Source of the DNA: Parcubacteria group bacterium GW2011_GWA2_48_9
GTDB taxonomy: Bacteria; Patescibacteriota; Patescibacteriia; UBA10025
Assembly (NCBI GenBank): GCA_001003705.1
Contig: LCPQ01000011.1
Location: forward strand, 1 to 45,086
DNA length: 45,086 nt
Reading direction: 5' to 3'
This document shows, in pieces, positions 1 through 45,086 of this stretch. Below the pieces are notes generated by a model, which did no database searches, had not been told where the DNA came from, and saw only the letters and a list, made by a program, of their open reading frames with translations. Every line of letters starts with the position of its first letter. The first letter of the stretch is position 1. The position numbers and the translations under genes are program-made.

Positions 1-135
1 CGGCACATTATGAATACTGCACCGCTCTTTCGTCAGGAGTGCGGCGGCGAGAAGCTTGAGAGCAGCATTTTTTGCCCCGCTTACCACCACCTCCCCTTCC
101 AGAGAGGCACCACCTTGAATAAGAAAACGATCCAT
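1..135 (-). CDS. murA: UDP-N-acetylglucosamine 1-carboxyvinyltransferase (MurA), N-terminal fragment truncated by the window edge
   Basis: Reverse complement of 1-135 translates to [45 protein letters not shown], matching the MurA N-terminus including the SGAKNA lysine motif; not in the ORF track because it runs off the window. Confidence 0.9.
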
Positions 136-221
136 ATATTGGCTTCCTCTAGTATACGCATCTCATCATATCTGCGCAAGACGAACTGATAATTACCCAC
201 GTACATTACGATTGGCTATGG

Positions 222-227
222 TATACT
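222..227 (+). promoter_or_regulatory. Extended -10 promoter element (TGg TATACT) 7 nt before the start of the PEGA gene
   Basis: ctaTGgTATACTgacacatATG; predicted TSS falls at or next to the ATG. Confidence 0.5.
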
Positions 228-234
228 GACACAT

Positions 235-1548
235 ATGAATGCCCGCATTCGTCGATTATACCTTATCGCAACGGTTTTGGTCTTTCTCATTACCGCACCT
301 CTCCTTGTATCATATTCTCGCGGCTGGCGGTACGATATGGACCAGCACCGAATTATACAAACGGGTTCATTTACCGTTACTTCTATTCCCAACAGCGTTG
401 ATGTTCGCTTGAATGGCTCCCTTATTAACACAACTCCTATCAGGTCACAACGATTTACTCCCGGTACGTATGTATTGAGCCTGAGTAAAGATGGTTGGAT
501 AAGCCGTGAACAGACAATAACCATTCAAGCAGGCCAGGCTACGGTAGTCGAAGATGTTGTGCTAATAAAAGACGACCCGGAACCTGTTCGCATGCTAGAT
601 GGAAATATTGTAATGCTGGAAAGTTCTCCAGATTATTCACGTCGAATCGCTGTAGTTGAGACAAACGAAGGATTTGACTTATTTTTTAACGAGGACCCGC
701 TTGGGGACTTCAGGCTGATAAGATCGGTTCAGAATAGCCCTCGTGACATACGGTGGTCTTCGGATCAAACATCTGCGCTCGTCACGTTTGAAAAAGAAAA
801 CGGCCAATATCCAGAGTACCTGGTTGTTTCGGCGTCACGTGTCGAATTTATCCCTGAAATTTCCGGCGAAAAACCGCGTAATGTTTTCTGGGATACAACT
901 CGGGATTCAACTCTTTGGTTATGGGTTGATCACACCCTACGCGAGTTTGGAACTGAGACGGAATATGTAATTCCCGAAAAACTCACCCCGATTCTCATAA
1001 CACAAGACGTTGCTTATGCTATACGTACACAAGATGATGCACATACGCTTATTGCATACACCCTTTTGTCGGGAGATGAGCGTACAATAGACAGGGTGAA
1101 GGCATCTCCCATCATGACCGCGTCATTGGTGGGGCCTTATTTTACTTTTTCTGATCCTGAATCGCACGCTACTTCCTTCATGAAAAAAGTTGGTGGCCAG
1201 TATGTGATGATACGTGATAACGAGCGTGCAACACGTGTTTCCTGGTCATCAGATACTGAACAACTACTCCTGCTTGACGGATATTCTATCACCACACTGG
1301 ACGACAAGCACACAGACACCCTTGTCCGTTATTCTACGGGTATCCAATCAGCATCATGGCTGCCTAATACTTCCATTATTTTATTTCTTAACGAGGGAGA
1401 TGTGTATTCGCTCGATCTTTCACAGACCCCCTCGATAGTCGGCAAGCTCTATGATTCAGACGCCCACTTGTTCACAAACGACAAAAACGGCGATTATCTC
1501 TTTATAGCCGATACATCTGGGATATTGCGGCTCCGCTTGAGATCATAG
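235..1548 (+). CDS. PEGA-domain protein with N-terminal TM anchor and probable C-terminal beta-propeller-like region
   Basis: N-terminal hydrophobic segment; GSFTVTSIPNSVDVRLNGSLINTTPIRSQRFTPGTYVLSLSKDGW is a PEGA-type motif. Confidence 0.8.
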   Translation: MNARIRRLYLIATVLVFLITAPLLVSYSRGWRYDMDQHRIIQTGSFTVTSIPNSVDVRLNGSLINTTPIRSQRFTPGTYVLSLSKDGWISREQTITIQAGQATVVEDVVLIKDDPEPVRMLDGNIVMLESSPDYSRRIAVVETNEGFDLFFNEDPLGDFRLIRSVQNSPRDIRWSSDQTSALVTFEKENGQYPEYLVVSASRVEFIPEISGEKPRNVFWDTTRDSTLWLWVDHTLREFGTETEYVIPEKLTPILITQDVAYAIRTQDDAHTLIAYTLLSGDERTIDRVKASPIMTASLVGPYFTFSDPESHATSFMKKVGGQYVMIRDNERATRVSWSSDTEQLLLLDGYSITTLDDKHTDTLVRYSTGIQSASWLPNTSIILFLNEGDVYSLDLSQTPSIVGKLYDSDAHLFTNDKNGDYLFIADTSGILRLRLRS

Positions 1549-1557
1549 CCCGTTCTG

Positions 1558-2304
1558 CTAAGGTGCCATCGGACGTCGCTTTTTCTTTTCCCACTCGGCG
1601 GCAAGATTTTGAGCCTCGAGCAAAGAATCAAAGGATTCACCGCCGTCTCCCCACCACCCCCTGAGTATTTCATACGTCATAGAACCTTCACGGATATAGT
1701 GGTTGTTTACATCGGTAATTTCAAACTCGCCGCGGGCTGAAGGTTTTAAGGTCTTTATTACTTGAAAAATAGAGGGGTCGTACATATACGCGCCAACAAC
1801 CGCATAGTTCGTTTTTGGGTGCTCTGGCTTTTCTACTATGCTGACTATTTTTTTACCCTCAATCTCGGGCACACCGTATGACCGTGGATTCTTTACTTCC
1901 TTGATAAAAATTTTGGCACCGCGCTCTTGTTTCTTAAAATCTTCAGCTGCCTGTAAGATGTTATCCTCGAGAATGTTGTCCCCTAGCATGACGGCTATTT
2001 TCTCTCCATCTGCAAAATCTTCTGCCATTCCGAGTGCTTGAGCGATACCAGCGGCACCTTCCTGAAAGGTATAATGTATTTCTCTTAACCCAAACTCCCG
2101 TCCGTCCCCTAGCAACCTGACAAAATCTCCAGGATTGCTGCCACCCATAACAAGCAGAATATCTTGAATCCCTGCGTCTGCGAGAGTCTGAATAGGATAA
2201 AAGATCATTGGTTTGTTATACACAGGAAGAAGGTGTTTGTTCGTTACCCTCGTCAGTGGGCGAAGGCGCGTCGCATTACCGCCGGCAAGAATAATTCCTT
2301 TCAT
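1558..2304 (-). CDS. rmlA: Glucose-1-phosphate thymidylyltransferase (short RmlA-like nucleotidyltransferase)
   Basis: MKGIILAGGNATRLRPLTRVTNKHLLPVYNKPMIFYPIQTL; adjacent to rmlD/rmlB. Confidence 0.88.
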   Translation of the reverse strand: MKGIILAGGNATRLRPLTRVTNKHLLPVYNKPMIFYPIQTLADAGIQDILLVMGGSNPGDFVRLLGDGREFGLREIHYTFQEGAAGIAQALGMAEDFADGEKIAVMLGDNILEDNILQAAEDFKKQERGAKIFIKEVKNPRSYGVPEIEGKKIVSIVEKPEHPKTNYAVVGAYMYDPSIFQVIKTLKPSARGEFEITDVNNHYIREGSMTYEILRGWWGDGGESFDSLLEAQNLAAEWEKKKRRPMAP

Positions 2305-3149
2305 ATAAAACCTTGGGTGATTAAATAGTCTTTCAGCGCCTCTCTCCAGTCCCGAACTGGCGGGAGTTTTGTGTTGAGGAGAATTGAGTAGCTGGGCCGT
2401 TCAGCATCACGCGGAAACTTATCTGACGGCACCGGTTCAAGTGTACCACCCCAATCAATCAGGGCAAGCACCTGTTGCGCAAACTCGTACCACGTACAGC
2501 TTCCAGAATTTGTGACGTGATAGGTGCCGAACGGAATACCCCAATCCAGCATCTCCCGTACACGATACGCGAGATCGTGGGCATACGTCGGACTGCTCAC
2601 CTCTTCTTTCACCGCCTGCAGCACATGGTGCGATTCACTTAATCTGATCATCTTATCGACAAAACTCTCTTTCACGTCAGGTCCGGTTCCTTTGACGCCA
2701 AAGAGACGCGACAAACGAATGAGATAATGTGACGGGATACGTTTTTGCAATTCCTGCTCACCAAGAAACTTCGACTTCGCATACGCGGATTGCGGATCAG
2801 GTATGTCGTCTTCACTGTATCCTTCGCGTTTATCGCCGCGGAACACATAATCAGTGCTGAAGTGTACCATGGTGCCGCCGATTGCACTCACGGCGCGTGC
2901 GAGATGTCCGACACCGTATCCGTTCACAAGATTTGCGCGCGATCCACTCCTTTCTGCTCCATCCACGTCGTTATACGCGGCAGCATTGATGAGGAGTTCG
3001 GGGGTAACACTGGTCACTCGTCGAAAAACTTCTTCACCGTCCGTTATATCCAATTGATCACTACCCCAAACTATTGGCTGCTGATCTTCGAACACGCGCG
3101 CCAGTTCTCCTCCGAGCATACCCGTACCTCCGATTATAAGTATACTCAT
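2301..3149 (-). CDS. rmlD: dTDP-4-dehydrorhamnose reductase
   Basis: GGTGMLGGELARVF Rossmann motif, FSTDYVFRG, YAKSKFLGE; 4-nt overlap with rmlA. Confidence 0.9.
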   Translation of the reverse strand: MSILIIGGTGMLGGELARVFEDQQPIVWGSDQLDITDGEEVFRRVTSVTPELLINAAAYNDVDGAERSGSRANLVNGYGVGHLARAVSAIGGTMVHFSTDYVFRGDKREGYSEDDIPDPQSAYAKSKFLGEQELQKRIPSHYLIRLSRLFGVKGTGPDVKESFVDKMIRLSESHHVLQAVKEEVSSPTYAHDLAYRVREMLDWGIPFGTYHVTNSGSCTWYEFAQQVLALIDWGGTLEPVPSDKFPRDAERPSYSILLNTKLPPVRDWREALKDYLITQGFI

Positions 3150-3153
3150 AATA

Positions 3154-4152
3154 TTATCTCTCAGTGTACTGTTTGGAATAATACTCCTGGTATTTTGCGT
3201 CCTTTAATTTCTTCCACCACCATTCATTATCCCGATACCATGCGACTGTTTTTTTTACGCCCTCAGTAAAGCTGGTTTCCGGACTCCATCCGAGATCCTG
3301 CAGTCTGTCATTCGTAAGCGCGTAGCGAAAATCATGGCCAGGTCGGTCCTTCACATACTCAATCGAGTCCTTGTCCTTCCCTAATTCTCCGAGTATCTGC
3401 TTAGTAAGTTCGATATTACTTATTTCATCGCCAGTCGTAATATTATACACTTCCCCGGCAACACCTTTGTGTAAGATTACGTCAACTGCGCGACAGTGAT
3501 CTTCCGTATAAATCCACTGCCTTCTGTTGAGCCCTTTTCCGTAGAGAGGGACTTTCTTACCTTCAATAAGGTTGGTAACAAACAGGGGTATAACTTTTTC
3601 TGGATATTGATAGGGGCCGTAGAAATTGACGCTGTGCGTTACGATAACGGGTGTACTATATGTTTTAAGAAATGCCCTGCACATCAAGTCGCCGCCAGCC
3701 TTCGACGCAGAGTAAGGGCTGTTAGGCAAGAAGGGGCTCTCCTCCGCGAATACTCCTTTTTCTGTGCTTCCGAATACCTCATCAGTTGAGATCTGGACCA
3801 TGACGGGTATTTTGTACGTATTGACCGCCTCGAGAAGCGTCAGTGTCCCTATGACATCAGTCACCGCAAAATCCCGCGCCCACATGATTGAACGATCGAC
3901 ATGCGTTTCTGCCGCGTAATTGAGGATAGCGTCGACTCCCGGGACAACCTCGGAAACGATTTTCGGATCCGCAATATCACCTTTTACGAACGAATAGCGG
4001 GGATTATCCTCAATGTCTTTGAGGTTATCGAGATTACCAGCGTAGGTCAGTTTATCGAGATTAACTACTTCATACTCTTTGTACTTCGAAAGTATGAAGC
4101 GGATAAAGTTTGACCCCATGAATCCGGCGCCACCGGTGACGAGCAATCTCAT
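3154..4152 (-). CDS. rmlB: dTDP-glucose 4,6-dehydratase
   Basis: MRLLVTGGAGFMGSNFIRF, AETHVDRSI, STDEVFG, YSASKAGGD. Confidence 0.93.
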   Translation of the reverse strand: MRLLVTGGAGFMGSNFIRFILSKYKEYEVVNLDKLTYAGNLDNLKDIEDNPRYSFVKGDIADPKIVSEVVPGVDAILNYAAETHVDRSIMWARDFAVTDVIGTLTLLEAVNTYKIPVMVQISTDEVFGSTEKGVFAEESPFLPNSPYSASKAGGDLMCRAFLKTYSTPVIVTHSVNFYGPYQYPEKVIPLFVTNLIEGKKVPLYGKGLNRRQWIYTEDHCRAVDVILHKGVAGEVYNITTGDEISNIELTKQILGELGKDKDSIEYVKDRPGHDFRYALTNDRLQDLGWSPETSFTEGVKKTVAWYRDNEWWWKKLKDAKYQEYYSKQYTER

Positions 4153-4162
4153 AAATGTAGAA

Positions 4163-4238
4163 TATAAAATGAAAAGTGTAGAATCACAGATTAAAATTAA
4201 AAAATCTTATGCTTTGATTTATAGTTTTTCATTTTATA
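4163..4238. repeat. AT-rich element with 13-bp perfect inverted repeat ends
   Basis: TATAAAATGAAAA (4163-4175) and TTTTCATTTTATA (4226-4238) in the rmlB-ahcY gap. Confidence 0.6.
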
Positions 4239-4256
4239 CTTTTCACTTTTTATTCT

Positions 4257-5513
4257 CTAGGTCCCCGCCTCCCAGGATGATAAATACGTCAGCTGTTCAG
4301 ACGTGAGTTTGTCAATATGCATGCCCATGGCGTCAAGTTTCATTTTTGCTATCGTCTCGTCGATCTTTTCGGGGACGCCATATACTCGTTTCTCTAGATG
4401 GCGATGGTTGCGGGCGATGTATTCCGCACAGAGCGCCTGATTCGCGAAACTCATATCCATCACCGATGGAGGGTGGCCTTCAGCTGCTGCCAGGTTAATT
4501 AAACGGCCTTCAGCCAAAAGATTGATGTGTTTGCCTCCAGGCAGTGTGTATTCGATGACATACTCCCTCATCTGTCGTTGTTTTTTTGAAATGCGCTGCA
4601 ACGCCTTCGTGTCGATCTCGACATCGAAGTGCCCTGAATTGCATACAATCGCTCCACTTTTCATCTTTAAGAAGTGCTCCTTACGAATAACGTGGATATC
4701 ACCTGTCAACGTGACGAAGATATCACCCTCGCCGGCGACTCTCGACATTGGAGCGACTTCAAACCCGTCCATAACTGCTTCAATCGCTTTTAATGGATCA
4801 ATTTCGGTGATTACCACGCGTGCCCCCATACCTCTTGCTCGCATCGCCGCTCCCCTGCCGCACCACCCATACCCTGCGATGACTACAACTTTACCGGCGA
4901 GCAATACGTTTGTCGCACGGATGATTCCGTCTATCGTACTCTGCCCAGTTCCGTACCTGTTGTCGAAAAAATGTTTTGTCTTCGCGTCGTTCACCGCAAT
5001 CACCGGTATTTTTAGCACGCCGTGCTTTTCCATACTCTTTAGTCGTATAACCCCGGTCGTCGTCTCTTCAGTACTACCTAAAACTTTCTTGGTTTGGGAA
5101 GCACGACTTCTGTGAAGCGTCGAAACGAGATCAGCTCCGTCGTCCATTGTTATGTGAGGATTGAAATCCAGCGCTGTATTGATATGTCTAAAATAGGTTT
5201 GCCTGTTTTCACCTTTCTTTGCGTACACGGCGATCCTGTCGTGGACGACAAGTGAGGCCGCAACGTCATCCTGTGTTGATAATGGGTTAGAAGCGGTCAA
5301 AACAAGCTTCGCGCCCCCCGCTACAAGCGTTTTCATGAGATTGGCCGTTTCTGCGGTCACATGGAGGCATGCGGCTACGCGGAGCCCTTTGAGGGGTTTC
5401 TGACGCTTAAAACGGGCTTGTATGCGTCCTAGGACGTCCATCTGGCGGCCTGCCCACTCGATACGGGTCTTCCCCTTTGCTGCGAGCTTTTGGTTAGCAA
5501 TATCAAACTTCAT
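4257..5513 (-). CDS. ahcY: S-adenosyl-L-homocysteine hydrolase (adenosylhomocysteinase)
   Basis: [79 protein letters not shown]. Confidence 0.93.
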
Positions 5514-6004
5514 ATAGTTTTAGGGTGCGACTGGTTACCCCAGTCAAATCCGATGTTTGGATCATCAAACGGGATCCGCTCCTCATCAGGGTGCTGAACA
5601 TTATATGGCTCAGTGGTGTAGTACACAAGCATGACTGGCTCCTCGCTGAGTACTCGGTACCCGTGAGCGACACCGACAGGAATGACAATAAGCTTATAAT
5701 CATCTTTTCCCGCCATTATCACTTGCGTCTCCCCCTTCGTTGGAGACTCATCCCGTAAATCAAAGAGAACTACCATCGCTTTCCCAGTCGCGACGAACCA
5801 TAGGTCATCCTGTCTTTTGTGCCAGTGAAACGCTTTAATTGTATCTTTGTAAGCAACCGTCATGGTAGACTGGCCAAATTTTTCAAGTAGGCCTTCATCG
5901 CTTCGTAAAACTTCCATAAGAAAGCCAGGTCTTTTGACTATCTCACCTGCTTCAACTTTATCAACATGTGCGACAAGCTGTTTTATTTGCAATCCGTCAA
6001 TCAT
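5510..6004 (-). CDS. rmlC: RmlC-like cupin (dTDP-4-dehydrorhamnose 3,5-epimerase-like)
   Basis: [64 protein letters not shown]; position in rml cluster. Confidence 0.72.
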
Positions 6005-6405
6005 TCTTGTTGAGTGCTAATAAAAAAGTAGGAAACAGACATGATTAAAACTCCAGAGAGTGCGGCAAGAAGAACAGATATGGTCCCAATTTCTTTTGTT
6101 TGCAAAAATATTATTAGTGCCGCAATTAAAGAAAAACTTGCGCTAATGAAATAATAACGAACTGTGTGTGGTATTTTCTCTTCCTGTTCACTAGATGATT
6201 CACCAGTAATTATAATGATAATCCCACTCAAGATCGCTATAGTCAGAAAGATGTTGAGATCAATGAAGTAGCTAACCAATCCTTCTTGTACTGTTTCAAA
6301 GAAATATAAAACGAAATAACTTATGAAAGAAACTTTAAAAAGCTCTTTAAAAAGGTTACCAGCTACTTTCGAAACATCACCTAGTTTCTGATTATTTAGG
6401 AACAT
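6001..6405 (-). CDS. Small multi-TM hypothetical membrane protein
   Basis: 134 aa, about four hydrophobic segments, 4-nt overlap with the rmlC-like gene. Confidence 0.6.
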   Translation of the reverse strand: MFLNNQKLGDVSKVAGNLFKELFKVSFISYFVLYFFETVQEGLVSYFIDLNIFLTIAILSGIIIIITGESSSEQEEKIPHTVRYYFISASFSLIAALIIFLQTKEIGTISVLLAALSGVLIMSVSYFFISTQQE

Positions 6406-6429
6406 TGTTTCTACTAATGATTACGTTTT

Positions 6430-8139
6430 TCATAGACCTTTCAATTTTTCACTAATCCTCCTAAATGTTAATGGTGTTTTTTCAAATGTTACTGTCACTT
6501 CTTTCACTTTCAATGTACGACGATTCTCTGGGAGTCCAAGTAAATTAAACATAAAGCTTACCGTGGTTAGTCCATTTTTGGAAAAGTACAATTGAGGGGC
6601 TTCAATACGTGCCTCTGCTACTAGCCATCCGTCTTCCTCTTGCGGTTGTGGGTATTCAGAAATAATAAAATCATAGTCGTTAACATTCTCGACCGCGTTA
6701 AGATTTGGGATATCATTATATGTAGGATCAAAAAATTGACTCTGAGAGAAACTAAAGAATCCATCACCGCTGATGTATACGTCATTTTTTGGAGAAGTCA
6801 CAGCGGTAAATCCACCGGCCGTCACTATACTTGAGGGAGTGTGAAGTTCACTAATTACAACAGTTTCTTGTCCTACTCGTAAAGTTTGTAAGCTATTTAC
6901 ATGTGAGGTCCTAGCAGTGATAGATTTACTATTCGTATAGAGCGTTGTCGTTGTAAACAACCTATCGCCGAGTACTGTCTTATATTCTGGACTTTCAGCT
7001 AAATATACATTTCCCTTGAAGACTACACGATTTTGGCCAGTCACAATTTTCTTAATAAAGATATCATCTGGCATATCAAGCACTATCTTATATATACCCG
7101 ATGAGAGAGTATCAAGTGAAAGATGATATTGACGGTCCGGATTGATCGTGCCTGCCGCATTTTGTTCGCCATCATCAAAAAGCCTATCATCGAATACTTG
7201 TTGGCCATCCTTTGAAAATAACGAAATATGAAATTCGTCAGGACCTTGATGTCTATTGATATCTTGTATGGTAAACGTGAAATCAAGAAGTTCATTCTGC
7301 TCGATATACGTATATAGTTCATGTTTTCCTCTTATACTTGTGCTGATGGTTGTGGCTTCAGAAGAAACTTTATAACCCGGTAAAGGTAATGCAGTTGTAA
7401 TATTCTTGTTAAAACTAATGACGCGGTTCTTGTCGGGAAGATTATCTAGGAATTCTTGAACGGAGGAAAATTGAATATTTGGCAATGAATTTAGATATTC
7501 TTTGTTAATTTCCTGAAGAAGCTCCTCGTACTTATTCTTGATATCACTAATACGATCCACGGCGGCACTCAGATCAAGATCGTTGGCTTTCTTGCGAATC
7601 TCATCTACCTGTGAGTCGTGCCATCTAAGTAACTCCAGTGTTTTTTCATAATAGGCGGTATCTTTCTGCCATAACACGTTAACGCCATCATGCATTTTTA
7701 TCCAATAATCAGGGAGGGTCTCTAGGGTGTCGTTGTAGTACGCCATCTTTTTATAGTAATACGCACCATCCGGCTGACGTACGCCAAGATCAATACTCGG
7801 CTGGCGATCGAGGTTTTGATATATTAATTTAACCGTCGCTCGCTCAAAGGGCCGTGGTACAGTTACATCGAAATATAAAGGAGTTGTTGTGATCAATTGG
7901 AAATACTCAGTATCTCCCTTGGTGTTGTTCGTCCCAATAAGACGGTCAGGTTCTTTCGCAGCAAAATTACTTACTTCCGGTGCGCCTTTTACTACATTAT
8001 ACGTAATTGTAAAAGTTCCACCGGGTACAAAATGGTAATTTATAAGACCTATAAAAACAATTGCCGGAATACTCCAGATAATCACTCTCATCGCATTATA
8101 TGCCCTTGTTAAAACTTGCTTACTCCGGCGTGAATCCAT
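6430..8139 (-). CDS. Hypothetical exported or membrane-anchored protein (single N-terminal TM)
   Basis: 569 aa; hydrophobic segment near the N-terminus (VIIWSIPAIVFIGLINYHFV), large polar remainder. Confidence 0.65.
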   Translation of the reverse strand: MDSRRSKQVLTRAYNAMRVIIWSIPAIVFIGLINYHFVPGGTFTITYNVVKGAPEVSNFAAKEPDRLIGTNNTKGDTEYFQLITTTPLYFDVTVPRPFERATVKLIYQNLDRQPSIDLGVRQPDGAYYYKKMAYYNDTLETLPDYWIKMHDGVNVLWQKDTAYYEKTLELLRWHDSQVDEIRKKANDLDLSAAVDRISDIKNKYEELLQEINKEYLNSLPNIQFSSVQEFLDNLPDKNRVISFNKNITTALPLPGYKVSSEATTISTSIRGKHELYTYIEQNELLDFTFTIQDINRHQGPDEFHISLFSKDGQQVFDDRLFDDGEQNAAGTINPDRQYHLSLDTLSSGIYKIVLDMPDDIFIKKIVTGQNRVVFKGNVYLAESPEYKTVLGDRLFTTTTLYTNSKSITARTSHVNSLQTLRVGQETVVISELHTPSSIVTAGGFTAVTSPKNDVYISGDGFFSFSQSQFFDPTYNDIPNLNAVENVNDYDFIISEYPQPQEEDGWLVAEARIEAPQLYFSKNGLTTVSFMFNLLGLPENRRTLKVKEVTVTFEKTPLTFRRISEKLKGL

Positions 8140-8180
8140 ATGTTAGGTAGTGTGAACTATAGCTTATTATAGTGCCAAGT

Positions 8181-9863
8181 TCAATCTAGAAGTACTTCTT
8201 CCAGTGTTTCACCCGCCATTGTTAAATTTGTTACATATGAAAGAGTGAACCCGGCCTGAATGAGATGCTCGCGAAGGTGTATTACGTCCGTATTTAGTGG
8301 GTTTGTATATACATAAATGCGTGTCGTCTTAAGCATTAATCGAAGAGTGGCAAGATCACCATCTGTTTTGAGAGGTAAATCGACAATCACCCTTCGTTCA
8401 GGGAAAATGACTTTATCGGCGTTCCCGGTAATTACTATTGAGTCTTCTTCTGTACTTGATAGAATACTTTCACGAATATGAATGTTATTTTGCGTGTTTT
8501 TCTTAGTAGCGGCGATGCCATAGAGCGGGTCAAGAAAAGTGAAATGCAGCGAGGTAACAATTATTACGAAGGATACCCCTATTTGGATTACATTTGAAAT
8601 CCATTTATTTCTTACTAGCCGCCCAAGCCGAAATAAACTGACAACGACAAAAGGAATCCCAAATATATAAACTGGTAACCAATACCGTATATATGATGAT
8701 CCAAGTATTATTACGGATTTATCAAAATACTCTGATATCTCGAAAGATCCATAAAACACCACTAATACCAAAGACACAGTCAGAAACAATAAAGTGTATA
8801 TAAGAACAGGCATAGATGTACTACGCCAGGGTCCACCTAACCACGTGGTGTATTTTTTTATGAATGCCAACACTATATCACGTAATATCCAGACTGCGCC
8901 GGTAATAGTGAAAAGCGCCCACCAACCAAATGCCAGTAATAGATAGTCATATGTTGCGTACTTCATCGTCGAAAAATTTATTCCAAAAGGCAAAATTGCC
9001 TTTCCAATGTTTTGTAATAAAGATGGGCCACTCGTAAGCATGCTCGAAGTTCCCTCGTGTTCAAATGAGTATGCGAATGATAGTGCTGAACCGTAGATAT
9101 GAGTGTTGGCAACTAAAATGGGGGTCATAACAGCAAAAAAACTAACAACCCAGAAAACAAGTTGAACAAGACTCAACCTTCTAAGGTTTGATAAAAAAAT
9201 TATTGCAAAAACCGCCAATACCCAAAAAATTTCTGATGTCCTTAATGCTAATGAAAGTCCCGTGCATACGCCTGATAGCGATAGAAACAATAATCTCTTT
9301 TTTAATGTCAATGGGTATAAAAACTGATGGACTAAAAAAAATAAGCCTACAATAAAAAAAGATACGAAGGGTACATTATGAAACATCCCCCGTGAGCTAT
9401 ATAAAAAAAATGGTGGTAGGATAAGCAAAAGAAGTGTCGATATGGTAGCTATGCGTTCTAAAAAAATATCTTTTATGAGAAAATAGAAAAAAACTGCACC
9501 AATTACTGCTAAAATAGGTGTAATTTTGAGTATACTGCCTATACCAAAAACTTTTGCTATACTGCCGTATAGAAGAGGCATGCCAAGAAAGCTTCCGGGA
9601 ATTAACTCACCACCCCTGACAGCCATACTGCGAGGATGTATGAGACCACCAGATATCTCATTTAGTGGATCGTGGAATCTAAGTTTACTCTCTGCGGCAA
9701 ATAGCTGAGAAAAATAGTAATTGGCCGTTTCGTCAGGTGAGGTAAATATAGGGTCGGATCCAGAATAGAGCCAAGAATATATTATTAAGAAAACTAGGCC
9801 AACCCCAATAATAAGGACCAGCGAGAGATGGTTCCGAAGCAAGTTAAGCAAACTACCTCGCAT
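8181..9863 (-). CDS. Polytopic GT-C type glycosyltransferase (PMT/ArnT-like, GT39-like)
   Basis: Multiple TM helices; SDPIFTSPDETANYYFSQLFA acidic first loop typical of GT-C enzymes. Confidence 0.65.
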   Translation of the reverse strand: MRGSLLNLLRNHLSLVLIIGVGLVFLIIYSWLYSGSDPIFTSPDETANYYFSQLFAAESKLRFHDPLNEISGGLIHPRSMAVRGGELIPGSFLGMPLLYGSIAKVFGIGSILKITPILAVIGAVFFYFLIKDIFLERIATISTLLLLILPPFFLYSSRGMFHNVPFVSFFIVGLFFLVHQFLYPLTLKKRLLFLSLSGVCTGLSLALRTSEIFWVLAVFAIIFLSNLRRLSLVQLVFWVVSFFAVMTPILVANTHIYGSALSFAYSFEHEGTSSMLTSGPSLLQNIGKAILPFGINFSTMKYATYDYLLLAFGWWALFTITGAVWILRDIVLAFIKKYTTWLGGPWRSTSMPVLIYTLLFLTVSLVLVVFYGSFEISEYFDKSVIILGSSYIRYWLPVYIFGIPFVVVSLFRLGRLVRNKWISNVIQIGVSFVIIVTSLHFTFLDPLYGIAATKKNTQNNIHIRESILSSTEEDSIVITGNADKVIFPERRVIVDLPLKTDGDLATLRLMLKTTRIYVYTNPLNTDVIHLREHLIQAGFTLSYVTNLTMAGETLEEVLLD

Positions 9864-9872
9864 ATATAAATA

Positions 9873-9901
9873 GTTATAGCATCATTAGCGACCCTTTTCA
9901 A
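9873..9901 (-). promoter_or_regulatory. Sigma-70-like promoter TTGAAA-N17-TATAAC for the 8181..9863 gene
   Basis: -35 at 9896-9901, -10 at 9873-9878, 17-nt spacer; ATG 9 nt downstream of the -10. Confidence 0.6.
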
Positions 9902-9936
9902 ACATTCAAATTTTTGATATACCAGTGGGTACCAAT

Positions 9937-10326
9937 ATGAAGAACGGCTTTGTCAAATACTTAGGTGCGAGCATTATCATAGTAGCTCTATTATCAATTG
10001 TCCTAAGTATATGGATGCCTATCCAACAATCTACGCGCATCATTGCCGGAGCCTCACTTGCACTTTTCATTCCAGGATTGACATGGAGCTACGTATTCTG
10101 GTACAAAAACGAAATCACTGGCTTGGAGAGATTTATTTTTTCCTTTTTTCTCTCCATCGCGTTAGTCCCTTTGGTAATCTATTTTCTCAATAAAGTCGGT
10201 GTAAGAATCAACACATTAAATTCCCTCTTAGAGATACTGGGACTGAGTATAGTGGGGATATGTATCTATTTACTTCGAACCCACATGCGCAGTAATACAG
10301 TTAGTAAGGAAAACGATCACATTTAA
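9937..10326 (+). CDS. Small membrane protein resembling DUF1616-type N-terminal region
   Basis: LALFIPGLTWSYVFWYKNEITGLERFIFSFFLSIALVPLVIYFLNKVG; start moved from GTG 9925 to ATG 9937 because a -10-like TATACC sits at 9918-9923. Confidence 0.5.
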   Translation: MKNGFVKYLGASIIIVALLSIVLSIWMPIQQSTRIIAGASLALFIPGLTWSYVFWYKNEITGLERFIFSFFLSIALVPLVIYFLNKVGVRINTLNSLLEILGLSIVGICIYLLRTHMRSNTVSKENDHI

Positions 10327-10337
10327 CTTCTCATAAT

Positions 10338-11186
10338 ATGACCAAAAATTTCGCCATGACGGGTGTCGCGGGCTATATCGCCCCACGCCACCTGCAGGCA
10401 ATAAAGGATACGGGCAACCAACTTATTGCTGCATTGGATCCCCAAGATTCCGTAGGGATCCTTGACAGCTATTTTGGTGATGTGGCTTTTTTTACAGAAT
10501 TTGAAAGATTCGATAGACATATCGATAAACTGCGTCGCGAGAACGCTGGCAGTGAAATCCACTACCTCACTATATGTTCACCGAATTACCTTCACGATGC
10601 TCATATACGCTTAGCGTTGCGCGTCGGTGCTGACGCGATCTGCGAGAAACCCCTGGTACTGAACCCCTGGAATCTCGATGCCCTCCAGGAACTCGAACGC
10701 GAATTCGGAAAAAGAATCTATACTATTCTTCAACTTCGCGTGCATCCAGCAATGGTTGCACTCAAAGAAAAACTTGATTCAGCTCCAACGGGTAATAAAC
10801 ATGACATCGACCTTACGTATATCACTTCACGCGGTAAGTGGTATCAAATTTCGTGGAAGGGAAAGATTGAACAATCAGGTGGGCTGGCAACAAATATAGG
10901 TATACATTTTTTTGACATACTCATCTGGCTTTTCGGAAACGTTCAACGTCAGGAAGTGCATCTCAGTACTGCTACGAAAACGTCTGGATACATCGAGCTG
11001 GAAAAGGCCCGAGTCCGCTGGTACCTTTCAATTGACTCCGCCGATATTCCTCAAGACGCGCAAAAAACAGGTAAACGAACATATAGGTCTCTCACCATGG
11101 ACGGGCAAGAAATCGAGTTTTCTGACGGCTTCACTGACCTCCATACGCAGGTATACAAACGAATACTTGCAGGCGATGGTTTCTGA
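10338..11186 (+). CDS. wbpB: UDP-N-acetylglucosaminuronate 3-dehydrogenase-like (WbpB, Gfo/Idh/MocA family)
   Basis: NFAMTGVAGYIAPRHLQAIKDTGNQLIAALDPQDSVGI, ICSPNYLHDAHIRLALRVGADAICEKPLVLNPWNLDAL, DLTYITSRGKWYQISWKG. Confidence 0.88.
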   Translation: MTKNFAMTGVAGYIAPRHLQAIKDTGNQLIAALDPQDSVGILDSYFGDVAFFTEFERFDRHIDKLRRENAGSEIHYLTICSPNYLHDAHIRLALRVGADAICEKPLVLNPWNLDALQELEREFGKRIYTILQLRVHPAMVALKEKLDSAPTGNKHDIDLTYITSRGKWYQISWKGKIEQSGGLATNIGIHFFDILIWLFGNVQRQEVHLSTATKTSGYIELEKARVRWYLSIDSADIPQDAQKTGKRTYRSLTMDGQEIEFSDGFTDLHTQVYKRILAGDGF

Positions 11187-11760
11187 CACCAAATATTTCT
11201 GTCACAAATCAAGTTACATCGACGAACCTTGTGAAATTGGCGAAGGTACAAAGATATGGCATTTTAGCCATGTCATGGCGGGCGCCAAAATCGGAAAGAA
11301 CTGTTCGCTTGGCCAGAACGTGAATGTCAGCAGCAAAACAGCTATCGGAAACGACGTAAAAATACAGAACAACGTATCGATATATGACGGTGTTACCCTC
11401 GAGGACTACGTTTTTTGTGGACCCTCGATGGTTTTCACGAACGACATGAATCCTCGGTCCAAATACCCAAAGCACGGGGTCTATCTTCCCACGCTTGTGA
11501 AGGAGGGTGCATCCATCGGGGCAAACGCAACGATCGTTTGCGGTACCATTATTGGAAGGCATGCGTTTATTGGTTCTGGCTCGGTAGTCACAAAAGACAT
11601 CCCTGACTACGCCCTGGTGTATGGTAACCCCGCAAGAGTACATGGGTGGATATGCGAGTGCGGAGAAAAGATTGATTTCGGGTCCGATAATACATGCGTA
11701 TGCAAATCATGTGAAAAAACATACGCTAAAAACGGGGAACAGGTACAGGAGAAAAAGTAA
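11176..11760 (+). CDS. wbpD: UDP-2-acetamido-3-amino-2,3-dideoxy-uronate N-acetyltransferase (WbpD-like, left-handed beta-helix) with C-terminal Cys-rich tail
   Basis: KIGKNCSLGQNVNVSSKTAIGNDVKIQNNVSIYDGVTLEDYVFCGPSMVFTNDMNPRSKYP; start reset from 10912 to ATG 11176, overlapping the wbpB stop. Confidence 0.88.
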   Translation: MVSDTKYFCHKSSYIDEPCEIGEGTKIWHFSHVMAGAKIGKNCSLGQNVNVSSKTAIGNDVKIQNNVSIYDGVTLEDYVFCGPSMVFTNDMNPRSKYPKHGVYLPTLVKEGASIGANATIVCGTIIGRHAFIGSGSVVTKDIPDYALVYGNPARVHGWICECGEKIDFGSDNTCVCKSCEKTYAKNGEQVQEKK

Positions 11761-11797
11761 CATCAGAAAATCTTAAACCCGCTGTCGGCTTCGTTAG

Positions 11798-12562
11798 ATG
11801 AAAAAGAATATTGGACCCATTAGAGACACTGCAGCGATTATTTTAGCAGGTGGCAAGGGCAAGAGAATGGGTATCGCCCTCCCGAAGTCGCTACTTCCTT
11901 TAGGTAAAAAAACAATTATTGAGCATGTCCTGGCAACACTGCATTCGCTTCCTGTGACGAGGATTGTTATTGTTACGCCGGCGGATGATTCTCTTTTTCG
12001 CAAACTGTTAGGAGGGAACCGCTACTCGTTCGTGAAGCAGGCTAGTCCCCTCGGAACAGGCCATGCGGTCGCTACCGCACTTCACAGACAGAAATTCTCT
12101 GAATCCAATGTATTGATCATCATGGCCGACAGTTCTGCACTATTCAAGCCAGGGACGGTTCGGCAATTTATTCGTCAGTGCGCTCCCGAGTCGGCAATTG
12201 GTATCACACTCTTTCCCGCTTTCAGAAATGTTACCAGCGTAGGAAGAGTGTACCTCGATAAACAACACCGTTTACTTGGATACCACTTGAGAGGCGCATC
12301 ATCTCGACGCATAGGCCACCCCTATATACAAGGTGGCTATCTTTTCTTCAGAACACAATGGTTGCAGTCGTGTATACATACCCTGGCACGATCCAAGCAC
12401 GGCGACAGATACAATTTGACCGACCTGCTTTCCTATGCTAAAAAGAACCACTCAAGAATCTCCGCTTATGTCCTCCGGAATCTCAAGGAATGGTCCAGTG
12501 TGAATACCTTTCGCGAATACAGAGAAACACTACAAAAAATAAACACAAGACTGAAACCATAA
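11798..12562 (+). CDS. NTP-transferase family nucleotidyltransferase (GlmU N-domain-like)
   Basis: AAIILAGGKGKRMGIALPKSLLPLGKKTIIEHVL; LGTGHAVATAL. Confidence 0.82.
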   Translation: MKKNIGPIRDTAAIILAGGKGKRMGIALPKSLLPLGKKTIIEHVLATLHSLPVTRIVIVTPADDSLFRKLLGGNRYSFVKQASPLGTGHAVATALHRQKFSESNVLIIMADSSALFKPGTVRQFIRQCAPESAIGITLFPAFRNVTSVGRVYLDKQHRLLGYHLRGASSRRIGHPYIQGGYLFFRTQWLQSCIHTLARSKHGDRYNLTDLLSYAKKNHSRISAYVLRNLKEWSSVNTFREYRETLQKINTRLKP

Positions 12563-12572
12563 GGGGGTTCAT

Positions 12573-13292
12573 GTGGCTATCACCACGATCACCCATGAAA
12601 TTGATCTTTTTGATTCGCTTGTCGCTGTAGGCATTCAGCTCACGGCTGACACCGCATTCACGGGAGCACAGCGTCCTCTCCACAACGGAGACGTCACTGC
12701 CTTTGCAACCTTTCTAGCGCGCGCAAGGCAGCTCTCACCCCACTGGAACGGGTCATTTACTACACACATGCATCTCGCCGTCGCGCTGGTGAAGGCAATG
12801 ACCAGTCGACTAAACCTCCCAGCGGAGGATCAATTTCTCACCTCATTCCAGATACTCGCACATGACGTCGGCCGGCTCCTCACGCATCGAGTCGTTACCA
12901 ATGAAGTTCGCGGGAGAGAACTCCTACGAGCGATGAACTTTGTCTCTCCGTTCGACGACATCCATTTCGGCTGGTCCTACTGGACCGGGGATATATTTTC
13001 TCCGTCCATGAGACATCATCGCGACCGCATCGTGGTGCTCGCTGACCAATTTGGAAAGCCGAGCGAATGTGGACCCCATGTTCGCACCATTGATGAAGCA
13101 TTTTCATCTGTCAGATCACTTACTACGCGGTACGCCGGCAATCATGATCCAGAATTCCTCTCGAATGCCAGTAAGGCACAGGAGCGATGCACCCTCGCTA
13201 TCGAAGCGTCGCTTGAGTGGCTCCACTCGGAAGGAGTAGATTTCGACGATGTACGCAACGCCGCAAGTGGAGCCTGCCAGCACCTTTTCTGA
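12573..13292 (+). CDS. Putative HD-superfamily metal-dependent hydrolase of unknown function
   Basis: H-M-H-LAVALVKAM ... ILAHDVGRLLTHR pattern; GTG start after AAGGGGG. Confidence 0.5.
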   Translation: MAITTITHEIDLFDSLVAVGIQLTADTAFTGAQRPLHNGDVTAFATFLARARQLSPHWNGSFTTHMHLAVALVKAMTSRLNLPAEDQFLTSFQILAHDVGRLLTHRVVTNEVRGRELLRAMNFVSPFDDIHFGWSYWTGDIFSPSMRHHRDRIVVLADQFGKPSECGPHVRTIDEAFSSVRSLTTRYAGNHDPEFLSNASKAQERCTLAIEASLEWLHSEGVDFDDVRNAASGACQHLF

Positions 13293-13330
13293 CTGGGCCA
13301 GTGGAGTCTCGCTGGCCTTCTTCTTTTTGC

Positions 13331-13404
13331 TATAATATCGTCCATACAGCAGACTCCGAAGCTACCTTGTCACCACTTTTCAATATGGCGAAATGTGCTA
13401 CAAT
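13331..13404 (+). promoter_or_regulatory. Two extended -10 promoter elements upstream of wbpE
   Basis: TGcTATAAT at 13328-13336 and TGcTACAAT at 13396-13404. Confidence 0.5.
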
Positions 13405-13419
13405 ACCGCGCATACTACT

Positions 13420-14523
13420 ATGCAACTTGTCGATTTAGGAGTCCAATACAACGCGTTAAAAAAAGAGATAGATACAGCCATCCAACAGGTCATTGACGAG
13501 GGAACGTTTATCTTCGGTGAAAACTTGGAGAAGCTTGAAGAAGAGGTAGCCGACTACTGCGGGGTATCTTACGCAGTTGGCCTCAACTCAGGGACAGACG
13601 CGTTGCTTTTCGCCATACGCAACTATGGCATCGGCCCTGAAGACGAAGTAATCACGACACCCTTCACGTTTATAGCGACAGCTGAGGTGATTGCGCTCGA
13701 ACATGCGAAACCGGTCTTCGTGGACATAGACCCGAAAACCTACAATATTGACGTATCAAAAATCGAAGAAAAGATAACACCGAAGACAAAGGCAATCATA
13801 CCTGTACACCTCTATGGGCAACCAGCTGATATGGATCCAATTCTTGTGATTGCAAAAAAACACAACCTGAAGGTGATCGAGGATGCGGCCCAAGCTATAG
13901 GCGCCCAATACAAAGGCAAGAACGTAACTTCGATTGGCGATATCGGCTGTCTTTCTTTTTTTCCGGCAAAAAACCTCGGGGCGTTCGGTGACGCAGGGAT
14001 GATTTTGACAAATGATGCATCGATCGCGGAAAAGATGAAAATGATGCGAAATCACGGATCGAAGAAAAAGTACTACCATGAATTTCTCGGTGATTCCTCA
14101 AGACTCGACAATCTCCAGGCCGCAATATTACGCGTCAAGCTGCGTCATATCGATGAGTGGAATGAGAAACGTATTCAAAACGCCAAGCGGTATTCGGACC
14201 TTCTCGGTAACTCTGCCTTTACGACTCCTTTCGTTCTCCCCGACACGAAAGCAGTCTACCAACAATATACGATCCGGACACAGCATCGTGACCTTGTTCA
14301 ACACAAATTGAAGGATCTAGGCATCCCGACAGCCGTGCATTATCCCCTCCCTCTTCACCTACAGCCAGTGTTCCAAAACATGGACTACGGATACCGTGAA
14401 GGCGACTTTCCCGAATCGGAAAAAGCAAGTAAGGAGGTACTTTCACTTCCCATGTATCCCGAGCTGTCGAATAAGGATATCGAAACTGTCGCCAATGCTA
14501 TAAAAGATATTATTCCTAAGTGA
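13420..14523 (+). CDS. wbpE: DegT/DnrJ/EryC1/StrS (WbpE-like) PLP aminotransferase
   Basis: [70 protein letters not shown]; start moved from 13393 because that ATG lies upstream of the -10. Confidence 0.9.
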
Positions 14524-14539
14524 ATGCGCCACGCATAAC

Positions 14540-15088
14540 ATGTTAGGGCGCCTAATTAATTCAATAATAAAAAAAGTTCCAATTTTCGTAGTCCGAAAGT
14601 TGATTTCATGTATTCGTAATTCCGAGTCTGCATACGGATACCAAATGAGGTCGATATGTTATACGCGCTTATGTAAATCATTTGGGGAAAAGGTAAAGAT
14701 TGCACCATACGTCTTTCTGCAAAATCCAGAACATATTTCAATTGGCAATAATGTTAGCATTCAACATTTTTGTCTTATTTCCGGATATGGTGGTGTCGAA
14801 ATAGGAAGCGATGTATCAATCGCCGCGTATACTTCAATTTTTAGCACATCCCACCCTGTTAATAACCCTCATCAAAAAATCCGTGATGCCCAACTACTAT
14901 CAAAGTCGGTTAAAATCGGTGAGAATGTTTGGATCGGTGCTGGCGTAACAATATTATATGGAACAACCATTACTGATGGCGTAGTTGTTGGTGCACAATC
15001 ATTGGTGACAAAAGATCTCGTTCAGAAAGATTCAGTTTACATAGGTTCTCCGGCTAGATTCTTAAAGTTACGGTTTAACGAACAATAA
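14540..15088 (+). CDS. Hexapeptide-repeat acyltransferase (maltose O-acetyltransferase/WbbJ-like)
   Basis: VSIAAYTSIFSTSHPVNNPHQKI, SVKIGENVWIGAGVTILYGTTITDGVVVGAQSLVTKDL. Confidence 0.85.
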   Translation: MLGRLINSIIKKVPIFVVRKLISCIRNSESAYGYQMRSICYTRLCKSFGEKVKIAPYVFLQNPEHISIGNNVSIQHFCLISGYGGVEIGSDVSIAAYTSIFSTSHPVNNPHQKIRDAQLLSKSVKIGENVWIGAGVTILYGTTITDGVVVGAQSLVTKDLVQKDSVYIGSPARFLKLRFNEQ

Positions 15089-16558
15089 GTGGAACATAAG
15101 ACTGCCAATTTTGGCAAAGATTTTATCGTATACGCCGTAGGTGCTGCGTCACAAATGGTGCTCAGTTTTATTTTGCTGCCGATATTAACCAAATTATTCA
15201 ATCCGACGGAATATGGCCTTATTGACATCAGCACTACCATTATTCAAATCGTCAGTATTGTCTTTGGCTTCGGAATGACCACAGCTGTATCCTTTTATTA
15301 TTACTTTCACAATGACGAACATGAAAAGAAACAAACCGTAACCACGGGTTTGTTGTTTTTGTTAGTTATTAATATACTTACTGTATTCTTACTTAGTATC
15401 AATGCCACCTCACTTGGTGCTGCGATCTATAAATCACCCGCTTATACTAACATATTTAAAATTACTATTTTTGTTGCAGGTCTTAGTGTTTTACAAAACT
15501 TTCTTTTTCATTTACTACGTATTAGTCGTAGAGCATCATTATATGTAGTCGCTTCGCTACTGAAAGGAGGATTGCAAGTCGGAATTATAATTCTGTTTGT
15601 TATATCTTTCGGACTTGGTCTGCGAGGATACTTTTATGGTTACCTTTCAACAGTATTTTTAAGTTTACTTATTATATTTTCTATTACCAAAAAATACTTA
15701 ACGTTTTCATTCTCAAAAAAAAGACTAATTGAACTTTTGAAATACGGCGTACCACTCATCCCTGCCGGTATTTCACTATGGGCATTACAACTTGTTGATC
15801 GTTTTTTTCTCATACACTACGCAACTTTGGCGGATGTTGGGTTATATGGCGTAGGTGTAAGATCAACCATTCTCTTAGTCCTACTTATTTCCAGCTTACA
15901 GCTCGCCTGGGGCCCCTTTGCATTCTCAATCATGAAACAAGACGACGCAAAAAAAGTTTATACGGAGATTTTTTCACTATTTGTTATAATAGCAACATGG
16001 TTGATAATCCTTACGACGTACTTTGCTAAGGAGGCGATTACATTAGTGACAACCCCAGAATACACTCAAGCATATGTTGTGACACCCTTTTTGTCATTCG
16101 GCACATTTTTTCTCGGCGCATATACGTTACTCTCAATTGGGATAAACTTAGTAAACAAAATGCACATAATTACGACGACTACTATTATTGCAGCTATTCT
16201 TAACATTATTCTCAACTTCATACTGATACCACGGTATGGGATACTCGGTGCCGCCATTAGTACCGCGTCTTCATACCTCGTGTCTACAATGCTGGTCTAC
16301 TTTTTTTCTCAGAAATATTACCCCATCGACTATAAGATGAAAAAAAATATGACCATCGTGTTAATTAGTGTGGGGTACCTTATCGGGTACTTCACTATTA
16401 CTGTCGAAGGTACTATTATTAACCTTATAATACGGGCATTGATTTGCCTTTCCTTCCCGGTCGTGCTCTATACTCTTAAGCTACTAACACCCAATCAGGT
16501 TAAAAGTATTATCAACACAATCAAGTCCTTGACAGTAAAAACTAACCCAAGTAATTAA
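15089..16558 (+). CDS. Polysaccharide biosynthesis/flippase (Wzx-like, MOP superfamily)
   Basis: 489 aa polytopic; KDFIVYAVGAASQMVLSFILLPILTKLFNPTEYGLIDI; GTG start. Confidence 0.87.
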   Translation: MEHKTANFGKDFIVYAVGAASQMVLSFILLPILTKLFNPTEYGLIDISTTIIQIVSIVFGFGMTTAVSFYYYFHNDEHEKKQTVTTGLLFLLVINILTVFLLSINATSLGAAIYKSPAYTNIFKITIFVAGLSVLQNFLFHLLRISRRASLYVVASLLKGGLQVGIIILFVISFGLGLRGYFYGYLSTVFLSLLIIFSITKKYLTFSFSKKRLIELLKYGVPLIPAGISLWALQLVDRFFLIHYATLADVGLYGVGVRSTILLVLLISSLQLAWGPFAFSIMKQDDAKKVYTEIFSLFVIIATWLIILTTYFAKEAITLVTTPEYTQAYVVTPFLSFGTFFLGAYTLLSIGINLVNKMHIITTTTIIAAILNIILNFILIPRYGILGAAISTASSYLVSTMLVYFFSQKYYPIDYKMKKNMTIVLISVGYLIGYFTITVEGTIINLIIRALICLSFPVVLYTLKLLTPNQVKSIINTIKSLTVKTNPSN

Positions 16559-16564
16559 CCACAT

Positions 16565-17557
16565 ATGTACACAAAAAAATCAATTATACGTGAGTTTAAA
16601 AAAAAATATAAAACAGCATTGGTAACGGGAGGCGCAGGATTTATCGGCAGCCACATATGTGAGGAACTCGTCAATAATGGCATTACTACTATTTCCCTGG
16701 ATAATTATATTGCGGGAAAGCGAAATAATATTGAACACTTATATCGAAGTCCACACTTCAAAGAGGTAATTTGTGATATCCGAGATAAGGAGGAACTTAT
16801 AAAAAAATTAAATGGAGTTGACATTATATTCCATCAGGCAGCATCAAAGAAAACTGTTAGCATGGCTAATCCTCAAAAAGATTTGGATATTAACGCAGAG
16901 GGAACTCTCAACCTACTTGAATTAGCAAACCAATTTAAAGTCAAAAAATTTGTCCATGCTTCTACCGGTTCGGTATACGGAGAGCCAGTATTTTCCCCGC
17001 AAGATGAGAGTCATCCGCTTAATCCAGTGTCATTCTATGGCGTTTCAAAGCTAGCTGGTGAAAAGTATGTGTCCTTTTTTAATAAGGTTCATCATGTAAA
17101 CACAACCATTCTAAGGTATTACCATGTTTACGGACCTCGCCAGGAGTATAATAACTTTGGCGGCGTTGTAGCAATTTTTATCAGAAATCTTCTTAATGGT
17201 GAACGCCCAATAATATATGGCACAGGGGAACAACAGCGGTCGTTTACCTATGTCAAGGATGTTGTGCTTGCTAATCTACTTGTTGCCGTAAACCCAAAAG
17301 CACGAGGTGAAACATACAACTGTGCATCTGGTATTAAGATTAGCATTCAACAACTAAATGATTTAGTGATAGACGCCTTTGGAAAAAAAGGTAAGGTTAA
17401 GCCAATATATAAGGATTGGGTTTATGGCGATATAAAGAAATTTGACATCAATAATAGCAAAATTGTAAGTATCGGCGCAACTTTTACAACTGATTTCAAA
17501 AAACAATTGTTAAAAACAATTAAAATTATGATAAAGTACATCAAAAATGGAGAATGA
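16565..17557 (+). CDS. NAD-dependent sugar-nucleotide 4-epimerase (extended SDR, WbpP/GalE-like)
   Basis: ALVTGGAGFIGSHICEELVNNGI, HASTGSVYGEP, YGVSKLAGEKY. Confidence 0.88.
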   Translation: MYTKKSIIREFKKKYKTALVTGGAGFIGSHICEELVNNGITTISLDNYIAGKRNNIEHLYRSPHFKEVICDIRDKEELIKKLNGVDIIFHQAASKKTVSMANPQKDLDINAEGTLNLLELANQFKVKKFVHASTGSVYGEPVFSPQDESHPLNPVSFYGVSKLAGEKYVSFFNKVHHVNTTILRYYHVYGPRQEYNNFGGVVAIFIRNLLNGERPIIYGTGEQQRSFTYVKDVVLANLLVAVNPKARGETYNCASGIKISIQQLNDLVIDAFGKKGKVKPIYKDWVYGDIKKFDINNSKIVSIGATFTTDFKKQLLKTIKIMIKYIKNGE

Positions 17558-18623
17558 TCCGGCCGAAATTCTTAAAAAGAAGCGTATCTTTGTAAGTACT
17601 AAATCGGCGGGGGCACCTGGGATATATGCCTTTACTCGGGTTCTTCGCAGACAAGGAATACAAATTGACTTCTGGAATCTATCAGCAAACAAATATAACT
17701 TTAATTTTGACTTAACCCTTCCAAGAACTAAATTAAAAATTGTTAACCTGATAATACGGTTGATGTATTTTTTTTATTGCATACTTCATTACGACATTTT
17801 TCATTTTTACTCCATGTCATGTTTTTTCAATAGTAAATTCGAATTACTGCTTCTTAATAAATGTAACAAATATGTAATTAATACCTTTGCCGGCTCGGAA
17901 GCATTTGATATTCAGCGTTCCGTACTTGAGGATAAACAGCTGAGTGCTTACTACGAGTATGCACGAAGTAAACCGCAGTCCTACTTTGTGAACCACAAAA
18001 AAAATGTTGAGTTCACTATTAAGCATTCAAAAGAAATTGCTATTAACGGCCCCTGGCTCATTGACTCAATCAGTAGATTTGATGCGATCATCCCCTATTC
18101 ACGACCTATTCCTGAATCTAAAACGGTCGCAAGTAACAAAAGTAGGGAAAATTTCATAATTTTGCACGCTCCAACGAATCAAGGGATCAAGGGTACAAAA
18201 TACATTGTAAATACTATAAAACATCTTAAAGCACAGGGCCTCAAAATAGAATTACTTCTTCCTGATCAGATATCTCATGAAGCGCTGCTTGCGCTTATTC
18301 AAGAAGCTGACATTGTAATTGATCAAATACTTATGGGCTGGTACGGTGGATTTGCCGTAGAGGTAATGGCGCGGGGTAAGCCCGTGATAGCCTATCTTAA
18401 AACGTCCTATCGTCAAGCTGTTGATTTTGGTAACACAATCCCAATCATTAACGCAAGTGTTAGAACGCTTGGAGACGTATTGACGCACTTTTACTATCAT
18501 CAAGATGAATTACATGAATTATCAGAACCTGGCCGTGAATTCGTAAAAAAGATTCACGCACCTGAAGTTATTGCAGCACAGTACGCCAAGTTGTATGAGA
18601 AAGCATTAATATATGGAAAATAA
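17547..18623 (+). CDS. Glycosyltransferase, GT-B fold-like
   Basis: FIILHAPTNQGIKGTKYIVNTIKHL, ADIVIDQILMGWYGGFAVEVMARGKPVIAYL. Confidence 0.7.
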   Translation: MENDPAEILKKKRIFVSTKSAGAPGIYAFTRVLRRQGIQIDFWNLSANKYNFNFDLTLPRTKLKIVNLIIRLMYFFYCILHYDIFHFYSMSCFFNSKFELLLLNKCNKYVINTFAGSEAFDIQRSVLEDKQLSAYYEYARSKPQSYFVNHKKNVEFTIKHSKEIAINGPWLIDSISRFDAIIPYSRPIPESKTVASNKSRENFIILHAPTNQGIKGTKYIVNTIKHLKAQGLKIELLLPDQISHEALLALIQEADIVIDQILMGWYGGFAVEVMARGKPVIAYLKTSYRQAVDFGNTIPIINASVRTLGDVLTHFYYHQDELHELSEPGREFVKKIHAPEVIAAQYAKLYEKALIYGK

Positions 18624-18756
18624 ATATATATTAAACCTCATGACTGTAATTGCAAAGATATCACACTGGGAATATGTCGCGTGCTGTTTAGAAACAAAAT
18701 ATGAGAAATTACTAAATTTCCGTAAAGAAGCCCACCTAACGCACAATTACAAATGA
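18613..18756 (+). CDS. Possible 47-aa small ORF or gene remnant
   Basis: MENKYILNLMTVIAKISHWEYVACCLETKYEKLLNFRKEAHLTHNYK; ATG overlaps the end of the preceding CDS; below the ORF-track cutoff. Confidence 0.25.
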   Translation: MENKYILNLMTVIAKISHWEYVACCLETKYEKLLNFRKEAHLTHNYK

Positions 18757-18784
18757 ATTCTTTAGAGACTCGTCAATCTAAATT

Positions 18785-19972
18785 ATGAAGTTCTCGCCTA
18801 GTAGGCAAAAAAAAAGAGTATGCATGGCAGTTATGAACGACCTATCCTTCGATCCAAGGGTAACGAAGGAGGCAGTAACGTTACTCTCGGCGGGGTATGA
18901 TCTTACGATAGTAGCACTTGAGGGGGGAAATCTCACTCCTGAACAGTTAATAATGGCGACTATAATACGAGTAAAACAGGAGAAAACTAAAATACATACA
19001 CTCCTTTTCAGTAAAAAGTTACTACACATTGGCAATCAAACTCAACAAGCCATGTATACTGAATTGGTCAAGGTTCACGCAGATATATATCACGCACACG
19101 ACTTAAACACACTTCTCCCAATCATTCGGGCGGCTCGACTGAACAACTCGAAAGTAGTTTATGATAGTCACGAATTATTTACTGAGACTATCAACAGTAC
19201 TAACAATGGCCTTCTTGGCTCGGGATACTCGTTGTTACTTAAATGGTACTTTAGAACAATAGAAAAAAAATTCATTGGTGACACTGACGTAGTCATTACA
19301 GTGAACGATGCAATCGCCGATGAACTACAAAAAAGATACAGTATTACCAGACCATCCGTTATTATGAATTGTCCCGAACTTCATGACATCAAAAAAAAGG
19401 ACCTTAAGGTAAAGTTTGGTCTCCCTAATAATGCAAAGATTATTATATACCAGGGGGGAGTCGATAAATTTCGTAAACTGGACAGTCTGATTCGGGCATT
19501 GTTGTTGCTGCCAGAGGAATACTTTCTTGTCATGTTTTGTATCGGAGACCTTTCCTCACTCAACAAGATTGTCTCAATCTTACCAACGAGGAAAAGAGTT
19601 ATACTTACGGGCCCAATCGAACCACAGGATCTTGCTGGCTACACCCAGTCTGCTCATATAGGGGTTATTCCATTCTCAGGGTTAAACTTAAATAAAAAAC
19701 TTGCCCTGCCGAATAAACTCTTTGAATATATGATGGCCGGAATCCCTGTTGCTGCTTCCGACCTCCCTGTTATGCGTAGCGTAATACGTCAAAGCAACGT
19801 AGGTGACGTCTTCCCAGATCTTTCTGCCCATACTATAGCGAAGGTCATCCGCATGATTTGCGAGTCTCCGCGCTATCAGGAGATGAAAGAAAACTGTATT
19901 ACTGCCTCACGTTCTTTGTATAACTGGCAGAAAGAATCACTAAAGTTGCTCGCACTATACGAAAATCTATGA
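18785..19972 (+). CDS. Glycosyltransferase family 4-like
   Basis: DIYHAHDLNTLLPIIRAARLNNSKVVYDSHELF, IGVIPFSGLNLNKKLALPNKLFEYMMAGIPVAASDLP. Confidence 0.85.
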   Translation: MKFSPSRQKKRVCMAVMNDLSFDPRVTKEAVTLLSAGYDLTIVALEGGNLTPEQLIMATIIRVKQEKTKIHTLLFSKKLLHIGNQTQQAMYTELVKVHADIYHAHDLNTLLPIIRAARLNNSKVVYDSHELFTETINSTNNGLLGSGYSLLLKWYFRTIEKKFIGDTDVVITVNDAIADELQKRYSITRPSVIMNCPELHDIKKKDLKVKFGLPNNAKIIIYQGGVDKFRKLDSLIRALLLLPEEYFLVMFCIGDLSSLNKIVSILPTRKRVILTGPIEPQDLAGYTQSAHIGVIPFSGLNLNKKLALPNKLFEYMMAGIPVAASDLPVMRSVIRQSNVGDVFPDLSAHTIAKVIRMICESPRYQEMKENCITASRSLYNWQKESLKLLALYENL

Positions 19973-21039
19973 AAACAATTGTTTCAGTCATCGGCACACG
20001 CCCACAATTTATTAAAGTTGCGCCCATTGCGTACTCTTTACATAAAAGATACCACCACATTCTTATACATACGGGACAACATTACGATTACCAAATGTCA
20101 CGCACATTTTTTAAAGAGCTTGATATTCCTAAACCTGAAAAAAATCTCGGTATTGCCTCTACTTTACATGGAGAGCAGACTGGGCGAATGCTCATTAGAC
20201 TAGAGCAAGTATTGCTAAAAGAAAAACCAAACCTAGTAATAATTTACGGCGACACCAATTCAACCCTCGCTGGAGCATTAGCCGCTTCAAAACTACATAT
20301 TCCGGTCGCACATATCGAGGCTGGAATGCGAAGTTACAATAAAATGATGCCTGAGGAACAAAATAGAATCATTGCAGATCATCTTTCTGATATTTGTTTT
20401 TGTTCATCGTCAATAAGCGCCAATAACCTTCGCAAGGAAAATATCAAAAGAAATATTTATATAGTCGGAGATGTTATGCTCGACACTTTACGGTATGCAG
20501 TAAAAAAGACTCGCAATGATGCAGCTTTTCTCAAAAGTCATAAACTAGCCTTAAGGGGATACATACTCGTGACGGTTCATAGGGCTGGCAACGTCGATCA
20601 CAAAGAACGACTCGCATCAATAGTTAATGCTCTGAATCAATGCAACAAAAAGGTTGTCTTTCCCGTACATCCTCGCACAAGAAACAACTTAAAGAAATTC
20701 AAGCTTTTGCCCAGACTTCATAAACGCAATATCTTGCTACTCGAACCAGTAAGCTATATGAATATGCTTAAGCTAGAAAAATCTGCTGAGATGATACTCA
20801 CTGACTCGGGCGGCGTTCAAAAAGAAGCGTATTTCCTAAAAACTCCCTGTGTAACATTGCGGGAAGAAACGGAGTGGGTTGAGACAGTAAAAAATGGGTG
20901 GAATACTTTAGTAGGCACAAACACAAAAACAATAGTTAAAATTATCAGTGGGTTAAAAAAACCTTCACACTATTTACCTCTTTATGGAAACGGTAAGGCA
21001 AGCGCAAAAATAACGAACGTAATCAATAGATTCCTCTAA
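19969..21039 (+). CDS. wbpI: UDP-GlcNAc-type 2-epimerase (WecB/WbpI-like)
   Basis: VSVIGTRPQFIKVAPIAYSL, HTGQHYDYQMSRTFF, VIYGDTNSTLAGALAASKL, HIEAGMRSYN, ILTDSGGVQKEAYFLKTPCVTLREETEW. Confidence 0.9.
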   Translation: MKTIVSVIGTRPQFIKVAPIAYSLHKRYHHILIHTGQHYDYQMSRTFFKELDIPKPEKNLGIASTLHGEQTGRMLIRLEQVLLKEKPNLVIIYGDTNSTLAGALAASKLHIPVAHIEAGMRSYNKMMPEEQNRIIADHLSDICFCSSSISANNLRKENIKRNIYIVGDVMLDTLRYAVKKTRNDAAFLKSHKLALRGYILVTVHRAGNVDHKERLASIVNALNQCNKKVVFPVHPRTRNNLKKFKLLPRLHKRNILLLEPVSYMNMLKLEKSAEMILTDSGGVQKEAYFLKTPCVTLREETEWVETVKNGWNTLVGTNTKTIVKIISGLKKPSHYLPLYGNGKASAKITNVINRFL

Positions 21040-21061
21040 TGCTCAAGGCCTTCGAGGTGAC

Positions 21062-22255
21062 TTACTGCTGATCGAGTGTTTTTCTGTATATTTTCAACTC
21101 AGTGTCAACTCTTGTGTCCCAGGAAAAATTTGATGTGACGAAGTTTCTTGCATTATGACCCATTTTCTCACGCTCACTTCGATGTTGGGCCAAATAGAGT
21201 AACTTCTTTGAAAAGCCACTAGTGTCTTTATCTCCGACCAAAATACCCGTGACACCGTCTATTACCACCGTTGAGGTCCCTCCGACATCAGAGACGATGA
21301 CTGGTAAAGAACACGACATTGCCTCGAGAAGCGCATTTCCAAGATTGCTATAGGTCGCCATAGAGACCCAGACGTCGCTTATACCTAGAAGATTTCGAAC
21401 CTCTCCATGTTCAAGACTATGAGTAAAAACGAAGTTCTTCTTGAAGCGTGATTGATCTATTAGTTCATTAATTACTTTCCATTCTTCAAATTCTCCATCA
21501 CACGGGTCATTACATATAACGAAGTTTGAGTGATCAGTATACGATTCTAGAAATTTAATATAACCACTTACTGCGTAACGTATACCCTTTATGGAGTTGA
21601 CTTTTGATGTGCTAATTACTATTAATGAAGGATCGGAAATTTCATACTTTGCCCTTAAAAATTCCTGACTCCCCGGAAAATGCTTCTGGAAATAGGATGT
21701 GTCAATACCATGACGAATAAATGAAAATGCATCTTTCTTCACTTTTATCTTATTAAGAAAAAATGAATTGCCACCGGTGCCATCATCTACACATACTAGG
21801 TAATCAAATGGGAGTAATCTGAAAAAGATCACTTCGAGTGAACGCGAAAGTCGTCCAAGAACTTTCTGGAATACACCATGAGAAAAATAAATAAATCGAC
21901 TCTTGAAAATGATCCGCGAAGACAAGTAGCCGATGATTCCAGACCAATAATCGTGTCCAATAACAATATCAAAATTACCCCCCTGGCGATTTATTTTTAC
22001 GCATTCCACCAGGCCAGAAAAAATAAAAAAAAGTAAGCGGATCCTCGTATTGTATAAGGATTGAAAAATCGTTGGTGCCCTCCAGATGAATATTCCATCT
22101 CTTACTTCATGCCGCGGTAGGGACTTTTGGGGCATGAGCGTAAGGACATGTACTTCATGACCATTTAATACTATACGGCGGGACGAATTGTATATATGGT
22201 TCTCCTGCCCACCAACCAGTGGATAAAAATTTCTAGTTATTCTAAGTATCTTCAT
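21062..22255 (-). CDS. Glycosyltransferase family 4
   Basis: ITRNFYPLVGGQENHIYNSSRRIVLNGHEVHVLT; EAMSCSLPVIVSDVGGTSTVVIDGVTGILV. Confidence 0.87.
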   Translation of the reverse strand: MKILRITRNFYPLVGGQENHIYNSSRRIVLNGHEVHVLTLMPQKSLPRHEVRDGIFIWRAPTIFQSLYNTRIRLLFFIFSGLVECVKINRQGGNFDIVIGHDYWSGIIGYLSSRIIFKSRFIYFSHGVFQKVLGRLSRSLEVIFFRLLPFDYLVCVDDGTGGNSFFLNKIKVKKDAFSFIRHGIDTSYFQKHFPGSQEFLRAKYEISDPSLIVISTSKVNSIKGIRYAVSGYIKFLESYTDHSNFVICNDPCDGEFEEWKVINELIDQSRFKKNFVFTHSLEHGEVRNLLGISDVWVSMATYSNLGNALLEAMSCSLPVIVSDVGGTSTVVIDGVTGILVGDKDTSGFSKKLLYLAQHRSEREKMGHNARNFVTSNFSWDTRVDTELKIYRKTLDQQ

Positions 22256-23822
22256 CTAGAAGTGTGCGTAGCTTAAAAATGCTCACATCAGCGGAGTGAT
22301 ATACTGATTCGAAACTCTGAGAGGCAAAGAACAACTCTTCGGATTGTTGTAATAACTTCTCACCTTCTAGGGAAGGCTTTTGGAGTACAATAAATCTAAT
22401 ACCATTATTCTTGAGATACTCAATAGTGGCCTCATCATCAGGGTTAAAAAAAATCAAAGAAGCGTCTTGTGTAGAAGCAAAAGAATAATTCTTAATATTT
22501 CTGTCAGAAATTATTCTATCATGCGATGTTTGTGAAACCCTACTTGTATTCGATATAACCGTTTCGTCCTTTAATGTCAATGAACGCAGGATGTTAAACG
22601 CCTCAATATGGCCTTCTTCAACATAATTCGAACGGTTTGCCAAATCCACGTTCATACGAACCCCAGCACTAACTATGAGTACGGTGAGAAACGAAGATAC
22701 CAAGATCAATGTTGCTGGCGATCTAACCAAATGAATAAAACGATGATAAAGAAAATCAACCAAAATTGCAGCAAATAATGCTAAAAAGGTACTACCTAAG
22801 AAAATCAGACGTTCATAATAGAAAGTAATTCCAAAATAATGAACATTCGGAAAAATTCCCAATAATATCACAGTCCAGAATAAGGGAAATATTTTATGAA
22901 TTTTATTTTGATACTGGCTCAATAAAAAAACAATCACACCAAGAATACCCATTATCAGTAGCAGTGGGCCAATATAATCCGGATAAAGACCAAATGTTAT
23001 AACTTTTTGAAATTTACTCTCACTTTCAACCCCAAAAAAAGAATTGAGCGTTTCAACAACAATCGGACTCAAATAGTTAATAAGAATAAAGAGAGTAATG
23101 GTGGCAAGAAAAAAAATTGATGCTGTGAGCGTTTTACTATTAAGTATGTGCTTAGCACCAACAAAGAAATACTCGCGGGCCTTCTTATGTGACGCAAAGA
23201 TTATTATTGCATACAAAGGAATGGAAAACAGTAAGATTGGAGCGGTAAGATATCTATGTGTAAAAAAAAGGGAGCCAATCGTTATTACGAGTAGGGTGAA
23301 ATATGAAACTTTTTTGACAGATACGTGCCACTGGTAGAGAAAATAAAAAAATAGATTCAACAAAGAAAACGCCAATAGGTTAGATACAGATGAGCCGTTA
23401 AATAACCTAAAATACCCATAATTAATGGCGATGAAAGCAATTGATATTACGCCAATAGTACGACTAAAAACACTTCCAACGAGGTACGTAGTCAGGCATA
23501 GAAAAACTATTAGAAATAGTTGAAAAAGAGAAAAAAGTGGAAAGACAATATTTAGTCCAGTAAATTGCTTCAGAACCACAATAAGAATGTCAATTTCAAA
23601 TGTTACATATGCTTTCAGATGATTATAGAGTGCTTGTTTGGGAGCCGGAATTTTTTCATTATCAAGAATCCAGTTGGCGTCGTTAATATAGGTTTCCGAA
23701 TCTACGCCCGGTGGAATTGGTTTTTTTAAAGAGTAAGAAAATATACCTGATACGATAGCAACTAAAATAACCACGAGCACCAGTGTTATTGTCCGTTCCC
23801 TAGTTTCTTTCAAAAAAAACAT
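22242..23822 (-). CDS. Polytopic membrane protein, probable GT-C glycosyltransferase
   Basis: 526 aa, many TM helices, C-terminal soluble tail (EYLKNNGIRFIVLQKP); 14-nt overlap with the GT4 gene. Confidence 0.55.
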   Translation of the reverse strand: MFFLKETRERTITLVLVVILVAIVSGIFSYSLKKPIPPGVDSETYINDANWILDNEKIPAPKQALYNHLKAYVTFEIDILIVVLKQFTGLNIVFPLFSLFQLFLIVFLCLTTYLVGSVFSRTIGVISIAFIAINYGYFRLFNGSSVSNLLAFSLLNLFFYFLYQWHVSVKKVSYFTLLVITIGSLFFTHRYLTAPILLFSIPLYAIIIFASHKKAREYFFVGAKHILNSKTLTASIFFLATITLFILINYLSPIVVETLNSFFGVESESKFQKVITFGLYPDYIGPLLLIMGILGVIVFLLSQYQNKIHKIFPLFWTVILLGIFPNVHYFGITFYYERLIFLGSTFLALFAAILVDFLYHRFIHLVRSPATLILVSSFLTVLIVSAGVRMNVDLANRSNYVEEGHIEAFNILRSLTLKDETVISNTSRVSQTSHDRIISDRNIKNYSFASTQDASLIFFNPDDEATIEYLKNNGIRFIVLQKPSLEGEKLLQQSEELFFASQSFESVYHSADVSIFKLRTLLDEDT

Positions 23823-23830
23823 ACTTAGTC

Positions 23831-24970
23831 TTATGTAACGCTCTCTCGATACATTGATTCAAGCGCAGTAACAATGGTTGACCACTGATATTCCTTTACA
23901 ACAGTTGCTCGACCATTCCTACCCATTGTAACACCAAGCTGAGGATCATCAATAAGTGTCGTCAATTTAACCACCAGCTCGCTCACATCACCTTTTGGGA
24001 ACAGAAGTCCATTCACCCCATCTTCTATGAGTACTCGAACTCCGGGCAATAGCGATGCAATAACGGGCTTGCAGCAAACCATCGCTTCTAGCAACACAAT
24101 CCCGAATGATTCAGTATCAGTTGAGGGAAGTACTAGAGCATCTGCTGATTTCAAGATGGCAATAGCGTCGGAATTTGATCTCTTTCCAAAGAAAACAACA
24201 TTTTCCGATACGCCAAGTTTTTTTGCTAAATCCTTGTGAACATCTTCTAAATCTCCACCCCCAACGATCAGTAGGTGTGCCTTTAGCCGTAAACTTTGCA
24301 ATGCATGGATCAAGAGATGTACACCCTTAAAATAATGAGCGTCATCCAAACCTCCAATGAAAATTAGTAAAAAAGAATTATCGCTGATATGGAATTTCTT
24401 TCGAAGCATAGGAAATTCCTCCACCGAATCGATGTAGTCAACATCCACTCCGTTTGGGATATATGCAACTTTGTCTGATTGATTGAAGATATTAGATATC
24501 TCAGAATGAATAAAATGGTCTTTCGACAACACCTGGATTCTGGAAGCGTTTGAAATAACAACTCTCCGAAATAGGAAATTATATATCCTGAATACTAATC
24601 TTTTAAACGCGCTTGCCCCTTTTACATCCTGATGATACGTAACTACGTAAGGAATCTTATATAAACGTGAGGCTAAATATACAAAAATATCTCCACCGAA
24701 GAAAGGGTAATGCAGGTGTATAATATCAAAATCTTTCAAAGAGATTGTAAGAATTGGAAGAAAACTCGCATTTCCAAACGAGAAAAGGGCCCTCAAAACA
24801 CGTAATTTAAAAGGTCCATCTGCTCTTTTTATTTGTTTACGTGAGTTCTCTGGTATAAAGACGGTGATGTCGTGGCCCCGTAAAGCTAGTAACTTTGAGA
24901 TGTTATAACATACATTTCCAATTCCTCCCTCATAGGGTGGAAATGTTGACGTAACCTGTGCAATTTTCAT
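23831..24970 (-). CDS. Glycosyltransferase family 4
   Basis: TSTFPPYEGGIGNVCYNISKLLALRGHDITVF; ALVLPSTDTESFGIVLLEAMVCCKPVIAS. Confidence 0.88.
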   Translation of the reverse strand: MKIAQVTSTFPPYEGGIGNVCYNISKLLALRGHDITVFIPENSRKQIKRADGPFKLRVLRALFSFGNASFLPILTISLKDFDIIHLHYPFFGGDIFVYLASRLYKIPYVVTYHQDVKGASAFKRLVFRIYNFLFRRVVISNASRIQVLSKDHFIHSEISNIFNQSDKVAYIPNGVDVDYIDSVEEFPMLRKKFHISDNSFLLIFIGGLDDAHYFKGVHLLIHALQSLRLKAHLLIVGGGDLEDVHKDLAKKLGVSENVVFFGKRSNSDAIAILKSADALVLPSTDTESFGIVLLEAMVCCKPVIASLLPGVRVLIEDGVNGLLFPKGDVSELVVKLTTLIDDPQLGVTMGRNGRATVVKEYQWSTIVTALESMYRESVT

Positions 24971-25010
24971 AAGTAAAACTTGAGAGAGTTAGGCTATTGT
25001 TTCCTATACT

Positions 25011-26036
25011 CTAATATTCTTTAAGGGCAATCTCACGTGCTGATATCCTATATTTTCTAAACCAGGAGGATATTTCCCGATTTGACACCCTTTTGGTGAT
25101 TTTACCCCTTTTCCGTAACACTGCTGGGATTCCACTGATCCCACTGAGCCACGCTTTTAACAGAATGAGACCTAGCATATAACTTGAGTATTGCTGACTA
25201 AATTTCTTTGCGGCACCCCTGCCAATAATTAATCCGTATAGCTGGAATAGATAACGTTTAAAACTATAGAATGGCGAAATTAGAATTACTTTCCATGGGC
25301 AGAGTTTAAATACAAACCACAATCTATTTCTCTCAACATAGAAGGCTTTTTCCGGACTATAGGTGCCGAATGACTTTGAGAACATATGATATACTCGAGC
25401 ACTCGGTACATAGATACACTTCCAGCCAGCTAATCGACCACGAAAACCAAGGTCGCTATCTTCGACAAAAAATTTGAAATCTTCATCAAAGAGACCAATT
25501 TCGTCAAGCATCTGTTTTTTATACATTCCCGCACACCCACTTGGAAAGCACACTTCTTCAACTGCATCGTACTGTCCCGCGTCCCTTTCCAATCTTCCAC
25601 GCCCCCTGCTCAGACCATCAGGATAGAGTAATAATCCTGTATTATCAATAGTACCTCGTTCAAAAAAATTAAGGATTTTAACCGCCCACATTCCTACATC
25701 ATTAGGAGTAGACTTAGCGGCTTGAGTGAGTTCGTGAATAAAGTTCTCATCGAGCTCAGTGTCATTATTTAGTACTAATATATACTTGCCGCTTGCATTA
25801 CGAATGCCTACGTTATTACCAGCGGCGTACGTGTTGATACGGTTATGAAGTATTTTAGCTTCAGGATAGCTCTTCTGTATCAATACGATTGAGTTATCAG
25901 TAGATCCATTATCTACTACAATGAGTTCAAAGGAGTTACTAGATTGACGATGTAGTGAAGATAACAGTGTAGAAAGATATTTTGCACCATTGTAATTGAG
26001 AACAATAACAGATACCATTGGCTGCTCATCAGACAT
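25011..26036 (-). CDS. Glycosyltransferase family 2 (rhamnosyltransferase-like)
   Basis: MVSVIVLNYNGAKYLSTLLSSL, VVDNGSTDNS, VLNNDTELDENF. Confidence 0.88.
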   Translation of the reverse strand: MSDEQPMVSVIVLNYNGAKYLSTLLSSLHRQSSNSFELIVVDNGSTDNSIVLIQKSYPEAKILHNRINTYAAGNNVGIRNASGKYILVLNNDTELDENFIHELTQAAKSTPNDVGMWAVKILNFFERGTIDNTGLLLYPDGLSRGRGRLERDAGQYDAVEEVCFPSGCAGMYKKQMLDEIGLFDEDFKFFVEDSDLGFRGRLAGWKCIYVPSARVYHMFSKSFGTYSPEKAFYVERNRLWFVFKLCPWKVILISPFYSFKRYLFQLYGLIIGRGAAKKFSQQYSSYMLGLILLKAWLSGISGIPAVLRKRGKITKRVSNREISSWFRKYRISAREIALKEY

Positions 26037-26043
26037 AGAGAAG

Positions 26044-26388
26044 CTACTTATCGTGCAAATTTTTTAAGCTATCATTTCGAACGGAATTTTCTAACTTCCG
26101 CTCTATCCTCTTAACAATCACATAATTTCTAAATGTCACGCCAAATAATACAACAACTCCCACAATGACAACAAGATCGAATGTTCGGGTGATGCTAAAC
26201 GCCTGAAGAATAAATTTAACACTTACTGGGAAAATGACTACAAAAATCAGACCCACCCATAGTGCCTCCCAGAGTGTAAATTCAACTTTGCTAAATTCCC
26301 CTCTCCGGTAATGTAAATAACTGAAATAAATCATCCAGAGAGCAAAAATAATTGCCACCATTTGCATTCCGATCATAGGAATTTCCAC
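26044..26388 (-). CDS. DUF2304 family membrane protein
   Basis: 114 aa, 3 TM segments, next to a DPM1-like GT2 as is usual for DUF2304. Confidence 0.7.
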   Translation of the reverse strand: MEIPMIGMQMVAIIFALWMIYFSYLHYRRGEFSKVEFTLWEALWVGLIFVVIFPVSVKFILQAFSITRTFDLVVIVGVVVLFGVTFRNYVIVKRIERKLENSVRNDSLKNLHDK

Positions 26389-27038
26389 ATGAGTATGTTA
26401 AATAATATGCGTACGCCGTCGAATACAGTCGTGCCTTTATATTTATCGTGATAAAGTGTTTGTATCTGCATCTGGGAAAATTTCAGCTTATTCTTCGCCG
26501 CACGGACGATCATTTCAGTTTCGGCTTCGTAGGCGACTCCGCTCCATGCGAGAGCCGGATATACCCCTGCCCTGAAAGCGCGAAATCCACTCTGAGTGTC
26601 AGAAACATAGTAGCCGAAAAGAAGTGAAATTGCCACTGAGAGAAATTTGTTTCCTACCATCATCATAAAGGGCATATCCCGCCCTATCGTTCTCGCACCA
26701 AATACGATATCTGCCTGCTCATTCTTAAGAGTTTCAACAATCTTTGGAACGTCGCTGGCTTTATGCTGCCCATCCGCGTCCATAAGCACCAGGATGTCGG
26801 CTCCGTATTTCATTGCTGCTTCACATCCAGTTTTGAGAGCCGCACCCTTTCCGAGGTTAATTCGATGACGCACGACGGTCACATCCATCACCTTCTTAGC
26901 CACTGCGGCCGTATCGTCTTTCGAGCCATCGTCAACTACGATTACGCCATAATCTGGGACATGCGATCGAACATCAGCGAGTACGTGACTAATTCGTGCC
27001 GCTTCATTATGAGCAGGAATGACCACATATGTTTTCAT
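26373..27038 (-). CDS. Dolichol-phosphate mannosyltransferase-like GT2
   Basis: TYVVIPAHNEAARISHVLADV, VDDGSKDDTAAVAKK, LMDADGQHKASDVPKIV. Confidence 0.87.
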   Translation of the reverse strand: MKTYVVIPAHNEAARISHVLADVRSHVPDYGVIVVDDGSKDDTAAVAKKVMDVTVVRHRINLGKGAALKTGCEAAMKYGADILVLMDADGQHKASDVPKIVETLKNEQADIVFGARTIGRDMPFMMMVGNKFLSVAISLLFGYYVSDTQSGFRAFRAGVYPALAWSGVAYEAETEMIVRAAKNKLKFSQMQIQTLYHDKYKGTTVFDGVRILFNILMWKFL

Positions 27039-28363
27039 CTCCCTATCCCCTTATACCGTATCCCCGCACGAATTATTTTCTCCCTGTCGAGTGCGTTCTG
27101 ACCATCGATAATGACTTTTACACCCCGTCGTTTTAACTCCCCCGCCGTGAGGGCAACGAACTCCTTGTGGCCTGTAGCCAAAATAACAGCCGTGGATTTC
27201 GATAGTAGCGCATCGAGCGTTTTCACCGTCGACTGTTGAGGGAAATACGGATCGTACACGTGGACATTTGCTGAAAAGCTTCTCAAAAGTTCGATGATTT
27301 TCAACGACGGGCTTTCGCGTATATCACCCACGTTCGGCTTGTACGACAGCCCTAGTACGCCCACGGTGGTTCCTTTCAACGGCTTGCCAATGTCATTCAA
27401 TATCCTGATAAGCTGGTTAACTACGTAGGCAGGCATACTGTTGTTGATCTCGCGCGCTAGTCGTAAGAACCGATGGTCGAACCCACTCTGCTTTGCCCGT
27501 TCAATGAGATAATATGGATCAACCGGTATGCAGTGTCCCCCGACGCCGCATGAAGGATAGTGGGCCATGAAAGCGAACGGTTTCGTCGCCGCGCCCTTTA
27601 TGACGTCGTGGACGTCGATGCCCAGCTTGTCGAACGACTTAGCAAGTTCATTAACGAACGCAATATTGATGTCACGAAATGAATTTTCAATAATCTTTGT
27701 AGCTTCCGCTTCCTTGATTGATTTCATCTCGCGGACGTTACCCTCCAGTATCGAACGATAAAAGATAGCGGCGCGCTTCGTGCACTGCGGAGTAACGCCA
27801 CCGACTACTCGAGGTATGTTTCGAACGTTCCATTTCGGGTCTCCAGGGTTAATCCGTTCAGGACAGTGAGCAAGAAAGAAATCCTTTCCGAGCTTCTTGC
27901 CGTCCTTCTCGAGTATTGGCAATACCACCTCTTCACACACACCGGGATTGATAGTTGATTCGACAATAACCAGCTGTCCCCTTTTCATATTTTTCGCCAC
28001 CTTCGTTGCCGCCGACTTCACTGGTCCCAAATCTGGATTATAGAACTTGTCAACGGGTGTAGGAACACAAATAATAGCAATGTCACTTTTTCGAATTATT
28101 CCGGCGTCTATGGTGGCGATGATTCCCTTTTTCGCAACCAAACGGTCTAACTCCTGATCGCCTGGAATCGGACTCACTCCGCTATTAATCATGTTAACCT
28201 TTTTCCTATCCAGAGCTACCCCGTACGTTCGGTAGCCCTTTTCCGCACAGAGCACGGCAAGTGGCAACCCGACGTATCCAAGTCCAATAATGGCAACAAT
28301 ATTCTTCTTCTTCTTTGCGGATTTTCGTATCGACATAGTCACTTTAGGATGAGTGATTTTCAT
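27035..28363 (-). CDS. wbpA: UDP-N-acetyl-D-glucosamine 6-dehydrogenase-like (WbpA)
   Basis: NIVAIIGLGYVGLPLAVLCAEKGY, HYPSCGVGGHCIPVDPYYL, LGLSYKPNVGDIRESPSLKIIELL; start reset from 28528 to ATG 28363 (ATGA overlap with the upstream gene). Confidence 0.88.
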   Translation of the reverse strand: MKITHPKVTMSIRKSAKKKKNIVAIIGLGYVGLPLAVLCAEKGYRTYGVALDRKKVNMINSGVSPIPGDQELDRLVAKKGIIATIDAGIIRKSDIAIICVPTPVDKFYNPDLGPVKSAATKVAKNMKRGQLVIVESTINPGVCEEVVLPILEKDGKKLGKDFFLAHCPERINPGDPKWNVRNIPRVVGGVTPQCTKRAAIFYRSILEGNVREMKSIKEAEATKIIENSFRDINIAFVNELAKSFDKLGIDVHDVIKGAATKPFAFMAHYPSCGVGGHCIPVDPYYLIERAKQSGFDHRFLRLAREINNSMPAYVVNQLIRILNDIGKPLKGTTVGVLGLSYKPNVGDIRESPSLKIIELLRSFSANVHVYDPYFPQQSTVKTLDALLSKSTAVILATGHKEFVALTAGELKRRGVKVIIDGQNALDREKIIRAGIRYKGIGR

Positions 28364-29697
28364 TTTTTTACAAATATTTCTCTGATGTACCCGCGGCCGA
28401 TTCCGATGTAACGAAAACCGAGATGGCGCATCGTTTCCGGGTCGTATATATTTCTTCCGTCGACAATGTTCGGTTCTGCAAGTAATTTCTTCATTTTTTC
28501 TAATTTTAATGCGGTAAACTGCGGCCATTCAGTGATGATTGCAGCGACGTGCGCACCTCGTAAAGCATCATACGGATTTCGATGGTACGTCAGGAGAGAG
28601 CCAAAGATACGCCGCGTTGAATTTATAGCGACAGGGTCAGTGACGTGCAGCTTAGCCCCAGCGCGCAACAGGCTTTTTATGATATCCAGTGAAGGGGCAT
28701 CGCGTAAATCATCAGTCTGCGGCTTAAATGACAGGCCCAGTAGCGCCACTTTTTTGCCTTTAATCTTTGGGACGAGCATGCGAATTCTTTGTACAAAAAA
28801 CTTGCGTTGATCCTTATTAATCTGATCAACGACGTCGAGGAATTTGAAGCGGTAGCCAAGCTTCTGTGAAATGCGGATCAGAGCTCGGATATCCTTTGGA
28901 AAACAGAGGCCTCCATACCCTATTCCTGCGCTCAAAAATGCGCGCTGACCGATGCGCGGATCCGCCTTCAGTGCGGCAGACACTACTTCGACGTCTGCGC
29001 CAATTTCTTCGCATAGTCGCGCAATGCTGTTGATAAAGGAAATGTGGCTGGCCAAAAAGACGTTCGCTGCGTACTTGATCAACTCCGCTGTACGGTTATT
29101 AGTCTCAATAATAGGCGCCTTAATACCTGCGTAGATTTCCCGCATGATTTTCTTAACACGTGCAGTGACCTGTTGCTCATAGCCGAGAATTATCCTGTCA
29201 GCTTTTAGAAATGCTCCTAGTGCGACGCCTTCGCGTAAGAACTCGGGGTTCGAAACGATCGAAAAATGGCCGGAAAAGGTTCTTTGGATACTGCGGCGAA
29301 GAAGAAGTGATGCACCGATAGGAACCGTGCTCTTCGAAACAATGATTTCCCCTCCACGAAGATTCGCTGCGATGCTTTTTGCAGCGCTTTTTACATATGA
29401 GATGTCTACACTACCATCCTTTCTGGAAGGCGTTCCAACAGTGATAAAAATAACTTCCGATCCACGTAAGGCAGTAACAGGGTCACTTTCGAATGTGAGT
29501 CTCTTTTGGCGAACGGACTGTAGTATTATTTCACGGAGACCCGGTTCAAAAAACGGCATACTACCACGTTTGAGAAGGGAAATTTTCTTGGTGTCAATAT
29601 CGTGACACACTACGCGATGTCCAAGTTTGGCAAGGCATGCGCCCGTCACGAGCCCTACATACCCCGATCCTACAATGGTTATTGCATGTCGAGTCAT
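28360..29697 (-). CDS. ugd: UDP-glucose 6-dehydrogenase
   Basis: AITIVGSGYVGLVTGACLAKLGHRVVCHDID, GYGGLCFPKDIRALI, LGLSFKPQTDDLRDAPSLDII; upstream ATG at 29724 also possible. Confidence 0.9.
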   Translation of the reverse strand: MTRHAITIVGSGYVGLVTGACLAKLGHRVVCHDIDTKKISLLKRGSMPFFEPGLREIILQSVRQKRLTFESDPVTALRGSEVIFITVGTPSRKDGSVDISYVKSAAKSIAANLRGGEIIVSKSTVPIGASLLLRRSIQRTFSGHFSIVSNPEFLREGVALGAFLKADRIILGYEQQVTARVKKIMREIYAGIKAPIIETNNRTAELIKYAANVFLASHISFINSIARLCEEIGADVEVVSAALKADPRIGQRAFLSAGIGYGGLCFPKDIRALIRISQKLGYRFKFLDVVDQINKDQRKFFVQRIRMLVPKIKGKKVALLGLSFKPQTDDLRDAPSLDIIKSLLRAGAKLHVTDPVAINSTRRIFGSLLTYHRNPYDALRGAHVAAIITEWPQFTALKLEKMKKLLAEPNIVDGRNIYDPETMRHLGFRYIGIGRGYIREIFVKK

Positions 29698-29746
29698 ACC
29701 TATATTAAAAAAATCTACAGTCACGCATATGCAGATCCACCACGAT

Positions 29747-30757
29747 TTACACCTTTACCTCGTTAATATCCACTGCTTCGCTTCCGCGCATGTACTCAAT
29801 AGTCTGCTTGAGACCCTCTACGAGTGAAACTACGGGAAACCAACCGAGACGTTCCTTTGCGAGTGAAATATCTGGAGTTCCTTGGCGCGCGACAAACGGG
29901 GAACGGCTCTCAAAAATGATTTTCGAAGACACGCCCATGAGTTCAATTATTTTTCTGGCTACGTCTGAAATGGTGATTTCTTCTGGGCTTCCAATGTTCA
30001 TCGGACTGGTATCCTTCGATCGTGCCACCCTTGTTAAAGCTTCTATGCAATCAGAGACGTAACATAATGTGACGGTATCGGAATCTGATCCCATGACGTG
30101 AATATCCTCACCTTTCAATGCTTGGCGGATGAACTCAGGGATCATTCTGCCATCCGTGAGACGCATCCGAGGACCATACACATTAAAGAGTCGTATGATT
30201 TTAGCGTCAATTCCGAATGTCATTCTATACTGAGTAACCATGCTTTCGGAAAAACGTTTTCCTTCCGAATAAACGCTCCGCGGACCAAGAAAGTCAGTAT
30301 ATCCCCAGTAGGACTCAGGCAGCTGACGTGCATCAAGCGGTTCGCCGTACACAGCCGCAGACGAGAAATGTATAAATTTCGCCTTGTACTTGACTGCGAT
30401 ATCTAATGCATTCTTTGTCGCGTGGCTACTCGCAAGAAGTGTTTGAATAGGATACGTAGAGTAATACTGCGGTGAAGCCGGACATGCTAAATTGTAAATT
30501 TCGTGAACACCGACATACGGCACTTTAAGCGGTATAAGTTCGGCATAGGTCTCGAGAGCCAACGGTTCAGTCAAGTCATGTCTGATAAACTTAAATCGGG
30601 GATTTTGCAGTAGAGGTGAAATATTCTCGAGAGAACCAGTACTAAAATTATCAACACAAACAACATTATTACGCTTAATAAGCTCCTGGCAAAGATAGGA
30701 GCCGATAAAGCCCGCCCCTCCTAGAATTAACACATTGCGCAATTCGTCACTGTTCAT
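29747..30757 (-). CDS. UDP-glucuronate decarboxylase (UXS-like) SDR
   Basis: NVLILGGAGFIGSYLCQELIKRNNVVCVDNFSTGSLENI, NLACPASPQYYSTYPIQTLLASSHATKNALDIA, FNVYGPRMRLTDGRMIPEFIRQAL. Confidence 0.88.
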   Translation of the reverse strand: MNSDELRNVLILGGAGFIGSYLCQELIKRNNVVCVDNFSTGSLENISPLLQNPRFKFIRHDLTEPLALETYAELIPLKVPYVGVHEIYNLACPASPQYYSTYPIQTLLASSHATKNALDIAVKYKAKFIHFSSAAVYGEPLDARQLPESYWGYTDFLGPRSVYSEGKRFSESMVTQYRMTFGIDAKIIRLFNVYGPRMRLTDGRMIPEFIRQALKGEDIHVMGSDSDTVTLCYVSDCIEALTRVARSKDTSPMNIGSPEEITISDVARKIIELMGVSSKIIFESRSPFVARQGTPDISLAKERLGWFPVVSLVEGLKQTIEYMRGSEAVDINEVKV

Positions 30758-31470
30758 ACTTTATGAAAGAAAATAAATCGTATCCTGAGAATAATAAGCG
30801 TCATTAACACCTTTAGACTTCCTGCCGCCAGACGGAGCGGCGAACCAAGCTCGGCTGAACTCGAGCGATCCTCCCAGATTGTTGGAACTTCGCGAATAGC
30901 ATACCCACGCAACTGAAGTAGATAGAGTAGCTCCACGTCGATCGCCATGTTTTGAACGCGGCAGTATGGAAGGATTTTCTTTAACGCGGACGCCCTGAAA
31001 ATCTTCGCACCACATTGAGTGTCAGCATACGGAAGGTTGAAAAGGAATCGCTCAATCGCCATAAATGCCTTACTGATGAACATGCGGCGTGGCGTCCTTC
31101 GGGTCACGACGGAATCTGGAAGCCATCGGGAAGCTATGGCGCCATCCGTTCCCATCGCAGCATCAAGAAGTTTCTTAAACTCTTGTGGCGACGTGGCACC
31201 ATCGGCATCGACGAATCCGATATATTCACCCTCAGCGGACCGTAATCCCGTCACGACCGCTGCCCCTTTCCCCGCCCGAGGAAGCTCGGTGTGTTTCAAA
31301 CGCCCTGGGTACTTGTGTTCAAACTCCTTTACTACATCGATGGTTGCGTCAGTGCAGCCATTTGCGATAACACACAGGTGGATATCAGCGGAGAAGAACG
31401 CTAGATATGCTCCGAGGGTCGAACCAATTCGCTGTGCTTCATTGTAGGCAGGGATGACGATTGTGAACAT
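30754..31470 (-). CDS. Dolichyl-phosphate glycosyltransferase-like GT2
   Basis: TIVIPAYNEAQRIGSTLGAYL, FVDADGATSPQEFKKLL, LPYADTQCGAKIF. Confidence 0.87.
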   Translation of the reverse strand: MFTIVIPAYNEAQRIGSTLGAYLAFFSADIHLCVIANGCTDATIDVVKEFEHKYPGRLKHTELPRAGKGAAVVTGLRSAEGEYIGFVDADGATSPQEFKKLLDAAMGTDGAIASRWLPDSVVTRRTPRRMFISKAFMAIERFLFNLPYADTQCGAKIFRASALKKILPYCRVQNMAIDVELLYLLQLRGYAIREVPTIWEDRSSSAELGSPLRLAAGSLKVLMTLIILRIRFIFFHKV

Positions 31471-31576
31471 ACATTACTTTACTTTCAACAATGTAAAGGA
31501 CATTCAATGTGCCTGTGGAACAATAGTTTCTCTTCCAGATTGATACTTCATACTATACCTGAAATAATGGGAAATC

Positions 31577-32071
31577 TCAAGTGGACTCTCCGCTCATAAC
31601 GGGCGGTTCCATTGCTTTTTTTGAACGAAATACCCAGTGCTTGTTCATGAAAAAGTTCCAAAACATCGCTATAACGACAGCGACAGCTTTTGCAAAAAGA
31701 TCATACATGCCGGCATGAGTCACGAGTATAAAGAGCGCTAGTTCAACGATGACGAGAGCTACGGCGTTAATCAAGACAAACTTCGAAAACTGGATGTACT
31801 CCCAGCGTCCCTGGTCACGAAAAGTCCAGTACTTGTTGATAAAATAACTGTTAGTGACAGCGACTACAAAAGAAATAAGATTTGCCAATAGAAAATGTTC
31901 TTGAAAGAAAGAGAGTGACCGCGTTAATGCAAAGTACAGCGTATAGTCGATCGTTGTGTTGGTCACTCCGACAAGACCGAATTTGACGAACTGGCGTACT
32001 GAGAAACGTTTCAGAAACAAAAATGGCCAGATGGTAAAGAGTGTATGTTTTTCTACGTCAGCAAACCGCAT
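31577..32071 (-). CDS. GtrA family membrane protein
   Basis: FVKFGLVGVTNTTIDYTLYFALT, VTNSYFINKYWTF, FWNFFMNKHWVF. Confidence 0.88.
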   Translation of the reverse strand: MRFADVEKHTLFTIWPFLFLKRFSVRQFVKFGLVGVTNTTIDYTLYFALTRSLSFFQEHFLLANLISFVVAVTNSYFINKYWTFRDQGRWEYIQFSKFVLINAVALVIVELALFILVTHAGMYDLFAKAVAVVIAMFWNFFMNKHWVFRSKKAMEPPVMSGEST

Positions 32072-32077
32072 ACATAT

Positions 32078-34066
32078 TTATAACCCCCCCACGGTAATTC
32101 CTGTTCGTTCCGATACGTCAAAGGCGTAGAATTGAGTGATTAGGGCACCATCTTTATTCAGCACACGAACATGCGGCGCACCGCCCGGCCCAGCACCTGT
32201 AATAATTTCGTCGGTGCCGTCCCCATTCACATCACCTGCCGCGACATTGACTCCGCCGCGAAATGCAGTTGGGTAGGCGAAAAATTGACCGACGAGAACA
32301 CCTTTGTGGGAAAAAATTCTCACATGCGGCGCACCGCCCGGCCCAGCACCTGTAATAATTTCGTCGGTGCCGTCCCCATTCACATCACCTGCCGCGACGT
32401 TGACTCCGCCCCTGAATGATGGGTCGTACGCGTAGAAAAAACCTATGACATCCCCCTGACCATTAAATATTCGCACATGCGGCGCACCGCCGTTGCCCGC
32501 TCCAGCCAGGATTTCATCCGTTCCATTGCCGTCGAGATCGCCAGCTGTGACGTTTACCCCGCCACGAAAAGTCGCATTATAGGCGAAAAATGAACCAACG
32601 AGCTTTCCTGAAGATGAGTGGATGCGCACATGCGGTGCACCACCCGGCCCAGCACCGGCAAGGATTTCCTTTGAACCGTCACCAGAAAGATCAGCTGTCG
32701 CCACATGTACTCCCCCGGTGAAATTTTCCGCGAATGCATAAAAGTTAGTCGTTAAATCCCCAGCCTCATTGTATACGTGGAGTAAAGGCGACGCCCCTGG
32801 CTCACGCGATACAACAATATTCCCTGGAATAAATGAAAGCTGTTCACTCTGGAGCAGCGCGGAAAGATTTACTCTCCCTGCGCCCAAGTCATTCGCGTAC
32901 CCAGCGTTCAGGGTGGAAATGTCAAACGCCGTCTCTCCGAGTGCTGTCTCTAAATTAACGGCAGTTTGCAGTAGATTGTGCGATTTCGCTAATGCTAATG
33001 CGCCGGAAATAAACGGCGCTGACGCCGACGTACCATACCATCCTGTTTGGTAATATTCAGTGAGACCTTGCGCAACATCGTATACCACTGTTCCATACAT
33101 ATTAATCCCAGGTGCCGAAATATCAACGCACGATCCATAATTTGAAAAAGATGTCTTCTGATCGCTACTATCTGTAGCTGCGACACCAATGACGTCGTCA
33201 TCGCATACTGGGTACCGCGGAGAGACGTCGAGGTCAACTCCATCATTTCCTGCTGATGCGACGACAAGAATACCTTGGGAACGAGCCTGAGAGATGGCAC
33301 CTGCCAGTGTCGCACTATACGTATTGCCAACAAAACTCAGATTGATAATATCCGCTCCATTCTCAGCCGCATACTGCACTCCTTCAGCCACTGTCAATGT
33401 GGAACCATGCCCCGTATGGTCCAGAACGCGAATAGGCATGATAGTGGCTGAATACGCCACACCGGCAATTCCTTTTGCATTATTTCCCACAGCGGCCGCA
33501 ATTCCTGCCACTACAGTTCCATGATGAATTCCTGTCGTGGTCCATCCATCATGAAATTTTGGTTTGGGGCTCTGGGTGTCTTCTGCAAAATCCCATCCGT
33601 TACGATCGTCTACGTATCCGTTATGGTCATCGTCAATCGCATTGCCAGCAATTTCATCTGTGTTCACCCACACGTTGGCTGCAAGGTCGGGGTGATCTAT
33701 CTGGACTCCCGAATCTACTATGGCTATCACAACACTAGCGTCTCCCGTCGTGCTATCCCACGCTTGCGATGCTCCCGCAATGTCGAGAGACCACTGAGAA
33801 GCAAAATAGGTATCATCGGGAATTAGTGTCGCTCGGTATTCAGCATTTGGCTCAATATACTCTATAGCCGGGTTCAACGCATATCCTCCAATGACGTCAT
33901 GGTATGACACCCCGGAATTGAGACGGATAAGTTTAACATGAGGATCAGAACGGTATTTTACGAGCACTTCACGGGTGGAAAGGTCAGACTCGGTAGCCTG
34001 GCAAACTGTCGGAATCAGTAGTGCGCCGAAAAATAGCACAACCATAACCTGCCGGAATTCCCTCAT
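32078..34066 (-). CDS. Secreted S8 subtilisin-like serine protease with C-terminal FG-GAP/VCBS-type repeats
   Basis: Signal peptide; catalytic motifs IAIVDSGVQIDHPDL (D), HHGTVVAGIAA (H), GTSASAPFISGALAL (S); repeated GDVNGDGTDEIITGAGPGGAPHVR. Confidence 0.93.
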   Translation of the reverse strand: MREFRQVMVVLFFGALLIPTVCQATESDLSTREVLVKYRSDPHVKLIRLNSGVSYHDVIGGYALNPAIEYIEPNAEYRATLIPDDTYFASQWSLDIAGASQAWDSTTGDASVVIAIVDSGVQIDHPDLAANVWVNTDEIAGNAIDDDHNGYVDDRNGWDFAEDTQSPKPKFHDGWTTTGIHHGTVVAGIAAAVGNNAKGIAGVAYSATIMPIRVLDHTGHGSTLTVAEGVQYAAENGADIINLSFVGNTYSATLAGAISQARSQGILVVASAGNDGVDLDVSPRYPVCDDDVIGVAATDSSDQKTSFSNYGSCVDISAPGINMYGTVVYDVAQGLTEYYQTGWYGTSASAPFISGALALAKSHNLLQTAVNLETALGETAFDISTLNAGYANDLGAGRVNLSALLQSEQLSFIPGNIVVSREPGASPLLHVYNEAGDLTTNFYAFAENFTGGVHVATADLSGDGSKEILAGAGPGGAPHVRIHSSSGKLVGSFFAYNATFRGGVNVTAGDLDGNGTDEILAGAGNGGAPHVRIFNGQGDVIGFFYAYDPSFRGGVNVAAGDVNGDGTDEIITGAGPGGAPHVRIFSHKGVLVGQFFAYPTAFRGGVNVAAGDVNGDGTDEIITGAGPGGAPHVRVLNKDGALITQFYAFDVSERTGITVGGL
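32169..32780 (-). repeat. Tandem 153-bp (51-aa) repeats inside the S8 protease gene
   Basis: ACATGCGG(C/T)G starts at 32169, 32322, 32475 and 32628, exactly 153 bp apart; first two copies differ at 1 of 89 positions over 32169-32257 vs 32322-32410. Confidence 0.93.
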
Positions 34067-34070
34067 AGGA

Positions 34071-35156
34071 TTATCGAAATTCTAAGGTTACTTTAATTTC
34101 TCGCGTATCCGTACCCCTGCGTAGCGATAGGGTAATCTCACCATTTGACGCAGTGACGGATCGGAGTGCATCAGCGAGCGACACAGATGCTGTGAGCGTT
34201 TCTGATCCTATATGCGTAATAATGTCACCCTCTTGAACCCCTCCAACTGCGGACGGCGATCCAGAAATAACTGCTGGTTCGTCACCTCCGTACACATATG
34301 CGCCGACCTGTTCGTTGACGTCAAATATACGTACAAAACTAGGGTCCTCGGATAAATCAATGTAGTGAAGACCAAGAAAGGGATATACGACAGCATCGTT
34401 CTCTAGAAAACTTCGTAGCGAATCGGCAATAGTATCTGAGGTAACTGCCGTGATGCCCTCGGGTCCGACTGCCCGCACTATACCGATAATTTTTCCCCCT
34501 CTATCAGCAACGGGTGTGCCGGGTGATACACCGACAGTTGAAGAGCCGAGAATAAGGCTAGCAGCTGCATCCTCAGAAGAATGTATCACTCCTCCCGAAG
34601 TTCCTGGTACACCATCGTTTGAAATAATAGGGTGTCTTACCATACTGCCCGGCCTACCAAGAAGGTCCGCCTCGAATGTATATACGCTTTGCCCTAAAAT
34701 TACATATCCCTGCGTATCGGTGAGATCGACGGTGCTGCTGAAAACTCCGTCATTCGTCATGAGAATTCCCCAAGCTACGAACCCCTCGGGAGATAAGATA
34801 TCATCACCGATATTGGTGCGCGCGTCAGAACGGTAGAGGCCTATCAGCGCAGGACTTACTTTTTCTCGAAGTCGGGATTCGACCTGCTGGATAGTCGCTT
34901 CCTCGGAAGACAATGATCTCACGATACCGCCAATCGAATCAGTGAGCGTAGAGGGAGGCACCAGCCCGAAACGGTACCATAGACCCTCCCACCGCAAAAC
35001 AATAATTATCCCTACCAGGCCGGCAAAGAAACCAATGACCAAAGAGAGCGCCACATACATCATCCACGAATTATTGTTCCACGCTTTCGGCGGAGGAGTG
35101 ACATTATGTGCTCGTTCAGGGTGACTAGGAGATGTGGGAGAAATACGTGCCTGCAT
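34071..35156 (-). CDS. HtrA/DegP-like trypsin-fold protein with PDZ domain and apparently degenerate catalytic residues
   Basis: N-terminal TM; SPGTPVADRGGKIIGIVRAV in the place of GNSGGPL..G.viGI; C-terminal PDZ PSAVGGVQEGDIITHIGSETLTASVSLADAL. Confidence 0.75.
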   Translation of the reverse strand: MQARISPTSPSHPERAHNVTPPPKAWNNNSWMMYVALSLVIGFFAGLVGIIIVLRWEGLWYRFGLVPPSTLTDSIGGIVRSLSSEEATIQQVESRLREKVSPALIGLYRSDARTNIGDDILSPEGFVAWGILMTNDGVFSSTVDLTDTQGYVILGQSVYTFEADLLGRPGSMVRHPIISNDGVPGTSGGVIHSSEDAAASLILGSSTVGVSPGTPVADRGGKIIGIVRAVGPEGITAVTSDTIADSLRSFLENDAVVYPFLGLHYIDLSEDPSFVRIFDVNEQVGAYVYGGDEPAVISGSPSAVGGVQEGDIITHIGSETLTASVSLADALRSVTASNGEITLSLRRGTDTREIKVTLEFR

Positions 35157-35167
35157 GTGAAAGATGA

Positions 35168-35923
35168 TTAACGCCAGGGGGACGAAATAATGACAGCTGC
35201 GATGAGGGCGAGGCTTACTACTAAATAGATACGGATTGTCTTTAATTCCATGCGTTGTGCTATGTGTTCGCGAAGGATGTTCATAAAAAGATAATACATG
35301 ATAGTGGTAAGGGACGCGAGTGCTAGGGGAGGTCCCGGTAAGAATGATACTGCGACAAACATCTCTAAAGTCATGATACTGACTGGCACGGCATATCCGA
35401 GTGCATCACGGATGGGTGCTTTATATACCCAGAAGGTTTGAAAAGAAATCAGCATAGCGACTACGGCAATAACTAGAGCGAATGGCCATACAGAAAATGA
35501 AAAAAGAAGCATGACAGTTTGCACAGCTGAAAGAAGAAAAAAAAGTGTGAGTAAGTTTACGTAGGAAAAAATGGTCTCAAGAGCATACGGGTGATATCGA
35601 TCTGTCACATGAATAAATGTATATACGTTTTGGGTAATAAATCCGCAAGCACCGATGATACATACAACGAGTAGATGTTGGAAAATAGTCTGCTCAATAA
35701 ACAAGAGTAGCGCAAACCCGGCGAGAACAAACAAAAGGGTCGCCCCGCCCATGCCAAAACTTACTGAGCGTGACCCGGAGGGACGCAAGAGTCGCCATAG
35801 AAATAGGGTGATAAAAAGTGTCGCTAAAGTTACCCAAACAACGTAATGTGTCGGCACCAATATCATTAACTCTCCGAAGAGAGCAATAAGTACCCCGGCC
35901 CCTATAGCACTATACCGAAACAT
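35168..35923 (-). CDS. Hypothetical polytopic membrane protein
   Basis: 251 aa with about 8 hydrophobic helices. Confidence 0.6.
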   Translation of the reverse strand: MFRYSAIGAGVLIALFGELMILVPTHYVVWVTLATLFITLFLWRLLRPSGSRSVSFGMGGATLLFVLAGFALLLFIEQTIFQHLLVVCIIGACGFITQNVYTFIHVTDRYHPYALETIFSYVNLLTLFFLLSAVQTVMLLFSFSVWPFALVIAVVAMLISFQTFWVYKAPIRDALGYAVPVSIMTLEMFVAVSFLPGPPLALASLTTIMYYLFMNILREHIAQRMELKTIRIYLVVSLALIAAVIISSPWR

Positions 35924-35934
35924 GGCAGCTGCTT

Positions 35935-36567
35935 TTAATCATTATTCTTGGAATTTTTTCCAATAATTTTGCGAAATTGGTCTGGTGTCATTCCTTCTTT
36001 TAATTTTTCAGCCAGATGAAGTAACTCACTCGCACTTAGGTCCGTCCCAGTCGGTTCCTTTTCATTATTAATGCGCCGGCTAGCTTCTATGAGATTTCCG
36101 ACAATGTCCTGGACCGCTTCGGGGTTTTTAACGTCAAAAATTTCAAGATTCGCAGTCGAGCCGGCTGTTTGAATCAGAATGCTACCATAATGAAACACCG
36201 TCTGGAAAATCCCATGGAATCGCACACTGACATCCTGGATTGACTGATAGGAACTCTCGGAAACAGTTTTGCGGAAAAAACCATGTTGGTCAATGTCAAT
36301 TATTCTTTTGTTCGTGATGAGAAAAGCGTTCAATGAATACACATACAGTGACCTGAAAAAAATCAGCAACCCCGTAACAGCCAAAATGACGAAAAAAGCG
36401 ACTCCAAGGCTGCCCAGCCTAAAAAGAGGCACTAAAAAGAAAAAAGGTGCTATACTGCATAAAGCGCTTACGGATAGCGGACCTACCAAGGTTATCCAGT
36501 ACTTTCTGACAATACGCACTGGCTCCTCGTCGTTTTTTAAATGTTTCAGAATCGACGATTCAAACAT
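35935..36567 (-). CDS. Membrane-associated bacterial PH-domain protein (bPH2/YdbS-like)
   Basis: Two TM segments followed by LITNKRIIDIDQHGFFRKTVSESSYQSIQDVSVRFHGIFQTVFHYGSILIQTAG. Confidence 0.82.
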   Translation of the reverse strand: MFESSILKHLKNDEEPVRIVRKYWITLVGPLSVSALCSIAPFFFLVPLFRLGSLGVAFFVILAVTGLLIFFRSLYVYSLNAFLITNKRIIDIDQHGFFRKTVSESSYQSIQDVSVRFHGIFQTVFHYGSILIQTAGSTANLEIFDVKNPEAVQDIVGNLIEASRRINNEKEPTGTDLSASELLHLAEKLKEGMTPDQFRKIIGKNSKNND

Positions 36568-36572
36568 ATCGT

Positions 36573-36677
36573 ATGTTACGAAGAAAAACTATTAGAATAC
36601 TGTGGCTTGTAATCGTATGCATAGGGGTGTTAAGCATGTTGATCTTCACGATCTTGCCTGCTTTCCAAGGCTTCTAG
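36573..36677 (+). CDS. Candidate 34-aa single-TM microprotein
   Basis: MLRRKTIRILWLVIVCIGVLSMLIFTILPAFQGF; positive N-terminus plus one TM; ATG 5 bp from the divergent bPH2 ATG and stop codon overlapping the lepA stop (CTAG). Confidence 0.55.
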   Translation: MLRRKTIRILWLVIVCIGVLSMLIFTILPAFQGF

Positions 36678-38494
36678 CGTTTCAAAACCGCGCGGAACGC
36701 TTCGGGGGGTAACGTCACCTTACCGTGGTGCATCATGCGTTTCTTGCCCTTTTTTTGCTTGTCTAGAAGTTTTCGTTTCCGTGTCACATCGCCGCCAGAG
36801 AGCTTCGCAGTAACATCTTTTCGTAATGGAGATGTACGTTCTGACGCGATTACCGACCCACCAACGCTTGCTTGTATTTTTACCTCGAAAAGCTGCCGCG
36901 GCACGGTATCTTTCAACGTCTCGACGATTTTCCGTGCGATCCTGTATCGGTCCTTCACATATACCATGGTAGAGAGCGCATCAATGCGCTCATCGGCTAT
37001 CACGATGTCGAGCCGCTCGACATCACACTGACGGTAGGTTTCCATGTCATACGAAAGCGACGCATAGCCAGACGAAACTGTCTTCATTTTATCATAAAAG
37101 TCAGCGAGGAGACTAGCCAACGGCATGAGATATTCGAGCACGACTCTCCCCTCATCTAAGTACTCAGTCGTCTTATATTCACCCCCTACATCATTGAAAA
37201 GCTGCATAAGGTTTCCGACGTGGTCGGATGGTGATACTGAACGTGTCCGGATCCACGGTTCTTCTATATGATCAATATGCGTAGGCTCGGGTAAGTCATG
37301 CGGACTGGAAATAGTGATAAACTGTGGAGCCACGGCCACTTTCACTCTGTGCAAATATGACGCGGCGCCGGCTTCATTCAAAAAAATTCGATACGCTACC
37401 GACGGGGCGGTGACGACGAGATCTATATTGTACTCCCGGTGAAGGCGCTCCTGAACGATGTCGAGATGCAGAACACCCAACGTGCCGCATCGAAACCCAT
37501 GCCCAAGCGCGGGAGAGTGTTCCGGTTCAAACACAAGCGCTGCGTCATTGAGTTGAAGTTTTTCGAGCGCCTCACGCAATCGTGGGTATGCGTCACCTTC
37601 TTGCGGAAAGATACTTGCAAAAACCATTGACTGTAATGAGCGATACCCGGGGAGCGGCTCTAGGGATTGGCTTTTTTCTGATACGATCGTATCACCGACG
37701 CGACACTGCTTAATGGTCTTTACATTTGTAATAATGTATCCGATTGATCCCGTCGCCAAGCTGTCTGATGAGACGAGAGCTGGATGAAAATATCCTACAT
37801 CTAAAACCTCAGCGTGTGCGTGAGTTCCGAGAAGACGTACCCGATCTCCCCTGCGGACTTCTCCACCAACGACGCGGACATAGGCCACTACCCCACGATA
37901 TTCATCAAACTTTGAGTCAAATATAAGTGCTCGTAAATCAGGGGAGGCATCAGTTGACGGAGCAGGAATTTTTTCTATAACTACGTCGAGAATTTCACGC
38001 ACACCTGTCCCTGTCTTGCCGGAAGCGAGCAGCACCTCTTCCTTCCCGACGCCAAGTAATTTCATAACCTCATGGACTACCCGCTCTGGATCAGCATTCG
38101 GGAGATCGATTTTATTGACGACAGGAACTATTGCCAGATTCTGTTCGAGTGCTAGATAGAGATGCGAGAGTGTCTGGGCTTCTACGCCTTGCGTCGCATC
38201 GACAAGGAGCACGCATCCTTCTACAGCCGCGAGTGACCGTGACACTTCATACGTAAAATCAACATGTCCCGGCGTATCTATAAGATTCATCTCATACCCT
38301 CGGTATAACATCCGCACAGGCTGCAGTTTGATAGTAATGCCGCGTTCCCGTTCTAGGTCCATTTGATCGAGAAGCTGATCGCGCATTTCGCGCTTCGAAA
38401 CCGTTTCAGTTACTTCTAAAAATCTGTCGGCAAGTGTCGATTTGCCATGATCAATATGCGCGATAATGCAGAAGTTACGGATGTGATCTATCAT
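36674..38494 (-). CDS. lepA: Elongation factor 4 (LepA)
   Basis: NFCIIAHIDHGKSTLADRFLE, DLERERGITIKLQPVRM, DTPGHVDFTYEVSRSLAA, NKIDLPNADPERV. Confidence 0.97.
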   Translation of the reverse strand: MIDHIRNFCIIAHIDHGKSTLADRFLEVTETVSKREMRDQLLDQMDLERERGITIKLQPVRMLYRGYEMNLIDTPGHVDFTYEVSRSLAAVEGCVLLVDATQGVEAQTLSHLYLALEQNLAIVPVVNKIDLPNADPERVVHEVMKLLGVGKEEVLLASGKTGTGVREILDVVIEKIPAPSTDASPDLRALIFDSKFDEYRGVVAYVRVVGGEVRRGDRVRLLGTHAHAEVLDVGYFHPALVSSDSLATGSIGYIITNVKTIKQCRVGDTIVSEKSQSLEPLPGYRSLQSMVFASIFPQEGDAYPRLREALEKLQLNDAALVFEPEHSPALGHGFRCGTLGVLHLDIVQERLHREYNIDLVVTAPSVAYRIFLNEAGAASYLHRVKVAVAPQFITISSPHDLPEPTHIDHIEEPWIRTRSVSPSDHVGNLMQLFNDVGGEYKTTEYLDEGRVVLEYLMPLASLLADFYDKMKTVSSGYASLSYDMETYRQCDVERLDIVIADERIDALSTMVYVKDRYRIARKIVETLKDTVPRQLFEVKIQASVGGSVIASERTSPLRKDVTAKLSGGDVTRKRKLLDKQKKGKKRMMHHGKVTLPPEAFRAVLKR

Positions 38495-40116
38495 GGCTTT
38501 TGTTCTTCTTGTGAACCGCCACGGAAAAATAGCTGCGCTTTTGTTTTTTTAACCCAGCTTGTCAGTATGTGTATTTCTTCGCACTTCATAATAACGGCTA
38601 GTGCTAAGTAAACGATAATTCCCACAGCGCCTGCCCCGACTCCCTGAATGAGGACACCAACAAACCTTTGCATGTCGACCCCTATGGCGAGAAATCGCAA
38701 CATCCCCCACGACACAAGTCCCATGACGCTTGAAATAAAAAGTATTTTCAAGGTCGAGTTAGCTATGCGGTTATCATCCAGATTTCCGACTCTGTGGTGC
38801 AGCAGTATCAGCAAAAAGAGCATATTTACAATGCTCGCGACTGAAAATGCTAAGCCGAGTCCGATGACTCCCCAGATGCGAGACAGCGTCCATCCCAATA
38901 TGACATTGATCCCGACAGACAGCAGTCCGACTTTCACCGGCGTCTTCGTATCTTGCAGCGCATAGAAAGACCTCGCGAGCATAGGAATCAACGCTTGAGC
39001 AAAAAGTGAAAGAGAAAAGTAGCCGAGTGTTTGAGCGGTAAGTATCGTATCCGCCCAACCAAAATTGCCGCTTCCCAGTACCAAACGGACAATTTGCGCT
39101 CGCAAAAGCAACATCAGTACCGATACGGGTATAATGAGAAATAACACCCGTCGAAAGGCAATCGAAAAGTGTTCAACAAATTTTTTAGTGTCATTTTGTG
39201 CAAACGCTTCGGAAAAAATAGGGAAAGCTGCAATCGCAAGTGAATAACCGAATACCCCGATAGGAAAACTCTGCAGGTTATTAGCAAAGTTAAAAACAGC
39301 TACGGTACCGACGGCTAGAGTCGAACCTATGATTACGCTTATTAGCTGATCGACTTGCGCTACGGCGAGCCCGAAAGCCCGTGGAACCATTAGTTTGCCG
39401 ACCTGACGGACTCCTTCGTGCTTAAAGTCGAGAAGCGGTCTATAGCGATACCCGAGACGGAAAATAGACGGCACCTGTACCGCCATATGAATGACGGCTC
39501 CGATCACTACACCATACGCAACCCCGAGGATGCCGTATCTCCCGGATAAAACCACAATGCCAAAAATGATGCCGAGATTGTACATCACCGGAGCGAACGC
39601 GAAGCTCACATAGCGCTTAAACGATGTCAGGATACCTGTCGCAATATTACTCACACCAAAAAACACAATGGCCACAAGCATAATCCTGGTAAGCTGAATG
39701 GTCAGGTCCATGCGTGAACCGTCGAACCCCGGAGCAATCACCGGAATCAGTTGCTCGGCAAATATGAAGAAAATCCCGCCGACAGTCACGAGTCCAATAA
39801 GCAAAATGTTGAGCAAGCTGTTTGCGAGACGCCACGTCTCACTATCAGGTGAAACGGAACCATTTTTAACTAGATATCGAACAAAAACAGGAATAAACGC
39901 GGACGAAAGCGCACCGAGAACAAGAATATTAAAAATGAGATCGGGCAGTTTAAACGCCGCATAATATGCATCGAGTGTTTCACCCGCACCGTACATGGAA
40001 GCCAGCATACGATCCCTTATGAGTCCTAAGAGCCGACTCGCGACCGATGCGGTGGCGATAATAATTGCACCACCCGTGACGGTGGTGGTGATTCTCAGCC
40101 AAATCTTTTTCCACAT
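38491..40116 (-). CDS. murJ: Lipid II flippase MurJ/MviN
   Basis: ATASVASRLLGLIRDRMLASMYGAGETLDAYYAAFKLPDLIFN; LGALSSAFIPVF; polytopic; ATGA overlap with lepA. Confidence 0.95.
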   Translation of the reverse strand: MWKKIWLRITTTVTGGAIIIATASVASRLLGLIRDRMLASMYGAGETLDAYYAAFKLPDLIFNILVLGALSSAFIPVFVRYLVKNGSVSPDSETWRLANSLLNILLIGLVTVGGIFFIFAEQLIPVIAPGFDGSRMDLTIQLTRIMLVAIVFFGVSNIATGILTSFKRYVSFAFAPVMYNLGIIFGIVVLSGRYGILGVAYGVVIGAVIHMAVQVPSIFRLGYRYRPLLDFKHEGVRQVGKLMVPRAFGLAVAQVDQLISVIIGSTLAVGTVAVFNFANNLQSFPIGVFGYSLAIAAFPIFSEAFAQNDTKKFVEHFSIAFRRVLFLIIPVSVLMLLLRAQIVRLVLGSGNFGWADTILTAQTLGYFSLSLFAQALIPMLARSFYALQDTKTPVKVGLLSVGINVILGWTLSRIWGVIGLGLAFSVASIVNMLFLLILLHHRVGNLDDNRIANSTLKILFISSVMGLVSWGMLRFLAIGVDMQRFVGVLIQGVGAGAVGIIVYLALAVIMKCEEIHILTSWVKKTKAQLFFRGGSQEEQKP

Positions 40117-40126
40117 AATGCTTCAC

Positions 40127-40155
40127 ACCATACCAGATTTGGTGCATATTTGCAA
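40127..40155 (-). promoter_or_regulatory. Promoter TTGCAA-N17-TATGGT for murJ-lepA
   Basis: -35 at 40150-40155, -10 at 40127-40132, 17-nt spacer, ATG 10 nt after the -10. Confidence 0.5.
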
Positions 40156-40225
40156 GTGGGTTACAACCAAAAGATACGCTACTAAACCGAGCATGGACGT
40201 GTTCAATACCCTAACGTTGAGCACC

Positions 40226-40260
40226 CCCTGAGTCCCGCAGTAGGCGGGACGAAGGGTCTC
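40226..40260. repeat. REP-like palindromic element (CCCTGAG...GAAGGGTCTC)
   Basis: CCCTGAGTCCCGCAGTAGGCGGGACGAAGGGTCTC; internal GTCCCGC/GCGGGAC stem; shares ends with 42200-42243. Confidence 0.6.
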
Positions 40261-40368
40261 GTTGAATTACCAACGATGGGTGCTGAAAAAGTCTTGGCTG
40301 GGGTAACAAAATGAGATCCTTCACCCCTCGCATATTCGGGATCCAGGGTGGTCGCCTTCGGCGACAAA

Positions 40369-40521
40369 AAGCTGCCAGCAACGTTCGGTGGAATATCGAG
40401 CTTATCTTGGCATAGCAGCCGTTCCCTTTCGAAAACGGTGAGGAGAGAGATTTACCCCGTCGAATGACGGGGTTTGCTACACTGGACAAGTCCGAAGTGT
40501 ACCGGCGTTGGCTGGCAGCTT
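40369..40521. repeat. Branched inverted-repeat structure
   Basis: Arms AAGCTGCCAGCAACG (40369-40383) and CGTTGGCTGGCAGCTT (40506-40521) enclose hairpins ACCCCGTC-GAAT-GACGGGGT (40454-40473) and ACACTGGACAAGTCCGAAGTGT. Confidence 0.6.
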
Positions 40522-40632
40522 ATTGTCCCCGTTAGAAGTGGGCTCTAACCGGAAGTACTTCCAAGCGACTTTAGTCGCGTGAGATAGTGACATCGACCTG
40601 ACTAAAGTCAGTAAGAAAAGTTTTGAAATGGG

Positions 40633-40670
40633 GATGGGGAAACCGACAGATAAACTGCGATCTCCCCATC
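40633..40670 (-). terminator. Terminator-like hairpin downstream of the tRNA-like RNA
   Basis: GATGGGGA (40633-40640) / TCCCCATC (40663-40670); minus-strand downstream CCCATTTCAAAACTTTTC. Confidence 0.45.
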
Positions 40671-40676
40671 TATGTT

Positions 40677-40810
40677 TGGCGGAGGGTCAGGGATTTGAAC
40701 CCTGTCTTGTCCCGAAGGACAATGGTGCCAGTAACACGCCGACATGTCGGTGTGTATGGAGCACGCGCAGCCCGTATCAGTTGATGGATGATCAACCGAA
40801 TGCCCCCTCC
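40677..40810 (-). ncRNA. tRNA-like structured RNA with canonical T-arm, acceptor stem and encoded CCA
   Basis: Minus strand 5' GGAGGG(GG) ... CAGGG-TTCAAAT-CCCTG ACCCTCC G CCA 3'; no normal D-arm or anticodon arm identified; extra hairpins TTGTCC-TTCG-GGACAA and ACACCGACATGTCGGCGTGT. Confidence 0.5.
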
Positions 40811-40923
40811 GATTCATCACATGGATCATGTGTCCTCTCAAGCGGTGCGGTGATGAATGGTGAGTAAAAAGATCGCTTTCCTTCTCACTTGGCATTGTAA
40901 TCCAATCCCAATTGGGAAGGAAG

Positions 40924-40962
40924 GGGGAACGGATATATGAATACATCGCGTTTCCGTTCCCC
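40924..40962 (-). terminator. Hairpin after the pilin-like gene
   Basis: GGGGAACGGA (40924-40933) / TCCGTTCCCC (40953-40962), just beyond the stop of 40975..41355. Confidence 0.5.
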
Positions 40963-40974
40963 TTCAAAGAGCAT

Positions 40975-41355
40975 TTAACGAATCGGGATAGGCCACTTCG
41001 TATCCGTGACGTCAGTGATCATGCCGGCTTCATTGATTGTCCAGAAGTGCCGGTTGCCAAACGAGGTGAAGCGCATTGTCGCGACGAACCCGCTGTCGCT
41101 GAGATCCACATCATAATAGCATCCATCCCTCATTTTCGGCATGACCGAGAGACTGTCCGTGCTTGCGACGAAATGCCCGTGCGTGTTTTGGTAGGCCATC
41201 TCGGCGGCATGGATCTGCTGAAGAGATTCTACGGCCGTTGCTGTGTTGTTTGCGCGGACGCAGTCTGCGCTCATCGACGTGGCCACAATGATAATGATGG
41301 CACCGACCATCATTATCCCCAAGTCCCACCGGAAAAAGTTGCGTACTCCACTCAA
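40975..41355 (-). CDS. Type IV pilin/pseudopilin-like protein (start codon uncertain, TTG in ORF track)
   Basis: LGIMMVGAIIIIVATSMSADCVRANNTATAVESLQQIHAAEMAYQNTHGHFVAS, resembling a pilin N-terminal helix and alphabeta loop. Confidence 0.55.
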   Translation of the reverse strand: MSGVRNFFRWDLGIMMVGAIIIIVATSMSADCVRANNTATAVESLQQIHAAEMAYQNTHGHFVASTDSLSVMPKMRDGCYYDVDLSDSGFVATMRFTSFGNRHFWTINEAGMITDVTDTKWPIPIR

Positions 41356-41403
41356 AAAAGGTCTGAATATTACGTCCTCCTCTCCCCCGCTTCATGCAGG
41401 AGA

Positions 41404-41490
41404 TTGTGATGATAGGTTGTAAATCCTTACTGCGGTGTTTGATTTCTCTCTTTTTCAACCCATATCACATCGATACGAGCTGGAAAAGGG
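41404..41490 (-). promoter_or_regulatory. 5' leader copy A with hairpin and ATCGAT core
   Basis: TTTTTCAACCCATATCACATCGATACGAGCTGGAAAAGGGAT; homologous to 41918-42000. Confidence 0.5.
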
Positions 41491-41538
41491 ATAGGAGCCG
41501 AGTGAGTTGAACACTCGACTCCCGAAAGATCAAGACCA

Positions 41539-41892
41539 TCACCGGCTACCAGTTGGTGGGCACTTCATTTCCGTCCGCGCCGTCGACTCGCCACATTGGG
41601 ACTGCCACTTTGGGATTGAATGCAGAATAATAGCGGCGAAAATCAGCAACCCCAGCAGTACGCCAGGAATGACATTGAATACTTCTGGACCACCACGATT
41701 GACACGATCATCGCAGTAATTCAGCAGGCCAAACAGGGAGCCTATCGTCCCTCCGGTCATTAGAGTCACTGTAATGACAAATATAACCACGCCCGCTCCC
41801 TTCACAACTGTCAATAGCATGATCACCCCAACCACTAGGGCCACGATCGAAATGGCCCAGTAATGCTTCCTCAACATACGCAACATAGCCAT
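41539..41892 (-). CDS. Small hypothetical membrane protein (3 TM)
   Basis: 117 aa; ATG preceded by GGAGAGAAGAAG Shine-Dalgarno-like sequence. Confidence 0.6.
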   Translation of the reverse strand: MAMLRMLRKHYWAISIVALVVGVIMLLTVVKGAGVVIFVITVTLMTGGTIGSLFGLLNYCDDRVNRGGPEVFNVIPGVLLGLLIFAAIILHSIPKWQSQCGESTARTEMKCPPTGSR

Positions 41893-41917
41893 CTTCTTCT
41901 CTCCATTCTGTGTGGAC

Positions 41918-42000
41918 TTGTGATGGTTAATTGTGAGTTACAATTTTTGTTATCTGTTTCCCTTTTTCAGCCTACATCATCGATACAAGCTGGAAAAGAG
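41918..42000 (-). promoter_or_regulatory. 5' leader copy B with hairpin and ATCGAT core
   Basis: CTTTTTCAGCCTACATCATCGATACAAGCTGGAAAAGAGAT; homologous to 41404-41490. Confidence 0.5.
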
Positions 42001-42199
42001 ATCCGAATCCCTATTCGTACTCATCCGTGATAAACATTCGTACTTCCAACGAACAGAGCTGGAGACGATGGGCAGGCTTCGTCGAGCTGAGCTCGACCAC
42101 CTGACCGGGAAGCGGCTCGCGGTATTCCTAGTTTACACCAGGTATACTTGCGAACTGTGTGCTTCCTTTCATCCCCTCCATGTCCGTGCGTTGCGCACG

Positions 42200-42243
42200 C
42201 CCTGAGCGAAGCTCGCCGAAGGCGGGCGAAGTCGAAGGGTCTC
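42200..42243. repeat. REP-like palindromic element (CCCTGAG...GAAGGGTCTC)
   Basis: CCCTGAGCGAAGCTCGCCGAAGGCGGGCGAAGTCGAAGGGTCTC. Confidence 0.65.
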
Positions 42244-42533
42244 ATGTTTTCAAAAAGTAGATTGGAGGCCTAAGAGGTATTAGTGGGACGACATGCGTCA
42301 CAGAAGGACTCTGCCGTCCCGCTCATACTTTTCTCCTTGTGGGAGGAACTTGGAGGCGAATGATGTGAGCTTTGCCCGCCATAGGCGGACGCTTACACCG
42401 CGCGAACGCTTCATGAAGGAGTGTTCTAGATTTCTCCAGAACGCTCTTACTTCGGCGTTCAAAAGGTTGCAATCTTCGGTTTCCCGTCGACTACGACCTC
42501 CTCCCCTCCAAATTTCTCCCAAGGTCACTTCTT

Positions 42534-42770
42534 AACAAAAACGGGTGGCAGATCATCCATGACCTCAAAAGGAAGGAAATATATACATCCTTCGAAGAGA
42601 GATCACGCATAACCTGCCACCCGTAATCGTAATTAAAAAGATATTACGCTCACTTGGCTTCTGGGGTATGTGTGACTAACTATCTGTCGAGCTAAGCTCG
42701 ATTGTTACAGATAACTCTCTCCTCAAAGAATTATCGGTCAATGTGCACACCTGCCTGATGGCAGATTTAA
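42534..42770 (-). ncRNA. Candidate ~240-nt structured non-coding RNA
   Basis: Promoter at 42777-42805, several internal hairpins, and terminal ACGGGTGGCAG...CTGCCACCCGT stem followed by TTTTTGTT on the minus strand; no convincing ORF. Confidence 0.6.
42541..42624 (-). terminator. Rho-independent terminator with 11-bp perfect stem
   Basis: ACGGGTGGCAG (42541-42551) / CTGCCACCCGT (42614-42624); minus-strand downstream TTTTTGTT. Confidence 0.6.
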
Positions 42771-42776
42771 CATTGC

Positions 42777-42805
42777 ATACTATACCTAGGACCCAACTCT
42801 GTCAA
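42777..42805 (-). promoter_or_regulatory. Strong sigma-70-like promoter
   Basis: Minus strand TTGACA GAGTTGGGTCCTAGGTA TAGTAT (17-nt spacer; alternative -10 TATAGT with 15-nt spacer). Confidence 0.65.
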
Positions 42806-42910
42806 GGCGTAGCGAGTCTATTTAACTAACATAAGCCAAAAAACAGCCACTTTTATAGCTTTCAGGTTACCCAATACCCGCTTCAATGCCAAGACTAGGA
42901 ACCCTTAAAC

Positions 42911-45034
42911 TTACTTTTTTCTCGCAACTAAGCCAAAAAACTTATCTGTGGATAACTCTTCACTGATTAGAAGGTAACCAGTTTCCTGGCTCATCCTATT
43001 GTCATGCCAAATAGTTTCGTACGCTTCAGGGATGTAGAGTTTTTGAATAAAGGCAGTGTACTCAACCCCCGGCTGTTTCTGCATGAGCAGTGAATACGAT
43101 GCTAATTGGGAGAGTGTCCCCTTTTTCTCAAACTTAAATGGCAGTTGATAAACGAATGTGGCAGTGCGTGATTCGCCTGGCCCAACGTCAATCCAATTTC
43201 CGAAAACTGTCTTGCCAAATTCTTGTGTGATCCGGGTGCCCGACACTTCGTCGACAAGCAGTGTTCCTTCTAGGCCGGTAACGTCTGGATCAAGTGTCGC
43301 ATCGGATTCGGGAGTCTGAAACCTCCAGCCCGGAATGCGATCAAAACCCCTCGCCTCAAGCAGTATACTGCCTGCAGGAACATATGTACGGATGTAATCA
43401 ACATTTCTTACCCCTTGCTGGCCGTCCAGGGGGGCCCCCGTGTGGGTCCTCTGAATCGACAAAGTCTGGGTGATAGTATCGTCATCTTTAATTGTGGTTG
43501 TCAGCGATACAAACGTGTCAACAAGTCTATCAGTTTTTCCGCCGCCAATATTCGTATGGACCACCATGAGATAATCTTGGGGACTTTGGCGAACGCCTCC
43601 ATCCCACCCAAGTGTCACCACTGCACACTGGTCATTGGGGTCGGTAAATGCAAGAAGAATATTTTTGGATTCAAACGCCTGTGTGATCGAATCAACGAGT
43701 GGGAGGAACTGGTCGCCAGAAAGTGAAAAAAGTTTATTGAGCAGTATTGGAAACAATTCTGAAATAAACCGCTTAGGCTTCGTAGGATCTTGCTGCTCGC
43801 TATCTTGAGCAAGGCGGCGGACATTTTCGGATGTCACGGTGACTTCAAATGCTGGGAGTTGAATAGGGCCTGTCATGTCTAAAAAGGACTCGACAACAGA
43901 AGGAGTTAATGCGAGTACTGCGTCAACAGACGGTCCCCCGCTTCGCTCATAGAACCAGGTGACTTTTCGGGCACTAGTCGGAAAGTCTGGGAACCAATTT
44001 GCATCCTGAATATTCCAGTGGGGATTTATTAGATGCAGTGGTGTAGGAGAAATAACATTCGACCTAAGCTGCCCAGCAATATCATACGCACCGCCCTCTG
44101 GCACTTCCATGTTTTTTATTATGCCTTCATCAATATCGAGTAGTGCTAACGAACCGATGAAACCGCCCGTCGGCCGTAGCTCCGCGTTGTTTTGAAAAAG
44201 CAGCAAGATCCGCGAGGTCTCATTAACGCCGAGTAGCGCGTCCATCACTTGTTTTGCGTCAGTGAAGTCCCTGAAAAATTCCTGCAATTGCGGCAGTGAA
44301 TCGAGAATCTTCTGAAGGCGCTCACGATGTTCAGCTGGGACATATGACAGGTTCACTTGTCGCAATTCTTGTTCTGCTCGTTCGACGGCACCGCCTGCAT
44401 CCTGCAGTGATGAAGAAAACCCTTCGAGTTGGCGAACAAATGTAGCCGCGGTGACGCTGGACTGAACGGACGAAAGCGCCTCGCTGATGTATTGTCCAGC
44501 CAAGGATAAGTCGCTTCCCGCATTGAGTATCCGCTGGGCAGTATCGACATGCGGAATCACCTTGACGACCTCCTCGAGCAATGAACCCGAGCCGTTCAAC
44601 TCGTCCTGTGCGGAGCGAAATTGTTCTTCAGCTTGTTTAAACGACTGTGTCGCCGAGCTGTATTGGCTAGACGCAACAGCACGCTGGGCATCCTCGAGAT
44701 GTTGATACGCCTCTGTAGATGCGCCGAGCACACGCCCCTGGATGGTTTCAATCTTTTCAATATTACTCGCGGCGACGAGCGGTATCATGAGAGCACATGC
44801 AGCAAGGGAGAACCCAGCCAGGCTCCGTGCCCAGCCGAACGGACGTGTAACAAACTGTTCATCGACAAGCGAAGGTGGGGGGGGTTCTTTCGCAATGACT
44901 GTAGGAACGGGAGGTGCTTCGTGCTTCGGCGTGCGTACACGTTTCCACGAGAACCCAAAAAGAAAATTCCGTACTTTCCGCTGACTCATGTGTTGCTGGG
45001 CTTGTGGCTTCACGAGAGCTTTGCCTGCAGTCAT
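42911..45034 (-). CDS. DUF4012 domain-containing membrane-anchored protein
   Basis: LLLFQNNAELRPTGGFIGSLALLDIDEG, ANWFPDFPTSARKVTWFYERSGGPSVDAVLALTPSVVESFLDMTGPI; start probably ATG 45034 rather than TTG 45043. Confidence 0.88.
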   Translation of the reverse strand: MTAGKALVKPQAQQHMSQRKVRNFLFGFSWKRVRTPKHEAPPVPTVIAKEPPPPSLVDEQFVTRPFGWARSLAGFSLAACALMIPLVAASNIEKIETIQGRVLGASTEAYQHLEDAQRAVASSQYSSATQSFKQAEEQFRSAQDELNGSGSLLEEVVKVIPHVDTAQRILNAGSDLSLAGQYISEALSSVQSSVTAATFVRQLEGFSSSLQDAGGAVERAEQELRQVNLSYVPAEHRERLQKILDSLPQLQEFFRDFTDAKQVMDALLGVNETSRILLLFQNNAELRPTGGFIGSLALLDIDEGIIKNMEVPEGGAYDIAGQLRSNVISPTPLHLINPHWNIQDANWFPDFPTSARKVTWFYERSGGPSVDAVLALTPSVVESFLDMTGPIQLPAFEVTVTSENVRRLAQDSEQQDPTKPKRFISELFPILLNKLFSLSGDQFLPLVDSITQAFESKNILLAFTDPNDQCAVVTLGWDGGVRQSPQDYLMVVHTNIGGGKTDRLVDTFVSLTTTIKDDDTITQTLSIQRTHTGAPLDGQQGVRNVDYIRTYVPAGSILLEARGFDRIPGWRFQTPESDATLDPDVTGLEGTLLVDEVSGTRITQEFGKTVFGNWIDVGPGESRTATFVYQLPFKFEKKGTLSQLASYSLLMQKQPGVEYTAFIQKLYIPEAYETIWHDNRMSQETGYLLISEELSTDKFFGLVARKK

Positions 45035-45086
45035 TTTTGGCAAAGGCGGTGCAATGTGTGAAAGACTGACTGGCGTATTGCTTACG

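Follow-up and report, generated by a model that had tools for sequence, protein, structure and literature searches.

The minus strand of the window (the whole 45,086-nucleotide stretch analysed) carries, downstream of a gene for a DUF4012 protein, a segment hereafter named RNA1. On sequence and comparative grounds, it is confirmed as a real structured noncoding RNA with its own promoter and intrinsic terminator that lies outside Rfam. The RNA family is well supported, and we infer its function: we read RNA1 as a conditionally terminated 5′ leader that lies next to the promoter of a longer unit of low coding content, with a probability of roughly one half. An earlier note on this DNA had proposed an independent RNA gene. 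The noncoding RNA with its own promoter and terminator was borne out, but the stand-alone reading is probably wrong, because in several genomes a second structured element (RNA2) lies 5 to 12 nt behind it and copies of RNA1 head ORF clusters. Although the leader reading is preferred, the terminated product would itself be a defined RNA of approximately 235 nt.

Promoter and fold of RNA1

RNA1 was compared with its counterpart in G001, the only other sampled genome of the source's family. The features of RNA1 in the window are as follows.

42777..42805, minus strand: promoter TTGACA-N17-TAGTAT, the sole 10/12 match in 40000–43500; the spacer of 17 and the placement are the same in relatives
42534..42771, minus strand: RNA1, read as a noncoding leader RNA, from approximately +1 to the U-tract (fold; conservation with G001 starting at the expected start site)
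42749..42766, minus strand: hairpin 1, AUCUGCC-AUCA-GGCAGGU (changes in G001 are one-sided, with pairing kept)
42715..42728, minus strand: element a, CUUUGAGGAGAGAG, Shine–Dalgarno (SD)-like without an ORF (conserved in relatives)
42710..42735, minus strand: hp2, a local hairpin around element a, GAUAAUUCUUU-GAGG-AGAGAGUUAUC (75% of cells paired)
42680..42714, minus strand: hp3, the hairpin directly 3′ of element a, UAUCUGU..ACAGAUA (z = −3.6; compensated in G001)
42541..42624, minus strand: terminator hairpin, 84 nt (stem sequence different in every relative, pairing kept)
42589..42603, minus strand: element c, AUCUCUCUUCGAAGG, within the terminator hairpin and complementary to a (duplex compared with shuffles)
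42534..42541, minus strand: U-tract UUUUUGUU (sequence)

The promoter was found as the earlier note had described it, with the −35 element TTGACA at 42805–42800, a 17-nt spacer, and the −10 element TAGTAT at 42782–42777, 105 nt past the DUF4012 stop codon. There is no second 10/12 consensus site in 40000–43500, and the RNA1 promoter is the sole site of its quality on both strands of a 9-kb stretch. In the source genome (G000) and G001, it is the only 10/12 promoter on the sense strand over 9 to 10.5 kb. RNA1 starts approximately 6 nt after the promoter, at 42771 (the G of GUUAAAUC). A whole-genome search showed one RNA1 copy in the source genome; the second match was the terminator hairpin aligned with its own complement.

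The predicted fold of RNA1 has an energy of −98.1 kcal/mol, compared with −57.7 ± 4.3 kcal/mol for shuffled sequences (z = −9.4). Hairpin 1, already recognized in the earlier note, was located at 42766–42749 and was seen only in the two genomes of the source's family (the source and G001). The second hairpin proposed there corresponds to hp3; its stem exists, but an AACAAU bulge between UAUCUGU and CGAGC had been omitted. The G001 counterpart is UAUCUAG-ACAA-CUAGAUA, in which the bulge is kept and two pairs are compensated. Similarly, the 11-bp perfect terminator stem exists but is only the base of the longer, imperfect hairpin of 84 nt (42624–42541), which is followed by TTTTTGTT. In the source genome, the terminator has a basal 16-bp stem outside element c.

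Conservation and distribution of the RNA1 family

A sequence-level homology search detected one relative only, G001, and synteny and short-pattern searches were then used. The region behind the DUF4012 gene of G001 is organized in the same way: the promoter is TTGACA-N17-TATGCT, a 64-nt 5′ domain is 91% identical, the middle is variable, and the terminator hairpin differs in sequence while sharing the architecture of the source. A covariance model of the 5′ domain gave confident matches to the two family members only and a weak match (L018), which, together with inspection of DUF4012 flanks, exposed the shared 14-nt element a (consensus CUYUGAGGAGAGAG). In each of the six genomes sampled from the order, RNA1 keeps its syntenic place downstream of DUF4012, and the check for conservation in relatives that the earlier note had suggested thus shows both position and structure to be kept. 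Five of these six genomes contain element a exactly once, in every case preceded by a promoter and shortly past DUF4012; in G004, the sixth, a variant, ACGAGGAGAGAG, occupies that place.

An 18-nt form of a matched 27 stretches in the named genome collection. All of the Patescibacteria matches are preceded, 45 to 116 nt upstream of a, by a consensus-like promoter whose spacer is 17 nt, and the matches in other phyla are without such a promoter. Together with copies from genome searches, the discovery set of the family comprises at least 21 Patescibacteria copies, with a promoter spacer of exactly 17 in 21/21 (one copy carries TTGACT). Common to these copies are the promoter, a, a hairpin just after a, and a terminator with c (a clear a:c in 19 of the 21). 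The size of RNA1 in relatives is approximately 145 to 235 nt, with that of the source at approximately 235 nt.

Of the 381 genomes of the class, 36 matched a blind pattern consisting of the promoter, N30–60, and GAGGAGAGAG, whereas none matched the reversed pattern. The new copies again have the hairpin after a and often have c. Among the 25 new copies (loci kept from the blind search), 4 are ordinary mRNAs with an ORF directly behind a, and the remaining ones have no ORF there or just a short chance frame. Across the phylum outside the class, the exact 14-mer gave 6 matches against 5 in the reversed control, and 2 of the 6 (both in family f99) carry the promoter. Viral contigs contained 98 stretches with the motif, many from one virus group, and an ordinary ORF stands behind the motif in 40 of 99 matches. 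Because the searches required a, its invariance among pattern matches carries no independent weight; independent evidence comes from the hairpins and the complement c.

We also observed a GATGTAGAGGAGAGAG-type copy in four related genomes (L139–L142, family f17). No SD-preceded ORF of at least 60 aa was found downstream in a scan of up to 2.5 kb, and the locus may be a long noncoding transcript.

Element a and its predicted pairing partners

Element a has the highest conservation of the RNA1 segments, and c is more variable. In 45 of 50 copies, no ORF of at least 25 aa starts just behind a, and in the source window there is no start codon at SD distance behind it. A leader-peptide (ribosome-mediated) attenuator, or any coding reading of a, was rejected on this ground. 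Duplex energies of a with the 16S tail (anti-SD) ranged from −11 to −18 kcal/mol; these values are uninformative because an ordinary SD-like site would give the same values.

Over the 21 discovery sequences, 75% of the hp2 cells are paired, leaving one quarter unpaired, and four pairs are changed on both sides, compared with 48 to 61% paired cells in slid controls. The covariation score of hp2 was matched by 1 of 500 shuffles. The hairpin hp3 overlaps hp2, the outer hp2 arm being common to both. Its fold z averages −1.8 for the discovery copies and −2.7 for the validation copies, with values below −1.64 in 27 of 42.

The apical segment c of the terminator is complementary to a, usually over 10 to 14 bp, and the duplex is clear in the 19 copies mentioned above. 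The a:c duplex reached a shuffle p ≤ 0.017 in 16 of 21 discovery copies and p ≤ 0.05 in 11 of 25 copies of the blind validation set; over all 50 copies, it exceeded reversed-sequence controls (Wilcoxon p ~4e-6 and 4e-7). Compensatory changes between a and c were found in G270 (CUCUG with CAGAG, U-A to C-G) and G004 (ACGAGG with CUUGU). The predicted stability of a:c is greater than that of hp2 in every discovery copy, and hp2, hp3, and a:c cannot form jointly.

Elements downstream of RNA1

Four further features follow RNA1 in the window.

42341..42520, minus strand: RNA2, a large structured element with the long closing stem GGGAGAAAUUUGGAGG/CCUCCAAGUUCCUCCC (counterpart in G001 and after the second RNA1 copy of G004)
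42044..42188, minus strand: RNA3, the structured element that follows RNA2, with a Y shape (83% identity to L005:4809-4954 of G001)
41539..41892, minus strand: ORF of 117 aa for a small membrane protein, the first one downstream (matching no family)
41493..41523, minus strand: a terminator-like hairpin just after the 117-aa ORF (sequence scan)

In the source, RNA2 starts approximately 13 nt past the U-tract and approximately 20 nt past the terminator stem; the gap behind the U-tract is 5 to 12 nt in G002, G270, and G208. Because the gap is only ~5 to 13 nt in these four genomes, RNA2 has no space for a promoter of its own. Counterparts of RNA2 were found in G001, G002, G003, G005, G142, G270, G208, G004 (second copy), and five closely related Patescibacteria contigs. 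The stems of RNA3 are compensated between the source and G001; RNA3 has no Rfam match, and no confident copy was found beyond the source's family in 286 genomes of the class.

The small downstream ORFs gave no convincing Pfam match, and in G000 and G001, there is no further consensus promoter before these co-directional ORFs. Within 2.5 kb downstream of RNA1, 88 SD-preceded ORFs are in the sense direction and 20 in the antisense direction. In both G004 and G012, RNA1 is present twice, every copy heading its own small-ORF cluster. The downstream genes are not conserved among RNA1 carriers and have no recognizable function.

Several RNA2 counterparts carry GAGGAGAGAG again. The RNA2 of G005 includes a long, near-perfect inverted repeat, AACCCCGTTAGAAATTC..GGGGTT (L041, 1701-1774), possibly an inserted hairpin element. 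In addition, the RNA2 elements of G002, G005, G003, and G012 (L040, L041, L042, and L038) have in common a GGTTTCGACTGG-type hairpin, which reads GGTTTCGACTGA in G002. This hairpin resembles GGTTTCGAC of tmRNA 5′ ends, and neither ARAGORN nor Rfam found a tmRNA there.

Proposed leader model and alternative explanations

The features examined for a leader were all observed, namely, a promoter, a conserved hairpin in the leader, and an intrinsic terminator, with a co-directional gene cluster behind them. The tight gap to RNA2, the lack of another promoter, the paired copies and clusters, and the sense bias of the ORFs therefore lead us to read RNA1 as a terminated leader. In the proposed unit, RNA1 would be followed by RNA2, by RNA3 in the source's family, and by small, mostly co-directional ORFs. 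Most transcripts would stop at the terminator, yielding a short and stable RNA, and a fraction would read through. Three partners may compete for element a: hp2, the distant c, or a trans-acting factor recognizing GAGGAGAGAG, for which the 30S subunit, Nus factors (NusB/S10), or another RNA-binding protein are candidates. Whichever partner holds a as RNA polymerase passes the terminator would determine whether transcription terminates or reads through.

Pairing of a with c cannot act as a simple antiterminator in the source because the 16-bp basal stem outside c would stay intact. As far as the geometry of the modeled pairings goes, simple antitermination by a:c may be plausible only in short-stem relatives such as G003 and G005, where c lies directly against the terminator stem. 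A more specific form of the model, which we regard as improbable, is a ribosome-sensing switch in part of the Patescibacteria: free 30S and the anti-SD-like c would compete for the gene-less SD site a and thereby decide the transcription of a long structured RNA and a small-gene cluster.

The main rival of the leader model is an independent trans-acting sRNA whose pyrimidine-rich c (UCUCC type) would bind the SD regions of targets, with a masking c until needed. The own promoter and terminator and the uniform length of ~145 to 235 nt fit such an RNA, as does the position of the anti-SD-like c in the terminator apical loop, which is a usual seed location. RNA1 also stays while the downstream genes vary, and a short RNA with such features could be a separate gene behind which the other elements lie by chance. 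By contrast, the most conserved segment is a and not c, RNA2 follows without promoter space, and the copies head gene clusters with co-directional ORFs; we thus consider an sRNA possible but less than probable. A leader resembling that of an rRNA operon seems unlikely. Here, a would be a boxA-like site (UUCUUUGA) loading NusB/S10 for processive antitermination of a long, poorly translated transcript. Many copies of a start with UUCUUUGA or CUCUUUGA, near boxA; a boxA-like TGYTCTTTGAA occurs downstream of RNA1 in L062, L063, L074, and L082, CGTTCTTTGAA occurs in L078, and TGCTCTTTGAA occurs at 40973 of the window (minus strand; boxA-like TGCTCTTTGAAGGGG) in the DUF4012–murJ intergenic region. 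A promoter, hairpins, and a boxA-like site likewise occur together in the 16S leader of the source genome. However, the UUCUUUGA part is altered in G004, G208, G270, G012, and most validation copies, whereas GAGGAGAGAG is kept, and boxA-like 8-mers also arise by chance.

The two remaining explanations have very little probability. A decoy of the CsrB/RsmZ type, titrating CsrA via GGA motifs, would account for the recurrence of AGGA in the hairpins of RNA1 and RNA2, but CsrA is missing from five of the six genomes of the order, some of them estimated to be 100% complete. This candidate was rejected, CsrA being present in one of the six genomes only and absent from both G000 and G001. That the segment encodes no functional RNA, and that a promoter and a terminator happen to coincide in an intergenic stretch, would be a natural concern for a finding that arose from the unassisted reading of a single sequence; it is refuted by the comparative evidence, with conservation, covariation, the fold (z = −9.4), and a recurrence linked to the promoter (36 of 381 genomes, none in the control) all standing against it.

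Comparison with known RNAs

Rfam 15 gave no family at the gathering score anywhere in the window, which was the search proposed in the earlier note, and ARAGORN found no tRNA or tmRNA. The failure of that note to recognize 6S RNA, tmRNA, RNase P RNA, or SRP RNA agrees with these results. At a permissive threshold, the RNA1 region gave only chance matches of the microRNA type, and relatives likewise gave chance matches. The RNA1 family is new to Rfam. 6S RNA is a long rod with a central single-stranded bubble that mimics an open promoter; RNA1 is like it in length and stand-alone appearance but is not a single rod with a central bubble. 6S RNA was rejected, as both family members have several separate hairpins and a terminator hairpin and no Rfam match. 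Riboswitches and T-box leaders have mutually exclusive hairpins before a terminator, as RNA1 does, but RNA1 has no conserved aptamer core beyond the 14 nt and the hairpins, and its copies have neither a common downstream gene nor an Rfam match.

Little is recorded about regulatory RNAs in Patescibacteria, and a literature search, with most subscription papers outside its coverage, found no paper on such an RNA in this group. With its defined promoter, its terminator, and a predicted long-range pairing, RNA1 lends itself to testing. It flags units of transcription, made up of small unknown genes, that could otherwise be read as empty intergenic space; as it mostly heads clusters of such genes, it probably controls their transcription.

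The nearest described architecture is that of the LoaP-dependent dfn and mln leaders of Bacillus, where a long operon is preceded by a leader that has its own promoter and carries a small conserved hairpin together with an intrinsic terminator (PMC12691694). The likeness is one of setting, compared at the leader level only: RNA1 shares no sequence or hairpin with the dfn leader, whose hairpin has a UNCG tetraloop, whereas the conserved part of RNA1 is CUYUGAGGAGAGAG, whose complement lies at a distance, in the terminator loop (PMC12691694). The downstream genes also differ, being small unknowns for RNA1 and biosynthetic clusters for the LoaP/dfn leaders. A second analogue is the rRNA operon leader with boxA and NusB/S10 antitermination (PMC4807359). 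It resembles RNA1 in its strong promoter, structured untranslated RNA, and boxA-like motifs in or near the unit, but no rRNA lies behind RNA1, and not all copies of a keep the boxA-like part.

The 16S rRNA leader of the source genome (L090, G000:C16:28800-32600) is approximately 440 nt long, with the promoter TTGACA-N17-TACACT, and contains a long hairpin with a U-run and the boxA-like CGCTCTTTACAG.
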